DNA of 64,000 bases from Terriglobia bacterium (GTDB lineage Bacteria; Acidobacteriota; Terriglobia; Terriglobales; Acidobacteriaceae), in the NCBI GenBank assembly GCA_020072645.1, contig JAIQGK010000001.1, positions 372,001 through 436,000 of the forward strand, given 5' to 3'. The notes under the pieces are model-generated. The model saw only the letters and a program-made list of their open reading frames with translations, made no database searches and was not told the DNA's origin. Position 1 is the stretch's first letter; each line of letters begins with the position of its first letter. The position numbers and the translations under genes were made by a program. Positions 1 to 64,000 of the stretch are shown here, one piece after another.

Positions 1-225
1 CAGGATACCTACGTCGGTGTTTCCGTGAACGGGCACGCCCTCAATACTGGCTTCAATCCCAAGGACTTCGCGTATGGCCGTGCGGAAGGCAAAATAGTGG
101 ACCGCGTCCCGGCTGTTAAGCAGCGTGCCGTCAATATCGAAGAGAAAAGCATCGGAGCTGTCCCAGCGGAATCCGGGACGCACGAACGCTCTTCCTCCAT
201 CAGTATCTGGAGCCAGGTTTGACAC
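1..225 (-). CDS. HAD-family hydrolase (phosphoglycolate phosphatase-like), 3' part outside the window
   Basis: The first 75 codons of a minus-strand gene run off the left edge. Read from a GTG at 225, residues 25-33 are AFLFDIDGT, followed by LLNSRDAVHYF. This is HAD motif I, with the nucleophile Asp and the general acid/base Asp two residues later. Enzymes of this kind remove phosphate from small phosphorylated metabolites in the cytoplasm; the substrate cannot be told from this piece. An in-frame TGA lies five codons upstream, so the GTG at 225 or a later GTG is the start; no clear Shine-Dalgarno is visible. The cap and motifs II-IV are missing because of the window edge. Confidence 0.82.
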   Translation of the reverse strand, partial: MSNLAPDTDGGRAFVRPGFRWDSSDAFLFDIDGTLLNSRDAVHYFAFRTAIREVLGIEASIEGVPVHGNTDVGIL

Positions 226-260
226 GTTAAATTGGATTCAATTTCAGGGAGAGCCGCGTG

Positions 261-542
261 CTAGCGAACCAGCTTTTGTTTGTCCAGCAGCGCCGGCTTT
301 TCGCTCCGTACAGGCCGCCTTCCACCATCGCGGAGCTGGCGCACATCCAGCTTCAACTCAGTGATCGTCCGGCTGAGTGTGTTACGGTGCATGCCCAATT
401 CACGGGCGGCTTTGCACTGGTTTCCCCGGTTCTGCTGCAGGACGTTCATGATGAAGCGCTTCTTAAATTCCCGCACGGCTTCAGAGTAGAGAATGCCGCT
501 GCTATACATTTGCGCTACGAGTGCTTCGAGCTGGTCCTTCAC
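261..542 (-). CDS. Small Fis-type helix-turn-helix regulator
   Basis: 93 residues starting at a GTG with AGGAGA five bases upstream. The middle (about residues 33-68) reads NVLQQNRGNQCKAARELGMH followed by RNTLSRTITELKL, the HTH_8/Fis DNA-binding fold in which glycine-asparagine and the AARELG...RNTLSR helices are typical. It is about the size of Fis (98 aa) and has no sigma54 AAA+ or receiver domain, so it is a free-standing DNA-binding protein, probably a nucleoid or promoter regulator. The C-terminus is a basic, probably disordered tail. It is followed on the same strand after 35 bp by the HAD gene and preceded by cvpA. Target genes are unknown. Confidence 0.85.
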   Translation of the reverse strand: MKDQLEALVAQMYSSGILYSEAVREFKKRFIMNVLQQNRGNQCKAARELGMHRNTLSRTITELKLDVRQLRDGGRRPVRSEKPALLDKQKLVR

Positions 543-575
543 AGAGTCTCCTCACTTTCCAGATGCGCCAATCTT

Positions 576-604
576 TTGTTTGTGTCGCTTCGCCTCAAAC
601 CACC
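576..604 (-). repeat. Dispersed repeat D, degenerate copy
   Basis: On the minus strand this reads GGTTTGAGGCGAAGCGACAC. It is a diverged copy of the GCGGTTTGGAGCGAAGCGAC repeat seen at 11957-11984, 12389-12415, 31766-31798 and 34811-34841. It lies between cvpA and the Fis-like gene. Confidence 0.5.
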
Positions 605-643
605 AACAGCTTTCTTGGCATGGTGTTCGGCCTCGCGACTTAT

Positions 644-1177
644 TCACTTCTTTGTCGCTCCCGGACTGGGCCCACCGCGGAGTTTGATGATTCCAGCGCG
701 AAACTTCTCGCGGACATCGGACGGCGCCAGCCAGCTTGCGCCACGTCCCGCCACCAGAAAGTATCCTGCCAGTTGTGAGCCAGACAGCTGTTTCGACTCA
801 GGTACAAAAGCCGTAATCGCCATTAACCCGGCAGTCACGATCACCATGCCGCGAACAAAACCAAACGCCGCTCCCAGCGCGCGATCAACGGATCGGAGTC
901 CTGCTTCGTGCACCATCCAGCGGGCTATCCTTGCAAGAGCGCCCGCCAGCAGGACCACCGACACAAAAATCGTAAGAAAGCCCGCCAAGTCCGCAAATGC
1001 GGGCAACTTGACGTACTGCAAATACCACGGGGAAAGCTTGCCGTACCCCCACGCCGCCAGCAAATACCCCACCACTGCACCTGCCAGGCAGATAACTTCA
1101 AAAAAGAACCCCTGGGCCGCTGCCAGAAGGGCCGATAAGAGCATGATCACGAGGATGATCCAATCAAGCGCATTCAT
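644..1177 (-). CDS. cvpA: CvpA family inner-membrane protein
   Basis: 177 residues starting MNALDWIILVIMLLSALLAA, with four predicted membrane helices (about residues 5-20, 26-45, 63-83, 103-122) and the CvpA-typical RSVDRALGAAFGFVRG segment around residues 95-110. CvpA proteins are small membrane proteins first linked to colicin V production and often found beside purine genes; they matter for envelope homeostasis, but their molecular function is not settled. Here the start lies 12 bp after the purC stop on the same strand, so the two are probably one transcript. The tail after residue 160 is basic and short. Confidence 0.9.
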   Translation of the reverse strand: MNALDWIILVIMLLSALLAAAQGFFFEVICLAGAVVGYLLAAWGYGKLSPWYLQYVKLPAFADLAGFLTIFVSVVLLAGALARIARWMVHEAGLRSVDRALGAAFGFVRGMVIVTAGLMAITAFVPESKQLSGSQLAGYFLVAGRGASWLAPSDVREKFRAGIIKLRGGPSPGATKK

Positions 1178-1189
1178 GCCATCGGCTTC

Positions 1190-2104
1190 TCAACCTGCGG
1201 GCAGCTCGCGTCCCGCTAAAATCCTGTATGCCTCTATGTACTTCTCGCTGGTCTTCCGCGCAACATCTTCCGGCAATGAAGGCGCAGGAGGCTGCTTGTT
1301 CCACTTGATTGCCTCCAGATAATCGCGAACAAACTGCTTGTCAAAGGATTCCTGCGCTTTGCCTGGCGCATATTTATCGGCCGGCCAGAAACGCGATGAG
1401 TCCGGTGTAAGGACTTCATCCGCCAGGATGAGGCCCTGAGACGTCTGCCCGAACTCGAATTTGGTATCCGCGATTATGATGCCGCGACCGGCTGCATAGT
1501 CGGCTGCCGTCTTATAAATCTTTAACGTTAAATCGCGCAACTTCTCTGCCATCTCTTTTCCCGTGCGCTTGGCCATTTCCTCGATCGAGATATTTTCATC
1601 GTGGCCGCTCAGCGCCTTGGTGGCAGGCGTAAAGATCGGTTCAGGCAGCTTGTCAGATTCTTTAAGGCCTGCCGGGAGCTTAATGCCGCAGACCGCGCCG
1701 GTCTGCTGGTACTCTTTCCAACCCGACCCGGAAAGATATCCGCGCGCCACGCATTCAATGTCAATCATCTGCGCTTTGGTTACCAGCATGGAGCGGCCGC
1801 GCAGGTCATCGGCATATTTCTTTAGCGGAGCAGGATACTGGTCAACGCTGGCCGTGACCAGATGGTTCTTGACCACATCTTTCAGGAAATCAAACCAGAA
1901 AAGCGAGAGCTGCGTGAGCACGCGCCCTTTTTCCGGGATACCTGTGGCCAGAACATAATCGAACGCTGAGATGCGATCGGTGGCGACGAACAGAAGTTGT
2001 CCGTTCAGATTGTATAAATCGCGTACCTTGCCGCGAGCATGGAGTGTAAGTTCAGGAAAATCTGTCTGTAGAAGAATTCGGCTTTGTGCGCTTTGACTTG
2101 TCAT
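1190..2104 (-). CDS. purC: Phosphoribosylaminoimidazole-succinocarboxamide synthase (SAICAR synthase)
   Basis: 304 residues. Joins CAIR and aspartate using ATP to give SAICAR, step 8 of IMP synthesis, in the cytoplasm. Recognisable blocks are [12 protein letters not shown] near the N-terminus (nucleotide-binding loop), [10 protein letters not shown] around residue 124, and [10 protein letters not shown] around residue 210, matching the two SAICAR synthetase signatures. Its length is that of the longer, ~300-residue form rather than the ~240-residue form of E. coli. It has its own promoter (2130-2157) and is followed at 12 bp by cvpA. Confidence 0.97.
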
Positions 2105-2129
2105 GGCAGAAATACGTGGGCGAGGACGT

Positions 2130-2157
2130 ATTCTAGCCTCTCAACTATTTTTGTCAA
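2130..2157 (-). promoter_or_regulatory. Sigma70-type promoter for purC-cvpA
   Basis: On the minus strand TTGACA (2157-2152) is followed after 16 bp by TAGAAT (2135-2130). The predicted start of transcription is about 20 bp before the purC ATG at 2104. This is the clearest -35/-10 pair in the window; no PurR-type operator is visible. Confidence 0.7.
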
Positions 2158-2451
2158 CCGTGGAAATTACAAATTTCAAACATGCAAATGAATACACTGC
2201 GCAAAAAAAAGCCGGGAATTGCACAAGCCGTGAAACCCGCATGAATCAAGGATTTTCTTGCATTGATTTTCACGGGACTTTGTAGTACCGGTTACTAAAA
2301 ATTAAACGTGCGCCAAAAAATATTTTTTCAAAATACAAAAATATCGATCTCCAGAATTTCGCGGCGCATCTGGCTGCGGACTGCAATTGAATGCCGATTC
2401 AGAAAATGCGCTTGACGAGGAAAAAAATCTTTGAGCCAGTTCAAAAGAAAA
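2158..2451. other. Intergenic stretch without a gene
   Basis: Between the purC promoter and the end of the L,D-transpeptidase gene. It is AT-rich, with a short AAAAATATTTTT palindrome near 2317-2330. I see no credible ORF, RNA gene or GC-rich terminator hairpin. Confidence 0.6.
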
Positions 2452-2955
2452 CTACGGGCGGATCTCGACAGTGGTTCCCACCGGAACCAGCTTCCAGATT
2501 TCTTCAATCTCAGCGTTGGTGACGGCGATGCAGCCATCGGTCCAGTCGGTTTGGCGGTGCAATGGCCCCAGATAGGCAAATGGCCTGGCGAGTCCATGAA
2601 TCATGATTGCGCCGCCTGGTCGTGCACCGAGGCTGCGCGCCCTTTGTTGATCTGCCGCGCTGGGATAGGAGATGTGTAGCGACAAATGGAACTGGCTATG
2701 CTGGTTCTTTGCATCGATCATGTAATCGCCCTCGGGTGTTTTATGATCGCCCTCAACCCGTTTCGGGCCGATAGGGACCGATCCAAGAGCCACTTTATAG
2801 GTCTTGAGAACTTTGCCCCCGTTGAGCAGGGTCATTGTGCGAGCAGATTTCAAGATGACAATTTTATCGGCCTGAATTGAGGGAGCAGCTACCGCACAAC
2901 ACAGTTCCAGGATGAGGAGAACTGTGAGCTGAATGCGGCGGTCCAGAATAATCAC
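2452..2955 (-). CDS. Exported L,D-transpeptidase family protein (YkuD domain)
   Basis: 167 residues from a GTG start. Residues 8-28 form a signal peptide, so it acts in the periplasm on peptidoglycan. The catalytic YkuD motif is complete: His120-Gly121 in IMIHGLARP and, 21 residues later, Asp140-Gly141-Cys142 in WTDGCIAVTN, with Cys142 as nucleophile. Such enzymes form 3-3 crosslinks or attach proteins to the wall; some members only trim or amidate, and the exact reaction cannot be read here. No LysM domain is present. The GTG lies 8 bp after the smc stop codon without a clear Shine-Dalgarno, which suggests translational coupling to smc. Confidence 0.9.
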   Translation of the reverse strand: MIILDRRIQLTVLLILELCCAVAAPSIQADKIVILKSARTMTLLNGGKVLKTYKVALGSVPIGPKRVEGDHKTPEGDYMIDAKNQHSQFHLSLHISYPSAADQQRARSLGARPGGAIMIHGLARPFAYLGPLHRQTDWTDGCIAVTNAEIEEIWKLVPVGTTVEIRP

Positions 2956-2963
2956 TTAGACGT

Positions 2964-5900
2964 TTACGCCGACGCTGCTCTTTGAATTCCGCTTTCCGCG
3001 CCAAACTTCACGGAGACGATCTTTGATACGCCCGGCTCCTGCATCGTCACTCCATACATCACTGGCGCAATCGACATCGTTTTCTTGCTGTGCGTGATGA
3101 TGATGAACTGTGTCTGCACGGCCATTTCCCGGATCAGTTCCGTGAAGCGGCCGATGTTAGCTTCGTCCAGCGGTGCGTCCACCTCGTCTAAGATACAGAA
3201 CGGGCTGGGCTGATACTGGAAGATGCCGACCAGCAGTGACAGAGCGGTGAGCGCTTTTTCACCGCCGGAAAGCAGCAGTACGTTTTGCAGCTTCTTGCCC
3301 GGAGGTGAAGCCACCACGTCAATGCCGCTTTCGGCTGTGTTCACTTCGTCCGTCAGGCGCATGAAGGCCTGTCCGCCGCCAAAGAGCTTGCGGAAGGTAA
3401 ACTGGAAATTCTCATTGATGCGGTCAAACGCTTCCTGGAATTTCTGGCGTGAGAACTCGTCGATCTCCTTGATGGTGGCCTGCGTGTTCTCAATGGACTC
3501 CAACAGGTCCTTGCGCTGCGTCTCCAGAAACTGGTGGCGCGTCTCGGTCTCCTTGAATTCTTCCAGTGCCATCATGTTCACCGGACCCATGTTGTCCAGC
3601 TTCGTACGCATCTCGCGATAGCTATTTTCATCCAGCGCAAGCTGCTCGCCTTCCACCAACGGAATTTCTGTGTTGGCGCGGAGGTCGTCTGCGCTGATGC
3701 CGAGCTCGTTCAAGCAGGATTCAGCCATGTGCGCCAAGTCAGACTGCAACTTGGCCAGCAGCGTGCCGATCTCACTCTTGCGCTCACGCGCGGCGTCCAA
3801 TTCAATACGTGCGGCTTTCAGTTCTTGATCGATTTCGGCAATACGTGCGCGGACCTGGTCAGACTCATGCTGAAGCTGTACTCCGGTGGCTTCCGCCGCA
3901 GCTTTTTCAGTGCTCAGCGCTTCCAGACGGTCCGCGATTTGCATGTTCTCCGCTTCGCGCTGGACTTTCTCTGCAGCCGCAGAATGGATCTGCGTCTGCA
4001 ATGACTCGACCCGCTGCTTGGCTTCGGCTGCCAGTGCTTCAATCCGTTCCAGTGCAGATGCCGCTGTGCGGCGACGCTCTTCCACCACAGCGAGATGCGC
4101 CGCAGCTTGTGAAGCAGTCTGCGCGGCTTCGTCACGCGCCGTCTTCAAGGAGACTAACCGTTGCTGCGCGACCTTCATCTCGTCTTCCAGCGCCTGGCGT
4201 TTCTGTTCCAGCGCTTCCGCCTGTTCGCGCTTCTTTGCGACAACAAGTTCTTTCTCGTTCCGGGCTGACCGCGTCCGCTCAATCTCCAGGCGATAGGTGT
4301 TCAGGCGCTGTTCCGTGCGCGCCAGATCAGACTCCATTTGCTTGAGGGCATGGCCCGAGGTAAGGGCCTGCTTTTCCGCCTCGCGGCGCTCTTCTTCCAG
4401 CGTGCTCAGCAGCTTACTCAGTTCTGTGAGTTCACGGCCAAGAGTCTGCACACGCGCCTGCTCGTTCCGGATTGCCGCTTCCAGGTCAGAAGCGATCTTG
4501 CCAATCTCACGCAGTTCGCGCTTGAGCGAAAGAGGACCTTCTTTGCGCTGCTTGCCGCCTGTCACCGTTACGTTGTGGAAGCACTCGCCGGTGGCGGAGA
4601 GGAAATATGCGTCGGGGTTTTCCAGCGCCAGGTTGCGGGCAATGCTGGCGTCGGCGGTAATGTAGCCATCGCGCAGCTTGGGCAGCACAACTTCAAGCGA
4701 CCGGCCAAAGCCATCCAGCACGCGGATGCAGTTCTTTAGTGAGACGAGTTCTTCTCGCCGCTCCGAAGTCGGTGGCGGCGCGTCACTGGCGGCGAAGGAA
4801 AATTTGGCTTGCGCGTCTTCAGGATGGACAAGGAAAGTCGCGCGGCCGTCAACGTCTGATTGAAGCAGACGCATGCCTTCATTGGCCGAATCCCAGGACT
4901 TGACCACGACGTAATTTAGTTCGTCGCGCAGGAATTCTTCCACCACGCCTTCATAACGGGTTTCGACTTCAAGGAAGTCTGCCAGCACGCCGGCAGGGGT
5001 GAATCCATGGCCCATGGCGTTCGACTGGAACAGGCGCTTTACGGATTCCGTGGAGTAGCCGTGCTCATTGATCACCGATTCCAGCGAGCTTTTCTTGCCC
5101 AGAGCAGTAGCATACTCGGCGCGAAGAGTATCAAGATTGCGCTTGCCATCTTCTTCCTCCTTGCGCTTGCTTTCAATGAGCCCGCGAATCTCCTGGATAC
5201 GAGTACCCAGAGCAGCGGCGGTTTGCGTGATGGTTTCAAACTCAAAAGCGATCTGTCCGCGCTTGCCGCCGAAGCTTTCAATGTCAATCTGCGCGGCGGT
5301 AGCCTCGCGCTCAAGCCGCATGGCTTCGCGATCCAGCGCGGTCATGTGCTCTTCTGCCTGGATCACCTGATTACGCACCTGCGAGGCCGAAGACATGGCT
5401 TCCATTACGTTCTGGCGGCGCGCTTCTTGCTGGCGTTCAAGATCGGAGAGGGCAGTGGCCGCGTCCTGCGAAGACTGCTGCGCCGCTTGCCATTCATGCT
5501 GTGCTGCGGCAACTTCAGAAGCCGCGGATTCGGCAAAGCTGCGGTTGGTTTGCACTTCTTCAGTCAAGGAAAGCAATTGCGCTTGCGCACGCTCGAGTTC
5601 GGCTTGGGCTGCTGCAGAACGCGCGTCCAGCTCAGCGCAACGCTCCTGGTTCGATCCACGGCGGGAAATAGCGCGCTCAGTCTCAACGGCCAGGGCATTC
5701 ATTGTCTGGCTGTTGTGCGCGATCTCGCTTTCAATGGCGTAGCCGCGTTGCGTGCGCTCTGAGAATTCTGTTTCTTTGGCGCTCACGGCCTCGGCATGTC
5801 CGCGAATCTCTTCGCCAACGGCTTCCAGCGAATCGTTCAGCCCGGCTTCATCGCGGCCCATCTGGGCGAACTTGCTGGCCAGCACCACGCGCAGCTTTTC

Positions 5901-6923
5901 TTTCATCTCGTCGCGCAGGCGGGCATAGCGCTCAGCCTTGGAGGCTTGGCGCTTGAGCGAGTTCATCTGCTTTGTGACTTCGTCAAAGATGTCATTGATG
6001 CGGGCCAGATTGAGTCGCGACTGTTCCAGCCGTGCTTCCGCCAGCCGCTTTTTGGTCTTGAACTTGGTAATGCCGGCGGCTTCTTCAATGATGGCGCGGC
6101 GATCATACGGCTTGCTGCTCAGGATCTGGCCAATACGGCCCTGTTCGATGATGGCGTATGACTCCGGCCCCAGGCCGGTGCCCATAAAGATGTCCTGAAT
6201 GTCACGCAGGCGGCAGAGCTTGCCGTTTAAGAGATATTCGCTTTCGCCGGTGCGGAACAGTCGCCGCGTGACCATGATTTCGCCTTTGGCGAATGCCATG
6301 GGCTTGAACTTGCGGCGGCGGATCTTGAGGACCACAGCGCCGTTGGTCTGCGCGGCTTGGGCATCAGCTACATCGGGCTCGGTCGAAGCTGGTTGTCCTG
6401 CCGTTGCTTGTGGCGATCCTTCCTGCGTCGCATCTGCGGTGCTTTCTTCGGCTACAGCAGTAGCTTGAGCATCCGACGGCTCGCCTTCCATGCCCTCTTT
6501 CCAGTCGAGTGGACCGGGCTGCACTTCCGCGACGTGGGCTTCAGTGGCTTCAGCGGCATTGGCGCGGACAGAAGCCTCATCCCAATCGTCTTCTGACGGC
6601 ATGTCATCCCGGACGTCGATTTCTGGCTGGGCGCTGACCTCGCCCTCATACACCTGGGGATCAATCAGCGTGAGCGACACTTCAGCCATGCCGGTGGGCT
6701 TGCGGTCGCGCGTGCCGGCAAAGATTACGTCTTCCATGCGCACGCCGCGCAGGCTCTTGGCGGACTGCTCTCCCAGCACCCAGGAAATGGAGTCAGAGAT
6801 ATTGGACTTTCCGCACCCGTTGGGACCCACCACGGCGGCAATACCTTCGCCCGGAAACTTCAGCTCCGTGCGGTCACAGAAGGACTTGAATCCAAGGATT
6901 TGCAGCTTCTTAAGTTTTAGCAA
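2964..6923 (-). CDS. smc: Chromosome segregation protein SMC with an acidic insertion in the head domain
   Basis: 1319 residues from a TTG start with AAGGAG upstream. The SMC ATPase organises and segregates the chromosome, usually with ScpA and ScpB (not in this window). Walker A is GPNGCGKS at residues 33-40; the hinge lies around 625-780 between two long coiled coils; the C-terminal head carries LLSGGEKALTALSLL and FCILDEVDAPLDE. Bacterial SMCs usually have about 1170-1200 residues. The extra length comes mainly from residues ~90-212, a low-complexity Glu/Asp/Ala/Thr-rich stretch placed between the first head strands and the TRRLFRTGESEYLLNG block. The reading frame is intact on both sides of it. 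The L,D-transpeptidase gene follows directly. Confidence 0.97.
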   Translation of the reverse strand: MLKLKKLQILGFKSFCDRTELKFPGEGIAAVVGPNGCGKSNISDSISWVLGEQSAKSLRGVRMEDVIFAGTRDRKPTGMAEVSLTLIDPQVYEGEVSAQPEIDVRDDMPSEDDWDEASVRANAAEATEAHVAEVQPGPLDWKEGMEGEPSDAQATAVAEESTADATQEGSPQATAGQPASTEPDVADAQAAQTNGAVVLKIRRRKFKPMAFAKGEIMVTRRLFRTGESEYLLNGKLCRLRDIQDIFMGTGLGPESYAIIEQGRIGQILSSKPYDRRAIIEEAAGITKFKTKKRLAEARLEQSRLNLARINDIFDEVTKQMNSLKRQASKAERYARLRDEMKEKLRVVLASKFAQMGRDEAGLNDSLEAVGEEIRGHAEAVSAKETEFSERTQRGYAIESEIAHNSQTMNALAVETERAISRRGSNQERCAELDARSAAAQAELERAQAQLLSLTEEVQTNRSFAESAASEVAAAQHEWQAAQQSSQDAATALSDLERQQEARRQNVMEAMSSASQVRNQVIQAEEHMTALDREAMRLEREATAAQIDIESFGGKRGQIAFEFETITQTAAALGTRIQEIRGLIESKRKEEEDGKRNLDTLRAEYATALGKKSSLESVINEHGYSTESVKRLFQSNAMGHGFTPAGVLADFLEVETRYEGVVEEFLRDELNYVVVKSWDSANEGMRLLQSDVDGRATFLVHPEDAQAKFSFAASDAPPPTSERREELVSLKNCIRVLDGFGRSLEVVLPKLRDGYITADASIARNLALENPDAYFLSATGECFHNVTVTGGKQRKEGPLSLKRELREIGKIASDLEAAIRNEQARVQTLGRELTELSKLLSTLEEERREAEKQALTSGHALKQMESDLARTEQRLNTYRLEIERTRSARNEKELVVAKKREQAEALEQKRQALEDEMKVAQQRLVSLKTARDEAAQTASQAAAHLAVVEERRRTAASALERIEALAAEAKQRVESLQTQIHSAAAEKVQREAENMQIADRLEALSTEKAAAEATGVQLQHESDQVRARIAEIDQELKAARIELDAARERKSEIGTLLAKLQSDLAHMAESCLNELGISADDLRANTEIPLVEGEQLALDENSYREMRTKLDNMGPVNMMALEEFKETETRHQFLETQRKDLLESIENTQATIKEIDEFSRQKFQEAFDRINENFQFTFRKLFGGGQAFMRLTDEVNTAESGIDVVASPPGKKLQNVLLLSGGEKALTALSLLVGIFQYQPSPFCILDEVDAPLDEANIGRFTELIREMAVQTQFIIITHSKKTMSIAPVMYGVTMQEPGVSKIVSVKFGAESGIQRAASA

Positions 6924-7342
6924 CTTCCTACTCCTTCAGGAATGGCCAATGGTCGCACGACTGTGGCTGGCAGGTGCGTTTTTCTCTTTCGGCGCTACCG
7001 GCTGGAGTAGCTAACCCGCGTTCCAGCTAGAGTACCCAGAGAGTTACCGGGGGTCAAGAGCAAAGCCCACAATATGTTGTGGATAAGTGCGCCTGACCAC
7101 AGGATGTCGCACCACTTGTGCAACCAGTGACCAAAACACTCCTGTGAGGTTTTATTTAAGAGGACGGAAGAATCGCGAGAGCTACACAAACTGTAGCGCG
7201 AATGGTGCAGGGAAGCAAGGTGGCTTAAGGCGCGAATTGGTACACCAGAGTGCAAGGGGCTAAAGGATTAAGGTGAATTGATGAGATCGCTGGGATCGCG
7301 CGTGATCGGAAGCGCAAGGCTCAAATGCGGCAAGAGGGGTTT

Positions 7343-7377
7343 ACCCGCGGATTTGCGCAGGTGAGCGCGGATAAAAA
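7343..7377. repeat. Dispersed repeat B, single copy
   Basis: Reads CCGCGGATTTGCGCAGGTGA followed by GCGCGGAT. It belongs to the same family as the facing pair at 44505-44669 and the copy after the cysteine desulfurase gene at 28389-28418. Confidence 0.55.
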
Positions 7378-7391
7378 AGCGGATCATGCAG

Positions 7392-7411
7392 GTCGTCGGG
7401 CAGGCCAAAGC
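7392..7411. repeat. 20-bp direct repeat of the M20 dipeptidase gene
   Basis: GTCGTCGGGCAGGCCAAAGC occurs here and at 8245-8264 inside the M20 gene, in the same orientation, bracketing the PhyH-like gene. On the minus strand both copies encode FGLPDD, and the following residues (LHDP here, NLHAP in the gene) are also alike, so this may be a remnant of a duplicated M20 gene end. Confidence 0.55.
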
Positions 7412-7417
7412 GCTTAG

Positions 7418-8134
7418 CTACGCGATCGCCAATTGCAAAGGCGCAGCGACCGTGTCCCGGGTTGCGTATTCGATGTGAAGCACGCGGCGAGGTTTGTCCG
7501 ATTGGGATTTCGACGAAGCGTGAATAAGGAGAGGTCGCATTACTATGACACCGCCCTGCTCGACCAAGCATGTTACATGCTCTATCTGGCCGACAACGGT
7601 TTCAACCTGCTGATCACTCAAAACACCCTGGCAATGGCTGCCTGGAATCACCCGCAGTGGACCATTTTCCTGGTTCGAGTCATCTAGATGTAGCCGAAGC
7701 GCCACAACCCTTTCCAACGCACTGGCTAGAGCGTGCGCATAAATTATGCCTTCTTTGGTCGACCATGGTCCCCAGCCCGGCGTTTCCTGTCTTTCGCGAA
7801 GTGGCAGGGCGGTGCCCTGATGCCAGGTAATCAGCCAGTTTGCCATCGAGGACTTGTCAAATAGTGTGGCTTTGAAGGGAAAAGCATCGCGGCCTAGAAC
7901 CGACTGTGCGATCCCAAGCAAGCGCAGATCCGCTGCCAGCTCGGCCACAACCGGATTGCTTAATAAATGTCGCACGCCCGCTCTAGTGCGCTGCGATGTT
8001 GACTCTTCTAAACCAAGGAGCAAGCAACGGATGTCTTCAGCAGTTACGACTTGCGGAACAATGGCGCAGCCATCGTCGGCAACGCGAAGAGAGGCAGCGT
8101 TCGGTTCTTCGATCTCCCGATCACGTGCGATCAC
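7418..8134 (-). CDS. Phytanoyl-CoA dioxygenase (PhyH) family protein with His-x-Gly in place of His-x-Asp
   Basis: 238 residues from a GTG, 17 bp after the M20 gene and probably co-transcribed with it. The fold is that of Fe(II)/2-oxoglutarate oxygenases: WHQGTALPLR at 104-113, GWGPWS at 121-125, LRLHLDDSN and NGPLRVIPGSH at 146-167, and MRPLLIHASSKS at 199-210 with the distal iron ligand His205 and a 2-oxoglutarate-binding Arg at 216/217. The proximal motif should be His-x-Asp; here it is His105-Gln-Gly107, with codon GGC (7816-7814) clearly read. Loss of this carboxylate normally abolishes hydroxylation, but it is also how iron halogenases make room for a halide. The substrate is unknown; a decayed enzyme is possible, although the frame is intact. 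Confidence 0.85.
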   Translation of the reverse strand: MIARDREIEEPNAASLRVADDGCAIVPQVVTAEDIRCLLLGLEESTSQRTRAGVRHLLSNPVVAELAADLRLLGIAQSVLGRDAFPFKATLFDKSSMANWLITWHQGTALPLRERQETPGWGPWSTKEGIIYAHALASALERVVALRLHLDDSNQENGPLRVIPGSHCQGVLSDQQVETVVGQIEHVTCLVEQGGVIVMRPLLIHASSKSQSDKPRRVLHIEYATRDTVAAPLQLAIA

Positions 8135-8151
8135 CAGATCACCTGATCCTC

Positions 8152-9525
8152 TTATGCTCCCAGCTTCTCAAAGAACCCGATGATCGATTCAATCCCCCGA
8201 TAGAAGTTGGGGATATGGAACTTCTCGTTGGGCGCGTGGAGATTGTCGTCGGGCAGGCCAAAGCCCATCATTACGCTGGGGATTTTCAAAACGTCCTGAA
8301 AATCGGTCACGATGGGAATGGAGCCGCCGGAGCGGATAAAGACCGTATCTTTCTTAAAAACGTCATGCAACGCCTCGGTGGCAGCTTTGATGTACTGATT
8401 GTTGGTGGCTACCACGCAGGCTGGGCCTTTGCTGAAGACCTTGACGTTCGTCTCAATTCCCTTGGGCGTCAGCTTCTTGATGAACTTGGTGTATTTCTTC
8501 AGGATGTCGTCAGGGTCCTGGTTGGGCACCAGGCGCATGGAGACCTTGGCAAAGGCGCGGGCGGGGATTACGGTCTTGGCTCCGGGAGCGGTAAAGCCGC
8601 CGGGCATGCCGTGGACTTCAAGCGTTGGGCGGGCCCATGTGCGATAGAGCACGGAATAGCCGGGTTCGCCGGTCAGCACTTTTGAACCGACTTCAGTCTT
8701 GCGGTAGTGCTCTTCATTGAACGGCAGGCGCTTCCAAGTCTTGAGTTCGTCTTTGCTCGGCGCTTTCATCCCTTTATAGAAGCCGGGAATCAGGATCTTG
8801 CCTTTGGAATCTTTTAGCTTGCTGATGATCTCGATGAGCGCAAAAAACGGATTAGGCGCTGCGCCGCCGTACATGCCGGAATGCAGATCAGTCTTGGCGC
8901 CGACGGCTTCGATTTCGGTATAAACCAGGCCGCGCAAGCCCACGCAGAGCGTAGGAAGATTGGGCGCGAAGAGCTCGGTATCGCAGACCAGAGCGAAGTC
9001 GGCTTTCAGTTTGGCTTTTTGCGCGCGGACGTAAGCCGCGATCGACTCGCCGCCAACTTCCTCTTCACCTTCGATAATAAATTTCACGTTGAGCGGCAGT
9101 TTGCCGTTGTGTCCACGCATGAGCGCTTCCACGGCCTTGATTTCCATCCAGAGCTGGCCTTTGTCGTCCACGGCGCCACGGGCGTAGATGTTCTGATTGC
9201 GCTCAGTGGGCTCAAACGGCGGCGAGAGCCATTCATTCAGCGGGTCGGGCGGCTGGACGTCATAGTGTGCGTAACAGAGTACAGTGGGCTTGCCCGGCGC
9301 GTGCAGCCAGTCGCCATAGACGAGCGGATGGTTCTTGGTTGGGATGACCTCAACGTTTTCCAGGCCGATGCGGCGCATCTCGTCGGCCACGAACATGGCT
9401 GCGCGGCGGACATCTTCTTTGTGCTCCGGCGCGGTGCTCACGCTGGGGATGCGGAGCAGGTCTTTTAACTCACCTAAAAATTTCTGCTGGTTTTCTCTGG
9501 CGTAAGTGACTGCGGATGAAGCCAT
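8152..9525 (-). CDS. M20 family dipeptidase
   Basis: 457 residues starting MASSAVTYAREN; the ATG at 9525 has GGAGG at good distance, whereas the open frame upstream to 9714 lacks coding character. This is a cytoplasmic di-zinc peptidase. CYAHYDVQPPDP around residue 81 gives the first metal His and bridging Asp region, IEGEEEVGGES around 150 holds the catalytic Glu and the next metal Glu, CDTE follows, and FGLPDDNLHAPNEKF near 430 carries the last metal His. The dimerisation lid lies between. No signal peptide is present. Family members cleave dipeptides such as carnosine-like or Cys-Gly substrates; specificity is not visible. Confidence 0.93.
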   Translation of the reverse strand: MASSAVTYARENQQKFLGELKDLLRIPSVSTAPEHKEDVRRAAMFVADEMRRIGLENVEVIPTKNHPLVYGDWLHAPGKPTVLCYAHYDVQPPDPLNEWLSPPFEPTERNQNIYARGAVDDKGQLWMEIKAVEALMRGHNGKLPLNVKFIIEGEEEVGGESIAAYVRAQKAKLKADFALVCDTELFAPNLPTLCVGLRGLVYTEIEAVGAKTDLHSGMYGGAAPNPFFALIEIISKLKDSKGKILIPGFYKGMKAPSKDELKTWKRLPFNEEHYRKTEVGSKVLTGEPGYSVLYRTWARPTLEVHGMPGGFTAPGAKTVIPARAFAKVSMRLVPNQDPDDILKKYTKFIKKLTPKGIETNVKVFSKGPACVVATNNQYIKAATEALHDVFKKDTVFIRSGGSIPIVTDFQDVLKIPSVMMGFGLPDDNLHAPNEKFHIPNFYRGIESIIGFFEKLGA

Positions 9526-9569
9526 ATGCGTCCTCCGGGACAGATGAATGAACCTTTCAGTATATCGCG

Positions 9570-10103
9570 ATGTTGCGGGTGAAGCTTTGTTGCGGGTACA
9601 ACCATATCGTGAAAAGCTCCTACTCGACGGCCGTAGCGGGTGTTGCGCTTGCGCTCCCCGCGTATTGGGGACTGATGCTGGATGGTGTCCCGACGCTCCG
9701 CTGCCCATTTCCAACGCTTACTGTCATCCCTGCGCTCTTTCTTTCGACAGGTCGATTGACCTGGCTCGCAGTGCTGGTACCCGCCGGATTGTTTTTCTTG
9801 TGGAACCCCGGCCTTTTTCATGGCAAAGCAGATATCCCGAGGCGCTCATGGATCTTGCTTTCCGTGCTGACGGTTTTAGCCGTTGTGTATTTTGCCGGTA
9901 GTTGGAGTTACGGTTTGCAATATCAAGGGAAGCGATTTACCTATGGTATTTGTGCGTTGAATGCGGGATGGCTGGTGCTTCTCTGGACGATCTTTATGTG
10001 GAGGGGGAACAAAAAGTCATTCACGAATAATCTGATTCTGCACTGGCTGCTGTTTGCCTGGCTTGGCTGGTATGCCTTTCCTTATCTCGGAGAGTTGCCG
10101 TAA
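9570..10103 (+). CDS. Membrane protein of unknown function
   Basis: 177 residues with five or six hydrophobic segments (about 20-38, 50-62, 63-78, 93-110, 127-144, 158-172) and short loops. I do not recognise a family. Codon use and the alternation of hydrophobic and charged segments make it a believable gene. A GTG at 9609 (VKSSYSTAVAG) could be the real start; neither has a clear Shine-Dalgarno. It is divergent from the M20 gene (44 bp between starts) and convergent with the VWA-domain gene. Confidence 0.65.
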   Translation: MLRVKLCCGYNHIVKSSYSTAVAGVALALPAYWGLMLDGVPTLRCPFPTLTVIPALFLSTGRLTWLAVLVPAGLFFLWNPGLFHGKADIPRRSWILLSVLTVLAVVYFAGSWSYGLQYQGKRFTYGICALNAGWLVLLWTIFMWRGNKKSFTNNLILHWLLFAWLGWYAFPYLGELP

Positions 10104-10127
10104 AGCCTTCAGTATATTGCGTGCGGG

Positions 10128-11264
10128 CTATTTCTTCGGTTGCTCCGCCCCAGCATCCACCCAATATCCCTTGCGCGCGTTTACTTTATACTCTGGCCTG
10201 TTCTTTACTCGCAGTTCCAGCGCATGGAGACCCGGGTGCAGCGACTGAGGACGGAAGCTCAGGAAATAATAGTTCGGCACATCATTGGAGATGGTGATCA
10301 GGTGCTGGGCAAGGCTCTTCGAGTCTTTGAAGGCAAAATATTCGCCGCCGGTCAGTTGGGCCACAGACTCAGGCACATTGCGCTTGAGGCCGTCTTTTGC
10401 GGCGAGGAAGGCGATCCTCGCCAGCCGCAATGGCGGAAGCAAATCGCCAGCGCAATCCAGTGCTTGCGCGGCGCGATTGCCGTGCGCATCCGGATCGGCC
10501 TTAGGATCTTTGCTCATACAGCCGCCCGGCTTGTAGGGTTCGTTGGAGTAAGAGGTTCCTCCCGGCGCAGGCAGCTTTGATTTTTCGTGCTTCACAGCGG
10601 CTCCTGTGGTGGAAAAACCGAAGCTGTAGATTGCCGTGTTCGTCTCCTCTACCGCGCGAACGGCATCCTCCAGGCTTGTCTGGCTGCCGCTATCCGCGGT
10701 CTCGCTGAAGAGCAGGACGGCGCGACGGTAGGCCGGCGGCTGATTGCGCAGCAGCTGAATGCCGAAGTTGAGCGCGTCAAGAATGGCCGCGCCCGTATCA
10801 CCATCGGGAAGGTCGGCAATCGTCTCGGCAGCCGCGTCAGTGTCTGGGGTGAAGTCCTGTTCGATGCGAGGCTTGCTGTCAAAAGCGATCACAGCAGCGC
10901 GATGTGGCACGCCACCAATGACCGCGTCCAGTATCGCCCCCAGATTGCGATAATCACGGAGGTGTGCTGCACCCTGACCTCCGGTCTGTACGATGACGGC
11001 CAGCGCAAGGGGCTGCCCGAGCGCGCCTTCTTCAATCCGCACAGGCTGAGGAACGCCGTTATCTGTGAGGATGAAATCGTCCGCTGTAAGCGAAAAGACA
11101 ATCCTGGCAGCCTTGCTTTTCACCAGTACCGGCACAAGCACCAGATTCGAGCGCGAGGTGAGGGTTGGGAGTTGAGAGTCGGGAAGGGGCGTTTCTTTGC
11201 TCTGAGCACTGGTCGTCTCGAATGCAAAAGGAAGCATCAACGCAATGATAAAAGCGAGTTTCAA
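10128..11264 (-). CDS. Secreted VWA-domain protein of the acidobacterial VWFA-related type
   Basis: 378 residues from a TTG with AGGGA upstream. A signal peptide covers about residues 1-20. The segment LVLVPVLVKSKAARIVFSLT and DFILTDNGVPQPVRIEE is the N-terminal beta domain usual in this family, followed by a von Willebrand A-like domain (IVQTGGQGAAHLRDY..., AAVIAFDS, AAILDALNFGIQLL, RAVLLFSET). The metal-adhesion site is not canonical: the first DxSxS is replaced by QTGGQ. The end has YYFLSFRPQ and HALELRVKNRPEYKVNARKG, the C-terminal signature of the family. Such proteins are numerous in Acidobacteria; their function is unknown, presumably protein-protein binding outside the cytoplasmic membrane. 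Confidence 0.88.
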   Translation of the reverse strand: MKLAFIIALMLPFAFETTSAQSKETPLPDSQLPTLTSRSNLVLVPVLVKSKAARIVFSLTADDFILTDNGVPQPVRIEEGALGQPLALAVIVQTGGQGAAHLRDYRNLGAILDAVIGGVPHRAAVIAFDSKPRIEQDFTPDTDAAAETIADLPDGDTGAAILDALNFGIQLLRNQPPAYRRAVLLFSETADSGSQTSLEDAVRAVEETNTAIYSFGFSTTGAAVKHEKSKLPAPGGTSYSNEPYKPGGCMSKDPKADPDAHGNRAAQALDCAGDLLPPLRLARIAFLAAKDGLKRNVPESVAQLTGGEYFAFKDSKSLAQHLITISNDVPNYYFLSFRPQSLHPGLHALELRVKNRPEYKVNARKGYWVDAGAEQPKK

Positions 11265-11568
11265 ACGATTCGTCCCTGAGATCTTTCCTTACATCAATAG
11301 GTACGCTTGCGGACCAGGAAATTGCAAAATAATGATCAAGAATCAGCTTACACGGTTGCTGTTATTCAGGTGTGATTGCGATTGCGTTTCGGATCATTAC
11401 GTCTATTCGAGATCGGCCAATTGGCGGACGCGTGCCCACTCAGAAGTGAGTCCGAGTTCGGTGACCATGTTTCGATGTAGGGCGATCGACGGAGGCATGC
11501 TGCTTTCTTGAAGACGGCAGCAACATCTTCCGCTGAGATGCAGGGAATCTTTGGAAATTAGATGTTTT
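11265..11568. other. Intergenic stretch downstream of zapA with hairpin potential
   Basis: On the minus strand, just after zapA, several hairpins can form: GAAGATG/CGTCTTC around TTGCTGC, an alternative GCTGC/GCAGC that excludes it, ACTCA/TGAGT with a CTTC loop, and CGGAC/GTCCG. In many bacteria the 6S RNA gene follows zapA, so a structured RNA is possible, but I could not build the long closing stem and open bubble of 6S RNA. The same stretch also has a short open frame ending TSEWARVRQLADLE. Nothing is certain here. Confidence 0.3.
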
Positions 11569-11880
11569 CTAGCCCGCCCGGCGTTCGTCCTGCAGAACCT
11601 GATCCAAGGCGCCAGCCAACTGTCCGGCACGGCGGTTGAACTCGCCCGCCAGCAGGTCATATTTCTTTTTGAGGATGTGGTATTCGTCGGCGATATTGAG
11701 CGCCGCCAGCACGGCCAGACGCAGGGAATCGATGGTGGATGTTTGTTCTCCCACGGTGCGCATCTTGCCGTCCACGAATTCCGCCAGCTTCAGGATGTAT
11801 TCCGCATCCACGCCGCGGAGGTTGTAAACCTGATCGTAAATTTCCACTCGGACGGGCGGCGCTGCTGTCGGTTGAGTCAC
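11569..11880 (-). CDS. zapA: Cell division protein ZapA
   Basis: 103 residues from the GTG at 11880, preceded by AAGGAG at ten bases; a TTG one codon earlier is equally placed. The ATG at 11901 is unlikely because the Shine-Dalgarno would lie inside the gene. VRVEIYDQVYNLRG is the ZapA globular start, and residues ~30-100 form the helix and coiled coil (YILKLAEFVDGKMR, IDSLRLAVLAALNIADEYHI). ZapA binds FtsZ and crosslinks filaments at midcell. The upstream genes on the same strand are a YbjQ protein and a small coiled-coil protein. Confidence 0.92.
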   Translation of the reverse strand: MTQPTAAPPVRVEIYDQVYNLRGVDAEYILKLAEFVDGKMRTVGEQTSTIDSLRLAVLAALNIADEYHILKKKYDLLAGEFNRRAGQLAGALDQVLQDERRAG

Positions 11881-11956
11881 CAAGCTGATTCTCCTTCGCA
11901 AAAAAACTTCTGTTGGATTGATTATCGTCCGAGTTAATGCCGGGTCAAGTCTTTAT

Positions 11957-11984
11957 TTTTGTCGCTTGGCTCCAAACCGCTTGA
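11957..11984 (-). repeat. Dispersed repeat D
   Basis: On the minus strand AAGCGGTTTGGAGCCAAGCG then ACAAA. It lies downstream of the YbjQ gene, whose start is preceded by another copy (12389-12415), so the gene is bracketed by two direct copies. Confidence 0.6.
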
Positions 11985-12046
11985 CGGCATGTCTCCGGCT
12001 AGTTCGTTTAGGCTCCTGACGCAGGCCGCTTGCCGCGCTAACGGCT

Positions 12047-12388
12047 TTAACTGTTCTTTGGCTTGACCACGACGGCTGTCCCATACGCCAGAACTTCCGT
12101 GACGCCCTGCATGATCTCCGTCGCGTCATACCTAACGCCGACCACGGCATTGGCGCCAAGCTGCCCGGCATGCTGCAACATCAGATCCAGCGCTTCCTGG
12201 CGTGTTCTTTCACAAAGGTTGGTCAGCAGCGTGATGTTGCCGCCGACCAACGTCTGTAAGCTGGCGCCAATGGTGCCGAAGATCGAACGGGAACGCACAA
12301 TGATTCCGCGTACCATGCCCAGTGTTTGCACCACTTCAAAGCCATGCAGCTCAAACTGCGTGGTGGTCATGTTGTGCTGGACGCTCAT
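12047..12388 (-). CDS. YbjQ/UPF0145 family protein
   Basis: 113 residues from [17 protein letters not shown]. The core [38 protein letters not shown] and [20 protein letters not shown] is the YbjQ fold, a small pentamer-forming cytoplasmic protein sometimes called a heavy-metal-binding domain; its role is unknown. The chosen ATG at 12388 directly follows a copy of dispersed repeat D, whose GGAG lies about 13 bases away; a second ATG at 12370 is possible. The open frame upstream to 12427 is encoded by the repeat and is unlikely to be translated. Confidence 0.88.
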
Positions 12389-12415
12389 GTTTGTCGCTTC
12401 GCTCCAAACCGCTTC
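12389..12415 (-). repeat. Dispersed repeat D, abutting a start codon
   Basis: On the minus strand GAAGCGGTTTGGAGCGAAGC then GACAAAC and immediately the YbjQ ATG. The GGAGCGAAG part may serve as the ribosome-binding region. Confidence 0.65.
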
Positions 12416-12506
12416 AAAGCATTTCACCTTTTCAAGGTTTCCTGCTCCTGAGCAATCGGCTCGGCATATTGCCAGCCTCGCCGCTCACTTTACACGATCA
12501 CAGCTT

Positions 12507-12806
12507 TCAGCCTTCCGTTACCAGCGCGTCGATCTGCTTGAGCATCTTTTCCACGCGCCCGCGGACTTCCTCGCGCTCTTTGCGCAGGGCGATCATTTCA
12601 CCGCGCAGCACGTCGAGCTCTTCTTCGCGCGTTTCCAATTGCTCGCGCAGGCGGCCGGCATCGCGCTCCGCGGCCGCTTTGCCCTCGCGCGCCGACTTCA
12701 GCAGTTCAATAGCTTTATAGATTTTTTCTTCCAGCGCGGGAAAATCGTCGTTGAAAGTCCTTGTTTCCGTCTCAGTTTCCATTTCGCGAGCAAGTTTCAA
12801 TGACAT
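12507..12806 (-). CDS. Small coiled-coil protein, ZapB-like by context
   Basis: 99 residues starting MSLKLAREMETETETR; the ATG at 12806 has GAGGTG ten bases upstream, unlike the longer open frame. After residue 20 it is almost entirely heptad-patterned helix (LEEKIYKAIELLKSAREGK, LREQLETREEELDVLRGEM, REEVRGRVEKMLKQIDALV). The size, the all-coiled-coil make-up and the position just upstream of zapA suggest a partner in FtsZ-ring organisation, as ZapB is for ZapA. Sequence alone does not prove homology to ZapB. Cytoplasmic. Confidence 0.75.
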   Translation of the reverse strand: MSLKLAREMETETETRTFNDDFPALEEKIYKAIELLKSAREGKAAAERDAGRLREQLETREEELDVLRGEMIALRKEREEVRGRVEKMLKQIDALVTEG

Positions 12807-12910
12807 AGGTAAACGACACCTCGGGGGATGATGTTCTTTGCGGAGTATAACGCACTGCGTTGTGGAAAGCACTTCAGTAGTCAGCCCATCAGCGCTCAGC
12901 AAAAGAAATT

Positions 12911-13032
12911 GAACCGCAAAGGACGCGAAGGTCACAAAGCCACACAGTTGTCAGTATGCGGTCAATGCGCGGATCATCGAACTTACGAAATTGTTCTTCA
13001 GTTCCTTTGCGTACTTTGCGTACTTTGCGGTA
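12911..13032. repeat. Repeat A, facing inverted pair
   Basis: Left arm 12911-12940 starts GAACCGCAAAGGACGCGAAG; right arm 13001-13032, read on the other strand, is CTACCGCAAAGTACGCAAAG with one more repeat of the unit. The ~60 bp between them is unrelated to coding sequence. The same family occurs at 15447-15640 and 22888-23043. Confidence 0.7.
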
Positions 13033-13070
13033 GAAAGGGTTTGGCTGAATGCTGATTGCTAACTGCTATT

Positions 13071-13505
13071 TCACGCCGACCGTCTATCCAACTCTTCCAA
13101 CTGATTGCCTTCACCGCTGCCGGTGAAATCGGTAAGGCCGGTTACGGTGGCCAGGCCGAGGCCCTGCATTCTGAAGAAGCGGGATTCCGGCTCGTCGGCG
13201 AAGCGAAGCATGTCAGGAAGGCTGGCAACCATGCCGCTCAGGCCAAAGTCGATAGTGCCGTGTGTTTCATAAGAAATTTCTTTCACCACGCCGCCAGGAT
13301 AGTCCGTACACAGAGCGGTAATGGTTTCCGCCGCGCCGCAGACCAGCGCGCTTACGGCCGCGCGCTTGTTCCGCCGCCAGAAAAAAGCGGCCATGCCGAA
13401 GAATGACGCTGCCATTGCGTAGTCAATGATGGCGTGGGCTTTCGGCGTAATTACCTTGGGCATTTTGTTGGTGGTCCATTTGGCGGCTTGATCGAGTAGC
13501 GGCAT
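13071..13505 (-). CDS. Small membrane protein with an internal duplication, function unknown
   Basis: 144 residues with a good GGGAGAG Shine-Dalgarno. Two similar halves are visible: PKAHAIIDYAMAASFFGMAA (about 21-40) and ETHGTIDFGLSGMVASLPDM (about 79-98), each a His-x-x-Ile-Asp start leading into a membrane helix. A further hydrophobic stretch covers 48-64. The mirrored His/Asp pairs suggest conserved functional residues. I do not recognise a named family. Neighbours (OsmC upstream, coiled-coil protein downstream) do not reveal a role. Confidence 0.72.
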   Translation of the reverse strand: MPLLDQAAKWTTNKMPKVITPKAHAIIDYAMAASFFGMAAFFWRRNKRAAVSALVCGAAETITALCTDYPGGVVKEISYETHGTIDFGLSGMVASLPDMLRFADEPESRFFRMQGLGLATVTGLTDFTGSGEGNQLEELDRRSA

Positions 13506-13598
13506 GGGTTCTCTCCCTTGGGAAGTTACTAAAAAAGAGATGGAGTCACAGCGCCGGAAGTTGTCTCCCAGCGCGATATGCGCGGGAAACGCCGCCGA

Positions 13599-14015
13599 TT
13601 ACGCCGTGCGTTCCAACAATTCCGAGCTGTTGACTGCAATGGAAATTTGGGGCGGATGCAACAGAGTATTGTGAATCAGGCAATGATGCACAGCTTCTTC
13701 CACCCCGGCCTTGTGCTGCTCCGACAAGCCGACCGGCGCATCTATCTCTATGCGGAAATTATCCAATCGCGCGGGGTTCTTTAGCTTATCGGCGTATACG
13801 CGAACTAGCGTGCCCTCAGTTGCGAGCTTATGTTTGCGCAAGTACATGGCAGCGTAAAAGCCCGCACAAGAGCCCAGAGACGCCAGCAGCAAGTCCGGCG
13901 GAGTCATGCCTTCGTCGTGACCGCCATTCTCAACCGGTTGGTCAGAAAAAAATGTGTGCTGGCCGGCCTTGATTTCAAACTGAACGTCGCCTAAATGTTC
14001 TACTGAAATCTCCAT
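13599..14015 (-). CDS. OsmC family peroxide-reducing protein
   Basis: 138 residues, ATG with GGGAGG upstream. The two redox cysteines of the OsmC/Ohr fold are present: Cys in LASLGSCAGFYAAMYLRK (about residue 50) and Cys in VEEAVHHCLIHNTLL (about residue 111). TPPDLLLASLGSC is the typical helix start. These dimeric cytoplasmic proteins reduce organic peroxides with thiol cofactors; this short form is closer to the YhfA-like OsmC-related group than to Ohr. No regulator is adjacent. Confidence 0.9.
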   Translation of the reverse strand: MEISVEHLGDVQFEIKAGQHTFFSDQPVENGGHDEGMTPPDLLLASLGSCAGFYAAMYLRKHKLATEGTLVRVYADKLKNPARLDNFRIEIDAPVGLSEQHKAGVEEAVHHCLIHNTLLHPPQISIAVNSSELLERTA

Positions 14016-14261
14016 AATTGCCTCCCTCTAAGAGCCCGGTAAACCCTTGTGCATGACAAGTTTTTCGAAAAATCCCACGGCACCATTGTCCGTCGGCTAT
14101 AGGAAGGGGGCAGTGCGCGCCGTCACGTATATTCGCCGCGACCGGCGCTCTGGATTTAGAGGCGGAAAAATACACTCAAACCCGGTCATGCCGAAACGAG
14201 CCAGCGCCTGCAAAGGCCAGAAAGGAAAATAGATATGGGAAGGCTTATCGCGGGAAAATTT

Positions 14262-15413
14262 CTATCGAAGGAATCTACCCGAGCCGTTCGGCCTATTTCC
14301 CGCCGCCATCTTGTCCCAGACCTGCCAGAAGGCTTTCATTTCCGCCGGCTGGCCCAGAGAGACGCGGGCGTATGTATCCATGGGCGGGAAGGGACGGCCG
14401 ATGCGGATATTGTTGTTCTTGAAATAATCGATCACCGTCCGGATGGGCCGCTGCGTATTAAACATTACAAAATTTGTCCAGGAGGGGATCACCTGGAGCT
14501 TGCGCAGCTTTGCCTGGCGCTGGAATTCATCGCGGTCAAAGCTGTTCCGCAGCTCGGCTGTCTTATGTTCATCGTCATGCTCAAGTGACGTAAGACCGGC
14601 GCGCAGGGCCAAAATGTTTGTGCTGTCCTCAACTTTGTGCGCCGCCATGGCTTTGCTGTTCTTGGCCGAAGTAACGGCATATCCCAGCCTGAGGCCGGCC
14701 ATGCCGTAAATCTTTGAGAACGTGCGGGCCACAATGACGCGGTCGGGGTCGACCGGCGTTGCCAGAAAAGAGATATAGTCGGCGGCCACGGGGACGAAGT
14801 CGTGATAAGCCTCATCCATCAGCACGTAGGTGTTCGGCGGTAGGTTGCGGATAAAAATTTCCAGGCTGCGCCGCGGCGTTACGCTGGCCGTGGGATTGTT
14901 GGGGTTGCAGATGTAGATCAATCCGCCGTTTTTCCCTACGGCGTCCGCCATCTGCACCAGCTGGTGAGCATACGTGGCAGCCAGAGGGACCTTCACTACT
15001 TCAGCATTCGCGGCCTTGGCATAGAATTCAATCGCTTCAAACGTCGGCGAAGCCATCACCAGCTTTTTGCCCGGACCGGTAAACGCGCTGGCAGCCATCT
15101 TGAGAATCTCTGTCGATCCGCAGCCCAGCGTTACTTGGTCGGCCTTCACATTGTGCATGGCGGCAATGCGCTCGATCAGCTTGTCATAGCCGCGGTCAGG
15201 ATAGCGGTTGGCGTCCTGAAACGGGTTCTTCATGGCCAGCACGCTGGGAAATGGCCCGTAAGCGTTCTCATTGCTGTTGAGCAGGATAGGGCCGCCCGGC
15301 TGCGGCGTGCGCTGAGGCTCGGCCCAACTCAGTAGTTCGGTAGGAAGGCTTGCGGAGGCGGCCACAGCAGCGCCAAGTCCAGCGGTCTTGAAAAACGATC
15401 TGCGGGATAGCAT
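14262..15413 (-). CDS. Tat-exported PLP-dependent aminotransferase, HisC-like
   Basis: 383 residues from the ATG at 15413; the open frame further upstream is made of repeat A. It starts MLSRRSFFKTAGLGAAVAAS, a twin-arginine signal, so the folded enzyme is probably exported. The rest is a class I/II fold-type I aminotransferase of the histidinol-phosphate type: LNSNENAYGPFPSV, GCGSTEILKMAASAF, ICNPNNPTASV, VLMDEAYHDF, and the PLP lysine in ARTFSKIYGMAGLRLGYA. A periplasmic role would fit amino-acid scavenging or modification rather than histidine synthesis; no other his gene is nearby. The substrate is not deducible. Confidence 0.88.
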   Translation of the reverse strand: MLSRRSFFKTAGLGAAVAASASLPTELLSWAEPQRTPQPGGPILLNSNENAYGPFPSVLAMKNPFQDANRYPDRGYDKLIERIAAMHNVKADQVTLGCGSTEILKMAASAFTGPGKKLVMASPTFEAIEFYAKAANAEVVKVPLAATYAHQLVQMADAVGKNGGLIYICNPNNPTASVTPRRSLEIFIRNLPPNTYVLMDEAYHDFVPVAADYISFLATPVDPDRVIVARTFSKIYGMAGLRLGYAVTSAKNSKAMAAHKVEDSTNILALRAGLTSLEHDDEHKTAELRNSFDRDEFQRQAKLRKLQVIPSWTNFVMFNTQRPIRTVIDYFKNNNIRIGRPFPPMDTYARVSLGQPAEMKAFWQVWDKMAAGNRPNGSGRFLR

Positions 15414-15446
15414 GGCAGGGATTGTACTCTGGGCTGCAGAAAAAAT

Positions 15447-15640
15447 TAACCACAAAGGACGACTAACCACAAAGGACACGAAGGAACACGAAGATGTGGC
15501 CTGTTGGAAATCCGCAGCTCCACCGTCAGGCCTGTGGTCGAGGTTTTTTAGAGCCCAAATTACAAAGGACACGTAGGAACACGAAGATGTGGCTTCTTGG
15601 AAGCTCAACTCCTTGTGAACCTTTGTGTCCTTTGTGGTTA
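15447..15640. repeat. Repeat A, facing inverted pair with an extra internal copy
   Basis: Left arm 15447-15494 contains CCACAAAGGACACGAAGGAA; an extra direct copy lies at 15559-15590; right arm 15612-15640 reads CCACAAAGGACACAAAGG on the other strand. A direct repeat ACGAAGATGTGGC also occurs after both left copies. It fills the space between rplT and the aminotransferase gene. Confidence 0.75.
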
Positions 15641-15648
15641 AGCTTTGC

Positions 15649-16020
15649 TTATGCCGCTTTGGCTTTTTCGTTGGCCCGCTTCGCGGTTTCGCACAATGCC
15701 AAAAAACCAGCGGAGTCGTTCGTAGCGATATCAGCCAGGATCTTGCGGTCCAGTTCCACGCCGGCCTTCTTGAGGCCGCTGATGAACTGGTTATAGCTGA
15801 TGCCCTGGGCGCGAGACGCCGCGCCGATACGGACGATCCAGATGGACCGGTACTGGCGTTTCTTCTGCTTGCGTCCGGAGTAGGCGAACTTGAGGCCGCG
15901 CTCCACCGCTTGTTTAGCAGCGCGATGGAGTTTTGATTTTGTTAGAAAATATCCACTTGCGCGCTCAAGTATTTTTTTGCGGCGCTGGCGGCGTTTAGTA
16001 CCACGTTTTACGCGAGGCAT
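15649..16020 (-). CDS. rplT: 50S ribosomal protein L20
   Basis: 123 residues, [21 protein letters not shown] with GGGAG upstream. L20 is essential for early 50S assembly and in many bacteria represses its own operon. [49 protein letters not shown] and [11 protein letters not shown] are typical. The C-terminal ANEKAKAA is a short extra tail. Third gene of infC-rpmI-rplT; pheS and pheT, which commonly follow, are not here. Confidence 0.98.
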
Positions 16021-16183
16021 GGTTCGCTCCCTTTTTTGTTGCCGGATTCCGGCGGTTATCGCGGCTGCAGGGAAGGTTTTAGGTCCCTGTTCACTCGCGT
16101 TGAACGCAATCTTTTTGGACTGCGCTCGTTTTTTCAGGTCCAGCCTCAGCGCTGATTTTCATCAGGCGGGCCGGGCTCTGTCC

Positions 16184-16378
16184 CTAGTAAGGGATCATCC
16201 TCTTGACTTTTGGCGCATCGGCCGCACTTACCAGTGTGTCGGTATCGAGGTGGCGTTTGCGCTTGGTGTCCTTGGAGGTAAGAATATGGCGCTTGAACGC
16301 TTTACCGCGCTTGATCTTGCCGGTCGCGGTCTTCTTAAAGCGTTTAGCTGCGCCTTTGTGCGTTTTCAGTTTAGGCAT
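16184..16378 (-). CDS. rpmI: 50S ribosomal protein L35
   Basis: 64 residues starting [20 protein letters not shown] at the ATG at 16378; the upstream extension of the open frame is not part of L35. Basic throughout, ending [15 protein letters not shown], normal length. L35 binds 23S rRNA in the large subunit. It sits 75 bp after infC and 163 bp before rplT. Confidence 0.97.
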
Positions 16379-16407
16379 AAAAATCTCTCGGCCGCTTTGC
16401 GGCCTCG

Positions 16408-16439
16408 GCAATTAGTACTTAGCAATTGGCAATTAGCAG
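16408..16439. repeat. Dispersed repeat E (GCAATTAG units)
   Basis: Three imperfect units of GCAATTAG/GCAATTGG in the infC-rpmI space (TTAGCAATTGGCAATTAGCA). Similar units occur at 61106-61136 and 27031-27040. Confidence 0.5.
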
Positions 16440-16453
16440 AACCAAAATCCAGT

Positions 16454-17038
16454 TTACGGTCTCGGTACGCTTTGTGCTGGAGGCTGCTGCGGCGGTTTAT
16501 CCTGCTTTTTTGCGCCGCCGGGCACCTGTTTTGGAGGAGCCAGGATCACGTGGACCGTATTGCCTTCCATACGCGGCCTGAATTCCACAATTCCTTTGTC
16601 GCCGACTTCAGTCACCAGCCGCTCCAGAACTTTTCTTCCCAGATTCTGGTGGGCCATTTCTCGTCCGCGGAAACGCAGGCTGGCTTTTACCTTGTCACCT
16701 TCGGCAAGAAACCGTAAAACGTGGTTTCTTTTGGTGACGTAATCATGCTCATCCACGTTCACGCTGAACTTTACTTCCTTCAGGACGATCTGTTTCTGGT
16801 TCTTTTTGGCCGCCCGTTCCTTCTTTTCCTGCTCGTAGAGGAACTTGCCATAGTCCATGATGCGGCACACAGGCGGCACCGCGGTGGCGGAAATCTCTAC
16901 CAGATCAAGACTCTGTTCCCGGGCCTTTCGGGTCGCATCCTGCGGCGTCATGATGCCAAGCTGCTCGCCGTCCGCGCCAATCACGCGTACTTCACGTGCG
17001 CGGATCCGCTCATTCATCTTAATAAAGCGTTTATCTAT
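16454..17038 (-). CDS. infC: Translation initiation factor IF-3, apparently starting at ATA
   Basis: 194 residues. IF-3 binds the 30S subunit, checks start codons and keeps subunits apart. The N-domain (MNERIRAREVRVIGADGEQLG) and C-domain (IVLKEVKFSVNVDEHDYVTK, FLAEGDKVKASLRFRGREM) are standard; the last ~25 residues are a Pro/Lys/Gln-rich tail. The first ATG (17017) is 26 bp from the only Shine-Dalgarno, AGGAGG at 17049-17044. In frame and five bases after that AGGAGG is ATA (17038-17036), which would add IDKRFIK before the first Met. Rare near-cognate starts are known for infC and let IF-3 limit its own synthesis, so ATA is my preferred start. Confidence 0.93.
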   Translation of the reverse strand: MDKRFIKMNERIRAREVRVIGADGEQLGIMTPQDATRKAREQSLDLVEISATAVPPVCRIMDYGKFLYEQEKKERAAKKNQKQIVLKEVKFSVNVDEHDYVTKRNHVLRFLAEGDKVKASLRFRGREMAHQNLGRKVLERLVTEVGDKGIVEFRPRMEGNTVHVILAPPKQVPGGAKKQDKPPQQPPAQSVPRP

Positions 17039-17120
17039 GCGATCCTCCTGAACCCTCCCGGCAAACTCACGCTTTTAGTGGAATTGCGGGGGGCGCCACA
17101 TACGTGGCAAGACAGTGAAA

Positions 17121-17126
17121 ATTATA
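17121..17126 (-). promoter_or_regulatory. Probable -10 element of the infC-rpmI-rplT operon
   Basis: TATAAT on the minus strand, with transcription expected near 17114 and a leader of about 75 bases before the ATA start. No good -35 is visible at 15-19 bp. It overlaps the very end of the preceding gene region. Confidence 0.5.
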
Positions 17127-17139
17127 GCATGGCAAGCTG

Positions 17140-18288
17140 TTACTCGAAGCGATGCGGGACAAACCTGCTCAGGTTATCCGTAATCATATTGTTCGATTCG
17201 CGGATACCCATCCCGGCGGCTTCACCGTCAATCACCCAACTGCCGAGCACAGGATAATGTGATTTCATTTCGGGAATGGGCGCTACAGCCTGGTAAACGT
17301 AGCGTCCTTCGCCATAGGGGCCAGAAGTGGATGTTTCACCACCAGCTATCTTAAGCGTAATATTGGCTCCTTCGCGCCCCAACAGCGGCTTTTTCACATA
17401 CTCCGTCATTGTTTCTGGATCATTCAAATGGGCCTCAAGCAAGTTTGCGTGGCCCGGATACAGTTCCCACAAGATGGCGAGCAGGCCCTTGTTGGAGAAC
17501 ATCATTTTCCAGATCGGCTCCATCCACTGTACCTGGCCAATCGTTGCGAGCGCATGCGAGCCAAATTCATCTTTCAGCATCATCTCCCATGGATAAAGCT
17601 TGAAGATCGTCTTGATGATCTTCATGTCAAGATCGACAAAGCACTTCTGGTTACTGTCCCAACCGATATCCGGGACTAGAATTCGTTTGGTGCGCAGCCC
17701 CGCCTGGTCCGCCGTATCCTGCATATACGTTACGGTGATTATGTCTTCCATGTCCTCCAGCGTGGCAAAGTAGACGGGTGAGGCAACGTAGGCTTTAAGC
17801 TCCTTCCATTTCGAGATCAGGCGCTCATGGATTGAATTGAACTGATCTGAGCCGGGGAAGCAGTCCTCCAGCCACTGCCACTGGATCACGGCAGCTTCCA
17901 CTAATGAAGTCGGCGTGTCGGCATTGTATTCCAGCAGCTTCGGTGGCCCTGAGCCGTCATAGGCCAAATCAAACCGCCCATAGATGGCAGGAGGTTCATC
18001 TTCCCACGCTTGCTCGATCGCTGGAACGGCGTCAGGGGGGATATCTAAGTCAGCAAAGCGCTTTTTGTCGATGATGTGTTGCCCAGCCTCAAGACACATC
18101 TGCTGGAGATCGTTGGTGGCCTTTTCTATTTTGTCCACTTCAGCGGAAGAGAAAAGGTAATATGCGGACTCGTCCCAATACGGCGTGGGCTCATCACGAT
18201 CAGCGTTGATGGGCGAATGGTACAGAAGACCTGAGCGTGCAACCTTCTCCTGCCAATTGTCGCGCGGCGTAAGTGAAAGCCGTCTCAT
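17140..18288 (-). CDS. Glutathionylspermidine synthase-like ATP-grasp protein (YgiC/YjfC type)
   Basis: 382 residues. PAIYGRFDLAYDGSGPPKLLEYNADTPTSL (around 100-130) is the signature of the glutathionylspermidine synthase C-terminal domain, and YVKKPLLGREGANI plus YVYQAVAPIP towards the end form the ATP-grasp loop. The amidase half of the bifunctional E. coli enzyme is missing, as in YgiC and YjfC, for which an amide ligase activity is assumed but the natural substrates are uncertain. It is 49 bp downstream of a YgiB-like lipoprotein gene, the same pairing as ygiB-ygiC in E. coli. Cytoplasmic. Confidence 0.9.
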   Translation of the reverse strand: MRRLSLTPRDNWQEKVARSGLLYHSPINADRDEPTPYWDESAYYLFSSAEVDKIEKATNDLQQMCLEAGQHIIDKKRFADLDIPPDAVPAIEQAWEDEPPAIYGRFDLAYDGSGPPKLLEYNADTPTSLVEAAVIQWQWLEDCFPGSDQFNSIHERLISKWKELKAYVASPVYFATLEDMEDIITVTYMQDTADQAGLRTKRILVPDIGWDSNQKCFVDLDMKIIKTIFKLYPWEMMLKDEFGSHALATIGQVQWMEPIWKMMFSNKGLLAILWELYPGHANLLEAHLNDPETMTEYVKKPLLGREGANITLKIAGGETSTSGPYGEGRYVYQAVAPIPEMKSHYPVLGSWVIDGEAAGMGIRESNNMITDNLSRFVPHRFE

Positions 18289-18337
18289 TCGCCGCTTCCA
18301 CCTGAATGACCGGCAGAACTCCCAAAGCCACCTCTAC

Positions 18338-18619
18338 TTACGCTGGAAGAGTTGCTCCATTGCCACGAACGCCAGAGAAGCCTGAATGCGGCTCAAAGCT
18401 ACCTCCGCTTGCTGGACTACCGGTCGAATAATTTCCACCGCCTCCGTAATACCAGCGGTAGCGATTGCTATTGACGGGATTACTTTCGCAGAACTGGTCA
18501 TCCACAACCACTTGGTGGTCGTCAACGCACCGCTGCATTTCCCTGGGAGTGCGGCACGAAGAGAGGGAGAGCGCAAGAGTGGTCAGGAGGCCAAGATGAA
18601 TGTGAGATGATTTTTTCAA
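18338..18619 (-). CDS. Small lipoprotein, YgiB-like by context
   Basis: 93 residues from a TTG start: MKKSSHIHLGLLTTLALSLS followed by a lipobox Cys (LSSC, Cys22). The mature part has CVDDHQVVVDDQFC and then a Gly/Ser/Tyr-rich tail with YRWYYGGGG. The paired cysteines around VVVDD and the position just before the YgiC-like ligase recall YgiB (DUF1190) of E. coli, but the protein is much shorter, so the link rests mostly on context. No clear Shine-Dalgarno; start uncertain. Confidence 0.68.
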   Translation of the reverse strand: MKKSSHIHLGLLTTLALSLSSCRTPREMQRCVDDHQVVVDDQFCESNPVNSNRYRWYYGGGGNYSTGSPASGGSFEPHSGFSGVRGNGATLPA

Positions 18620-18668
18620 GTGGCGTCGAACAACTTAACCTGCTTCGACGGTCGAATCAAGGCATTTA

Positions 18669-20135
18669 TCAGGCTAATCGTACGGCGCGTGGCATCGCAG
18701 CCTCAGAGTTACAAAAGCTCTTTTTCGCTTCGAGGTCGTCATCACCCGCGGCGATTATTTCTATTTGCAATATTTCGTTTGCTCGATGTCGCCCAGCGAT
18801 ACGCACTTTCAAGAAATTGTCACTCAGCGCCTCTGTCCACCCGTCGCTACCGGCCTGCAGCGTGATCACTTCCAGAGTTTGTCCAACAAAACTCTGGCGG
18901 AAGGCGCGGTTCTTTTCTGCCGCCAGTTCGCGCAGAATTCGATTGCGCTCCCGCGCCACATGCACCGGCACCTGATCTGGCATGGCCGCTGAAGGCGTGC
19001 CCGGCCGCGACGAGTACGTGAAGACATGCAGATAAGTGAACGGCAGGTGGTCGATAAAGCTGCGGCTTTCTTCAAAGAGTTCGTCAGTTTCGCCGGGGAA
19101 GCCAACCATGACGTCCGCGCCGATGGCGGCTTGGGGCATTGCTTCATGGATCTTTCTGATTTTCTCAGCGTAATGCCACGGACGATACTTGCGATGCATG
19201 CGGCGCAGGATGCGGTCGCTGCCGGATTGCAGCGGAACATGCGCGTGCCTCGCGATGCGCGGCGAACCGGAGACCAAGGCAATCAGATCGTCGCTCCAGT
19301 CCATGGGTTCCACGGAGCTGATGCGAATTTTTTCAATACGGGTGTGATCCAAGAGCGCGCGGACGAGCTCCTCAAACCTCTGTTGCGGCTGGAAGTCGCG
19401 GCCCCAGCGGCCAAGGTTGATGCCGCTGAGCACAATCTCACGATATCCGGCCGCCACCAGCGCATTGGCTTCTGCGATTACACGATCGAGTTGCATGGAG
19501 CGGCTCTGGCCGCGGACGCTGGGAATAATGCAGAAGGAGCAGCGGTTGTCGCATCCATCCTGCACCTTGAGATTGGGACGCGTTTTTTCCGCGATGCTGT
19601 CACCGGCGAAGACCGGAGCGGCGATCAGCTCAGTATGGGCAAAGATATCGCCTACCAAAGTGAACGCAGGCGCTGAAAGAGTTACGGTTTCCAGAGAGAC
19701 AAAATTCTGCGGTCCATTTTCATGAATCACAGGATCGCCAAACCCATGCTCCATGGAAGGGCCCTCAAGGGATTGAGCGTGGAGTTCCGGTTGGAATCCT
19801 GCGCCGGCGGCAATCTCCGCCACGCGATGCTTATGGGAATTTCCCACAACCCAGGTCACGCCGGGCAGGGAAGCAATCTCCTGCGGAGTGCGCTGAGCAT
19901 AGCAGCCCGTGACCATGATTTTTGCCGCTGGATTTTCGCGATGGATACGCCGGACCGAGGCGCGGGCGTCCTGATCGGCGGCGGCGGTGACCGTGCAAGT
20001 ATTCAGTACGACAACGTCAGCTTCCCGGGCAGAATGGGCCTGTGACAGGCCCTGTGTCGCAAGTTGGCGCTCCAGGGCGGCCCCATCCGCCTGAGTGGCG
20101 CGGCAGCCAAAACTTTGGACAAAAAATCGAGGCAC
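18669..20135 (-). CDS. mtaB: tRNA t6A37 methylthiotransferase MtaB
   Basis: 488 residues from the GTG at 20135. MtaB converts t6A37 to ms2t6A37 in tRNAs reading ANN codons. N-terminal MTTase domain cysteines: FFVQSFGCRATQAD (Cys11), VVLNTCTVT and IMVTGCYAQ. Radical-SAM motif: QDGCDNRCSFCIIPSVRG. FPGETDELFEES and a C-terminal TRAM-like part (GQTLEVITL...GWTEALSDNFLKVRI) follow. The FGCRATQADG and TCTVTAAADQ motifs fit MtaB rather than MiaB. The spacer between the two domains (about residues 120-190) is longer than usual. The -10 box lies 7 bp from the GTG, so the transcript may be leaderless. Confidence 0.93.
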   Translation of the reverse strand: MPRFFVQSFGCRATQADGAALERQLATQGLSQAHSAREADVVVLNTCTVTAAADQDARASVRRIHRENPAAKIMVTGCYAQRTPQEIASLPGVTWVVGNSHKHRVAEIAAGAGFQPELHAQSLEGPSMEHGFGDPVIHENGPQNFVSLETVTLSAPAFTLVGDIFAHTELIAAPVFAGDSIAEKTRPNLKVQDGCDNRCSFCIIPSVRGQSRSMQLDRVIAEANALVAAGYREIVLSGINLGRWGRDFQPQQRFEELVRALLDHTRIEKIRISSVEPMDWSDDLIALVSGSPRIARHAHVPLQSGSDRILRRMHRKYRPWHYAEKIRKIHEAMPQAAIGADVMVGFPGETDELFEESRSFIDHLPFTYLHVFTYSSRPGTPSAAMPDQVPVHVARERNRILRELAAEKNRAFRQSFVGQTLEVITLQAGSDGWTEALSDNFLKVRIAGRHRANEILQIEIIAAGDDDLEAKKSFCNSEAAMPRAVRLA

Positions 20136-20142
20136 GAAAGGT

Positions 20143-20150
20143 ATTATAAT
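20143..20150. promoter_or_regulatory. Palindromic -10 box shared by divergent mtaB and response-regulator genes
   Basis: ATTATAAT is its own reverse complement, so both strands carry a perfect TATAAT (20148-20143 on minus, 20145-20150 on plus). On the minus strand it ends 7 bp before the mtaB GTG; on the plus strand it lies ~107 bp before the response regulator. No consensus -35 is seen on either side. Confidence 0.5.
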
Positions 20151-20256
20151 GGGGCTTTCCGAAGCAGCACGCGTGCAGCAGCTCACAACCAATACCAATG
20201 CTGGCTGCATCTTAATAGCGCGATTTAAAGCGATTCAAGATTCCCCTGGAGTTCAC

Positions 20257-20694
20257 ATGAAACGCCGCATTCTGTTGGTTGATGACGAGCTGGCCATACT
20301 GCTGACGCTCAAGACCATTCTGGAAATCCACCATTTTGAGGTGGAAACCGCCAGCTCAGCCAAGGAAGCCATTGCCAAGCTGAAGGCCAATGTTTACCAC
20401 ATGGTCATTACCGACATGAAAATGGAGCATGACAAGGCTGGTTATGACGTGATTCGCGCGGCCAAGAAGACGGAATACAACCCCGCAGTGGCCATTTTGA
20501 CGGCCTATCCCCTGCTGGGCGGCGACTGGAAAACCCAGGGCGCAAACTCCATGCTGGTAAAGCCCATGAATACCGACGATCTGCTGCGCCGCATTGAAGT
20601 GCTGTTAATCCAGCATGAAGACCAGAAACAGGAAACAGTTACAAAGTCCGGCCTCAAGGGAAAAACTTCACAGGCGGCCAAGAAGCCTGCTTAA
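20257..20694 (+). CDS. Single-domain response regulator
   Basis: 145 residues, ATG at 20257 preceded by GGAG; the open frame upstream is not coding. A CheY-like receiver: acidic pair in ILLVDDE (residues 6-11), phosphorylated Asp in MVITDMKME around residue 52, Thr in ILTAYP around 80, Lys in MLVKPMNTDDLL around 98. An insertion HDKAGYDVIRAAKK after the Asp is slightly unusual. There is no output domain; the last ~25 residues are a Lys/Gln-rich tail. The partner kinase is not in the window. Confidence 0.9.
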   Translation: MKRRILLVDDELAILLTLKTILEIHHFEVETASSAKEAIAKLKANVYHMVITDMKMEHDKAGYDVIRAAKKTEYNPAVAILTAYPLLGGDWKTQGANSMLVKPMNTDDLLRRIEVLLIQHEDQKQETVTKSGLKGKTSQAAKKPA

Positions 20695-20786
20695 AAGAGC
20701 CCAATTAGACGCAAAGAAGTCCCCGGTCCCCTAAAACACACCACAGCCCTTGGAGTTCACGGGGCCTGATTACGGAGAAAATCTAG

Positions 20787-21098
20787 TTAGGCGGTAGCAA
20801 CACTCGTTTTGCGCTGCTGGAAGCATTCCCGGCAAAAAACGGGACGGCCCTGCGTTGGCTTGAACGGCACAGTAGTTTCCCGCTGGCATCCGGAGCAGAC
20901 GGCCTTGGTTTCCACTCTTTGGTAGTTGCCGCCGTTTTGCGGCAGTCCCAGTGCCTGAGCGCGTTTACCCTTGCAGTTTTTGCAGCGTTTAGGTTCGTTT
21001 TTGAATTGTTTATCGTGGAAGAAGAGTTGTTCGCCAGCGGTGAAAACGAAGTCGGCGCCGCAATCCACACACTTGAGAACTTTGTCCTGGAAGTCCAT
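20787..21098 (-). CDS. Protein with two zinc ribbons
   Basis: 103 residues starting MDFQDKVLKCVDCGADFVF. Four CxxC pairs: CVDC and CKNC form the first ribbon (with FTAGEQLFFHDKQFKNEPKR between), CSGC and CRECF the second. The family is common in Acidobacteria and Chloroflexi-type genomes and is assumed to bind zinc; a role in nucleic-acid binding is guesswork. The ATG at 21098 has a GGGGG stretch ten bases upstream; the extension to 21164 is improbable. Converges with the response regulator (92 bp between stops). Confidence 0.85.
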   Translation of the reverse strand: MDFQDKVLKCVDCGADFVFTAGEQLFFHDKQFKNEPKRCKNCKGKRAQALGLPQNGGNYQRVETKAVCSGCQRETTVPFKPTQGRPVFCRECFQQRKTSVATA

Positions 21099-21481
21099 TT
21101 TGAGAGTGCCCCCTTTTCCTGCATTCACGCCCAGGACTCCGGCCAGAGCACAAACGTGACTCAATGGAAATCCCAGAAGTGAATCCCTACCCGTCGGGTT
21201 CGGCCCACGCGGCTCACGCCGTGTTTACAACAAAAACCTAAGAGACAAGTTCCGAATAAAAGACCGCCGACTGCTTTGTATGACATCAGACCATCGAGGG
21301 AACAGTCGTATGAACAAGCTGAGTTTTGCAGCGTCTTTAGTCCAAGTCAAGGGGTAAGTTAGGGAAAACACATTAAAATGTGCACCCGGTAAAGTGTCTT
21401 ATTTTGAGACGGATAGGGTGTGAAAATGTTTTTCTAAGGGTACGGCCCTCGAACGATGCCCATGCCGATGTTTCATCCCGA
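21099..21481. other. Intergenic stretch without a gene
   Basis: Between the zinc-ribbon start and the end of the amidohydrolase gene. A weak inverted repeat GTCTTATTTTGAGAC lies near 21397-21411. I see no coding potential, RNA gene or clear terminator. Confidence 0.55.
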
Positions 21482-22816
21482 TTATTTCGCGCCCTTCGTC
21501 CATCCGTACAGTTTGGCCGCATTGTCATGCAAGGCCATGTGGGCGAGTTCCAGCGCCCGTTCGCGGGTTATTTCGCCATCCTGCATCATCCCGGTCAGGG
21601 CGATGGCCAGGGCCTCGCGGGCGGATTGCGTGGTCTGCCAGCCAATTTCCTCCCAATTGATTTCCGGGGTGTTCGGATAGAGATCGGTCCCGAACATGGC
21701 TTTTTCCGGATACCACTCCAGCAGATCACGAATGCTGTCACTCAGCCTTCGGGTGGAGATCAGCCAGGTCTGCTCGGAAAAATCGGCATAAACATTGGGT
21801 TTCATCAGGAGGTAGTTGACGTATTTGGTGTAGGGGCCAGCGCCGCCATGGAGGAGGACGAAGTTAGTCTTGCGCAGTGCAGGATCATTGAGGACCGATT
21901 CAAGCAGGGCCGGGTTTGATCCCATCAGCATGAAGTAGCTGCCGCAGCCCCCGCCGGTATGGATATGTACGGGCAGTCCCAGGCGTCCGGCTTCACGGGC
22001 AATATAGCGAAAGAGGAAGTTCTGGAGCCGGGTGTAATCGTGGGTGAGAGGGACATCGCCTTTGATGAAGTGGGCGTAAACCTGCTGGACCGACTGAAGA
22101 GGCTCGGCGGGGCCAAAGTCGAGCGAGCGCAGGTAAGCAGCCTCAAACTTGATGGCCACCGCGCCGTCTTTCTTTTGCAATTCCAGCACCGGCGTAATGA
22201 CTTTGGCGACGTAATCCTGGAGCGTTGCCGGCAGGCCGTCACGGTCTATGTCTCTAAGATAGCGGCGCAGCAGCATGGATTCGCGCTGGAAGAAAAATTT
22301 GCGGTCCGGCGTTTCACTGGCCAGGGCGGAATTCTTCAAGGGGAACATCAGTGCGTCGTCAAAGGGAACCCAGTGGAAGCGCGGCGGTTGCAGGCCGCGT
22401 CCCAGAGCAATACGGTTGGCCAGTTCGGTTTCAATACCGAGCTGGTCAAGAACCCAGTTGGGATAATTGTCGCCCTGTTCCTGCATCACCTTCTGCTTGG
22501 ACTGAAGCAGTTCCTTCACATGCTCCGGGCTGCGATCATTGTAGGGGTAGTTGTACAAGGCTTTCCAAGCGGCAATGTACTGCGGATTTTCCGGACGTGT
22601 GACGGTGGTGGGATCGCTCGGCTCCAGCGGATCACAGGGCAGAGCGTCGAAGTCATCATCCTTTTCGCCCGGGGCCACCAGCTTCGGCGGATGCGAATGG
22701 TTGTCAATGGCTTTGATCTTGTTGATCTCCGCCAGCAACTGGGGATCGGCCGTTTGGGCGCGAAGCGCGGAGAGCAGAAAAAGGCAGACAAGCGCGACAG
22801 CGGTTCTCTTGACCAT
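21482..22816 (-). CDS. Exported amidohydrolase-superfamily protein
   Basis: 444 residues from the ATG at 22816. Signal peptide VKRTAVALVCLFLLSALRAQ, so probably periplasmic. TIM-barrel metal sites are visible: IDNHSHPPKL (His-x-His on strand 1), LPVHIHTGGGCGSYF, FVLLHGGAGPY and AMFGTDLYP (Asp on strand 8). The order and the GTDLYPNTPEINWEEI ending resemble amidohydrolase-2 proteins (PF04909 type). The reaction is unknown: such enzymes hydrolyse or decarboxylate small cyclic or acyl substrates. Single gene, preceded by repeat A. Confidence 0.83.
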   Translation of the reverse strand: MVKRTAVALVCLFLLSALRAQTADPQLLAEINKIKAIDNHSHPPKLVAPGEKDDDFDALPCDPLEPSDPTTVTRPENPQYIAAWKALYNYPYNDRSPEHVKELLQSKQKVMQEQGDNYPNWVLDQLGIETELANRIALGRGLQPPRFHWVPFDDALMFPLKNSALASETPDRKFFFQRESMLLRRYLRDIDRDGLPATLQDYVAKVITPVLELQKKDGAVAIKFEAAYLRSLDFGPAEPLQSVQQVYAHFIKGDVPLTHDYTRLQNFLFRYIAREAGRLGLPVHIHTGGGCGSYFMLMGSNPALLESVLNDPALRKTNFVLLHGGAGPYTKYVNYLLMKPNVYADFSEQTWLISTRRLSDSIRDLLEWYPEKAMFGTDLYPNTPEINWEEIGWQTTQSAREALAIALTGMMQDGEITRERALELAHMALHDNAAKLYGWTKGAK

Positions 22817-22887
22817 TAGAAGAACGTCCTTCCTTTGGAGCTTGCGCCAGAAGGGTAAACCCTGAGCGCGCTGATTGCAAAGATACT

Positions 22888-23043
22888 TTAACCACAAGGA
22901 CACGAAGAAGCACGAAGAGAAAAGCAATTGCAGGCTGCTCGTACAAAACATTTCATGGCTTGAGCCAATATGGTTCAAAGTAGATATAGCCCTCGAACAC
23001 GAAGCGCCGGCCTTCGTGTTCCTTCGCGCCCTTTGTGGTTAGT
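22888..23043. repeat. Repeat A, facing inverted pair
   Basis: Left arm 22888-22918 (TTAACCACAAGGACACGAAG, then AAGCACGAAG), right arm 23010-23043, which on the other strand is CTAACCACAAAGGGCGCGAA then GGAACACGAAGG. The core is ~90 bp. It lies between the divergent amidohydrolase and ABC transporter genes. Confidence 0.75.
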
Positions 23044-23096
23044 CTTTTCGGGAACTGGACAGAACAAGGCTGCGTTTATACCCTAGACAGACCTTC

Positions 23097-24026
23097 ATGA
23101 GTACACCGCCGGTCATTCACGTTCAGCAATTACAAAAGAGCTATGACAAAGTTGAGGCCGTAAAGGGCATTGACTTCCAGGTTGCGGAAGGCGAAGTGTT
23201 TGGCCTGCTGGGCCCAAACGGCGCGGGTAAGACGAGTACGATTGAGATTTTGGAAGGGCTGCGTCCGCGCACCGGGGGCGAGGCCACGGTGCTGGGATTT
23301 GATCCTGACCGGCAAAAGCAACAGTTAAAAGACCGAATCGGTGTCTGCCTCCAAGCCACCAACCTGCCGGCAAAAATGCGGGTGCATGAAGCGCTGGAGC
23401 TGTTTGGATCGTTCTACACGCGCAGCTTGAGGGCAGAGCAACTGCTGAAGCGGCTGCAACTGTGGGAGAAGCGCACGGCTTATTACGAAACGCTTTCCGG
23501 CGGGCAGAAACAGCGGCTGGCGCTGGCGCTGGCGCTGGTCAACGATCCGCAGTTGCTCTTTCTGGATGAGCCGACGACCGGTCTTGATCCGCAGATCCGG
23601 CTGGAAATCCACGGGCTGATTGAAGAGATGAAGTCAGAGAAGCGCACGGTGGTGCTGACCACGCATTACATAGAAGAAGCAGAGAGGCTGTGCGACCGGG
23701 TGGCGATCATCGACGAAGGCAAGATCGTGGCCATGGGCACGCCACGGGAATTGCAGCAGCAGAGCAAAGGGCAGTCGCGCATCGATATTATTTGCGGCCA
23801 GCCTATGAGTGCCGCCACTTTGCCACAATGGCCAGACGCACTGGAAAGCAAGCTGAGCGAAGACGGAAAGTCGCTGACGGTCTATTCATCGCGCCCGGCA
23901 AGGACGCTGTTTGAGATCATGAAGTGGCTCGATCAGCAGGGAATGCAACTGGAAGACGTCCACCTGAAGCGGCCGACGCTGGAGGATGTGTTTGTGGAAT
24001 TGACAGGGAAGAGGCTGAGAGATTAG
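23097..24026 (+). CDS. ABC transporter ATP-binding protein (ABC-2 / DRA-type exporter)
   Basis: 309 residues. Walker A GPNGAGKTST (about 39-48), ABC signature LSGGQKQRLALAL (about 136), Walker B LLFLDEPTTGLDP, switch His in VLTTHYIEEAERLCDRV. The extra C-terminal ~90 residues (IDIICGQPM...HLKRPTLEDVFVELTGKRLRD) are typical of ATPases paired with an ABC-2 permease in export of drugs, lipids or polysaccharides. The permease follows at 24100. The cargo is not known. Confidence 0.95.
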   Translation: MSTPPVIHVQQLQKSYDKVEAVKGIDFQVAEGEVFGLLGPNGAGKTSTIEILEGLRPRTGGEATVLGFDPDRQKQQLKDRIGVCLQATNLPAKMRVHEALELFGSFYTRSLRAEQLLKRLQLWEKRTAYYETLSGGQKQRLALALALVNDPQLLFLDEPTTGLDPQIRLEIHGLIEEMKSEKRTVVLTTHYIEEAERLCDRVAIIDEGKIVAMGTPRELQQQSKGQSRIDIICGQPMSAATLPQWPDALESKLSEDGKSLTVYSSRPARTLFEIMKWLDQQGMQLEDVHLKRPTLEDVFVELTGKRLRD

Positions 24027-24099
24027 CACTCAGCATTCAGTCCTGAAGCGTTGTTCTCGAACGCAAGCGGCCAGGCAAGGGAAAGAAATAAAGAGACGG

Positions 24100-24933
24100 A
24101 TGAAAGAATATCTTGCCATCATCGTAATGGACATAAAGCTGGCGCTGCGGCTGCGCGCGGTGATCTTTTTTAATTACCTGTTTCCGCTGTTTTTCTTTTT
24201 TGGTTTTGCCACGTTTCTGGGACGCTCAGACCGGATCGGCGGGATGGTCTATGTGGTGACCATGTCGATTACTTTCGGCGTGCTGGGCAGCGGGTTCTTT
24301 GGGGCCGGTATTCGGGCCATACAAGAGCGCGAACTCGGAATCCTGCGGCGTTACAAGGTCACGCCCATAACACCGCTGCCGCTGCTGGTGGGTTCAATGG
24401 TGACGGGCTGGATCATCTTTATTCCCTATATTGTGCTGCTGCTGTTCATGGCGCACTTCATTTATCAAATGCCGCTGCCGACGCATATGTTTCAACTGCT
24501 GGTGTTTATCTCGCTCGGGCTGATCGCCTTCCGGTCGCTGGGACTGGTGATTGCATCGGTGGCGAACACCATGCAGGAAGGCACCATCCTGGTACAGCTG
24601 TGTTATTTCCCCATGATTTTCTTGAGCGGCGCCACGATCCCGGAAGAGGTCTTTAAGGGCGTGATCAGGATCCTGCACAACTTCATGCCGGCGACATACC
24701 TGGTGAGGGGCATGAGCAACATGATGCTGCACGGGCAAGGGCTGACGGAAATAGGGAACCTGGCCGCAGCGGGCGTGATGGTGCTTACGATCCTGGGTGG
24801 GGCGCTGATTTCCATGAAGCTGTTCCGCTGGGAGAAGGAAGAGAAGATTCGCGGTCGGGCCAAGCTATGGGTCCTGGTGGTGCTGCTGCCGTTCATTGTG
24901 ATGGGATTGTGGCAGTGGCTACATAACAGCTAA
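24100..24933 (+). CDS. ABC-2 type transporter permease
   Basis: 277 residues with six membrane segments (about 18-40, 47-66, 98-120, 130-150, 163-182, 245-270), preceded by an N-terminal amphipathic helix MKEYLAIIVMDIKLALRLRA. QERELGILRRYKVTPITPLPLL is the conserved ABC-2 coupling region, and FLSGATIPEEVFKG is the extracellular loop motif. It pairs with the ATPase 73 bp upstream; the gap holds a short repeat-like GCACTCAGCATTCAG. Confidence 0.93.
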   Translation: MKEYLAIIVMDIKLALRLRAVIFFNYLFPLFFFFGFATFLGRSDRIGGMVYVVTMSITFGVLGSGFFGAGIRAIQERELGILRRYKVTPITPLPLLVGSMVTGWIIFIPYIVLLLFMAHFIYQMPLPTHMFQLLVFISLGLIAFRSLGLVIASVANTMQEGTILVQLCYFPMIFLSGATIPEEVFKGVIRILHNFMPATYLVRGMSNMMLHGQGLTEIGNLAAAGVMVLTILGGALISMKLFRWEKEEKIRGRAKLWVLVVLLPFIVMGLWQWLHNS

Positions 24934-24977
24934 ATTCCGGGAACTCTGTAACGCTATTCGGTGTCAATCCTTGGGGA

Positions 24978-25679
24978 ATGCAGAGTTGCTGGAAAAGAAG
25001 CCGTGTGCTCGCCCTGTTCATTCTGGTTGCTGCGGGTGTGTTTGCGGCGCAGGTTCAGCCACTGCCAGGGACTGCACAAGCAAGGCAGGCTTTTCTCCAT
25101 CGATTTGCTGCCGCGGCCCTTGAGCGGACCCAACATGTCGTTCGTTACGATCCAGCTTATGTTCGCCTGCCGTATCCCGGTGGGGATGTGCCGGCCAATA
25201 CCGGCGTTTGCACGGATGAGGTAATCAGGGCCTATCGGGCCGTGGGAATCGATCTGCAAAAAGAAGTGCATGAAGACATGGCAGCAAATTTCAGCGCCTA
25301 TCCCAGAAAGTGGGGACGACGCGATCCTGACCCGAATATCGACCATCGCCGCGTGCCTAACCTAATGGTCTTTTTCAGCCGCAAGGGCGAGAGCCTGCCG
25401 ATCACAGATCGCTCCGAGGATTACGCTCCGGGCGACCTGGTAACGTGGGACCTGGGCGGCGGGCTGACGCATATTGGCATGATGGTGGACAGGAAAGTGC
25501 TGTTCACCCGCCGTTACATGATTGTGCACAACATTGGCGCGGGTCCCAAAATGGAAGACGTGCTTTTTGACTGGAAGATCACCGGCCATTACCGGTACTT
25601 TGGCCCTGCCGTCGCGCCACCCGAGCGCAACGAGCAAAACTCTCATTCATTCTTAACACCCTTGCGTCAGGGGCCGTAG
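24978..25679 (+). CDS. Exported DUF1287 protein
   Basis: 233 residues with a signal peptide (about 7-24). The family core is GGDVPANTGVCTDEVIRAYRAVGIDLQ, PNIDHRRVPNLMVFFSRKG, DYAPGDLVTWDLGGGLTHIGMMVDRK and MIVHNIGAGPKMEDVLFDW: Cys, Asp and two His residues arranged as in NlpC/CHAP-type amidases. E. coli YijF belongs here. A periplasmic wall-hydrolase or amidase role is plausible but not proven. It starts 44 bp after the permease gene and may be co-transcribed. Confidence 0.87.
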   Translation: MQSCWKRSRVLALFILVAAGVFAAQVQPLPGTAQARQAFLHRFAAAALERTQHVVRYDPAYVRLPYPGGDVPANTGVCTDEVIRAYRAVGIDLQKEVHEDMAANFSAYPRKWGRRDPDPNIDHRRVPNLMVFFSRKGESLPITDRSEDYAPGDLVTWDLGGGLTHIGMMVDRKVLFTRRYMIVHNIGAGPKMEDVLFDWKITGHYRYFGPAVAPPERNEQNSHSFLTPLRQGP

Positions 25680-25897
25680 TCCTTTGATGTGACATGGCTC
25701 ACAGACCGGCGTGACTTCAGAGAAATACACTTTCGCAACAAGGTAGAAGGTGCCCGTCCGATGCGCACCACTCGTCCGAAGCGTGACTGCAACGCGCCGT
25801 GCGGTTGGCAAGTCTAAATGAATTGGAGTATAAAGAAATGTTGCGCACAGAGCCGCTTCCAACACTAGAGAAGCCAGAAATCAGCGACAGGAAAACC

Positions 25898-27028
25898 ATG
25901 TCAACCAGCACAATCACAAAAGGTCTAGAGGGCGTAGTTGCGGCCAGTTCCGGCGTCTGCTACATCGATGGCGATGCCGGAGTGCTCGCCTACCGCGGAA
26001 TTGATATTCACGAACTGGCGGAAAAATCCACGTTTGAAGAAACCTGCTATCTGCTGTGGTTTGGCCGGCTGCCCAAGGCCGCCGAACTGGCCGATTTGAA
26101 GCAGAAACTAGGGGCCGAACGGAAGGTGGATCCCGCCATCTATGACATGATGCGCCGTGTTCCCAAGACGGCGACGCCGATGGAAGTGTTGCGGACCGCG
26201 GTTTCCGCGCTTTCTTTTTATGATTCAGAAGCCGAAGCGGTCGATCATGACGCGAATGTGCATAAGGCCATTCGCCTGACTTCGCAAATTGCCATGATTG
26301 TGGCCGGCTATGACCGCATTCGCAAAGGCAAGAACGTGGTCGATCCTGACCCCACGATCTCACACGCGGCCAATTTCCTGCTGCAACTGAACGGCGAGAA
26401 GCCCACGCCGACTGCCGAAAGAGCGTTGGACGTTGCGCTGATCCTGCATGCCGACCATGAACTAAACGCCTCAACCTTTGCCGCCCGAGTGACCGCGGCC
26501 ACGCTTTCAGACATGCACTCAGCTATCACCAGCGCCATTGGAGCGCTGAAGGGCCCATTGCACGGCGGCGCCAATGAAGCGGTGATGCGCATGCTGTTTG
26601 AGATCGATAAGAAAGGCGAGGACCCGGTGGAGCACGTGAAGAACATGCTGGCCAACAAGAAAAAGATTTCCGGCTTTGGCCATCGCGTGTACCACACGGA
26701 AGATCCACGGGCCACACACCTGCGGCAGATGTCGCGCGACCTGGGCCGCTCGGCGAATCCCAAGTGGTATGAGATGTCGGCTAAGATCGAGAAATACATC
26801 AAGGAAGATAAACGCCTCAACGCCAACGTGGATTTCTATTCAGCTTCCACATACACCACGCTTGGCCTGGACGTTGACCTGTTTACGCCAGTGTTTGCCG
26901 TTTCCCGCATCAGCGGTTGGGCCGCGCACGTGATTGAGCAGCTCGACGATAACCGGCTCATCCGTCCGCGCGCGGATTATATTGGCCCGGCGTATCCGAA
27001 TAAGTACGTCGCGATGGAGAAGAGATAA
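25898..27028 (+). CDS. gltA: Citrate synthase
   Basis: 376 residues from MSTSTITKGLEGVVAASSG. Condenses oxaloacetate and acetyl-CoA to citrate. The catalytic residues are in place: His in LHADHELNAST, His in GFGHRVYHTEDPRA and Asp in NVDFYSASTY. At this size it is the short, citZ-like (type I, dimeric) form rather than the NADH-regulated type II. An ATG at 25838 (MLRTEPLPTLEKP) has a better GGAG and would add 20 residues; I prefer 25898 because homologues begin there. A strong terminator follows at 27102-27138. Confidence 0.95.
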   Translation: MSTSTITKGLEGVVAASSGVCYIDGDAGVLAYRGIDIHELAEKSTFEETCYLLWFGRLPKAAELADLKQKLGAERKVDPAIYDMMRRVPKTATPMEVLRTAVSALSFYDSEAEAVDHDANVHKAIRLTSQIAMIVAGYDRIRKGKNVVDPDPTISHAANFLLQLNGEKPTPTAERALDVALILHADHELNASTFAARVTAATLSDMHSAITSAIGALKGPLHGGANEAVMRMLFEIDKKGEDPVEHVKNMLANKKKISGFGHRVYHTEDPRATHLRQMSRDLGRSANPKWYEMSAKIEKYIKEDKRLNANVDFYSASTYTTLGLDVDLFTPVFAVSRISGWAAHVIEQLDDNRLIRPRADYIGPAYPNKYVAMEKR

Positions 27029-27047
27029 AGGGCAATTGGCAAATGGC

Positions 27048-27224
27048 CTTTTCTGAAACCCCGAAGCGTAGAGAGGGTCCCTATAGGGCCAAGAGAATCT
27101 TAAAGGCCTCGATCAAGAATGATTGAGGCCTTTGCTTTGCGCTGTCTGCGTTTAATTGTCTCGCTCTTCTTAAGGACGTCGTTGCTATAGGGTTCCCTCG
27201 CTGCGCTCGGGATTTCAGAAAAGC
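27048..27224. repeat. Repeat C, facing inverted pair (MITE-like)
   Basis: Left arm 27048-27087, starting TTTTCTGAAACCCCGAAGCG. Right arm 27185-27224, which on the other strand starts CTTTTCTGAAATCCCGAGCG. Both continue through GAGGG into CCCTATAG. About 40 bp arms with a ~97 bp core that contains the terminator of citrate synthase. The right arm ends ~14 bp before the cysteine desulfurase ATG. A second copy is at 49708-49866. Confidence 0.72.
27102..27138 (+). terminator. Rho-independent terminator after citrate synthase
   Basis: AAAGGCCTC (27102-27110) pairs with GAGGCCTTT (27125-27133); ATCA/TGAT extends the stem around an AGAA loop. A T-rich tract (TTTGCTTTG) follows. The A-tract on the left means it could also work on the other strand. 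Confidence 0.8.
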
Positions 27225-27237
27225 GTAAAATAGTCTC

Positions 27238-28410
27238 ATGCGCCGCGTTTACCTGGATAACAATGCCACCACACCCGTCCTGCCGGAGGTGTTTGAGGCG
27301 ATGCGGCCTTTCTACCTGGAGCAGTTCGGCAACGCGTCATCCATCCACCACTATGGGCAGCACGCCCGTGCCGCGGTGGAAAAGGCGCGAGCGTCAGTCG
27401 CGGCGCTGGTGAATGCTCGTCCGGCGGAAATTGTTTTTACCAGCGGCGGAACCGAGGCCGACAATCTGGGCATCTTTGGCCTGGTGCAGCGCGGCGATCA
27501 CGTTATTACTTCCACGATTGAACATAGCGCCGTCATGAATTCCTGCAAGCGGCTGGAGCAGATGGGATGCGAAGTCACGTTTGTTCCTGTCGGCGCCAGC
27601 GGAGAGATCTATGCTGGTAACGTGGAAATGGCATTGCGCCCGAACACGCGGCTTATCAGCGTGATGATGGCGAACAATGAAACCGGGGTAATCCAGCCGG
27701 TGGAAGCGATCGGCAAGATCGCGCAGGAAGCCGACGTCTTTTTTCATACCGACGCGGTGCAGGCAGCGGGCAAGATCCCGATCGACGTGCAGAAAATTGC
27801 CTGCGACGCGCTTTCTATTTCAGGGCACAAGATCCATGCGCCACAAGGGACGGGAGCGCTTTACATCAAGAAGGGAACGCTGATCCAGCCGCAGATCTAT
27901 GGCGGCAGCCATGAGCGACAGCGTCGAGCTGGGACGGAAAACCTGCCGGGGATTGTTGGTCTGGGAAAAGCCTCGGAACTGGCCAAGCATTGGCTTGAGA
28001 GCGACGGCCCGACGGACATGTCAGCGATGCGCGACCGGCTGCAGGATGCGATTTTATGCGCAATGGAAGATGTGGGAGTAAATGGTTTGGGAGCGCCGCG
28101 CGTGCCGAACACGACGAACCTGTGGTTCGATCATATTGAAGGCGAGGCGTTGGTGATTGCGCTTGACCTGAAAGGGCTGGCAGTTTCGAGCGGCGCAGCG
28201 TGTTCGTCCGGGGCAATTGAGCCTTCACACGTGCTGCTGGCTATGGGATTGCCGCACCAGCGTGCGCGAGCCAGCATTCGCATCAGCCTGGGCAAGCAGA
28301 CCAAGCAAGAAGATATCGATTTTGCAATTAAAGTAATTCCGGAAACGGTGGCGCGCCTGCGCGAGATTTCTCCCGTTTATCAGAAGGTTGCCGCAGATTC
28401 GCGCAGATGA
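27238..28410 (+). CDS. Cysteine desulfurase (NifS/IscS family)
   Basis: 390 residues, MRRVYLDNNATTPVLPEV. A PLP enzyme that takes sulfur from cysteine as persulfide for Fe-S clusters and tRNA thiolation. TSGGTEADNLGIFG, TIEHSAVMNSC, ANNETGVIQPV, HTDAVQAAGKIPIDV, the PLP lysine in ALSISGHKIHAPQG and the active Cys in VSSGAACSSGAIEPSHVL are all present. The short ACSSG loop places it in group I (IscS/NifS). mnmA, a user of its sulfur, lies 2 kb downstream on the same strand, and a NifU-like scaffold at 34.3 kb. No Shine-Dalgarno precedes the ATG because repeat C abuts it. Confidence 0.94.
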   Translation: MRRVYLDNNATTPVLPEVFEAMRPFYLEQFGNASSIHHYGQHARAAVEKARASVAALVNARPAEIVFTSGGTEADNLGIFGLVQRGDHVITSTIEHSAVMNSCKRLEQMGCEVTFVPVGASGEIYAGNVEMALRPNTRLISVMMANNETGVIQPVEAIGKIAQEADVFFHTDAVQAAGKIPIDVQKIACDALSISGHKIHAPQGTGALYIKKGTLIQPQIYGGSHERQRRAGTENLPGIVGLGKASELAKHWLESDGPTDMSAMRDRLQDAILCAMEDVGVNGLGAPRVPNTTNLWFDHIEGEALVIALDLKGLAVSSGAACSSGAIEPSHVLLAMGLPHQRARASIRISLGKQTKQEDIDFAIKVIPETVARLREISPVYQKVAADSRR

Positions 28411-28418
28411 GCGCACAT
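28389..28418. repeat. Dispersed repeat B, overlapping a stop codon
   Basis: GCCGCAGATTCGCGCAGATG then AGCGCACATC. It overlaps the last seven codons of the desulfurase gene, so the residues AADSRR are supplied by the repeat. Confidence 0.5.
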
Positions 28419-28554
28419 CAAACGCAAGTTCTCTCCCTTTCGTGTCCAGGTAAGTCTTTCTGCCGATAGTCGGCGAATTCCTATTCAGCTACACTGCTTT
28501 CATGATGATATGGTCGGCCTGTATTGATCATTTTGTGATCCAGAAGGGCTCGCG

Positions 28555-30315
28555 GTGAGCACCAAGTGGGTCCCAAAATCCGTACTGGCCCTGAAGAATT
28601 ATTCGCGACGGGACTTTGTTGCTGACCTGATCGCCGGCGTCACGGTGGGACTGGTGGCGCTGCCGCTGGCGATGGCGTTTGCGATTGCGTCCGGCATGCC
28701 GCCGCAGGCAGGACTTTATTGCGCCGTGATCGCCGGATTTCTGATTTCGGCGCTGGGCGGATCACGGGTGCAGATTGGCGGGCCGACCGGCGCGTTCGTA
28801 GTCGTTGTCGCCGGCATCGTGGCCAAGTATGGCATCGACGGCCTTTTCATGTGCACCGGAATCGCCGGCGTGTTCCTGATTTTTCTGGGCGTGACCGGGC
28901 TGGGCAGCGCGGTGAAATATATTCCGCGGCCGGTGGTGGTGGGATTCACCAACGGAATTGCCGTGGTGATCGCCAGTACGCAGCTCAAGGATTTTTTTGG
29001 ACTGCGCATTGAGCAGGTGCCCGGCAATTTTCTGGGCCGCCTTGAGGCTGTGGCGCACAACTTCCGCACGATTTCCTATGAAGAAACGGGACTGGCGGTG
29101 CTGGCGTTGGTCCTGATCGTGGTATGCAGAAAGTTTTTCCCGAAGATTCCCGGCTATATTGTTGCGCTCTTCGTAGGCACGGCGCTGGTCTATTTCCTGC
29201 GCCTGCCGGTGCAGACGATCGGCACGCGCTTTGGTGGAATTCCTTCAGGCCTGCCTGCGCTGAAGATTCCGCGCTTTCACCTGGACCTGATGCGTCCGCT
29301 GATTTCGCCGGCAATCACGGTGGCCATGCTGGGCGCGATTGAGTCACTCATGTCTGCCGTGGTGGCCGACAAGTTGTTTGGTCACGGCGAAAAGCACAAG
29401 CCGAATGTGGAATTGATTGCGCAGGGCGTGGCGAATTTCATTTCTCCGCTGATGGGCGGCTTGCCAGCGACTGGAGCGATTGCGCGCACGGCGACGAACA
29501 TTCGATCAGGCGCAAGAAGCCCGGTTGCGGGAATGATTCACGCGCTTACGCTGCTGGCGATCCTGATGTTTGCCACGCCGGTGGCCAAGTTCATTCCGCT
29601 GGCGGTGCTTGCGGCGATTCTGCTGGTTGTCTCTTACAACATGGGCGAGTGGGCGGAAATTCCGGAGCTGCTCAAGCTTTCGCGGCTGGAAGTGGCCTGC
29701 TGGTCGGCCACTTTCGTGTTGACGGTTTTTGCCGACCTGACGGTCGCGGTGGAAGCAGGGATGATCCTGGCGGCGCTCATCTTTATCCGCAAAGTTACGG
29801 CGACGACGACGATTTCGCGCGTGACGAAAGAATATCTGGCAGAGAGCAAGCTGCACGTCTTACAAGACAAGGAAATTCCGCCGTATGCGACGGTGTTTCG
29901 TATTCACGGGCCATTTCTGTTTGGCGCGGCGGACAAAATTGATGACCTGATGCAACAGATACCTGACCTGCCGCCGATTGTGATTCTGCGCCTGCGCAAT
30001 ATGACGGCCATTGACGCTACTGGCATACGCGCGCTGGAAGAATTAGCGGACCGCGTGAAAGCCAGCGGTCGCCGGTTGATTCTGTGCGGCGCGCGTGAGC
30101 AGCCCGCGCGGTTGATGCGACAGTCAGAATTTGAGCAGCACGTGGGCGCAGAAAATATCTGCGCCAACGTGACGGAAGCGCTGACCCGCGCCGGCGTTGT
30201 GTTTCCGCAGATCGCGGCGGAAGCGCCGTCGGTGCAGAAGTGGGGCAGGCGCAGCACGGACCACGCGCCGGCCCCGGAAGAAGCGGCGGCGAAGGCAGCA
30301 TCTTCACAAGACTGA
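28555..30315 (+). CDS. SulP family anion transporter with STAS domain
   Basis: 586 residues from a GTG with AAGGG upstream. The N-terminal ~410 residues hold the 14-segment SulP/SLC26 membrane part: DLIAGVTVGLVALPLAMAFA, ASGMPPQAGLYCAVIAGF, SRVQIGGPTGAFVVVVAGIV and GLPATGAIARTATNIRSGA match the family. The C-terminal STAS domain runs over about 440-545 (YATVFRIHGPFLFGAADKI, VILRLRNMTAIDATGIRALE). Transports sulfate, bicarbonate or other anions across the inner membrane; the true ion is unknown. The Ala/Glu-rich tail is short. Confidence 0.94.
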   Translation: MSTKWVPKSVLALKNYSRRDFVADLIAGVTVGLVALPLAMAFAIASGMPPQAGLYCAVIAGFLISALGGSRVQIGGPTGAFVVVVAGIVAKYGIDGLFMCTGIAGVFLIFLGVTGLGSAVKYIPRPVVVGFTNGIAVVIASTQLKDFFGLRIEQVPGNFLGRLEAVAHNFRTISYEETGLAVLALVLIVVCRKFFPKIPGYIVALFVGTALVYFLRLPVQTIGTRFGGIPSGLPALKIPRFHLDLMRPLISPAITVAMLGAIESLMSAVVADKLFGHGEKHKPNVELIAQGVANFISPLMGGLPATGAIARTATNIRSGARSPVAGMIHALTLLAILMFATPVAKFIPLAVLAAILLVVSYNMGEWAEIPELLKLSRLEVACWSATFVLTVFADLTVAVEAGMILAALIFIRKVTATTTISRVTKEYLAESKLHVLQDKEIPPYATVFRIHGPFLFGAADKIDDLMQQIPDLPPIVILRLRNMTAIDATGIRALEELADRVKASGRRLILCGAREQPARLMRQSEFEQHVGAENICANVTEALTRAGVVFPQIAAEAPSVQKWGRRSTDHAPAPEEAAAKAASSQD

Positions 30316-30343
30316 TTGCGCCTGAGCCGTTCCCGCAAGCATC

Positions 30344-30349
30344 TATAAT
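30344..30349 (+). promoter_or_regulatory. Probable -10 element of mnmA
   Basis: TATAAT 14 bp before the mnmA ATG, giving a very short 5' leader. There is no clear -35 and no Shine-Dalgarno in the leader. Confidence 0.45.
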
Positions 30350-30363
30350 AGAAAAGCCCATTT

Positions 30364-31506
30364 ATGAGCACTCAGACCATTGCCGTAGCCATGTCCGGTG
30401 GTGTCGATTCGTCGACCGTTGCGGCCATGTTGCGTGCTGAGGGGTACAACGTTGTAGGCCTGACGATGCAGCTGTGGAACCAGCGCCGTCTGGCCGGACA
30501 CGAGGGCATGCCGGAGCAGGTGCAGGGCCGCTGCTGCTCGATTGATGACGTGTACGATGCCCGCCGGGTGGCCGAGGACCTTGGCATTCCGTATTACGTG
30601 GTGAATCATGAAGAGCGTTTTGAGCGTGACGTGGTGCGTCCGTTTATTGATGAGTATCTATCAGGGCGTACGCCAATTCCTTGCAGCCTGTGCAACAACC
30701 ATCTGAAGTTCGATCAACTGCTGATTACTGCGCGGCAGATTGGCGCGGACATGCTGGCCACGGGGCACTATGCGCGCTGTGAGTTTTCCGCCGAGCGCAA
30801 TCGCTGGCTGCTGCGCCGCGCCGCCGATCCCGCCAAGGACCAGACATATTTCCTTTTTGGACTCACGCAGGAGCAGTTGAGCCGCACGCTGTTTCCTCTT
30901 GGCCACATGAACAAGCCGCAGGTGCGGGAACTGGCGCGCGAGCATCATCTGGCGCTGGCGGAAAAGCCCGACTCACAGGAGATATGCTTCGTCCCCGGCG
31001 GCGATTACAAGCGCTTCATTGATGCATACCTCAACGAGCAGGGTGAGCAACTGCCCGACACGTCTGGCGAACTGGTCACTACCGACGGCAAGGTGCTGGG
31101 GCACCATGAGGGCGTCCATAACTTCACCGTGGGCCAGCGCAAGGGGCTGGGCGTTGCCACAGGCTCGCCGCTCTACGTGATCAACATCAACGGCGCTGAG
31201 GGCAAGGTGACGGTCGGCGGAAACGATGATCTGCTTTCACGCACACTGATTGCCCGCGACCTAAACTGGATCGCCGTTGATGGCCTACACGATTCCGGCG
31301 CTGAGGCCAAGACGCCAATGCGCGTGACAGCAAAAATTCGCCATCGCCATGAGCCCGCGCCTGCTGTGTTGGAGAATGCTCCCAACGGCGAAGTGCGCGT
31401 AACGTTCGATGAGGCGCAGCGCGCCATCACGCCGGGACAGGCAGTGGTGTTTTACCAGGACGATCTGGTCGTCGGCGGCGGATGGATTGCTGAGACCGCG
31501 CGATAA
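30364..31506 (+). CDS. mnmA: tRNA-specific 2-thiouridylase MnmA
   Basis: 380 residues. Makes s2U34 in tRNAs for Lys, Glu and Gln using ATP and persulfide sulfur. PP-loop SGGVDSS at 11-17; catalytic Cys in TPIPCSLCNNHLKF (about 104) and persulfide-bearing Cys in DSQEICFVPGG (about 203); ATGHYAR and AADPAKDQTYFLFGL are also typical; the C-terminal beta-barrel ends in ITPGQAVVFYQDDLVVGGGWI. Insert RRLAGHEGMPEQVQGRCCSI around 42-60 is found in several bacterial lineages. Confidence 0.97.
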   Translation: MSTQTIAVAMSGGVDSSTVAAMLRAEGYNVVGLTMQLWNQRRLAGHEGMPEQVQGRCCSIDDVYDARRVAEDLGIPYYVVNHEERFERDVVRPFIDEYLSGRTPIPCSLCNNHLKFDQLLITARQIGADMLATGHYARCEFSAERNRWLLRRAADPAKDQTYFLFGLTQEQLSRTLFPLGHMNKPQVRELAREHHLALAEKPDSQEICFVPGGDYKRFIDAYLNEQGEQLPDTSGELVTTDGKVLGHHEGVHNFTVGQRKGLGVATGSPLYVININGAEGKVTVGGNDDLLSRTLIARDLNWIAVDGLHDSGAEAKTPMRVTAKIRHRHEPAPAVLENAPNGEVRVTFDEAQRAITPGQAVVFYQDDLVVGGGWIAETAR

Positions 31507-31682
31507 GCCGTCATTGAAAGCACTCAAATTCAGTATCATTCATGCCGCAACGCCATCAGCGGATCAATAATCGAAAATGACCTTGACGGCCGATTTCATG
31601 ATTGCTAAACGCTGCAAATGCATGCTATTTTTAAGAAGACAACTCAAGCGGCCGGCCATCCCTCTGGCGGCCTGTTTGCCCA

Positions 31683-31759
<77 letters not shown>

Positions 31760-31765
31760 TCTTCA

Positions 31766-31798
31766 TTTTTTGTCGCTTTCGCTCCGAAACCGCTCAAG
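31766..31798 (-). repeat. Dispersed repeat D beside tRNA-Asn
   Basis: On the minus strand GAGCGGTTTCGGAGCGAAAG then CGACAAAAAATG, 8 bp downstream of the tRNA. The following 230 bp up to the MetE-like gene hold no convincing gene. Confidence 0.6.
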
Positions 31799-32027
31799 TC
31801 TTTCCCTCTTGCATTGATCCAAACGCTCCTGCGTCTTTCGGCTCGGCGCGGCCTCGACTTTTACGTGGTGCATCGACGGTCGGCTCAGAACCGTTGCACA
31901 GCCCATACACATGGTGCCAAACAGAATGAATCGGTATTGGTGCGGCGCATTTGGTACCTTCGGCCTGTTCCTGTAGGATGGTTCCAATTACCAGCGTGAA
32001 CTCGAATCCGCGCTGCTGCTGTTCCTC

Positions 32028-33173
32028 ATGTCGATTTCAGTTCGTGCAGAGCATATAGGAAGCTTTCTCAGGCCGGCGGAGTTGCTGGAAGCGCGAAGCC
32101 AGCCCCATGCCGATCCGGAGCGCGTGCGCGCGCTGGAAGATGCCCACATCAAGCGGGTCATTGCGCGCCAGAAAGAGCTTGGTTTTCAAGTATTTACTGA
32201 CGGGGAAACGCGCCGCCGGAACTTCATGAGCGACTTTACTGAGGCCGTGGCAGGGTTTGACCTGGCCGATGCCACCCCGCGGTCCTGGTACTCAGAATTG
32301 GATGTTCCTCCGGCAAACGGCGGCGGAAGCACCAGACACGAACGCCTGGAAGATGCGGATGTAAGCCGCGTGGCGGGCGTAGTTACGTCAAAGCTTCAGC
32401 AGGTCCGCCGCCTTACCGGACACGAGCTCAGCTTTTTGCTTCAGCACAGTCCAGGGCCGATCAAAATGACCCTGCCCAGCGTTACGCAGTTTCCCGCAAT
32501 TGCTTTTAAGCGCGGCGTGACGGACCGGGTCTATAAAGACCACTCTGAATTGCTGTGGGCGATTGTGGACGTGATGAAAGCGGAGCTGGCACAGCTTTCA
32601 CGCGAGGGCGTGAACTATATACAGATTGACGCGCCGCGCTACAGCTATTACATCGACCCGAAATGGCGCGAGTGGATCCGCAGGGAGATGAAGGTGGAAC
32701 CCAGCGATCTACTGGATGAATCCATACGCGCGGACAATGCGGTGCTGGATGCGGCCCGCCGTCCGGGGCTGACGCTGGGCATGCATCTTTGCCGCGGCAA
32801 CAATCGGAGCCACTGGTATGCGGAAGGCGGGTATGACGCGATTGCCGATAAGCTCTTTGGCGACATCAACGTTGACCGTTTTCTTTTGGAATACGACGAT
32901 GAACGCTCCGGCACGTTTGCTCCGCTGCGCTTTGTTCCCAGCGGCAAGACCGTGGTGCTGGGGCTGATCAGCAGCAAGCGTCCGCAACTGGAGAGCGGTG
33001 ATGCGCTGATGCGGAGGATCCAGCAGGCCGCAACTTACGTCCCGCTGGAGCGGCTGGCCCTGAGCCCGCAATGCGGTTTTGCTTCAACCATGGAAGGAAA
33101 TCTTCTGACGGAAGAACAACAATGGGCCAAGATGCGGCTGGTGGTGGAGACAGCGCATCGCGTCTGGGGATAA
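32028..33173 (+). CDS. MetE C-terminal-domain-like protein (cobalamin-independent methionine synthase family)
   Basis: 381 residues, a single TIM barrel of the MetE/UROD-like group without the N-terminal half of MetE (which has ~750 residues). RAEHIGSFLRPAELL is the typical start; zinc ligands are visible in LGMHLCRGNNRS (His and Cys) and in LALSPQCGFAST (Cys). SREGVNYIQIDAPRYSYYID holds the Asp of the homocysteine site. Such stand-alone proteins transfer methyl groups to thiols; some are core methionine synthases, others have different methyl donors. No met gene is adjacent. Cytoplasmic. Confidence 0.88.
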   Translation: MSISVRAEHIGSFLRPAELLEARSQPHADPERVRALEDAHIKRVIARQKELGFQVFTDGETRRRNFMSDFTEAVAGFDLADATPRSWYSELDVPPANGGGSTRHERLEDADVSRVAGVVTSKLQQVRRLTGHELSFLLQHSPGPIKMTLPSVTQFPAIAFKRGVTDRVYKDHSELLWAIVDVMKAELAQLSREGVNYIQIDAPRYSYYIDPKWREWIRREMKVEPSDLLDESIRADNAVLDAARRPGLTLGMHLCRGNNRSHWYAEGGYDAIADKLFGDINVDRFLLEYDDERSGTFAPLRFVPSGKTVVLGLISSKRPQLESGDALMRRIQQAATYVPLERLALSPQCGFASTMEGNLLTEEQQWAKMRLVVETAHRVWG

Positions 33174-33251
33174 AGCTTCTGTAGATCCAGCAGAGGAGGG
33201 AACATGGTCAGCAAGCGCTTTTTGCGATGATCGCCTTCAGGCGCTCCGCTG

Positions 33252-34130
33252 CTATTTGAACATCTCCTGGACTTTTTCCTTGACCCATTCCCAGGTTGTC
33301 TGCTGCCGCGGAGGCTTGGCGGTCCAGTTGCGCAGAGCTTCAACGCGACGGAAATCTCTGGGAACGTCAAACAGCGTCAACTCCAGAGGCCCTTCCTTCA
33401 GCTCCACTACTTCTGAGCCCCAGGTAGAAGACAGCGTATGCTTGCCTCCGTCGGGATGGGTTACTTCATTGGTCAAAGTGGTGGTTACTTTTACGGGGAA
33501 GCCGGTTTCCACGCCGCTGCGGTGGACGTCAATCTTGTCCATTTTGTTGAAGCATTTGTCATTGGATCCGGCGGAAACTTCTGCGGCCACAACGACGCCA
33601 TAGCTGTTCTTTTTTTGCTGGTGCCATTCCGGCATCACGGAGCTGTCAATGTACCAGCCGTCAGTCTCACTCACCGATGACTTGGAGCATGCGCCAGGGC
33701 CGGCAACGCGTGTTTCGCGGGTAATGATGTGCCGGGCAGTGTGCCCAAAGAACTCTTTGCGCTCTCCGGTATCAGTGTTCTCAATCGTTATTTTCAATGT
33801 GCCGCCGGAATCCACCATGGGCCGCTTCTGGGTCAGATTCGATCCACGGGAGTCCGTCTCATAGGTAATGTATTCGTGGGCCGCCAGATCGAGCATGAAA
33901 ACGCGGTCCCGTTCCCCGCGCATGATGATGGTGGCCATGGGCTGGCCGGAGCCGTCGCGCATTTGCGATTGCCACTCATTACGCAGTCGGTTAGGAGCAA
34001 GATATTCGGTGCGGGTATCAGTAAAGCCGGCCGTGATCTGGCGAGTCACAATCTTTACGCCTTCGATGGAAGGGTTCGGAGACGTTAGCGTAGTAAGGTA
34101 GAGCAGCAGAATCGCTAGCGGCATATTCAT
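33252..34130 (-). CDS. Secreted protein of unknown function
   Basis: 292 residues with an N-terminal hydrophobic signal (MNMPLAILLLYLTTLTSP). The mature part is beta-rich: ITAGFTDTRTEYLAPNRLRN, ATIIMRGERDRVFMLDLAAH, TARHIITRETRVAGPGACSK and KVTTTLTNEVTHPDGGKHTL look like repeated strands of a lipocalin- or outer-membrane-lipoprotein-like fold; two cysteines (in GACSK and DKCFNK) could form a disulfide. It ends in a Trp-rich amphipathic helix WEWVKEKVQEMFK. I do not recognise a family. Convergent with the MetE-like gene. Confidence 0.75.
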   Translation of the reverse strand: MNMPLAILLLYLTTLTSPNPSIEGVKIVTRQITAGFTDTRTEYLAPNRLRNEWQSQMRDGSGQPMATIIMRGERDRVFMLDLAAHEYITYETDSRGSNLTQKRPMVDSGGTLKITIENTDTGERKEFFGHTARHIITRETRVAGPGACSKSSVSETDGWYIDSSVMPEWHQQKKNSYGVVVAAEVSAGSNDKCFNKMDKIDVHRSGVETGFPVKVTTTLTNEVTHPDGGKHTLSSTWGSEVVELKEGPLELTLFDVPRDFRRVEALRNWTAKPPRQQTTWEWVKEKVQEMFK

Positions 34131-34266
34131 TTCCTTCTCTCGTCCCCGGGCAAGGGCGGCGTTGGGGATTTATTGTACCGCCAAACAGCGGATACAAAGA
34201 AGATTTTAATGTGAACGCAGTTACCAGCAGGGCGGTTGCCCGGCATTTGTAAGCTGTTGATTTGGC

Positions 34267-34638
34267 TCAAACTTGGGGAGAGCCCAGTTTTTTCAGGACC
34301 TGTGCCAGCGCGTCCATAGCCAAATGGGTTGCGTGGACAGAAGCATTTGGCAGTCCGCCCAGAGCTTCCAGCAGGTTTTCACGCTGGAGCGCGGACGCCT
34401 CAGCCAGCGACTTGCCCTGGATCATCTCTGTCAGGCACGAACCGGCGGCAATGGAAGCCACGCAACCACGCGTGCGATAGCGCACCTGGTCGATGCGTCC
34501 ATCGGCAAGCTTGACCGCAAGGCTCATGATGTCGCCACAGACAGGATGTTCCAACCGCACCTCGGCATCCGGCGAAGGCAGTTCGCCGATGTTGCGCGGA
34601 TGCTCGAAATGGTCGAGGACAGTGCTAGAGTAGGGCAT
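34267..34638 (-). CDS. NifU/IscU-like Fe-S scaffold protein lacking the third cysteine
   Basis: 123 residues from MPYSSTVLDHFEHPRNIGEL. Fe-S cluster assembly scaffold fold: HPVCGDIMSLAV (Cys34) and YRTRGCVASIAAGSCLTEMI (Cys59, plus an extra Cys68). The third ligand, normally a Cys following a His near residue 103, is Ala (VHATHLAMDAL, codon GCA). Related short scaffolds may share this. It probably receives sulfur from the desulfurase at 27.2 kb, but the two genes are not linked. An ATG at 34674 would add 12 residues; neither start has a strong Shine-Dalgarno. Confidence 0.88.
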   Translation of the reverse strand: MPYSSTVLDHFEHPRNIGELPSPDAEVRLEHPVCGDIMSLAVKLADGRIDQVRYRTRGCVASIAAGSCLTEMIQGKSLAEASALQRENLLEALGGLPNASVHATHLAMDALAQVLKKLGSPQV

Positions 34639-34810
34639 TATTTTTGTCGTTGGTTGTCCGTTTATATAATCCAATGATGCCAGAAAACAGGGGTTTTCAA
34701 AATAATGTTTCGCAGCGAGTCATGCCGGAATGATTCAACAAAGGCTACGGCCGCCCACGCGCCGGAGCCCGCCGCACCAGGCGCGGAACGGAGCAATCGA
34801 GGGCCATGAA

Positions 34811-34841
34811 CTTAAGCGGTTTGGAGCGGAGCGACAGAAAA
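34811..34841 (+). repeat. Dispersed repeat D, abutting the mutT start codon
   Basis: TTAAGCGGTTTGGAGCGGAG then CGACAGAAAA, ending directly at the ATG at 34842. The GGAGCGGAG part lies 11-19 bases from the ATG and can act as ribosome-binding region. Confidence 0.65.
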
Positions 34842-35234
34842 ATGAAACAAGTTGTTGCGGCATTGATAATCCGTGAGGAAAAGATCCTGATCTGCCAGCG
34901 CACAGAAGATCAGGCGTTGCCGCTTAAGTGGGAGTTTCCTGGCGGCAAGGTAGAGCGCAATGAGGACCTGAAAGACGCGCTGCATCGCGAACTGGATGAA
35001 GAGCTGGGAATTGACGCCGTGATCGGACGCAAGATCGCCGCAATCCAGCACACGTATGCCAGCGGCGCGTCGCTGGAACTTTATTTTTACCGCGTTGACC
35101 AGTTCAAGAATGAGATTGAGAACCGCATCTTTCGCGAAGTGCGCTGGGTCGATCGCAAAGAGCTCCCGACCTATGATTTCCTTGAAGCCGACGTGCGGTT
35201 AGTAAAAGACATCAGCGCGGGTAAACTGCTCTAG
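34842..35234 (+). CDS. MutT-type Nudix hydrolase
   Basis: 130 residues from MKQVVAALIIREEKILICQR. The Nudix box is complete: GGKVERNEDLKDALHRELDE then ELGI (G-x5-E-x7-RELDEELGI), binding Mg2+. Sequence around it (PLKWEFPGGKVE) is that of 8-oxo-dGTP/dCTP diphosphatases, which clean the nucleotide pool. The frame is open 12 codons further upstream to an ATG at 34806, but that part is repeat D. The stop overlaps by 4 bp the stop of the convergent NRAMP-related gene. Confidence 0.93.
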   Translation: MKQVVAALIIREEKILICQRTEDQALPLKWEFPGGKVERNEDLKDALHRELDEELGIDAVIGRKIAAIQHTYASGASLELYFYRVDQFKNEIENRIFREVRWVDRKELPTYDFLEADVRLVKDISAGKLL

Positions 35235-36523
35235 CTGCCGCCGGTGATCTGAGTCCAAATGAGCGCAATGGTCAAGCCGATCATGATGGCGCTGGTGCTC
35301 CACGCAATCACGTTCTGTAGCTTCGAGTTTTTATAATTGCCCATCAGGTCAGTTTTGTTCACCAGCTTCAACATGAAGATCAGCACAAAGGGCAGCAGAA
35401 TTCCGTTGGCCACCTGAGAGAAAAGAATGAGCTTAATCAGCGGCAGATGCGGGATTAGTACGAAGCTTGCGCCGCCGAGGATCAGGAAGGTATAGATCCA
35501 GTAAAACGTAGGAGCTTCAGAAAACTTTTTGTTCACGCCGGATTCCACACCAAGGCCTTCACAAATGTTGTAAGCCGTGGCCAGCGGTAGAATGGCCGCA
35601 GAAAGCATGGCGGCGTTGACCAGTCCCACGGCGAACAAGAGTTTCGCCCAATGTCCGGCGAGAGGCCCAAGCGCCTGAGCGGCTTCAGACGCGTCAGTAA
35701 TGTTGTGGTTGCCATGCACGTACAGTGTGGCGGCGCAGGCCACAACAATGAAGAAAGCAATCACGTCTGTCACGATGCAGCCCAGCACCACGTCCCAGCG
35801 GGAAAGCGCGTATTGGCGCTTGCCAATGCCTTTCTCCACGATTGAGGCTTGCAGGTAAAACTGCATCCACGGCGTAATTGTTGTTCCCACCAGTCCCACT
35901 ACCAGAAGGATGTAATCGGCATGATTGTTGATGACCGGAACAAAAGTGTCTTTGAGCGCCTGGTGCCAGTCCGGATGCGCCAGCAGCGCGGATATGGGAT
36001 AGGTGAAATAAATCAGTGAAAACAGAATGAGGATCCGTTCCACTGGCTTATACGATCCGCGCACCACCACAAACCACACGATGGCCGCACCCACCGGCAC
36101 CACAAGATACTTGCTGACGCCGAAAATTCCCATGCCGGAAGCCAGACCGGCAAACTCCGCCATGATGTTGCCGAAATCCGCGACGCCCAGGACCACCATT
36201 ACGAAAAAAGTAGCGCGCAAGCCAAACTCTTCGCGGATGAGATCGGCCAGGCCTTTGCCCGTCACGGCGCCCATGCGCGCCGCCATTTCCTGAACGACGA
36301 TCAGCGCGATCGTAGTAGGAATGAGTGTCCACAGAAGCGCGTAACCATACTTGGCTCCGGCCTGAGAATAAGTAAGGATGCCGCCGGGATCGTTATCGAC
36401 ATTGGCAGTGATAAAGCCGGGACCAAAAACGGCGAGAAAGGCGATCAACCGGTATTTCAATACGCCGAACCCGGCCACCCGTCGGGGCATACTGAGGTCT
36501 CGTTTGAATATTTTCAGCTTCAT
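35231..36523 (-). CDS. NRAMP-related metal-ion transporter, copy 1
   Basis: 430 residues, 11 predicted membrane helices. Overall NRAMP/SLC11 fold (GPGFITANVDNDPGGILTYS, KGLADLIREEFGL, IMAEFAGLASGMGIFG). The metal site differs from classical NRAMP: helix 1 has D45-P-G-G instead of D-P-G-N, and helix 6 has TTITPWMQFYLQ where Mn/Fe carriers have Met-Pro-His. The Met and His are thus replaced. Similar replacements are known from the NRAMP-related magnesium transporters (NRMT); I infer altered ion preference. A close paralogue lies 69 bp upstream. Confidence 0.9.
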   Translation of the reverse strand: MKLKIFKRDLSMPRRVAGFGVLKYRLIAFLAVFGPGFITANVDNDPGGILTYSQAGAKYGYALLWTLIPTTIALIVVQEMAARMGAVTGKGLADLIREEFGLRATFFVMVVLGVADFGNIMAEFAGLASGMGIFGVSKYLVVPVGAAIVWFVVVRGSYKPVERILILFSLIYFTYPISALLAHPDWHQALKDTFVPVINNHADYILLVVGLVGTTITPWMQFYLQASIVEKGIGKRQYALSRWDVVLGCIVTDVIAFFIVVACAATLYVHGNHNITDASEAAQALGPLAGHWAKLLFAVGLVNAAMLSAAILPLATAYNICEGLGVESGVNKKFSEAPTFYWIYTFLILGGASFVLIPHLPLIKLILFSQVANGILLPFVLIFMLKLVNKTDLMGNYKNSKLQNVIAWSTSAIMIGLTIALIWTQITGGS

Positions 36524-36592
36524 GGTCCACTAAAGTTTTGCGATTGTTAAAAATGGAATTTGCGAGAAGCGAAATGCACGCTGCGTCGGCTG

Positions 36593-37834
36593 TTACTGGA
36601 ATACCAGAAGCACGCTGAGCACAATCATTACGCTGGCTGTGCCCCACGCCACCCAGTTGAAGAACCTGGAATTTATGTACTTGCCCATCAGGCTGGTCTT
36701 GTTAATCAGAAGCAGCATGAAAATCAACACAAAAGGAAGCAGCACGCCGTTCAAAACCTGCGAGAGCACCAGCATCTTGAGCAGTGGGAATCGCGGCAGC
36801 AGGATCACAGCAGCGCCTGCGCCCACCAGCGCCGTGTATAGCCAGTAAAACACAGAGGCCTCGCTGAACTTTTTGTCCAACCCGGATTCAAGTCCCAGTC
36901 CTTCACACACGGTATAGGCAGTGGAAAGCGGCAGAATGGATGCCGCAAAGAGCGAGGCATTGAACAATCCTGCGCCGAAAAGGATTTGCGCCCACCTGCC
37001 CGCCAGCGGGCCAAGCGCCAGCGCAGCGTCGGCCGCGTCACTAATAACGCGGTGCCCGGACTTATACAGCGTTGCCGCGCAGGCCAGGATAATGAACGCT
37101 GCCACCACCGGAGCAAAAATCGAACCGATCAGCACATCGATCCTGGTCTTGTTGTACTCGCGCATGGTAACGCCCTTTTCCACCACGCATGCCTGCAGGT
37201 AAAACTGCATCCAGGGCGCGATAGTGGCTCCAATGATTCCGGTGACCATGTACACATAACCGGGAACGCGGAACAGGGCGGCCTTGGTGGGCAGATGAAC
37301 GGTGCTTACCGCGGCGGCGGGCCAGTTGGGCCGCGAAAGCACTCCGGCAATGATGTATGCGATATAGAAAAAAGATGCGGTGAGAAAGACCTTTTCCACG
37401 CTCTTATAGTTGCCTTTGACCACAATCAGCCACACAATGGCCGCGGCAATAGGCACGCTGATGAACTTGGAGACGTGAAACAGTTCCATGGAGCTGGCCA
37501 CGCCCGCGAACTCCGCCATTACGTTGGTAAAGTTCGTCGCCACCAGAAATACCATCATCACAAAGGTGATGCGCAGGCCGTATTCTTCACGAATCAGGTC
37601 GCTCAGGCCCTTGCCCGTGCATGCACCCATGCGGGCGGACATCTCCTGAATCACGATCAGCGCAAGAGTCATGGGAATGATGGTCCAGAGAAGGGAATAG
37701 CCAAATTGCGCGCCGGCGAACGAGTAGGTGTAGATGCCGCCGGCATCATTGTCAACGTTTGCGGTAATAAACCCCGGCCCGATCACTGCCAGAAGCAGCA
37801 GGGTCTGGGTCTTCCAGCGTTTGAGCCATTTCAT
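36593..37834 (-). CDS. NRAMP-related metal-ion transporter, copy 2
   Basis: 413 residues, tandem paralogue of the next gene on the same strand. Helix 1 reads NVDNDAGGIYTYS (D30-A-G-G) and helix 6 GATIAPWMQFYLQACVVEKG, again without Met-Pro-His. KGLSDLIREEYGL and VMAEFAGVASSMELF are shared with copy 1; overall similarity looks roughly half. Having two differing copies suggests different affinities or ions, or a hetero-function. No metal riboswitch or MntR/Fur-like box is visible upstream. It is divergent from msrB. Confidence 0.9.
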   Translation of the reverse strand: MKWLKRWKTQTLLLLAVIGPGFITANVDNDAGGIYTYSFAGAQFGYSLLWTIIPMTLALIVIQEMSARMGACTGKGLSDLIREEYGLRITFVMMVFLVATNFTNVMAEFAGVASSMELFHVSKFISVPIAAAIVWLIVVKGNYKSVEKVFLTASFFYIAYIIAGVLSRPNWPAAAVSTVHLPTKAALFRVPGYVYMVTGIIGATIAPWMQFYLQACVVEKGVTMREYNKTRIDVLIGSIFAPVVAAFIILACAATLYKSGHRVISDAADAALALGPLAGRWAQILFGAGLFNASLFAASILPLSTAYTVCEGLGLESGLDKKFSEASVFYWLYTALVGAGAAVILLPRFPLLKMLVLSQVLNGVLLPFVLIFMLLLINKTSLMGKYINSRFFNWVAWGTASVMIVLSVLLVFQ

Positions 37835-38088
37835 TGGGCACGGACATACAGAAATTCACTACTGCTTGGCAGAATAAATGAGAGTTGAAGTAAAGGACAA
37901 CCCGGAAGGCGATATTGAATAAATATTTTGTTGGGAACAAACTTTGGTTGTTGGGCGGACCGTCAATATGAGGTGAAACGAAGCTTTTCATTAGCCTGTC
38001 GTCATAGGCATTTCTCTTTGGAAATCCAATGTTTTGGAAATCCAATTTCCGATCCTGGCCGTACTATAGGTGTAGATCTGGTGACAGC

Positions 38089-38709
38089 ATGTTCCAACCG
38101 ATAGACACATCTTCATCGCGCAAGACCTCCCGCCGAGCCTTTCTTGCTGGTGCGGCGATCCTTGGCGGAGGACTATACTTTTCTTATATGGGCATTTTTT
38201 CAAAGAAAACTGAGACAGCGGAAGCCGGCGTCGAACATAACCCGAATGCAGCTCCGCAGGAAGTTGACATTGTGGAGTTCACCGATTCCGGCGAGCGCAA
38301 AGACAAGGTGCACGTCCCCAAGGTGGTGAAGAGTGAGAGCGAATGGAAACAGCAGCTCTCGCCGGGTGCGTACAACGTGACTCGAGAAGACGGTACGGAA
38401 ATGGCGTTTACCGGCCAGTACTGGAACAATCACGAACAGGGAATCTATCGCTGCGTTTGCTGTGGCACGGCGCTCTTCAGCTCTGATACCAAGTTTGAGT
38501 CCGGCACCGGCTGGCCCAGCTTTTATCAGCCGATTGCCGAGGAGAACGTTGCGTCCATTACTGACAGCAGCTTTGGCATGCGCCGGACTGCAGTGGAATG
38601 CAAGCGTTGCGATGCGCATCTGGGCCACGTGTTTAACGACGGCCCGCGGCCAACAGGCCAACGCTATTGCATGAACAGCGCGTCATTGACGTTTAAGAAA
38701 AAGGCGTGA
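38089..38709 (+). CDS. msrB: Tat-exported peptide-methionine (R)-S-oxide reductase
   Basis: 206 residues from [40 protein letters not shown] is a twin-arginine signal, so the enzyme works in the periplasm, possibly anchored. The MsrB domain covers about 80-205: CVCCGTALF and [16 protein letters not shown] bind structural zinc, [10 protein letters not shown] is the substrate motif, and RYCMNSASL carries the catalytic Cys. It reduces the R epimer of methionine sulfoxide in proteins. msrA follows after 87 bp. Confidence 0.95.
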
Positions 38710-38796
38710 GCTGGTGCTTGAACTGGTAAGGGTCGGCCCTTCAGGGTTGCGTTGCAATCCAAGACTAATGGGCTTTAGTCCCGGAAAGACAACTTC

Positions 38797-39465
38797 ATGA
38801 AGATTCGTTCGCTTGCCCGACTGATGCCGATTTCGATTGTTCTTACCACCGTTGCCTGCCACGCATCCAGCGCGGCAGTGAAGCTGCCGAATCCCGCAGC
38901 CGACGAGCCGCTGAGCAAAACGAAAAGCTCAGAAACCGTAGTGCTGGCGGGTGGATGTTTCTGGGGCATTCAAGCTGTGTTTGAGCATGTGAAAGGCGTG
39001 AGCAGCGCCACCGCGGGATATTCCGGCGGATCGGCCGGCACGGCGCAGTACGAAACCGTGAGCACAGGACGGACGGGCCACGCTGAATCGGTGAAAGTGG
39101 TTTACGATCCTTCGCAAGTTTCCTTTGGACAGATATTGAAAGTCTTTTTCTCCGTGGCTCATGATCCTACGGAGCTGAACCGGCAAGGCCCGGACGAAGG
39201 CACGCAGTATCGGTCAGTGATTTTCTACGCGAGTGAAGATCAGCACCACGTGGCGCGGGCTTACATTGATCAGCTCGACGGCGCAAAAGTTTTTTCCGAG
39301 CCAATCGTAACGCAGGTGGTCGCACTGCAGGCCTTCTATCCCGCAGAGGGTTATCACCAAAATTACGCGGAGCATCATCCCAACGAGCCGTACATCGCTA
39401 TTAACGACTTGCCCAAGCTTGATCATCTGAAGCAAACTCTGCCGGAGCTGTATGTTGGGAAATAA
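38797..39465 (+). CDS. msrA: Exported peptide-methionine (S)-S-oxide reductase
   Basis: 222 residues. MKIRSLARLMPISIVLTTVA then Cys21 looks like a lipoprotein or plain signal peptide, so like MsrB it is exported. The MsrA core is intact: VVLAGGCFWGIQAVFEHVKG with the catalytic Cys in GCFWG, GYSGG, YDPSQVSFGQILKVFF, DEGTQYRSVIFY and EGYHQNY. It reduces the S epimer of methionine sulfoxide. Together with msrB it forms an envelope repair pair. Electron delivery to the periplasm is not encoded nearby. Confidence 0.95.
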   Translation: MKIRSLARLMPISIVLTTVACHASSAAVKLPNPAADEPLSKTKSSETVVLAGGCFWGIQAVFEHVKGVSSATAGYSGGSAGTAQYETVSTGRTGHAESVKVVYDPSQVSFGQILKVFFSVAHDPTELNRQGPDEGTQYRSVIFYASEDQHHVARAYIDQLDGAKVFSEPIVTQVVALQAFYPAEGYHQNYAEHHPNEPYIAINDLPKLDHLKQTLPELYVGK

Positions 39466-39488
39466 GCCGCAGGGAGCCGCATAAATCT

Positions 39489-41294
39489 TTGCCGCCCATC
39501 ATCAACGCACAAGCGATTGCGAAGGCCTATGGCGCGTCGCCTCTGTTTGAAGATATTTCATTCACTGTTTCCGAAGGCGACCGCATTGGGCTGATCGGGC
39601 CGAATGGCTCGGGCAAGTCCACGCTGTTGGGGGTCCTTTCCGGCGGCATTGAGCCGGATAGCGGCGTGGTGGCAGTCCGCCGGCACACGCGGTTGAGCTA
39701 TGTGATCCAGGATTCGCAGTTTATCGCGGGTGAAACTGTGCGCTCGGTGGTGATGAAGGCGCTGGAGCATAGCGCCATGGCTGAAGCAGAGCGTGCCGGA
39801 TGCTTGTTTGAGACGCTTGGCCGCGCCGGATTCGAAGACTTTGATGCGCAGGCATCGGCGCTCTCCGGCGGGTGGCGCAAGCGGCTGGCGATCGCAGAAG
39901 CGCTGGTGCAGCAGCCCGACGTCTTGTTGCTGGACGAGCCGACGAACCATCTTGATCTTGAAGGCATTGAGTGGCTGGAAGAGTTGCTGCGCGCGGAATC
40001 GTTTGCCTGCGTGGTGGTGAGCCATGATCGATATTTTCTGGAAAACGTGGCCACGGAGACCGTGGAGCTGAGCCGCGCATATCCGGGCGGGCTGTTGCGC
40101 GTGCCGGGGAACTACAGTACGTTTCTGATCCAGAAAGAGGCATTTCTGCGGGCGCAGGAAAAACACCAGGAAGCTCTGGAGAACCGCGTACGCACGGAGA
40201 TTGAGTGGTTGCGTCGAGGGCCCAAAGCGCGAGCGACGAAGGCCAAAGCTCGGATCGACAATGCAAACAGGCTGATCTCTGAACTTGCTGATCTGAACAC
40301 GCGGACGCGCACAGCCAGCGCGAAGATTGATTTTCTCGCCACTGATCGCAGGACCAAGCGGTTGGTGGAGCTTGATCATGTGAGCTATGCGATTGGCGGG
40401 CGCACGCTGTTTGCCGATCTGGATTTCATTTTCACGGCGGGCAAGCGCGTTGGGCTCGTTGGCCCGAATGGCAGCGGCAAGACCACGCTGCTGCGGCTGC
40501 TGCGCGGTGAAATACAGCCGAACGGCGGCGAGATTCGGCGCGCGGATTTTCTGCGTGTGGTGTACTTTGACCAGAATCGCGTTCTCGATCCTGACATTAC
40601 TCTGCGGCGCGCGCTGGCTCCGGACAGCGATGCTGTAGTTTATCAGGACAGAGTAATTCATGTTGCTTCGTGGGCTGCAAGATTTCTGTTTACCGGTGAG
40701 CAGCTCAACCAGCCGGTGGGCAGGCTTTCCGGCGGCGAGCGCGCGCGTGTGTTGATCGCGCAGTTGATGCTTCAGCCCGCAGACCTCCTGCTGCTGGACG
40801 AACCGACGAACGATCTCGACATTCCAACTCTGGAAATTCTGGAAGAAAGCCTACTGGAATACACTGGCGCGCTGGTGCTGGTAACGCATGATCGTTACAT
40901 GCTGGACCGCGTTTCCACGATGGTACTTGGTCTGGATGGACGCGGCGGCGCGGAGAGTTTTGCCGATTATCTGCAATGGGAAGAGTGGCAGGCGGATAGC
41001 AAGCAGCCGGCGGAAAACGATGGATCGCAAGCGGTGGCAAAAACAGCCAAAGCACCTGAAAGTTCCGCGAAAAAGAAGCTCTCTTATCTTGAAGCGCGCG
41101 AGTTTGCCACCATCGAGCAGCGAATTGCGCAGGCGGAAGAAACGTTGCAACAGAAGCGCGCCGCCGCTGAAGATCCCGCGATTGCCAGCGATGCACAGAA
41201 ATTGCTCAGCGCGCACGCTGAGATGGAACAAGCGCAAAAAGCGGTGGATGAACTTTACAGTCGCTGGGCGGAACTGGAAGCAAAGCAGAGCTGA
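39489..41294 (+). CDS. ABC-F family ATPase, Uup-like
   Basis: 601 residues, probably from a TTG (AGGGAG lies 13 bp upstream). Two ABC domains without membrane parts: Walker A GPNGSGKST (about 35) and GPNGSGKTT (about 325); signatures LSGGWRKRLAIAEAL and LSGGERARVLIAQL; Walker B LLLDEPTNHLDLEG and LLLDEPTNDLDIPT. The linker holds WLRRGPKARATKAKARID, and the last ~75 residues are a coiled coil as in Uup. ABC-F proteins bind the ribosomal E site and relieve stalled translation or assist assembly. It starts 23 bp after msrA and is likely in one transcript. Confidence 0.93.
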   Translation: MPPIINAQAIAKAYGASPLFEDISFTVSEGDRIGLIGPNGSGKSTLLGVLSGGIEPDSGVVAVRRHTRLSYVIQDSQFIAGETVRSVVMKALEHSAMAEAERAGCLFETLGRAGFEDFDAQASALSGGWRKRLAIAEALVQQPDVLLLDEPTNHLDLEGIEWLEELLRAESFACVVVSHDRYFLENVATETVELSRAYPGGLLRVPGNYSTFLIQKEAFLRAQEKHQEALENRVRTEIEWLRRGPKARATKAKARIDNANRLISELADLNTRTRTASAKIDFLATDRRTKRLVELDHVSYAIGGRTLFADLDFIFTAGKRVGLVGPNGSGKTTLLRLLRGEIQPNGGEIRRADFLRVVYFDQNRVLDPDITLRRALAPDSDAVVYQDRVIHVASWAARFLFTGEQLNQPVGRLSGGERARVLIAQLMLQPADLLLLDEPTNDLDIPTLEILEESLLEYTGALVLVTHDRYMLDRVSTMVLGLDGRGGAESFADYLQWEEWQADSKQPAENDGSQAVAKTAKAPESSAKKKLSYLEAREFATIEQRIAQAEETLQQKRAAAEDPAIASDAQKLLSAHAEMEQAQKAVDELYSRWAELEAKQS

Positions 41295-41465
41295 AAGAAT
41301 GATTGGGTGATGTAGCTGCACCTGACATCGTTGGACTTCAGCACAACTCACGCGAGGAAACGATAAAAACCCGCTCCATCACCCTCACTCTTATTATGAT
41401 GCGCTAATTTCTTCCGGGGTCGTATCAGGGGCCGTGAATGCGCCTGGGCATTCCAAACAAAAATC

Positions 41466-42995
41466 TTACTGCAGTTGAAGGCTATCCAGCATTTTCTGGT
41501 AGGTGGGATGTAGCTGGTTGAAGTCGCGTTCAGGCGAGACAAAGACTACATAAAAGAGCCCACCTTGCGGCCGAGGGAGAGTAACCAGCCAGTCGCGCTC
41601 GGGCAGCGGCTGGCCATTCAGCATCAGCGGAGATGTTCCTAAAAGTTCCAGTGTTCGCCCCTGCGTGCCGCTGACGTCAATGCTCTTCATCTCGCCGGAA
41701 ATTTTCATTCCGGTATTTTCCTGAGCCAAACCTTGTGCCAGCTTCTGCGTTGCATCGTCCATTGACGCCGACGCATCACCGCCCGGCTGGTTGCCGATAA
41801 TCACGCCATAGGCAATACCACTCTGAGCCTGCTGTGAAGGCGGCCCGATGATCGTCATGTTCGAGTCGCCCGCCGCCTGCCAGTTGTCAGGGTGATAGAT
41901 GATGAATCCCTGGCCTTCATGCCGTGTCATGTGGTCGCTGGGCTTGATATCCTTGAAAGAAACATTATCCGCTGCGGGAGCATGAGTATTCTCACCACTG
42001 CCCGCGCCACTGCCACTACCTGCTCCGCTGCCGCTGCCCTGGTTTCCTGACGACGGCAGATTCGCCGGCACAACATGGTTCTGCCGGTTCTGCTGTTCCC
42101 ACGTCCCGGCCTTTGCGCCGTTGGCGATCTCCTGTGCGCTATAGGCTTTCGCCTTCATGGCGTCCTGTTTTACCGGGGGAAACTCGCCGCTGTTGGTGGT
42201 GTAGTTTTTAGGCGGCCAATTCCGCACTTCCTGCTGGATCGCCTGCTGCCGATTGCCGGGATTCGGGTGGTCGCTCAGGAGCTGCGGTCCGCCTTTGCCG
42301 TATTTCTGTTCCAGCTTCTGGAAAAAATCGGCCATCGACTTCGGGTTATATCCCGCGCGATACATAATGATCGCGCCGGTCGCGTCGGCCTGGGCTTCAT
42401 CCGCGCGTGAATATTTCATCAGCATGGTGCCCGCGCCAATCTGTATGCCCATGCGCCCCAGCGCGCCCAGCCCGCTCTGCGGCAGCACCGCTCCGGCCAG
42501 CCCGGCAATAATCTGCGCCACCGTGGCCTTGGGCGCCTGCTTGGCGGAGTGCTGCATGTACACGTGCGACATCTCATGCGCCAGCACGCCGGCCAGTTCG
42601 GCTTCGTTGTCGGCCGCCTGGATCGTGCCCAGGTTCACAAAGATTGGCCCGCCCGGCAGCGCAAAAGCATTGATGTCCGCTGCTGGAATTACATGGAACT
42701 GGTAGGGCCATGACCGGTCCGCCGGAATCACCCCGGCCAGTTTCTTGCCCAGATGCTGAATGTATTGCGTCTCCGGACTTGAATCCGGCAGCACCGGCAT
42801 CTGTTTATAGACCTCACCCATGGCTTGCAAGCCAAGCTGCTGCTGCTGCTGCCTGTTCATCCCGGTGGTGCCCGGGTCAGGCAGCGTGGGGGCGGATGTT
42901 CTTTCCGCCTGCGCCGTTGTAAGAGCAAAAGGCTGCGTCAGCACAAGGGCCAAAAGCAGCGCCAGCATTCGGATGGAAAAGTTACGTGTTTGCAT
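41466..42995 (-). CDS. Exported M48-family metalloprotease
   Basis: 509 residues from the ATG at 42995 (GAGGA seven bases upstream). Signal peptide MLALLLALVLTQPFALTTAQ region, then a BepA/LoiP-like M48 domain: VNLGTIQAADNEAELAGVLA, zinc motif HEMSH (in LAHEMSHVYMQH), third ligand Glu in SRADEAQADATG, and LLSDHPNPGNR. A Gly/Ser linker (around residues 320-340) joins a C-terminal domain of ~170 residues (GFIIYHPDNWQAAGDSNMTI...RDFNQLHPTYQKMLDSLQLQ) that resembles PsbP/Mog1-type or DUF-like binding domains. Probably periplasmic quality control of outer-membrane proteins. Confidence 0.92.
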   Translation of the reverse strand: MQTRNFSIRMLALLLALVLTQPFALTTAQAERTSAPTLPDPGTTGMNRQQQQQLGLQAMGEVYKQMPVLPDSSPETQYIQHLGKKLAGVIPADRSWPYQFHVIPAADINAFALPGGPIFVNLGTIQAADNEAELAGVLAHEMSHVYMQHSAKQAPKATVAQIIAGLAGAVLPQSGLGALGRMGIQIGAGTMLMKYSRADEAQADATGAIIMYRAGYNPKSMADFFQKLEQKYGKGGPQLLSDHPNPGNRQQAIQQEVRNWPPKNYTTNSGEFPPVKQDAMKAKAYSAQEIANGAKAGTWEQQNRQNHVVPANLPSSGNQGSGSGAGSGSGAGSGENTHAPAADNVSFKDIKPSDHMTRHEGQGFIIYHPDNWQAAGDSNMTIIGPPSQQAQSGIAYGVIIGNQPGGDASASMDDATQKLAQGLAQENTGMKISGEMKSIDVSGTQGRTLELLGTSPLMLNGQPLPERDWLVTLPRPQGGLFYVVFVSPERDFNQLHPTYQKMLDSLQLQ

Positions 42996-43350
42996 AAATA
43001 TCCTCAATATCAAGGCTGACGGAAGTGGACAGGGGACCGTGACTATTGGATGCCGCTGGAAATTATAGAAGATGTATCCCATTGTCTTCAGCTCTTCCGT
43101 GCTTTTTCCGCCTTTGCCTAAAATCCTGTTTTATGCGGAACTGCATAACGATCATTGGTTCCCTGTCCCCGCTCCTCCGCAATAAGTTTTTTAGTTTTCC
43201 GATCCTCCATCTCTCGACTCTTATCAATATGATCCCAATTCGATTAGTGGTTGCATCCGATGCCATATAAAGTCAATTCGCATTGTTCATTCGCGGCTAA
43301 ATCTTCATCGGCGCAATCCGCGGCTGAAGTTTGATATATCCTGATCTGCC
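42996..43350. other. Intergenic stretch between the protease and the gamma-synthase
   Basis: Divergent promoter region of 355 bp. No ORF, riboswitch or terminator recognised; TTCGCGGCTAAATCTTCATC then GGCGCAATCCGCGGCT near 43290-43325 is a degraded copy of repeat B. Confidence 0.5.
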
Positions 43351-44505
43351 ATGAAGATTGAGACTCGCGCCGTCCATGCCGGCCGCAAACCTGAAGGCGG
43401 ATCACGCGACGTTGTGCCCGCCATCCATCTTTCCACCACCTTTCACAAAGCTGAAGATGGCAGCACACCCGGCGGATATCTCTATGGCCGCCCTAACAAT
43501 CCCAATCGTGAATCGCTTGAGCACGCGTTGGCCTCGCTGGAAGAAGGCGCGGCGGCGTTGGCGTTCTCTTCCGGTAGCGCCGCCACGCTCGCCCTCTTTC
43601 AGTCGCTCGCGCCCGGAGACCACGTCATCGCCGCTGAAGACGCATATTACGGCACGCCCACTTTGCTGCGTACCGTCATGGCCAACTGGGGACTCAAGCA
43701 CACGCTGGTCAACATGCAGGACCTTGCCGCCGTCGAACGCGCCATCACTCCTGCCACCCGCCTTATCTGGACCGAAACCCCCTCCAACCCGCTGCTCAAC
43801 GTTACCGATCTCCGCGCCATCGTCGCGCTGGCTAAAAAGTGCGGCGCCATGGTCGCTTGCGACAACACCTGGGCCACTCCGCTCTTCCAGCTTCCACTTA
43901 AACTTGGCGTTGACGTGGTAATGCACTCGGTCACGAAATATCTTTCAGGGCATAGTGACGTGACTCTGGGCGCACTGGTCTTTAGAGAGAACGACCGGAG
44001 AGAGAACGGCGGGAAAGACAAAAGTTCGTTGCTGGAAAAAATCACCAGCATCCAGCATGAAGGGGGAGCGATTCCGTCACCTTTTGAATGCTGGCTGAGC
44101 CTGCGCGGCCTTCAGACATTCCCTTACCGCGTGCGTGCGCATTCTGAAAACGCACATCGCGTAGCCGAATTTCTCAGCACTCAACCGAAAATTGAAGCCG
44201 TGCATTATCCCGGTCTGCCTTCGCATCCCGGACACAAAATCGCCGCCGCGCAAATGTCCGGCTTCGGCGGCATGATGTCCATTCAAGTCAAAGGCGGCCA
44301 GGCTGAAGCGTTCAAGCTCGTAGCCGGATTAAAACTTTTCAGCCACGCCACCAGCCTCGGAAGCACGCATAGCCTCATCGAGCATCGAGCATCAGTCGAG
44401 GGCGCTAATACTCGCAGCCCCGCGAATCTTCTGCGGTTGTCCATCGGTCTGGAACATCCCGATGACCTCATTGATGACCTGGAGCAGGCTTTGAAAAAGC
44501 TTTAG
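43351..44505 (+). CDS. Cys/Met-metabolism PLP enzyme (cystathionine gamma-synthase/lyase-like)
   Basis: 384 residues, MKIETRAVHAGRKPEGGSRD. Fold-type I PLP enzyme of sulfur amino-acid metabolism: YLYGRPNNPNRESLEHALA, ALAFSSGSAATLALFQ, ETPSNPLLNVTDL, ACDNTWATPLFQ, PLP lysine in VVMHSVTKYLSGHSDVTLG, and SHATSLGSTHSLIEHRAS, LLRLSIGLEHPDDLIDDLEQ at the end. Members act as cystathionine gamma-synthase, gamma-lyase or O-acetylhomoserine sulfhydrylase; the sequence alone does not decide. Convergent with lemA across a long inverted repeat. Confidence 0.92.
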   Translation: MKIETRAVHAGRKPEGGSRDVVPAIHLSTTFHKAEDGSTPGGYLYGRPNNPNRESLEHALASLEEGAAALAFSSGSAATLALFQSLAPGDHVIAAEDAYYGTPTLLRTVMANWGLKHTLVNMQDLAAVERAITPATRLIWTETPSNPLLNVTDLRAIVALAKKCGAMVACDNTWATPLFQLPLKLGVDVVMHSVTKYLSGHSDVTLGALVFRENDRRENGGKDKSSLLEKITSIQHEGGAIPSPFECWLSLRGLQTFPYRVRAHSENAHRVAEFLSTQPKIEAVHYPGLPSHPGHKIAAAQMSGFGGMMSIQVKGGQAEAFKLVAGLKLFSHATSLGSTHSLIEHRASVEGANTRSPANLLRLSIGLEHPDDLIDDLEQALKKL

Positions 44506-44669
44506 CCGCAGATTTCGCAGATAAACGCAGATCAGAAAAACAAATTTGGCCGCGAATCTCGCGAATAAGCGCGAATAAAACAGAAACAACAATAGATAAA
44601 TTCGCATTTGTCGTGTAATTCGCGACTGAAACTTTCCTGATCAGCGCCCATCTGCGAAAATCTGCGGCG
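44505..44669. repeat. Repeat B, nested facing inverted pairs
   Basis: Outer left arm 44505-44535 (GCCGCAGATTTCGCAGATAA...) and outer right arm 44637-44669, which on the other strand is CGCAGATTTTCGCAGATGGG... ending CTGATCAG like the left one. Inside, 44546-44580 (GCCGCGAATCTCGCGAATAA...) pairs with 44601-44630. The whole 165 bp can fold into one long hairpin between two convergent genes. Confidence 0.75.
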
Positions 44670-44676
44670 AGATCTT

Positions 44677-45246
44677 TTAGACTTTCACCCCTACATTCGT
44701 CCTGTCCCCCGCATCCGCGGCAAACAGGGCCGCGGGCGTAAATCCCATCGATCCCGCGATCAGGTTGCGCGGAAACTCCGCCTGAGCCGTGTTGTACTTC
44801 CGCACGCACTCGTTGTAATGCTGCCGCGCAAACGCAATGCGGTTTTCCGTGGACGTGATCTGTTCCTGCAAAAGCAGAAACTGCTGTGAAGCCTTCAGCG
44901 CTGGATATCGCTCCGCCGTAACAAATAGATTGCCCACAGCTCCGGTCAGCGCCATCTCTGCCATCGCTCGCGTAGCCAGAGACGCTCCTCCGCCCGCCGA
45001 CACGGCCTCCGTCCGCGCGCGCGTCACCGCTTCCAGCGTCTCGCGCTCGTGGGTCATGTAGCCCTTTACGGCTTCTACCAGGTTCGGCACCAGGTCATGC
45101 CGCCGCGTCAATTGCACGTCGATATCCGCCCACCCACTCTGCACCGCGTTCCGCATCTTGATCAGACCGTTATAGGTCTTAAGCAACAGAATCAGCAAAA
45201 CGGCTGCACAAATTGAAATGGCAATCATACTGAGAGAAAGGTCCAA
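44677..45246 (-). CDS. lemA: LemA family protein
   Basis: 189 residues from the TTG at 45246, which has AGGAG five bases upstream; ATGs at 45261 and 45228 are alternatives. One N-terminal membrane helix (MIAISICAAVLLILLLKTYN) followed by the helical LemA domain: RNAVQSGWADIDVQLTRRHD, LVPNLVEAVKGYMTHERETL, ITSTENRIAFARQHYNECVR and KYNTAQAEFPRNLIAGSMGF. LemA proteins sit in the membrane with a cytoplasmic or outer-facing helical bundle; function unknown. The usual TPM-domain partner is not next to it. Confidence 0.93.
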   Translation of the reverse strand: MDLSLSMIAISICAAVLLILLLKTYNGLIKMRNAVQSGWADIDVQLTRRHDLVPNLVEAVKGYMTHERETLEAVTRARTEAVSAGGGASLATRAMAEMALTGAVGNLFVTAERYPALKASQQFLLLQEQITSTENRIAFARQHYNECVRKYNTAQAEFPRNLIAGSMGFTPAALFAADAGDRTNVGVKV

Positions 45247-45272
45247 GGCTGCTCCTGGCATGCATGGTATTG

Positions 45273-46280
45273 TCAATCGTTCGCGCCGCCGATGGCGGTT
45301 GCCTGGGCGCCTATCAGCACGGGCTGCGCGGCTGGTGTTGGCCTCCATCGCAATACAAAGCCCTGCCCGGGCAGGATCGGCTTCCCGATCATCCACCGCA
45401 GCGTTTCCCCCGGCTCGGGGCGGACGTATGCGGCGTCATTATCATCGGCAAAAGAAAGAGAAAGAGCCACCTCTAATTCGTCTGCGTTGTATTTTGCCGC
45501 CACGTACGTTGGTCCCACAACAGGATGAAGGGCCTCGAAGGAAGTATAGAAAGTGTGGCCCAGATATTCCGCTAATTTCAATTCGACTTCGGCCGTGTGA
45601 GCTTCATGATTGAGAGAATGTCCCGGTATGTCAACTACAAGGCCAGTGGCCTGGTCGGGATTGAGCTTTACGAATCCGCCGACGCTGTCTATCAGTTGGC
45701 AGCCATTCACGAATTGTCCATTCACTTTAACGCTTCTTATATGGGGTTCCCTCAGGTTCTCAAACCATTTCTTCATCACCTCATAACCAACCGTATAGCT
45801 TTTGGTCAAAGGCGAACGGTTCTCCATAATAAAGCTGGACGTGGTAGAGAGTTGCACGTGTCGCTCCGCTGTGCCCGCCACTTGATGCCAGAACACCTTC
45901 AATTCATAAATGACTGTCCAGTTGCTGCGGACAAAATCGACAGTCAAATACTGGAACATTCGCTCCCTCAATCCGGAGGGAAGGAGCCGTCCGATGATGT
46001 GTTCGGAAACGTCTTCAGCAAATTCCTTCAGCAGCTTCCGCTTGGCAGCCTCATCGACAAGATATGCGATCACGGCCGCAATTGCTAATGCCTCGCCGAT
46101 GCCTGAGCAGGCTCTGGCCCACAACTCTTCAGCTATGGAATTGGCTGGCCCTTCGATGGCCGTTGCCTTAATGATCGTTGACAAAACGATTAGCCCTGCT
46201 CCGATGCTTAGGATGGTAAGCCATCGCAGGCGAAACCGGGTTTTTTCAGATCTAAAGAAGTTCCTTACTTTATTGCTCAT
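45273..46280 (-). CDS. Membrane protein of unknown function
   Basis: 335 residues from MSNKVRNFFRSEKTRFRLRW. Two membrane helices (about residues 20-40 and 60-80: WLTILSIGAGLIVLSTIIKA and CSGIGEALAIAAVIAYLVDE), then a soluble part of ~250 residues: EFAEDVSEHIIGRLLPSGLR, LSTTSSFIMENRSPLTKSYT, and a beta-rich C-terminal half ending in WRPTPAAQPVLIGAQA. I do not recognise a family. It lies 26 bp upstream of lemA on the same strand and may be co-transcribed. Codon use is slightly less GC-rich than in the neighbours. Confidence 0.78.
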   Translation of the reverse strand: MSNKVRNFFRSEKTRFRLRWLTILSIGAGLIVLSTIIKATAIEGPANSIAEELWARACSGIGEALAIAAVIAYLVDEAAKRKLLKEFAEDVSEHIIGRLLPSGLRERMFQYLTVDFVRSNWTVIYELKVFWHQVAGTAERHVQLSTTSSFIMENRSPLTKSYTVGYEVMKKWFENLREPHIRSVKVNGQFVNGCQLIDSVGGFVKLNPDQATGLVVDIPGHSLNHEAHTAEVELKLAEYLGHTFYTSFEALHPVVGPTYVAAKYNADELEVALSLSFADDNDAAYVRPEPGETLRWMIGKPILPGQGFVLRWRPTPAAQPVLIGAQATAIGGAND

Positions 46281-46585
46281 CTTGCCCGCCCCTGCACAGC
46301 CTTGATGGCCCTGCATTCTAACCCAGGAGGACCGGAGCAGAGAGATGGAAAATCCGTGCGGTTATATACCGCAACGCTGCTCTGGTATCTCTGCCCAATC
46401 CGGAAGCTGCCAGGGGTTTGCGTAATCCAGTCAAAAGTTTCTGCTGGCAATAAACGCCAATTGCAGAAAGAATGACAAAAACTAAAAAGCAGGAACTTGG
46501 CGGATCGCATGGCCCAAATTTATGTCGCGGTTGTCATAGGGCTTCAAATTTCCCTGGTACTGCCAAGAGTGTGCGGCCTTGGGGT
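46281..46585. other. Intergenic stretch after the efflux operon
   Basis: 305 bp with no credible ORF, RNA gene or terminator. A TATATAACC element near 46361-46369 may belong to a minus-strand promoter for the membrane protein at 46280. Confidence 0.5.
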
Positions 46586-49500
46586 TCAATCCCCTGCCGG
46601 CCCCAGAATCGGTTGCCGCTTCCGATGCGCCCCGCGCCACCGTGCCACGCGCAGCCGTATACGATCCATGTAGAGATAAACCACCGGAGTGGTAAACAGC
46701 GTCAGTGCCTGGCTTACAATCAGGCCGCCCACAATGGCGATGCCCAGCGGACGCCGCAGTTCTGATCCTGTGCCGCCGCCCAGAGCCAGCGGCAGCCCGC
46801 CCAGCAGCGCCGCCATGGTCGTCATCATGATAGGACGGAAGCGCAAGATGCATGCCTGATAGATCGCCTCTTCCGGACTCTTGTTGTCCACGCGTGTGGC
46901 GTTGACGGCGAAATCGATCATCAAAATGGCATTTTTCTTCACAATACCGATCAGCAAAATGATCCCGATCAATGCGATCACGTTCAGGTCATTGCCGGTC
47001 AGCATGATGGCCAGGATCGCGCCCACGCCAGCCGAAGGAAGAGTGGAAAGAATCGTGATTGGATGGATCACGCTCTCATACAGCATGCCCAGCACAATAT
47101 AGACGGTGATCAATGCAGTCAAAATCAGCAGCGGCTGGCTCTGCGCGGAGTCTTTAAACGCCGCGGCTGTACCCTGGAAGCCGCCATGCACGCTGGCCGG
47201 AACGCCAAGGTCGCGCATGGCATTTTCTACAACTTTAGCGGCGTTGCCCAACGGCACGTTCGGCGCCAGGTTGAATGACAGCGTTACCGCCGGATAAAAG
47301 CCCTGATGATTGACCTGCAAGGCGGTATTTGAAGGTTGGTAGCGCGTGAATGATGAGAGCGGCACTTCAACTCCCGTCGATGACTTCACGTAAGTATTCT
47401 TCAGCGCATCCGGGCCGGGCAACAGCTTGGGATCGACTTCCATTACCACGTGATATTGGTTTAACTGCCGATACATGGTTGAAACCTGTGCCTGCCCAAA
47501 CGATGCGTAAAGCGCCGCATCCACCTGCGCTGGGGAAATGCCCAGTCGTGAGGCGGTATCTCGATCGACAACCACCTCGGCTGCCAGGCCTTTGTCCTGC
47601 TGGTCAGAGTTCACGTCGCGTAGTTCCGGCAGAGAGCGCAGCTTGGCGAGAATCCTGGGAGCCCAGTAATTCAGGTCCTGCAAGTCTTCTGATTGAATGG
47701 TGTATTGGAACTGCGCGTTGGAAAATCTTCCGCCAATGTTCAGATCCTGCGTGGCCGTAAGAAATAGCGTCGATCCTGGTACCACCGCCAGCTTGGGTCG
47801 CAGCCGGTTGATGATCTGGTCTGCCGTTGCTTTGCGCTCATTCGGTGGCTTCAGCACCACGAACATGCGTCCTGTATTGGAGCTGCCCTGGCCTCCGGCG
47901 AAGCCCGCAACATTGTTCACTGCCGGATCTTTCAGCACAATCTGCACATACTGCTGCATCTTGTCGCGCAAAGCGGGGAAAGAAATATCCTGCGATGCCT
48001 GGATCGCGCCGCCCAGACGGCCCGTATCCTGCTGCGGAAAAAATCCCTTGGGCGCAATGATGTAGAGATAAATGCTCAATACCGCCGTGCCGATCGTTAC
48101 CAGCAATGTTAGCGGCTGATGTCGCAGCACCACGCCCAGGCTCATGCGGTAGAGCTTGAGCATCCCGTCAAAAGCGCGTTCGCTGAAGCGATAGACGCGG
48201 CCATGCGTCTTCTCGCTCTCCGGACGCAGAAACTTGGCGCACAACATTGGCGTGACCGTAAGCGATATCACCAGTGACACGGCAATGGCCGTGCTCAGCA
48301 CCACGGCAAACTCGCGGAACAGCCGCCCTACCAGACCCTGCATCAGCAGGATGGGAATGAACACCGCGACCAATGACGTACTCATGGAAAGCACGGTAAA
48401 GCCAATCTCACGCGCGCCGCGAAACGCCGCCTGCACCGGCCCCATGCCCTGTTCCATGTAGCGAGTGATGTCTTCCAGGACCACAATCGCATCGTCCACT
48501 ACAAAGCCGGTGGAAATGGCCAGCGCCATCAGCGAGAGGTTGTCCACGCTGTAATCCAGGAGGTACATCACGCCAAAAGTGCCGATCAGCGAAAGCGGCA
48601 CGGCCACGCTGGGAATAAACGTGGCGCGCAGGTTGCGCAGAAAAACAAAAACTACCAGCACCACCAGCACAATGGAAATTAGCAGGGTGATCTGGATATC
48701 GGCCACGGACGCGCGAATCGTCGTCGTCCGGTCCAGCGCCACTTCCAGCTTGATGCCTGCGGGGATCGACGCTTGCAGCTCCGGGATCAGCTCCTTCACG
48801 TGGTCCACTGCTTGAATAATGTTGGCGCCCGGCTGCCGAAACACGATCATCAGCACCGCCGGCTTGCCATTCGCTATTCCGGTATTGCGGATGTCTTCCA
48901 CCGAATCCTGCACATCGGCAACATCCTGCAACCGCACCACGCCGCCTGTAGTATTTTTGGCGACGATAATCTTTTTATAGTCTTCAGCTTTAAAGAGCTG
49001 ATCGTTGGCCGTGATCTGCCACGCGTTCACGGCCCCGGCGAACTCACCTTTCGGACGGTTCGCATTCGCCGCGCCCAGCGCCGCGCGCACCTGCTCCACG
49101 CCCACACCCAGCTTGTTCAACAGCGTGGGATTCACCTCCGCCCGCACTGCCGGCCTTGCGCCGCCGCCCACAAATACCTGTCCGATGCCCGGCACCTGTG
49201 AAAGCTTCTGCGCCAGAACGGAATCAGCCACGTCATACATGCGCGGCTTGGTGATGCTCTCTGAAGTAAGCGAAAGAATCATGATCGGCGCGTCGGCGGG
49301 GTTCACCTTGCGCCAGTTCGGACGCGTGGGCAAGTTGGCCGGCAGTTGTCCCAGAGCCGCATTGATGGCTGCCTGCACGTCCCGCGCCGCCGCGTCGATG
49401 TTACGCGAGAGATCGAACTGCATCGTGATGCCCGTAGAGCCGAGCTGGCTTGTAGATGTCATCTGGTTCACGCCGGCAATGCGCCCAAACTGGCGCTCCA

Positions 49501-49699
49501 ACGGCGTAGCCACGGACGATGCCATGGTCTCCGGACTTGCGCCCGGCAACCCAGCATTCACGCTGATCACGGGATATTCAACCTGCGGAATCGGCGCGAC
49601 TGGGAGGCGGAAATACGCCAGGATCCCCGCCATCAAAAGTCCCATCGCCAGCAATGACGTGGCTACGGGCCGCCGGATAAATGGTGCGGATATGTTCAT
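46586..49699 (-). CDS. mdtC: RND multidrug efflux transporter, MdtC-like
   Basis: 1037 residues, HAE1-type RND pump with 12 membrane helices. MNISAPFIRRPVATSLLAMG is the standard start; the proton-relay pair is in ISTGFVVDDAIVVLEDITRY and the Lys in IGIVKKNAILMIDFAV; SRLGISPAQVDAALYASFGQ belongs to the docking/porter region. It is the last gene of mdtA-mdtB-mdtC, in which MdtB and MdtC form a mixed trimer in E. coli. No tolC-like channel gene follows. A repeat C copy separates it from mdtB. Confidence 0.93.
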   Translation of the reverse strand: MNISAPFIRRPVATSLLAMGLLMAGILAYFRLPVAPIPQVEYPVISVNAGLPGASPETMASSVATPLERQFGRIAGVNQMTSTSQLGSTGITMQFDLSRNIDAAARDVQAAINAALGQLPANLPTRPNWRKVNPADAPIMILSLTSESITKPRMYDVADSVLAQKLSQVPGIGQVFVGGGARPAVRAEVNPTLLNKLGVGVEQVRAALGAANANRPKGEFAGAVNAWQITANDQLFKAEDYKKIIVAKNTTGGVVRLQDVADVQDSVEDIRNTGIANGKPAVLMIVFRQPGANIIQAVDHVKELIPELQASIPAGIKLEVALDRTTTIRASVADIQITLLISIVLVVLVVFVFLRNLRATFIPSVAVPLSLIGTFGVMYLLDYSVDNLSLMALAISTGFVVDDAIVVLEDITRYMEQGMGPVQAAFRGAREIGFTVLSMSTSLVAVFIPILLMQGLVGRLFREFAVVLSTAIAVSLVISLTVTPMLCAKFLRPESEKTHGRVYRFSERAFDGMLKLYRMSLGVVLRHQPLTLLVTIGTAVLSIYLYIIAPKGFFPQQDTGRLGGAIQASQDISFPALRDKMQQYVQIVLKDPAVNNVAGFAGGQGSSNTGRMFVVLKPPNERKATADQIINRLRPKLAVVPGSTLFLTATQDLNIGGRFSNAQFQYTIQSEDLQDLNYWAPRILAKLRSLPELRDVNSDQQDKGLAAEVVVDRDTASRLGISPAQVDAALYASFGQAQVSTMYRQLNQYHVVMEVDPKLLPGPDALKNTYVKSSTGVEVPLSSFTRYQPSNTALQVNHQGFYPAVTLSFNLAPNVPLGNAAKVVENAMRDLGVPASVHGGFQGTAAAFKDSAQSQPLLILTALITVYIVLGMLYESVIHPITILSTLPSAGVGAILAIMLTGNDLNVIALIGIILLIGIVKKNAILMIDFAVNATRVDNKSPEEAIYQACILRFRPIMMTTMAALLGGLPLALGGGTGSELRRPLGIAIVGGLIVSQALTLFTTPVVYLYMDRIRLRVARWRGAHRKRQPILGPAGD

Positions 49700-49707
49700 C
49701 TGTCCCC

Positions 49708-49866
49708 ATCCCGAGCGGAGCCAGGGATCCCTACTCTCTGTTCACACCAATCTTGAAACATATGAGATCCCTGCCAGGAGCTATCGATCCTTCGCGTTGT
49801 TTTGCTGATCATCGTCATAGGACAAATTGTTTTTACAGTAGCGTTCCCTCGCCTCGCTCGGGATTA
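49708..49866. repeat. Repeat C, facing inverted pair inside the efflux operon
   Basis: Left arm 49708-49738 (ATCCCGAGCGGAGCCAGGGA then TCCCTACTCTC); right arm 49837-49866, on the other strand AATCCCGAGCGAGGCGAGGG then AACGCTACTG. Core ~98 bp. It fills nearly the whole mdtB-mdtC gap, so it is probably transcribed with the operon. Confidence 0.72.
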
Positions 49867-49875
49867 CACAAAATC

Positions 49876-52800
49876 TCAATCCGCCCCGGTCGGTTCTTCC
49901 TGCGGCGTGATTTCATTACCCAACTGGAACTTTGAGAATCTGCTCGCCAGCTTGTCAAACCAGATATAGATCACCGGCGTGGTATAGAGCGTAAAGGCCT
50001 GGCTCAGCAGCAGTCCGCCGATGATGGTGATGCCCAGCGGATGCCGCAGCTCTGATCCCGTGCCGCGTCCAAACGCCAGCGGCACAGCGCCCAGCAGCGC
50101 GGCCATGGTGGTCATCATGATCGGGCGGAAGCGCAGCAAGCTGGCCTGATAGATGGCTTCTTCCGGCGGTTTGCCCTCCTTGCGCTCGGCGTCCAGCGCA
50201 AAGTCAATCATCATGATGGCGTTCTTTTTCACAATGCCGATCAACAAAATGATTCCTATCAGCGCCACCACAGTCAGGTCATTGCGGGTGATAATCATCG
50301 CCAGAATCGCGCCGACGCCCGCAGAGGGCAGCGTGGAAAGAATTGTCACCGGATGGATGTAGCTCTCGTATAGGACGCCCAGCACAATGTAGACCGTGAT
50401 CAGCGCGGCCAGAATCAGCCACGGCTCTGAAGCCAGAGAGTTCTGGAACGCCGCCGCCGTTCCCTGAAAGCTGGGATGAATGCTGACTGGCATTCCCATT
50501 TCCTGCTCAGCCTGTGCGATGGCCTTGGTCGCTCTGCCCAGCGATTCTCCTGGCGCAAGATTGAATGAGATCGTCACCACCGGAAATTGTCCCTGATGAT
50601 TGATTGCCAGTGGCGCCGGCGATGTAACGAAGTGGCTGAACGTTGAAAGTGGTACCTGCTGCCCGGTGGAGGACTTAACGTAAATACTGCTTAGATCGCT
50701 GGGATCATTCTGGAATTGCTGTCCGACTTCAAGGACCACATGATACTGATTGAGCTGGGTGAAGATTGTAGACACCTGCCGCTGGCCGAATGCGTCATAG
50801 AGCGTGTCATCAATGTTCTGCGGCAGGATTCCAAACCGCGCCGCAGTGTCGCGATCAATAACCAAATCAGCTTTGAGTCCGCCGGTTTGCTGGTCGCTGG
50901 CCACATCGCGCAGTTCCGGCAGCGTGCGCAACTTATCTAATATGCGCTTTGACCAGTCGTTCAGCTCATTCGCGTCGGCATCTTCCAGCGAGTACTGAAA
51001 CTGCGTGCGGCTGACGCGATCTTCCACCGTCAGGTCCTGCACCGGCTGCATATATAAGGTGATGCCTTCTACCTTGGCCAGTTCCGGTTGCAGCCGTCGG
51101 ATGATATCTGAAGCGGTGTCGCTGCGGTCTTCATGCGGCTTCAGGTTGATCTGTATGCGTCCGCTGTTCTGCGTGGTATTGGTGCCATCAATGCCGATAA
51201 AGGATGACAGGCTGGCTACGTCAGGATCTTCAAGGATCACTTTGGCCAACTTCTGCTGGCGTTCAGACATGGAAGCGAACGATACATTTTCCGGCCCTTC
51301 TGAAATGCCCAGAATCACGCCCGTATCCTGCACAGGGAAAAATCCTTTGGGCACGATCACGTATAAATACAATGTCAGGGCCAGTGCCGCCACAGTCGCC
51401 AGCAGCGTAATGGTCTGATGTTTCAGCACCCACCGCAAAGTTGTTCCGTACCACTCAATCACGCGCTCGTAGGCGCGTTCGGTGGCTTGGTAAACGCGGC
51501 CATGCTTGACGGTTTTGGGATTTTTTAGCAGCCGCGCCGCCATCATCGGCGTGAGCGTTAGAGAAACCAGCGCAGAGATCACGATTGTCACAGCCAGCGT
51601 TACGGCAAATTCGCGGAAGAGCCTGCCCACAATGTCGCCCATGAACAGCAGTGGAATCAAAACGGCAATGAGTGAAACCGTCAGCGAAATAATCGTAAAT
51701 CCAATTTGGCCGGCGCCCTGGAGCGCGGCTTCCATCGGCGAGTGGCCTTCTTCCAGGAAGCGATCGATGTTTTCGATCATCACAATGGCGTCGTCCACCA
51801 CAAAGCCGGTAGAGATCGTCAACGCCATGAGTGAGAGATTGTCCAGGCTGTAGCCCAGCAGGTACATCACGGCAAACGTGCCAACAATCGAAAGCGGCAC
51901 CGCGACGGCGGGAATGATGGTGGCTGAAAGATTTCTCAAGAAAAGAAAGATCACCATCACTACCAGGCAGATGGTGAGCATCATTTCAAACTCAACATCT
52001 TTTACTGACGCGCGGATGGTTTCAGTCCGGTCAGTGAGGATCGCAACCTTCACTGAACTCGGCAGCCCTGCCTGGAGTTGCGGCAGCACTTTCTTGATGC
52101 GGTCCACCACGCTGATGATGTTGGCCCCGGGCTGGCGCTGTATGTTGACAATCACCGCCGGCGAAAGCATGGACTGACCGTTTTGGGTGGTTCCCATCCA
52201 CGCGGCCTGCTTTGCGTTTTCCGCGCCGTCAATGATGTTTGCCACGTCGCGCAGGCGCACCGGAGCGCCATTGCGATAGGCAACGATGACATCTTTATAT
52301 TCATTGCCGGAAAGCAACTGGTCATTGGTTGCGATGGTGAAGGCCTGCCGCTGATTTTCCAGAATGCCCTTGGCTTGATCGACGTTGGCTTGTCCCAACA
52401 CCGTGCGCAGATCCTCCAGACTTAAGCCGTACGACGCCAGCGCCGTGGGATTGGCCTGTATGCGTACGGCCGGCTTCTGCCCGCCGCTGATGGAAACCAG
52501 GCCCACGCCGGTGAGCTGAGAAATTTTCTGCGCCAGCGTGGTGTCCGCCAAGTCTTCAACTTTTGAAAGCGGCAAGCTGTCTGAAGTCAGGGCCAGAGTA
52601 AGAATGGGCGCGTCCGCCGGATTGACCTTGCTGTAAATCGGCGGATTGGGCAGGTCGCGCGGCAGGAACGTAGTGGCAGCGTTGATGGCGGCCTGCACTT
52701 CCTGCTCCGCAATGTCAATGCTCTGTTCCAGATTGAATTGCAGCGTGATGACTGAGCTGCCAAAAGAGCTGGTTGAAGTCATCTGGCTCAGTCCCGGGAC

Positions 52801-53028
52801 CTGGCCAAACTGCCGCTCCATCGGCGCCGTTACGGATGAAGCCATCACCTCCGGTCCGGCGCCGGGATAAAAAGTGATGACTTGAATTGTGGGGTAGTCC
52901 ACCTGGGGAAGGGCAGAAACTGGAAGTTGCAGGTACGCAACCACGCCCACCAGAAGCAATCCGATCATCAGCAGCGACGTTGCTACCGGACGCAGAATAA
53001 ATAATTTTGATGGGCCGCCGTTAGGCAT
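49876..53028 (-). CDS. mdtB: RND multidrug efflux transporter, MdtB-like
   Basis: 1050 residues. MPNGGPSKLFILRPVATSLL start, VDYPTIQVITFYPGAGPEVM, proton-relay Asp pair in ISTGFVVDDAIVMIENIDRF, Lys in IGIVKKNAIMMIDFALDAER, FRPIMMTTMAALLGAVPLAF. Paralogue of the following gene (about half identical by eye). It follows the adaptor gene at 67 bp. The pair probably expels lipophilic or anionic drugs or bile-salt-like compounds; true substrates are unknown. Confidence 0.93.
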   Translation of the reverse strand: MPNGGPSKLFILRPVATSLLMIGLLLVGVVAYLQLPVSALPQVDYPTIQVITFYPGAGPEVMASSVTAPMERQFGQVPGLSQMTSTSSFGSSVITLQFNLEQSIDIAEQEVQAAINAATTFLPRDLPNPPIYSKVNPADAPILTLALTSDSLPLSKVEDLADTTLAQKISQLTGVGLVSISGGQKPAVRIQANPTALASYGLSLEDLRTVLGQANVDQAKGILENQRQAFTIATNDQLLSGNEYKDVIVAYRNGAPVRLRDVANIIDGAENAKQAAWMGTTQNGQSMLSPAVIVNIQRQPGANIISVVDRIKKVLPQLQAGLPSSVKVAILTDRTETIRASVKDVEFEMMLTICLVVMVIFLFLRNLSATIIPAVAVPLSIVGTFAVMYLLGYSLDNLSLMALTISTGFVVDDAIVMIENIDRFLEEGHSPMEAALQGAGQIGFTIISLTVSLIAVLIPLLFMGDIVGRLFREFAVTLAVTIVISALVSLTLTPMMAARLLKNPKTVKHGRVYQATERAYERVIEWYGTTLRWVLKHQTITLLATVAALALTLYLYVIVPKGFFPVQDTGVILGISEGPENVSFASMSERQQKLAKVILEDPDVASLSSFIGIDGTNTTQNSGRIQINLKPHEDRSDTASDIIRRLQPELAKVEGITLYMQPVQDLTVEDRVSRTQFQYSLEDADANELNDWSKRILDKLRTLPELRDVASDQQTGGLKADLVIDRDTAARFGILPQNIDDTLYDAFGQRQVSTIFTQLNQYHVVLEVGQQFQNDPSDLSSIYVKSSTGQQVPLSTFSHFVTSPAPLAINHQGQFPVVTISFNLAPGESLGRATKAIAQAEQEMGMPVSIHPSFQGTAAAFQNSLASEPWLILAALITVYIVLGVLYESYIHPVTILSTLPSAGVGAILAMIITRNDLTVVALIGIILLIGIVKKNAIMMIDFALDAERKEGKPPEEAIYQASLLRFRPIMMTTMAALLGAVPLAFGRGTGSELRHPLGITIIGGLLLSQAFTLYTTPVIYIWFDKLASRFSKFQLGNEITPQEEPTGAD

Positions 53029-53095
53029 GATGTGTTTTCAAACGCCGTTTCTTCTCGATTATCTTTTTTTCGACCGTACGCGCCAACGTGCGTAC

Positions 53096-54313
53096 TTATT
53101 GCGTTTGGCCTTCGCTTGCCTGGCCGCCGCTTGCTTGGCCGCGGTTTTGGTCCCCTGCGCCGGGACCGCGAATTGCAACCTTTGTACCGGGCTGCAGCTT
53201 GTCTTGTCCGTCGGTCACAACTACTTCTCCGGGCTTTAGACCTTGTGAGATCGCGGTTGAATTTCCCTGGCTGATCGATACTGCCACATTACGCATCTCC
53301 GCCGTGTTGTCCGGCTTTACCACGAATACGTAAGTCCCCTGCGGCCCACGCTGAATTGCCGCCGACGGAACGACGATATTGTTCTTCTTCACTTCAAGCA
53401 GCAGATGGATATTCACGAATTGATTCGGCCACAGTGAGCGGTCGCGATTTTCAAACACCGCTTTCAGCTTTCCCGTTCCGGTGGTGACATCAATCTGGTT
53501 GTCAATGGTCGTCAGGAAGCCCGTGGCAATCTTGGTCTGATCATCGCGGCTGTAGGCATCCACGGGGAGCCTGCCTTTGTTCATGTGCTGTGAAACCGCC
53601 TGCAGGTTGTCCTGCGGCAGGCTAAAGATCACCGCGATCGGCTGTAATTGCGTGATCACCAGCAGGCCATTGGGATCAGATGCGTGGACGATATTGCCCA
53701 CATCAATCTGGCGAAGGCCGATCCGTCCGCTCACCGGCGCGGTGATGCGCGTGTATACCAGATTCAGCTTTACCGAATCCACCTGAGCCTGGTCGGCCCG
53801 AACCGCGCCATCAAGCTGGGCGTCAAGCGAACCTTGTGTATCGAACTGCTGTTTGGGAATTACGCCATCTTTATAGAGCTGCTGAAATCGCTCAAGGTTC
53901 AGCCGGGCATCTTTCAGCGCCGCCTGGTCTTTGAACAGGGTCGCCTGCGCCTGGCTGAGCTGCACTTCGTAAGGGCGCGGATCAATCTCCGCCAGCAGTT
54001 CGCCCTGTTTTACTTCCTGGCCTTCTTTGACGTTTACTTTTATTAACTGGCCATCAATCCGGCTTTTGACCGCCACCGTGTTGAAGGCGTCTACCGATCC
54101 CAGCCCATTCAGCATAATGGGCAGATCGCGGACCTCGGCTTTGGCCACTGCGACAGGAATTGTCATTTGCGCGCCGCCACCACGGCCGCCTTTGCCTCCG
54201 CCGCCTTTCTGTTTGGAGTCGGCGCTGGTATGGCCGCAGCCGCCCAGAAATATAGCGAAGCATGCGCACATCAGTGCACGGACGGCCAGTTTATGGCGTA
54301 AAGGTTTTGACAT
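53096..54313 (-). CDS. mdtA: RND efflux membrane-fusion protein, MdtA-like
   Basis: 405 residues from MSKPLRHKLAVRALMCACFA; lipobox LGGC (Cys27), so a periplasmic lipoprotein. A Gly-rich linker follows (residues ~38-50). The lipoyl/barrel-sandwich halves flank a helical hairpin (AQATLFKDQAALKDARLNLE, RFQQLYKDGVIPKQQFDTQG), then VYTRITAPVSGRIGLRQIDV and the beta-barrel. It links the RND pump to an outer-membrane channel. The C-terminal tail repeats GQASGGQASEGQ. First gene of the operon. Confidence 0.94.
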   Translation of the reverse strand: MSKPLRHKLAVRALMCACFAIFLGGCGHTSADSKQKGGGGKGGRGGGAQMTIPVAVAKAEVRDLPIMLNGLGSVDAFNTVAVKSRIDGQLIKVNVKEGQEVKQGELLAEIDPRPYEVQLSQAQATLFKDQAALKDARLNLERFQQLYKDGVIPKQQFDTQGSLDAQLDGAVRADQAQVDSVKLNLVYTRITAPVSGRIGLRQIDVGNIVHASDPNGLLVITQLQPIAVIFSLPQDNLQAVSQHMNKGRLPVDAYSRDDQTKIATGFLTTIDNQIDVTTGTGKLKAVFENRDRSLWPNQFVNIHLLLEVKKNNIVVPSAAIQRGPQGTYVFVVKPDNTAEMRNVAVSISQGNSTAISQGLKPGEVVVTDGQDKLQPGTKVAIRGPGAGDQNRGQASGGQASEGQTQ

Positions 54314-54610
54314 CTGTCCTCTCAGGGGCAGGATCTTGGAAATCTGAAATCCTAACAGACTTCTACTTTTCAGCAATTGCCGGTTGCCGGCGGGGGCCGG
54401 TACCGCTAGGAATGTGCCGATCTGGGCTTTCTGCTCCAGCTATTCTATTTGACGTTAAATCAGAGGGTTACAACACTTGATTTTGTAAATAATTGTTAAA
54501 AAGACCTGGAATGATAACGGCCAACCTGCAGGAGTTTGCAGGGTGCGCTTTAATCTCGCTTTAATTTTTTGTGAGCGCTGATTGCGAAATATCCCGGTCG
54601 AGATGGTTTG
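54314..54610. other. Intergenic stretch upstream of the efflux operon
   Basis: Just under 300 bp. Contains an AT-rich block (TTGATTTTGTAAATAATTGT near 54477-54496) that may hold the operon promoter, on the minus strand. No gene, RNA or clear regulator site found. Confidence 0.45.
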
Positions 54611-56338
54611 TTACCTCACTCCTTGTCCCTTCAGCGGCTTGCCCGCCATGGCTCCGGTGGCCTTTCCATTTTCGAATGCTACCTCTCCGTTCACGATTAC
54701 GTACTTCACTCCCTCCGCCAACTGCGCAGGCTGAGTGTACGTCGCTTTGTCGATGATGTTGTCGGGATCAAAGATTGTGATGTCGGCAAAGAAGCCTTCC
54801 TTGACCAGGCCGCGACCGGTCAGGTGCTCGCGCTGCGCGGGCAGGGAAGTGATCTTGCGGATCGCCTGTTCCAGCGGCATCAATTGCAGATCGCGTACGT
54901 AATGTCCCAGGAACCGCGGCATGCTGCCGAAAGAGCGGGGATGGGTATGCGGCTCAAACAGCGGCCCATCGAGCGAGAGTTCATTCGCGTCCAGGCCGAT
55001 GCTGGTCCACGGCTGCCGCAATCCGGTTTGCAGGTCTTCTTCACTGGCAATGAAATAGAGCGCGCCGGAGAGCCCTTTATCAGCCAGCACGAAATCCATC
55101 AGCGCATCCAGCGGGTCTTTACTATGCTGCGCGGAATTGCCGCCCGCGACCTTTTGCGCTTGTGCAATCTCCGCCACCGTCTTGCCGGTGTACTGCTTCA
55201 AGTCGGGGTTCACCACGGACGCAACCATCACGCCCGGCGCTCCGCCGGAATCCAGATAAAGATTCTCCCATGTGCGCTCGCCTGTGGCGGACATTTCCGT
55301 CTTGATCCGTTGGCGCACCGCTGGATCATGCAGACGCTCAAGCAACTTGTCCATGCCGCCATCGGCCACCCACGGCGGCAGGCTGGAAGCGAGCGCAGTG
55401 GCGCCGGCCAGATACGGATACATATCGGCGGTCACGTCCTGGCCGCGATCACGCGCCTGCTGGATCATTCGCACGATGTCAATCATCTTTCCCGCGCGAG
55501 ACTTGCCGCTGACCTTTAAATGAAATATTTCCACTGGCAGATGAGCTTCCTCGCCAATGCGCAACGCCTCGCGGACGGCGGCCACCTCATTCTGTCCTTC
55601 ACTGCGCATGTGCGTGGCGTAAATTCCGCCGTAGCGCGCGGCCACTTTGGCCAGCTCAATCAGCTCTTCTGTCTTTGCGTAATGTCCCGGCGGATAGATC
55701 AGTGCCGTGGAAATACCCAGCGCTCCCTGCTGCATGGCCTGCTCAACCAGCGCCTTCATCTTTTCCATCTCTTCCGGAGTCGGCGCGCGATTCACGTCGC
55801 CCAGCACCGCCTCGCGAACCTGCGCCGCGCCTACATACGTGCCAATGTTGATCGGCGTGCCTTTCTTCGCCAGCCGCTGCCAGTATTGGTCCAGCGTCGT
55901 CCAGTCAATCTTCAAATGATATGGATCGAGAGATGGCTGCGCCGCCGCAATCGTAATTGCATTCTGCGGCGCAATGGAGCCGCCTTCGCCCGTGATCTCC
56001 GAAGTAATGCCCTGCGCCAGCTTGCTCAAAGAACGATTGTCGATAAGCAACGCCGTCTCCGACTGGCCCAGCATGTCAATAAATCCAGGCGCAACCACCA
56101 TGCCGTTCGCTTCGATCACGCGCTTGGCGATTCCGCCAGGCATCTTCCCAATGGCGACAATGCGGCCATCGGTAATGGCTATATCGCTTTCATACCACGG
56201 ATTGCCCGTGCCATCGATGATGCGGCCGCCGTGGATCACAATGTCAGGGCCGGCCATTTCCATGTTTTGTTGAGCGGTAAGAAACGGCGCGACGAGCAGA
56301 AGAAGTCCAAGCAGGCGAAACAGGAGCCGAGATGTCAT
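54611..56338 (-). CDS. Exported N-acyl-D-amino-acid deacylase-like amidohydrolase
   Basis: 575 residues with a signal peptide (about 6-22). Urease/amidohydrolase-type barrel: PDIVIHGGRIIDGTGNPWYE, MVVAPGFIDMLGQSETALLI, GITSEITGEGGSIAP, GGIYATHMRSEGQNE, VEIFHLKVSGKSRAG, IGLDANELSLDGPLFEPHTH. The closest family is D-aminoacylase/D-glutamate deacylase, which removes acyl groups from D-amino acids. The usual HxH after PGFID is replaced by MLGQ, so the alpha-metal site must differ; the other His residues are kept. Probably periplasmic, perhaps in peptidoglycan or D-amino-acid recycling. Confidence 0.87.
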   Translation of the reverse strand: MTSRLLFRLLGLLLLVAPFLTAQQNMEMAGPDIVIHGGRIIDGTGNPWYESDIAITDGRIVAIGKMPGGIAKRVIEANGMVVAPGFIDMLGQSETALLIDNRSLSKLAQGITSEITGEGGSIAPQNAITIAAAQPSLDPYHLKIDWTTLDQYWQRLAKKGTPINIGTYVGAAQVREAVLGDVNRAPTPEEMEKMKALVEQAMQQGALGISTALIYPPGHYAKTEELIELAKVAARYGGIYATHMRSEGQNEVAAVREALRIGEEAHLPVEIFHLKVSGKSRAGKMIDIVRMIQQARDRGQDVTADMYPYLAGATALASSLPPWVADGGMDKLLERLHDPAVRQRIKTEMSATGERTWENLYLDSGGAPGVMVASVVNPDLKQYTGKTVAEIAQAQKVAGGNSAQHSKDPLDALMDFVLADKGLSGALYFIASEEDLQTGLRQPWTSIGLDANELSLDGPLFEPHTHPRSFGSMPRFLGHYVRDLQLMPLEQAIRKITSLPAQREHLTGRGLVKEGFFADITIFDPDNIIDKATYTQPAQLAEGVKYVIVNGEVAFENGKATGAMAGKPLKGQGVR

Positions 56339-56379
56339 GCCCGGAAGGGTAAACCACCGGTGGACGAAAACAAAACCTG

Positions 56380-56590
56380 TTTTTGTGACACAGGCACTTG
56401 CCTATGCTTAATAGGCTTGCAAGAGGATGCAGGCACAGGCAGGAGTGCCTGTGCCATAGATCTCAATGGCGACCCCGATGTTTTGTTGAGAACCGAAAAT
56501 AGTCGCAGGCGAGGGCGCCTGCGATCCATAGCATATCTCCACGCGAGGCGGTCCCACCCTTCCGCAAAGAACGCGGAAAGGATGGGCACA
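56380..56590. repeat. Cluster of REP-like hairpins
   Basis: Four inverted repeats in ~210 bp: GCCTAT/ATAGGC near 56399; GGCACAGGCA (56432-56441)/TGCCTGTGCC (56446-56455), loop GGAG; TCGCAGGCG (56503-56511)/CGCCTGCGA (56516-56524), loop AGGG; CCCACCCTTCCGC (56553-56565)/GCGGAAAGGATGGG (56573-56586), one mismatch and one bulge. Two are followed by CATAG. No gene lies here. Confidence 0.75.
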
Positions 56591-56615
56591 CGCCGTTTTG
56601 CGGCTGGATTTCTGA

Positions 56616-57533
56616 TTACGGGAAGACGGCAAACAAATCGCTGAGGTCAGTCTGGTTGGCGGCATCGCCCAGCAGCGGCGTGACGCCGAAGATCTCTTCA
56701 AACGTGCGCAGCGTGGAGCCGTGCGTATAGTGGATGCTATTGGAGTAGCCCGCACCCTTCGCGAACGGCGAGAGCACGATCATGCCGATTGGTCCGTCGC
56801 CGGTAGCGGCTTCATCCCATGTAATAAAGATGGCGCCGCCCGCCTTGTATGCCGCCGAATTCAAAATCGTGGGAATATTCTGGGAGAGCCAGGTATCGCC
56901 CTGCTTCACCGGGTTGCGCGTAGGCTTGCAGCTATCATGCATGTCATCGCACAGGTTGGGAGTGATGAAGTTATAGGCAGCCACGTTGTTGTTGGCCAGG
57001 TCGGAGGCAAACTCGGTAAAAGGCCGCACGTGGTTGATGCACTCGGCCGAGTTGGGATCGAGCGTGTTGGTAACATCATCAAAATAGACAACAGGATTGT
57101 GCTTTACCGCATACTCTCCGCTGCTGGTGAGCGGACAGGTGGTGCCGGAAATACTTTCCTGGTAGGTCTTCCATGAAACCGCCTTGTTTTGCAGCAAGGT
57201 CACCAGATGCTGCGTGGTGCTGAAGTGGTGTGAACTGGGCGCGTTATCGTCCAGCACGCCAAAGTTCGTGCCCGCTTCCAGCCAAAGATAGTTAGGCAGG
57301 CTGGGATGGATGTTAGGCGGATTGAAATACTGTTCTGCGTGGGACGCCATGGGCAGAAGCGTGTTGTTGATGTAAGGCGCGCTGCTGCTGCCTTTGATCT
57401 GCGACCAGTTGTGGTTCTCCATCAGGATGATCCACACCGTCTTGATGTTTCCGGTTTGTGCTGCCGACGGAAGGCAAGCGCCGAATATCGTAAAAAACAA
57501 GCCTAACTGCATGAGGATTCGTACCAGCTTCAT
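56616..57533 (-). CDS. Exported phosphoesterase-family protein (acid phosphatase/phospholipase C-like)
   Basis: 305 residues with signal peptide (MKLVRILMQLGLFFTIFGAC LPSAAQ). VWIILMENHNWSQIKGSSSA is the metal-binding start of the PF04185 phosphoesterase family; HPSLPNYLWLEAG, FITPNLCDDMHD, IFITWDEA and GMIVLSPFAKG follow in order. These enzymes hydrolyse phosphomonoesters or phospholipids outside the cytoplasm, serving phosphate uptake or membrane turnover. Several cysteines could form disulfides. It lies after the hairpin cluster; no pho box recognised. Confidence 0.88.
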   Translation of the reverse strand: MKLVRILMQLGLFFTIFGACLPSAAQTGNIKTVWIILMENHNWSQIKGSSSAPYINNTLLPMASHAEQYFNPPNIHPSLPNYLWLEAGTNFGVLDDNAPSSHHFSTTQHLVTLLQNKAVSWKTYQESISGTTCPLTSSGEYAVKHNPVVYFDDVTNTLDPNSAECINHVRPFTEFASDLANNNVAAYNFITPNLCDDMHDSCKPTRNPVKQGDTWLSQNIPTILNSAAYKAGGAIFITWDEAATGDGPIGMIVLSPFAKGAGYSNSIHYTHGSTLRTFEEIFGVTPLLGDAANQTDLSDLFAVFP

Positions 57534-58138
57534 GGATTCACTTTCCTTTCTTGGTGTATCAACGCCCGCTCTTCATCCTTTCGATTCGGAGCGAAGCATT
57601 GCCGAGAAGAGATTAGAGAAGAAATGTGAAGGTGAGTTGAAAAGCCCATGAATGTTGGAGAAAAGTGATTGGGGCGACCCATTTTGGGAATTTTCGCCGG
57701 AAGACGGCCAAGTTAGGCCGATCAGCACGCGAACACCCTGGAAGACTTGTTCACTTCGAGCGCTTTCCATCGTTAAATACGCCCGTGGTTGGCCGGCCCC
57801 GTCTGCTACGGAGCTTGAGGTCGTGGGCTTCGCAATCTTAGCTTTCGCAATACGAGCCGCGATTATCTATGTCGGCAAGGGTAGTTCAAATCCGAGGGTA
57901 ACCCCAAGGACAGGCGACGCCTGGTGTCGGCCTGTCAAAGCTGAACCGAATACCATTCACGAAACCAGAAAGTGGCTGCAGAAGGGGTGTTGTCAACGCT
58001 GCGCAGTGCGCTCGCAATCGCGACAGTTTCCCAAAAAGATCGTGATACGATTTAGCTTCTTAAATTGTTCCGGATGTAAGGAATTCAGGTGCCTGGTTAG
58101 AATGCTTGATCAAAAAACCTCGTTCGGAGAAAACACAC
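57534..58138. other. Long divergent intergenic region without a gene
   Basis: 605 bp between the phosphoesterase and the large secreted protein, which are divergent, so it should hold both promoters. Open frames here (for instance 57652-58260) lack coding character and Shine-Dalgarno sites. No repeat or RNA gene identified. Confidence 0.5.
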
Positions 58139-60358
58139 ATGCATGGCACACAACTGTGGCAACAACCAACAAGCAAAAGAATAACGCCACTTCGGCTATT
58201 TGTGGTTTTCAGCGCGCTGATGGCTTTCGTTTTTGTCGTAACGCCAGCCTGCGCCGATGATCCTGTCATTTCGGATAACGGCCATGTTGTGGAGGTGCGG
58301 ATTGAACGCCCAGTAGTCACGCAGCGCTCTACCCTGTATCCCACGGTGACATTTATTCCCGGCGATACAGTTGAGGTAGCCGCAGGAGGCTGCGTGCAAA
58401 CCGGAGGAGCAGGAAAGACCTGGAAGCGATATGTGGATCCCAGCGGTGACAACAGCGACCGCCTGTACCATGGCCGGATTCGAATAGCTTCAGCGACCAT
58501 AGGTCTGCAACCCATTAAAGGCGTGATTGCAAATTCTCCTGTTGTCGTTCTGCCTGCCCCACCGGGAGCCGATCCAAATCTGTTCGTTCTCGAGCTGGGA
58601 TACGACGACGACAATTATGATGACAATGGTTACTACGATCACGATGATGGAACTGAGAACCAATGCCAAAACCTCGACGATGCCTTTATACAGCTCACAA
58701 TCACGCATCCATCCGGCAACGGTCCCGCGCCCGTGCCGCAGCTACCGAAAGCTCCCATGGATCTGTGGTGGAGCGCGGTGGATGACAATGTGCTCCCACT
58801 GAATCCCGACTGGGGCATGCAGGTCAATTCCGATGGCACAACCAATGGCCGCGTCCCAGATGCAGGGCAGCTGTGCAATAACTTTCACGATGAAGGTGAC
58901 AATCTTCAGCTCGGAAATCCATCCTGCACAACGCAGAGCCCTACAGTGGACGAACCAAGTGTATGGAGCGATCCGGCCTTCTGGACCGTGTGCCAGGCCT
59001 CGGGTGGAGTCGCGGGTGCGGTTCACGGGCACATCAACTGGGGATTGGCGACGTATACGGGAAAGCTCTTTTTCACGGACCATTCCAACCCTGTTCCCAG
59101 CGGTTTGGGTGATGATGATTACGACATGACGCTGCAGCGGGCCGATCAAGCTTCTGCGACCGTTGGCAACGATGCTTTCTCCGGTCAGGATCCCCGCCGC
59201 AGCCTGGGCCTGGAGTTCGACAGCGACGAAACCATCGACTACTTTGATACCCCCTGGTGGAGCTCATTTCACCAGACTGTGGATGGAGACAGTTCCTGGG
59301 CTGCGGCCAAAGGGATGATTGATGGCGCCGACGCGATTGTTACAGGCCTTATAGGAATGGATAACAAACATGGCGCTCATGCTGAATTGCATCCGGTGCT
59401 CGGGTTAATGGCGCGCATTCCCAGCCATTCCACCTCTACCAGTGATTTCTGGGTCTTCTTTGCGCGTCCAGAGGGGGATGAGGGTGGCTGCAGCCAGGAC
59501 CTTCACCAGTTTTCCAGCACTACTACCATGCAGTTCCTTCTACCGCTCCCGGCTGCGCAAAAGCCTACGATTGCGAATTCCAACATCAAGGAGCGCGGCC
59601 AGGGAGGCTGGTGGAGTGCGACTACATATCCAGACGGTTTGCTGGTAACCATTCATCTACCCTCGCCCCAGAGCACAACTTTCGGTGTGGCTTCACCGCT
59701 GATGTGGGGCGAACTCACCATCAATCATGCCGGCTTGGCCGATCGCACTCTTACCGGTAAATCGCAAGTTGGCTCGCTGGCCGCTACAAGAGTCGAGCCG
59801 ATAAAACCGACTCCCAGCCCCACGCAAAATAAGAAGGCAATCATCCTCGTCCGGCCTAAAGCCCAGTCTGTATTCGCGGATCGCGACGATTACCTGGGTC
59901 CCATCAAAGCCAAGCTTTCCCCGGCAGAATGGCAAAAATTTGAGGATGCGTATCAGCATCCACCAGCTGAGGCAACACTTGTGGTGAACCATGCCTTCTA
60001 TATCAGCCGCAAATCTTTTGAGAATTCGCCCACGCAATTTGCGCGCTTCAATCTAGCCAACGCTGGCAGGCCGCTTGCTGTGACTGCAACTCCGGTACCG
60101 CGAACATCAACTCCGGGGGTGAGGCGGAGCCGGGCCCTGAGCAAAACCGAGCCACGAATTATGAGCCCGGGTGCAAGAATCGCAAACAGAGCGCTTCTGC
60201 TACAACACCAACTGGTTGCGCAGGCACTCAGAGTCGCAGTGGGACCGGTGCGCGCTGAACAGATTCTGCAGCCGCCGCCTACGGGCGTGCGTCCAAAGCC
60301 GGCAAACAGTGCGTGGGTATTACCAGAGCTCAAATTACCTGCGGAGCAGAAGAAATAA
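58139..60358 (+). CDS. Large secreted protein of unknown function
   Basis: 739 residues from the ATG at 58139 (GGAG nine bases upstream). Signal peptide with cleavage likely after PACA (about residue 39). It contains an Asp/Tyr-rich acidic patch around residues 160-178 that could bind calcium, many Trp and Asp residues, and a motif GMDNKHGAHAELHPVLGL (around 430) of the HG...E-L-H-P-V kind that I have seen in other secreted bacterial proteins of unknown role. The last ~180 residues are basic and Pro-rich (KPTPSPTQNKK, VRRSRALSK). No enzyme family is recognised. Confidence 0.82.
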   Translation: MHGTQLWQQPTSKRITPLRLFVVFSALMAFVFVVTPACADDPVISDNGHVVEVRIERPVVTQRSTLYPTVTFIPGDTVEVAAGGCVQTGGAGKTWKRYVDPSGDNSDRLYHGRIRIASATIGLQPIKGVIANSPVVVLPAPPGADPNLFVLELGYDDDNYDDNGYYDHDDGTENQCQNLDDAFIQLTITHPSGNGPAPVPQLPKAPMDLWWSAVDDNVLPLNPDWGMQVNSDGTTNGRVPDAGQLCNNFHDEGDNLQLGNPSCTTQSPTVDEPSVWSDPAFWTVCQASGGVAGAVHGHINWGLATYTGKLFFTDHSNPVPSGLGDDDYDMTLQRADQASATVGNDAFSGQDPRRSLGLEFDSDETIDYFDTPWWSSFHQTVDGDSSWAAAKGMIDGADAIVTGLIGMDNKHGAHAELHPVLGLMARIPSHSTSTSDFWVFFARPEGDEGGCSQDLHQFSSTTTMQFLLPLPAAQKPTIANSNIKERGQGGWWSATTYPDGLLVTIHLPSPQSTTFGVASPLMWGELTINHAGLADRTLTGKSQVGSLAATRVEPIKPTPSPTQNKKAIILVRPKAQSVFADRDDYLGPIKAKLSPAEWQKFEDAYQHPPAEATLVVNHAFYISRKSFENSPTQFARFNLANAGRPLAVTATPVPRTSTPGVRRSRALSKTEPRIMSPGARIANRALLLQHQLVAQALRVAVGPVRAEQILQPPPTGVRPKPANSAWVLPELKLPAEQKK

Positions 60359-60435
60359 CGCCACAACTTGAGTACCTCAAAGTAGTGTTTTGTTGTTGCC
60401 ATCGTGGCGCGGACTTCTTGCTTTCGATAACACGG

Positions 60436-60907
60436 CTAAGGGGTGCAAAGGAAGTCCTCAACCATTTCAGGAGTTTCGGGGATAGAGATCACCAATTGCT
60501 TCTGCACTCGCGACTCTCGCGAGAAGATGCCCTTGTTGTAGCGAGTGATTCCCTTCTAGACTTTCTCGCGCGAAGAGCTGATTGAGGTGTGTCTTAAAAT
60601 ATTGATTGCATTCATCGCCAAACACAGCCTTTCAGGGTGGGTGTTTTAGAGCCAAACACTCCGAAACTCCGCGGGAAGACATGCTCCACGCTCGTAAACT
60701 TCAGTGAGTCTGCCGTTTTGCAGTAAATGCAACGCACTGTGATGTCCAAGATTGCTCCGTGACAGACTCGGGGACTGACCGGCAGGCACGCGCAAAATCC
60801 TCGAAGAGATCTTCAGCTACCAAGCATATTTTACCGTCACGGGTTTTTTGAAGGTGTGCCCGCCCGTTCTCCAGCTCGAATTTTTTGGCCGATGTACCGA
60901 TTCCTGG
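60436..60907 (-). pseudogene. Decayed coding region with HNH-endonuclease-like remains
   Basis: Read on the minus strand across several frames. 60907-60750: KKFELENGRAHLQKTRDGKI then CLVAEDLFEDFARACRSVP, open but without a start. From about 60731 in another frame: RCIYCKTADSLKFTSVEHVF then PRSFGVFGSKTPTLKG; after an extra G near 60618 the frame continues CVCDECNQYFKTHLNQLFAR then ESLEG, and after an extra base near 60550 ITRYNKGIFSRESRVQKQLV to a stop at 60436. The CxxC, EH.FP and CDECN spacing is that of HNH nucleases. At least two frameshifts, no start codon: a pseudogene, perhaps of a defence or mobile-element nuclease. Confidence 0.6.
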
Positions 60908-61105
60908 CTAACGAAAAATGGGCGTTTGAAAGATTGACGTTCGAGCAGAAGTCAGAAGGAACTCGGCGCATGAGTTGCGGCCAAATTCTTACATTTCATA
61001 TAAAGAACGATGAACTGATTCGCAATTGATTCGGGCGAATAAAATAGCTATACTCCGGCAGCGCCTCAGGGTGTGAGGTCCTCTAAAGAAGATCTTTGAC
61101 AAATA

Positions 61106-61136
61106 AGCAATTAGTGATTAGCAACTAGCAATTAGC
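61106..61136. repeat. Dispersed repeat E (GCAATTAG units)
   Basis: AGCAATTAGTGATTAGCAAC then TAGCAATTAGC: four imperfect copies of an 8-bp unit, like 16408-16439. Possibly slippage-derived. Confidence 0.55.
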
Positions 61137-61271
61137 CGGAAAGATCCGCTGCTTGACAGTTGGCGCTTAGAACGTGCTTAGTTGCGACCCTCTGCCGACC
61201 GGACACATGGAACGAGAAAACAGGGCCAAAATTGACCGCGATTGGGGCCCTGAAAAACGGAGAAAAGGGCT

Positions 61272-61300
61272 TTCGACCGTTCGGTCACCGCTCGGTCGAA
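61272..61300. promoter_or_regulatory. Palindromic operator-like sequence before the RusA-like gene
   Basis: TTCGACCG (61272-61279) and CGGTCGAA (61293-61300) are perfect inverted arms; within them GACCGTTCGGTC (61275-61286) is itself a 12-bp palindrome, and a third CGGTC half-site gives a triple array. GACCG-NN-CGGTC sites are typical of TetR-type repressors. It lies 34 bp upstream of the ATG at 61334. Confidence 0.5.
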
Positions 61301-61333
61301 TTGGGGTTTGGGCAATAATATACTTGACTAACC

Positions 61334-62008
61334 ATGGCGATTAAGCCCATACTGCCGCATTCGACCCTGAGGGTCATAAAATCTGATCCTTTTATCTCAT
61401 GGGAGGGCTGCGTGCAATTCAGGTTGATATATGACGGTCTATTGCTTGGTGCGAGTAGGAACGACACTCGCGGCCAGCATAAACACAACGTAAGACGAGA
61501 GTTCCACAAACAATTAAAAAGGCTATGGACAGTAAATCGTCACTTGGTTGATGTGGCTGCTCATTTTCCCCAGAATCCGCAAGGTGCATATGTGGTTGGC
61601 GACGGATTGTATCTTGAATACTTGGCCAATAAATTTACCATCGGGTCTTATAATTGCGCTCCCCTTGTGACTGGCGAAAAGGAGTTGGCTTGCGCGATAG
61701 ATATTCTGTTTCTGCGGTATGACCAACCCGGAATAACGCTCATCCAGTCTGGCGATATAGATAACAGGTTAAAGACTCTTTTTGATGCTTTGCGCCGTCC
61801 CCAAAATAATGCTGAATGTTTCGGGGAGCCTACGGAAGATGAGAACCCTTTTTTTTGTCTGCTTGAAGACGATAAATTTATCGATCACGTTTCAGTAACA
61901 ACAGATTTACTTCTACAGCCGAATAGAGATGTAAATGATGTCCATCTTATTCTTGATGTGAAAGTAAAACCAACGGATTTGAACATGGGGAATATTGGAT
62001 ATTTATAA
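61334..62008 (+). CDS. RusA-like (Holliday-junction resolvase fold) protein
   Basis: 224 residues. The C-terminal half has SGDIDNRLKTLFDALRRP (about 148-165) and, after an acidic loop, CLLEDDKFIDHVSVTTDLLL (about 184-203). The D-x-D-N-x-x-K-x-x-x-D-A-L pattern plus a later Asp pair is the active site of RusA resolvases (Asp70, Asp72, Lys76, Asp91 in E. coli RusA). The N-terminal ~140 residues are longer than in RusA (120 aa in all) and unrecognised. AT-richer codons than the core genome and the setting with an IS element suggest phage or plasmid origin. Start without clear Shine-Dalgarno. Confidence 0.65.
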   Translation: MAIKPILPHSTLRVIKSDPFISWEGCVQFRLIYDGLLLGASRNDTRGQHKHNVRREFHKQLKRLWTVNRHLVDVAAHFPQNPQGAYVVGDGLYLEYLANKFTIGSYNCAPLVTGEKELACAIDILFLRYDQPGITLIQSGDIDNRLKTLFDALRRPQNNAECFGEPTEDENPFFCLLEDDKFIDHVSVTTDLLLQPNRDVNDVHLILDVKVKPTDLNMGNIGYL

Positions 62009-62025
62009 CAACTCGCCCACATGAA

Positions 62026-62379
62026 TTATTCTCGCTTGGACTTTTTGCGCTGTTTGGCAAGCTGCTTTCTACGTTCTTCCGCTTGAATGAAAACGTCATT
62101 GGGATCGCGGAGATGCTTTTCGTATTTCTGCCGTGATTTTCCGTATTCGTTCCAATCGTCAAGCTCGATCTGGTGCAGGTCTTCAAGAACCTGCTGGTTA
62201 AATTCAGCTTGCAGTTCTTGCGTGAAGCGGGGATACAGCTTTGCGACTTTGGATTTAAACAGTCCGGTTTTCTGTATCGCGTCAAGGTGCTGGACTATGA
62301 AATCAAACGAGCGATTCAGCAGGAAAATCAGACGGTAAACCTCTGCCCGTTCACGGCTGGTAAGTTTGGGTGATGCCAT
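62026..62379 (-). CDS. Small helical protein of unknown function
   Basis: 117 residues, MASPKLTSRERAEVYRLIFL, with an AGAGGA Shine-Dalgarno. Predicted almost all helical; the last third is strongly charged (QAEERRKQLAKQRKKSKRE), suggesting nucleic-acid binding. No family recognised. Its stop lies 18 bp after that of the convergent RusA-like gene, and its start is divergent from the XRE regulator across a 12-bp palindrome, so the regulator may control both. Confidence 0.7.
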   Translation of the reverse strand: MASPKLTSRERAEVYRLIFLLNRSFDFIVQHLDAIQKTGLFKSKVAKLYPRFTQELQAEFNQQVLEDLHQIELDDWNEYGKSRQKYEKHLRDPNDVFIQAEERRKQLAKQRKKSKRE

Positions 62380-62412
62380 GGCTTGTCCTCTCGTTTACCG
62401 CTAAGGGAACTT

Positions 62413-62424
62413 ATGCTATAGCAT
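62413..62424. promoter_or_regulatory. Palindromic operator between divergent genes
   Basis: ATGCTATAGCAT is a perfect 12-bp palindrome in the 81-bp space between the helical-protein gene and the XRE regulator. Its TATAGC also resembles a -10 box. The likely binder is the adjacent XRE protein. Confidence 0.5.
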
Positions 62425-62460
62425 TACACGCTTTTTAGCAATAAGGACGATTCTGTATGA

Positions 62461-62676
62461 ATGCCAACTGATATTGTCGAAAGATTTGCAGAGCGTTTAA
62501 AGGCTGTTCGGAACGCAAAGAAAATTACTCAGGTGACGCTAGCCGAAAAAGCCGGAATTGAAACCACTTATCTATCTGACTTGGAAAACGCGAAAAAGGA
62601 ACCTTGCTTGCGGGTTATCGACATGCTGGCGACTGGCCTTGGTGTGAGCATGAGTGAATTGCTCAAGAATATTTGA
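62461..62676 (+). CDS. XRE-family transcriptional regulator
   Basis: 71 residues, a single Cro/C1-type helix-turn-helix: RFAERLKAVRNAKKITQVTL, AEKAGIETTYLSDLENAKKE then PCLRVIDMLATGLGVSMSEL. It is about the size of phage and restriction-modification C-type controllers, which often regulate their own and a divergent gene. The palindrome at 62413-62424 is its likely site. A terminator hairpin follows at 62702-62729. Confidence 0.9.
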   Translation: MPTDIVERFAERLKAVRNAKKITQVTLAEKAGIETTYLSDLENAKKEPCLRVIDMLATGLGVSMSELLKNI

Positions 62677-62701
62677 CAGAGCTGTTACTATACAAAAAAG
62701 G

Positions 62702-62729
62702 AAAAGCCCCGATGCCAGTCGGGACTTTT
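62702..62729 (+). terminator. Rho-independent terminator after the XRE gene
   Basis: AAAAGCCCCGA (62702-62712) pairs with TCGGGACTTTT (62719-62729) with one C-A mismatch; loop TGCCAG. T-rich on both outer sides, so it could stop transcription in both directions. Confidence 0.7.
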
Positions 62730-62871
62730 GAAAACGGTTTGCGCTCCAAGCGAATCATCGCATGGAGTTGTGCTCAAATGCAAGAAATCATCAAACTTAA
62801 AGAAGATACATGGATGTGGCTTGGTTCGGATGGGATTTGGCGATTCAAAGAACCGCATGTCACGAAAGACA

Positions 62872-63081
62872 TTAGCCTCCAAGCTTATCAATCTCTGACT
62901 CAGTCGCTTGTATCCAGTCTTCGGAATCATATTCAGCAAATTGCCCCGGATTGTCAGGACACTCAGTCTTGCCAAGCTTCGGGAAATTTACAAGTGGGCC
63001 GGGGCCAGCAATAACCGGCCCACTTCGATGTAATTTTTTACAGACTTTGCATTTCAACCACAAATATTCTGGTTCTTTCAT
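62872..63081 (-). CDS. Small putative metal-binding protein
   Basis: 69 residues, MKEPEYLWLKCKVCKKLHRS. CKVCKKLH plus a later Cys (LGKTECPDNPGQF) could hold a zinc ion. FAEYDSEDWIQATESEIDKL is an acidic end. The sequence has protein-like composition and is better than the opposite-strand frame; no family is recognised. Shine-Dalgarno weak. The ~140 bp to the terminator at 62702-62729 on the downstream side hold nothing clear. Confidence 0.5.
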   Translation of the reverse strand: MKEPEYLWLKCKVCKKLHRSGPVIAGPGPLVNFPKLGKTECPDNPGQFAEYDSEDWIQATESEIDKLGG

Positions 63082-63119
63082 CTTGATTCTCGCTTGAGGG
63101 GAAGGATTATTATTGGGAT

Positions 63120-63299
63120 ATGAAGTCTAACCCAAAAACGCCCAGTGAATACACAGTTTTTGAAAACAGTCTGAGGACCATCCTCACCGTTCCGCGATCT
63201 GAATTACAGCGCAGGGAAAAGGAATACCAGGAGCAGCGCAAAAAGAAAAAACGCCCTAAGACTTCGGGCGTTTCCCGCGCTTCAAGCGAAACCGATTAG
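63120..63299 (+). CDS. Small protein of 59 residues beside the transposase
   Basis: MKSNPKTPSEYTVFENSLRT then ILTVPRSELQRREKEYQEQR, ending in a basic KKKKRPKTSG and VSRASSETD. An AGGGGAAGG sequence lies about 14 bp upstream. Helical middle with heptad-like pattern and a basic tail. Similar short proteins with a VPRSEL/VSHAEL-type segment are, from memory, frequent near mobile elements in many bacteria, function unknown. Its stop codon overlaps by 2 bp the stop of the convergent transposase gene, and the transposase terminator lies inside its coding region. Confidence 0.6.
   Translation: MKSNPKTPSEYTVFENSLRTILTVPRSELQRREKEYQEQRKKKKRPKTSGVSRASSETD
63249..63273 (-). terminator. Terminator after the IS1595-type transposase gene
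   Basis: AAACGCCC (63249-63256) pairs perfectly with GGGCGTTT (63266-63273), loop TAAGACTTC, with an A-run (T-run on the minus strand) beyond the stem. It lies 23 bp after the transposase stop. Confidence 0.75.
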
Positions 63300-64000
63300 A
63301 AGGGCGTTTCTTCCACCTTGCCAGTGACCTGAGCAAAAGTTAGTCGTTTCCCGGCAACGTGCGAAAGGGCAATTTCAAATCTCTCGCCGTCTTTCATTGG
63401 CTTGTTATCAGCGGAAATTCTGTGATTGAAGCGAAACGCCTGTTCATCGACATAGCGGAAAAGGTGGAAGGGTTCGACCGCAACATAAGTTCCACTCAGG
63501 CCGCGCTTCAACAGTGACCAAAAATTTTCGATTCCGTTAGTGTGAATATTTCCATCGACATACTTTTCCAGATGATTGATTACCTTGTGCTCGTATTCAG
63601 CAGTCACAAACTTGTAGGCTGGAAATTCATCGGTGTAGACAGTCGCACCCTTTTCAACAGAGGGGAAAATTACAGCTTCGATTGATTCCTTTTTGCGGTT
63701 TGAAGCAACTTTCGCATGAACTTTTCCACCACGCTCAAGAACACCGATAACAATGGTTTTTGCTCCGGCATCTTTCACGCCTTTGCGCCTACGGGCAGCA
63801 GCGTGCATGTTGCGCGCTTTGCCACCGATGAAAGTCTCATCAACTTCAACCTCAGAGTTAGGGCCACCAATTTTGACGATCCCGCTACCTTGCAGAGCCA
63901 AGCGAAGCCGATGCAGAACAAACCATGCCGATTTCTGAGTAATGCCGATGGCGCGGTGAACTTCGTAAGAGCTAACACCATTGCGGCAACTGGTAAGCAT
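63296..64000 (-). CDS. IS1595-family (ISXO2-like) transposase, 5' end outside the window
   Basis: At least 234 residues remain; the N-terminal zinc-finger part is cut by the window edge. DDE-type catalytic core: VEVDETFIGGKARNMHAAAR (first Asp), GATVYTDEFPAYKFV (second Asp) and IHTNGIENFWSLLKRGLSGT (NGIEN...W, with Asn/Glu as third catalytic position). TQKSAWFVLHRLRLALQGSG is the helix before it. The element's left inverted repeat is not identified within the window, so I cannot say whether it is complete. No frameshift is seen. Confidence 0.93.
   Translation of the reverse strand: MLTSCRNGVSSYEVHRAIGITQKSAWFVLHRLRLALQGSGIVKIGGPNSEVEVDETFIGGKARNMHAAARRRKGVKDAGAKTIVIGVLERGGKVHAKVASNRKKESIEAVIFPSVEKGATVYTDEFPAYKFVTAEYEHKVINHLEKYVDGNIHTNGIENFWSLLKRGLSGTYVAVEPFHLFRYVDEQAFRFNHRISADNKPMKDGERFEIALSHVAGKRLTFAQVTGKVEETPF

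Follow-up and report, generated by a model that had tools for sequence, protein, structure and literature searches.

Does a glycine in place of the iron-binding carboxylate mark a new halogenase, or an enzyme that has just been lost? The question is raised by one gene in the window (the whole stretch of 64,000 nucleotides of acidobacterial DNA analyzed here), for which the initial annotation had proposed a PhyH-family oxygenase with a His-x-Gly iron site and offered three explanations: a halogenase, a non-catalytic relative, or an enzyme recently inactivated by one base change. The gene itself holds up under analysis. It starts with GTG at position 8134 and its minus-strand translation contains no internal stops (Table 1), and the 238-aa product matches the Pfam PhyH profile (PF05721) with an E-value of 3.8e-17 and 63.7 bits (cut-off 22). 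An AlphaFold model built on an alignment of 27 sequences reached a mean pLDDT of 91 and a pTM of 0.89, and the PDB folds closest to it are proline hydroxylase H11, EctD, AviO1, SnoN/SnoK, GriE, and similar Fe/2OG enzymes. By both profile and PhyH-type fold, the open reading frame encodes a PhyH-fold Fe/2-oxoglutarate oxygenase homolog. EctD, H11, and AviO1—the nearest solved structures by sequence or fold—share this fold, yet are only ~17–22% identical to the window protein, and EctD has Asp where its Gly107 aligns. Two designed repeat proteins that headed the phmmer matches in the PDB (4rv1 and 4hxt) aligned via many tiny stretches and were dismissed.

Table 1 Coordinates of the oxygenase gene, its iron-site codons, and the adjoining gene in the window
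Feature	Position	Strand	Basis or remark
PhyH-family Fe/2OG oxygenase homolog, CDS	7418..8134	−	238 aa, GTG start
Codon 107, GGC (Gly); GAC/GAT (Asp, iron ligand) in relatives	7814..7816	−	Codon comparison
Codon 105, first iron-binding His, retained	7820..7822	−	Motif alignment
Codon 205, distal iron-binding His, retained	7520..7522	−	Motif alignment
Codons 216–217, Arg-Arg, corresponding to the 2-oxoglutarate-binding Arg, retained	7484..7489	−	Alignment
M20 dipeptidase, upstream neighbor; likewise in both genus orthologs	8152..9570	−	Context

The iron-site motif reads NWLITW-H105-Q-G107-TALPLRE, and phmmer places its WHQG onto the WHSD of the ectoine hydroxylase EctD (4mhr), which supports the register originally assigned. 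Translation and alignment likewise bore out the retained distal His205, the Arg at 216/217, and the intact frame. Of the 2-His-1-carboxylate triad typical of PhyH enzymes (H-x-D ... H), the protein thus has H105 and H205, with Gly at 107, and this combination of two His residues with Gly or Ala replacing the carboxylate is the ligand set of halogenase-type sites. SyrB2-type, WelO5, and BesD halogenases have the same arrangement of two His and a small residue (PMC8407142), but none gives a significant sequence match to the window protein, whose state moreover lacks conservation in a clade. Human AspH, too, has a two-His iron site without carboxylate (PMC13168262); however, it is absent from the sequence matches of the window protein, and the absence of the carboxylate is the normal state of that enzyme.

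To see how relatives fill position 107, we searched homolog sets from the genus, family, class, and phylum of the window (>1,000 genomes) and compared 111 distinct matches, a few of which are distant PhyH proteins. Asp occupies this position in 108 of them, and Gly in the window protein only. The two other exceptions are an Asn in the G681 copy, whose frame contains TGA and TAG, and a Thr in a partial match from G639 that lacks the His as well; a scan of genome contigs gave two relatives, both with Asp. No Gly107 clade was therefore present in the genus, family, class, or phylum genome sets, and the clade-level conservation of a carboxylate-free state expected of a halogenase is missing. The closest orthologs belong to an uncharacterized acidobacterial PhyH subfamily with the motif NWLVVWHQDTALPLR ... 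NGPLRVLPGTH, which is 50–66% identical to the window protein and shares its other invariant residues, with two genus relatives at the same locus, but has Asp at 107 where the window protein has Gly. The sister gene, in the congeneric genome G004 (66% identity, support 99/89), has GAT at codon 107, and the gene of a second congeneric genome, G002, has GAC. Since the syntenic sister carries Asp, the change falls on the window's own end branch, where the simplest history would be a single transition, GAC to GGC. The pattern of Asp in close orthologs and Gly in the window alone, which the initial annotation had named as refuting its proposal, holds at the species level, the comparison being with genomes of other species. 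In another ortholog (L027, from G211), a gap in the stretch aligned with residues 213–218 takes out the paired Arg (SQSER----LHIEY), a possible further loss of a cofactor-binding residue.

These comparisons bear directly on the halogenase reading, in which chloride or bromide would take the coordination site vacated by Asp107 and radical rebound would halogenate a small molecule. The retention of both His, the Arg pair, and every other invariant residue is compatible with it, and in SadA a single Asp-to-Gly change (D157G) indeed yields mixed activity, chlorination alongside hydroxylation (PMC8407142). Against it stand the lack of a Gly clade from genus to phylum, a score of 12.7 bits with the NCBIfam chlorinating-enzyme model (TIGR01762, SyrB2-type; cut-off 226.3), and the fact that neither phmmer against the PDB nor the 50 closest folds brought up a halogenase. 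The genome also holds no second subfamily copy, its only other match being a distant PhyH protein on contig 8. Published single-residue experiments point the same way: replacing Asp414 of prolyl 4-hydroxylase by Ala or Gly produced no halogenase (PMC2767507), a BesD-like lysine hydroxylase given only the Gly substitution did not halogenate efficiently (PMC13244439), and the plant halogenase DAH required several changes, its evolution crossing deep fitness valleys (PMC12346261), while its G226D variant hydroxylates instead (PMC7170919). Taken together with AspH, which holds iron with two His and water and hydroxylates without halogenating (PMC13168262), these results argue that H-x-G is neither sufficient nor specific for halogenation. 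No acidobacterial PhyH halogenase came up in a literature search. A lone H-x-G motif without conservation in a clade thus does not amount to evidence of halogenase function, since point loss or sequence error is the simpler account, and we consider a working halogenase at this locus highly improbable.

The genomic context tells of an inherited but unsettled locus. In G004 and G002, as in the window, the gene adjoins M20 dipeptidase and SMC genes, and the shared dipeptidase neighbor in the two genus orthologs shows vertical inheritance. The interval that separates the M20 dipeptidase gene from SMC (6924–8151 in the window; loci L152–L156) is variable, holding the PhyH gene in three genus genomes and other sequence in five, in which no PhyH remnant was found beside the dipeptidase. 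We also scanned the neighbors (Colicin V-type, SAICAR synthetase, YkuD, SMC, M20 peptidase, VWA, ZapA, YbjQ, and OsmC) and recognized no biosynthetic genes or cluster among them; that the recognized neighbors are housekeeping genes is a further point against a halogenase.

The subfamily as a whole is patchily distributed, with matches in three of nine genus genomes and in 53 of 398 family genomes. Several copies are broken: those of G104, G412, G681, and G175 contain stops, those of G064 (a one-contig genome) and G643 have split frames, and those of G013 and G117 an altered C-terminus, some of which may reflect faults in draft assemblies. Judged from this patchiness, the variable locus, and the broken copies, the subfamily is dispensable, which makes gene loss ordinary here. 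Two of the broken copies are L091 (G064:C1:1327900-1328800), with the split frame, and L102 (G681:C70:7917-8767), which combines two stops with Asn at the iron-ligand position.

Is the window copy, then, decaying? It shows one hallmark of decay, the loss through D107G of a catalytic residue kept by nearly all orthologs, and neither additional disabling changes nor a relaxation of constraint emerged when frame, invariant sites, and rate were examined. A leave-one-out count was made on 18 close sequences: of 50 columns invariant in all the others, the window protein breaks one (D107G) and leaves 49 intact, and the other sequences have 0 to 5 such breaks. Relative-rate counts between the window and G004, with G002 as outgroup, are even (16 and 14), and end branch lengths of 0.34 for the window and 0.43 for G004 give no sign of acceleration. 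From the 49 intact invariant codons, equivalent to ~111 nonsynonymous sites, any period of neutral drift can be roughly bounded at < ~0.027 substitutions per site (95%), a small share of the branch. Synonymous divergence from G004 is saturated (pS 0.82), so a branch dN/dS is not useful. The start region is retained as well, the GTG of the window aligning with an in-frame TTG of G004. With a single invariant site changed on an unaccelerated branch, any inactivation must be very recent; on these sequence grounds, Gly107 would be either very recent—strain polymorphism or error included—or tolerated by selection.

The same constraint data allow for a non-catalytic protein retained for a binding or regulatory role, a reading in keeping with the intact frame, the well-predicted fold, and the unaccelerated rate. 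Such a protein would have left His105, His205, and the Arg pair free to drift, though all are kept, and its state is found in no relative, making this role quite unlikely.

What probably happened is that an accessory oxygenase recently lost its iron carboxylate to a missense change, or else that codon 107 carries a base-calling or assembly error, which would look identical and which we count within the same explanation. In this acidobacterial genus, a PhyH-type Fe(II)/2-oxoglutarate oxygenase gene of accessory status would have been passed down vertically until one recent missense change, GAC to GGC (Asp107Gly), stripped it of the carboxylate ligand. Iron binding may then be too weak for the ancestral reaction, leaving a catalytically crippled protein and a gene presumably at the first step toward loss. 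Among the three options first offered, recent inactivation is hence the best supported: by Asp in 108/111 matches, with the one remaining aligned substitution to retain the His, an Asn, lying in a frame with stops; by Asp in the same-locus genes of G004 and G002 and the patchy, repeatedly broken subfamily; and by the failure of prolyl 4-hydroxylase D414A/D414G to yield a halogenase (PMC2767507). The 49 other invariant positions, the frame, and the start region, all intact on an unaccelerated branch, count against this missense loss.

If Gly107 is instead tolerated, the protein may be a carboxylate-free hydroxylase that holds iron with two His and water and carries out the old reaction at lower or altered efficiency. 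AspH offers the precedent (PMC13168262) and all remaining invariant residues are retained, but the carboxylate of prolyl 4-hydroxylase proved irreplaceable (PMC2767507), and what is a family trait in AspH is confined to a single genome here; we regard this as unlikely. Similarly improbable is the broader idea of a very young natural carboxylate-free Fe/2OG enzyme that arose by one base change from the PhyH oxygenase, whether as a halogenase or as a two-His hydroxylase resembling AspH, its active site otherwise untouched; within this idea, halogenation would take the smaller share. Were it true, the protein would be a natural one-step intermediate on a hydroxylase-to-halogenase route. Should the protein be active at all, the window (Gly) and G004 (Asp) genes would form a natural before-and-after pair for one iron-site substitution in a hydroxylase.

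Finally, the gene start, including its GTG, sits inside an 8-bp tandem repeat (GGTGATCN; window 8111–8151, minus strand). Allowing ≤1 mismatch, GGTGATCNGGTGATC occurs 102 times across the genome, compared with 0 for a reversed control, and runs resembling this start-region repeat are found at the equivalent place in G002, G006, and G001.
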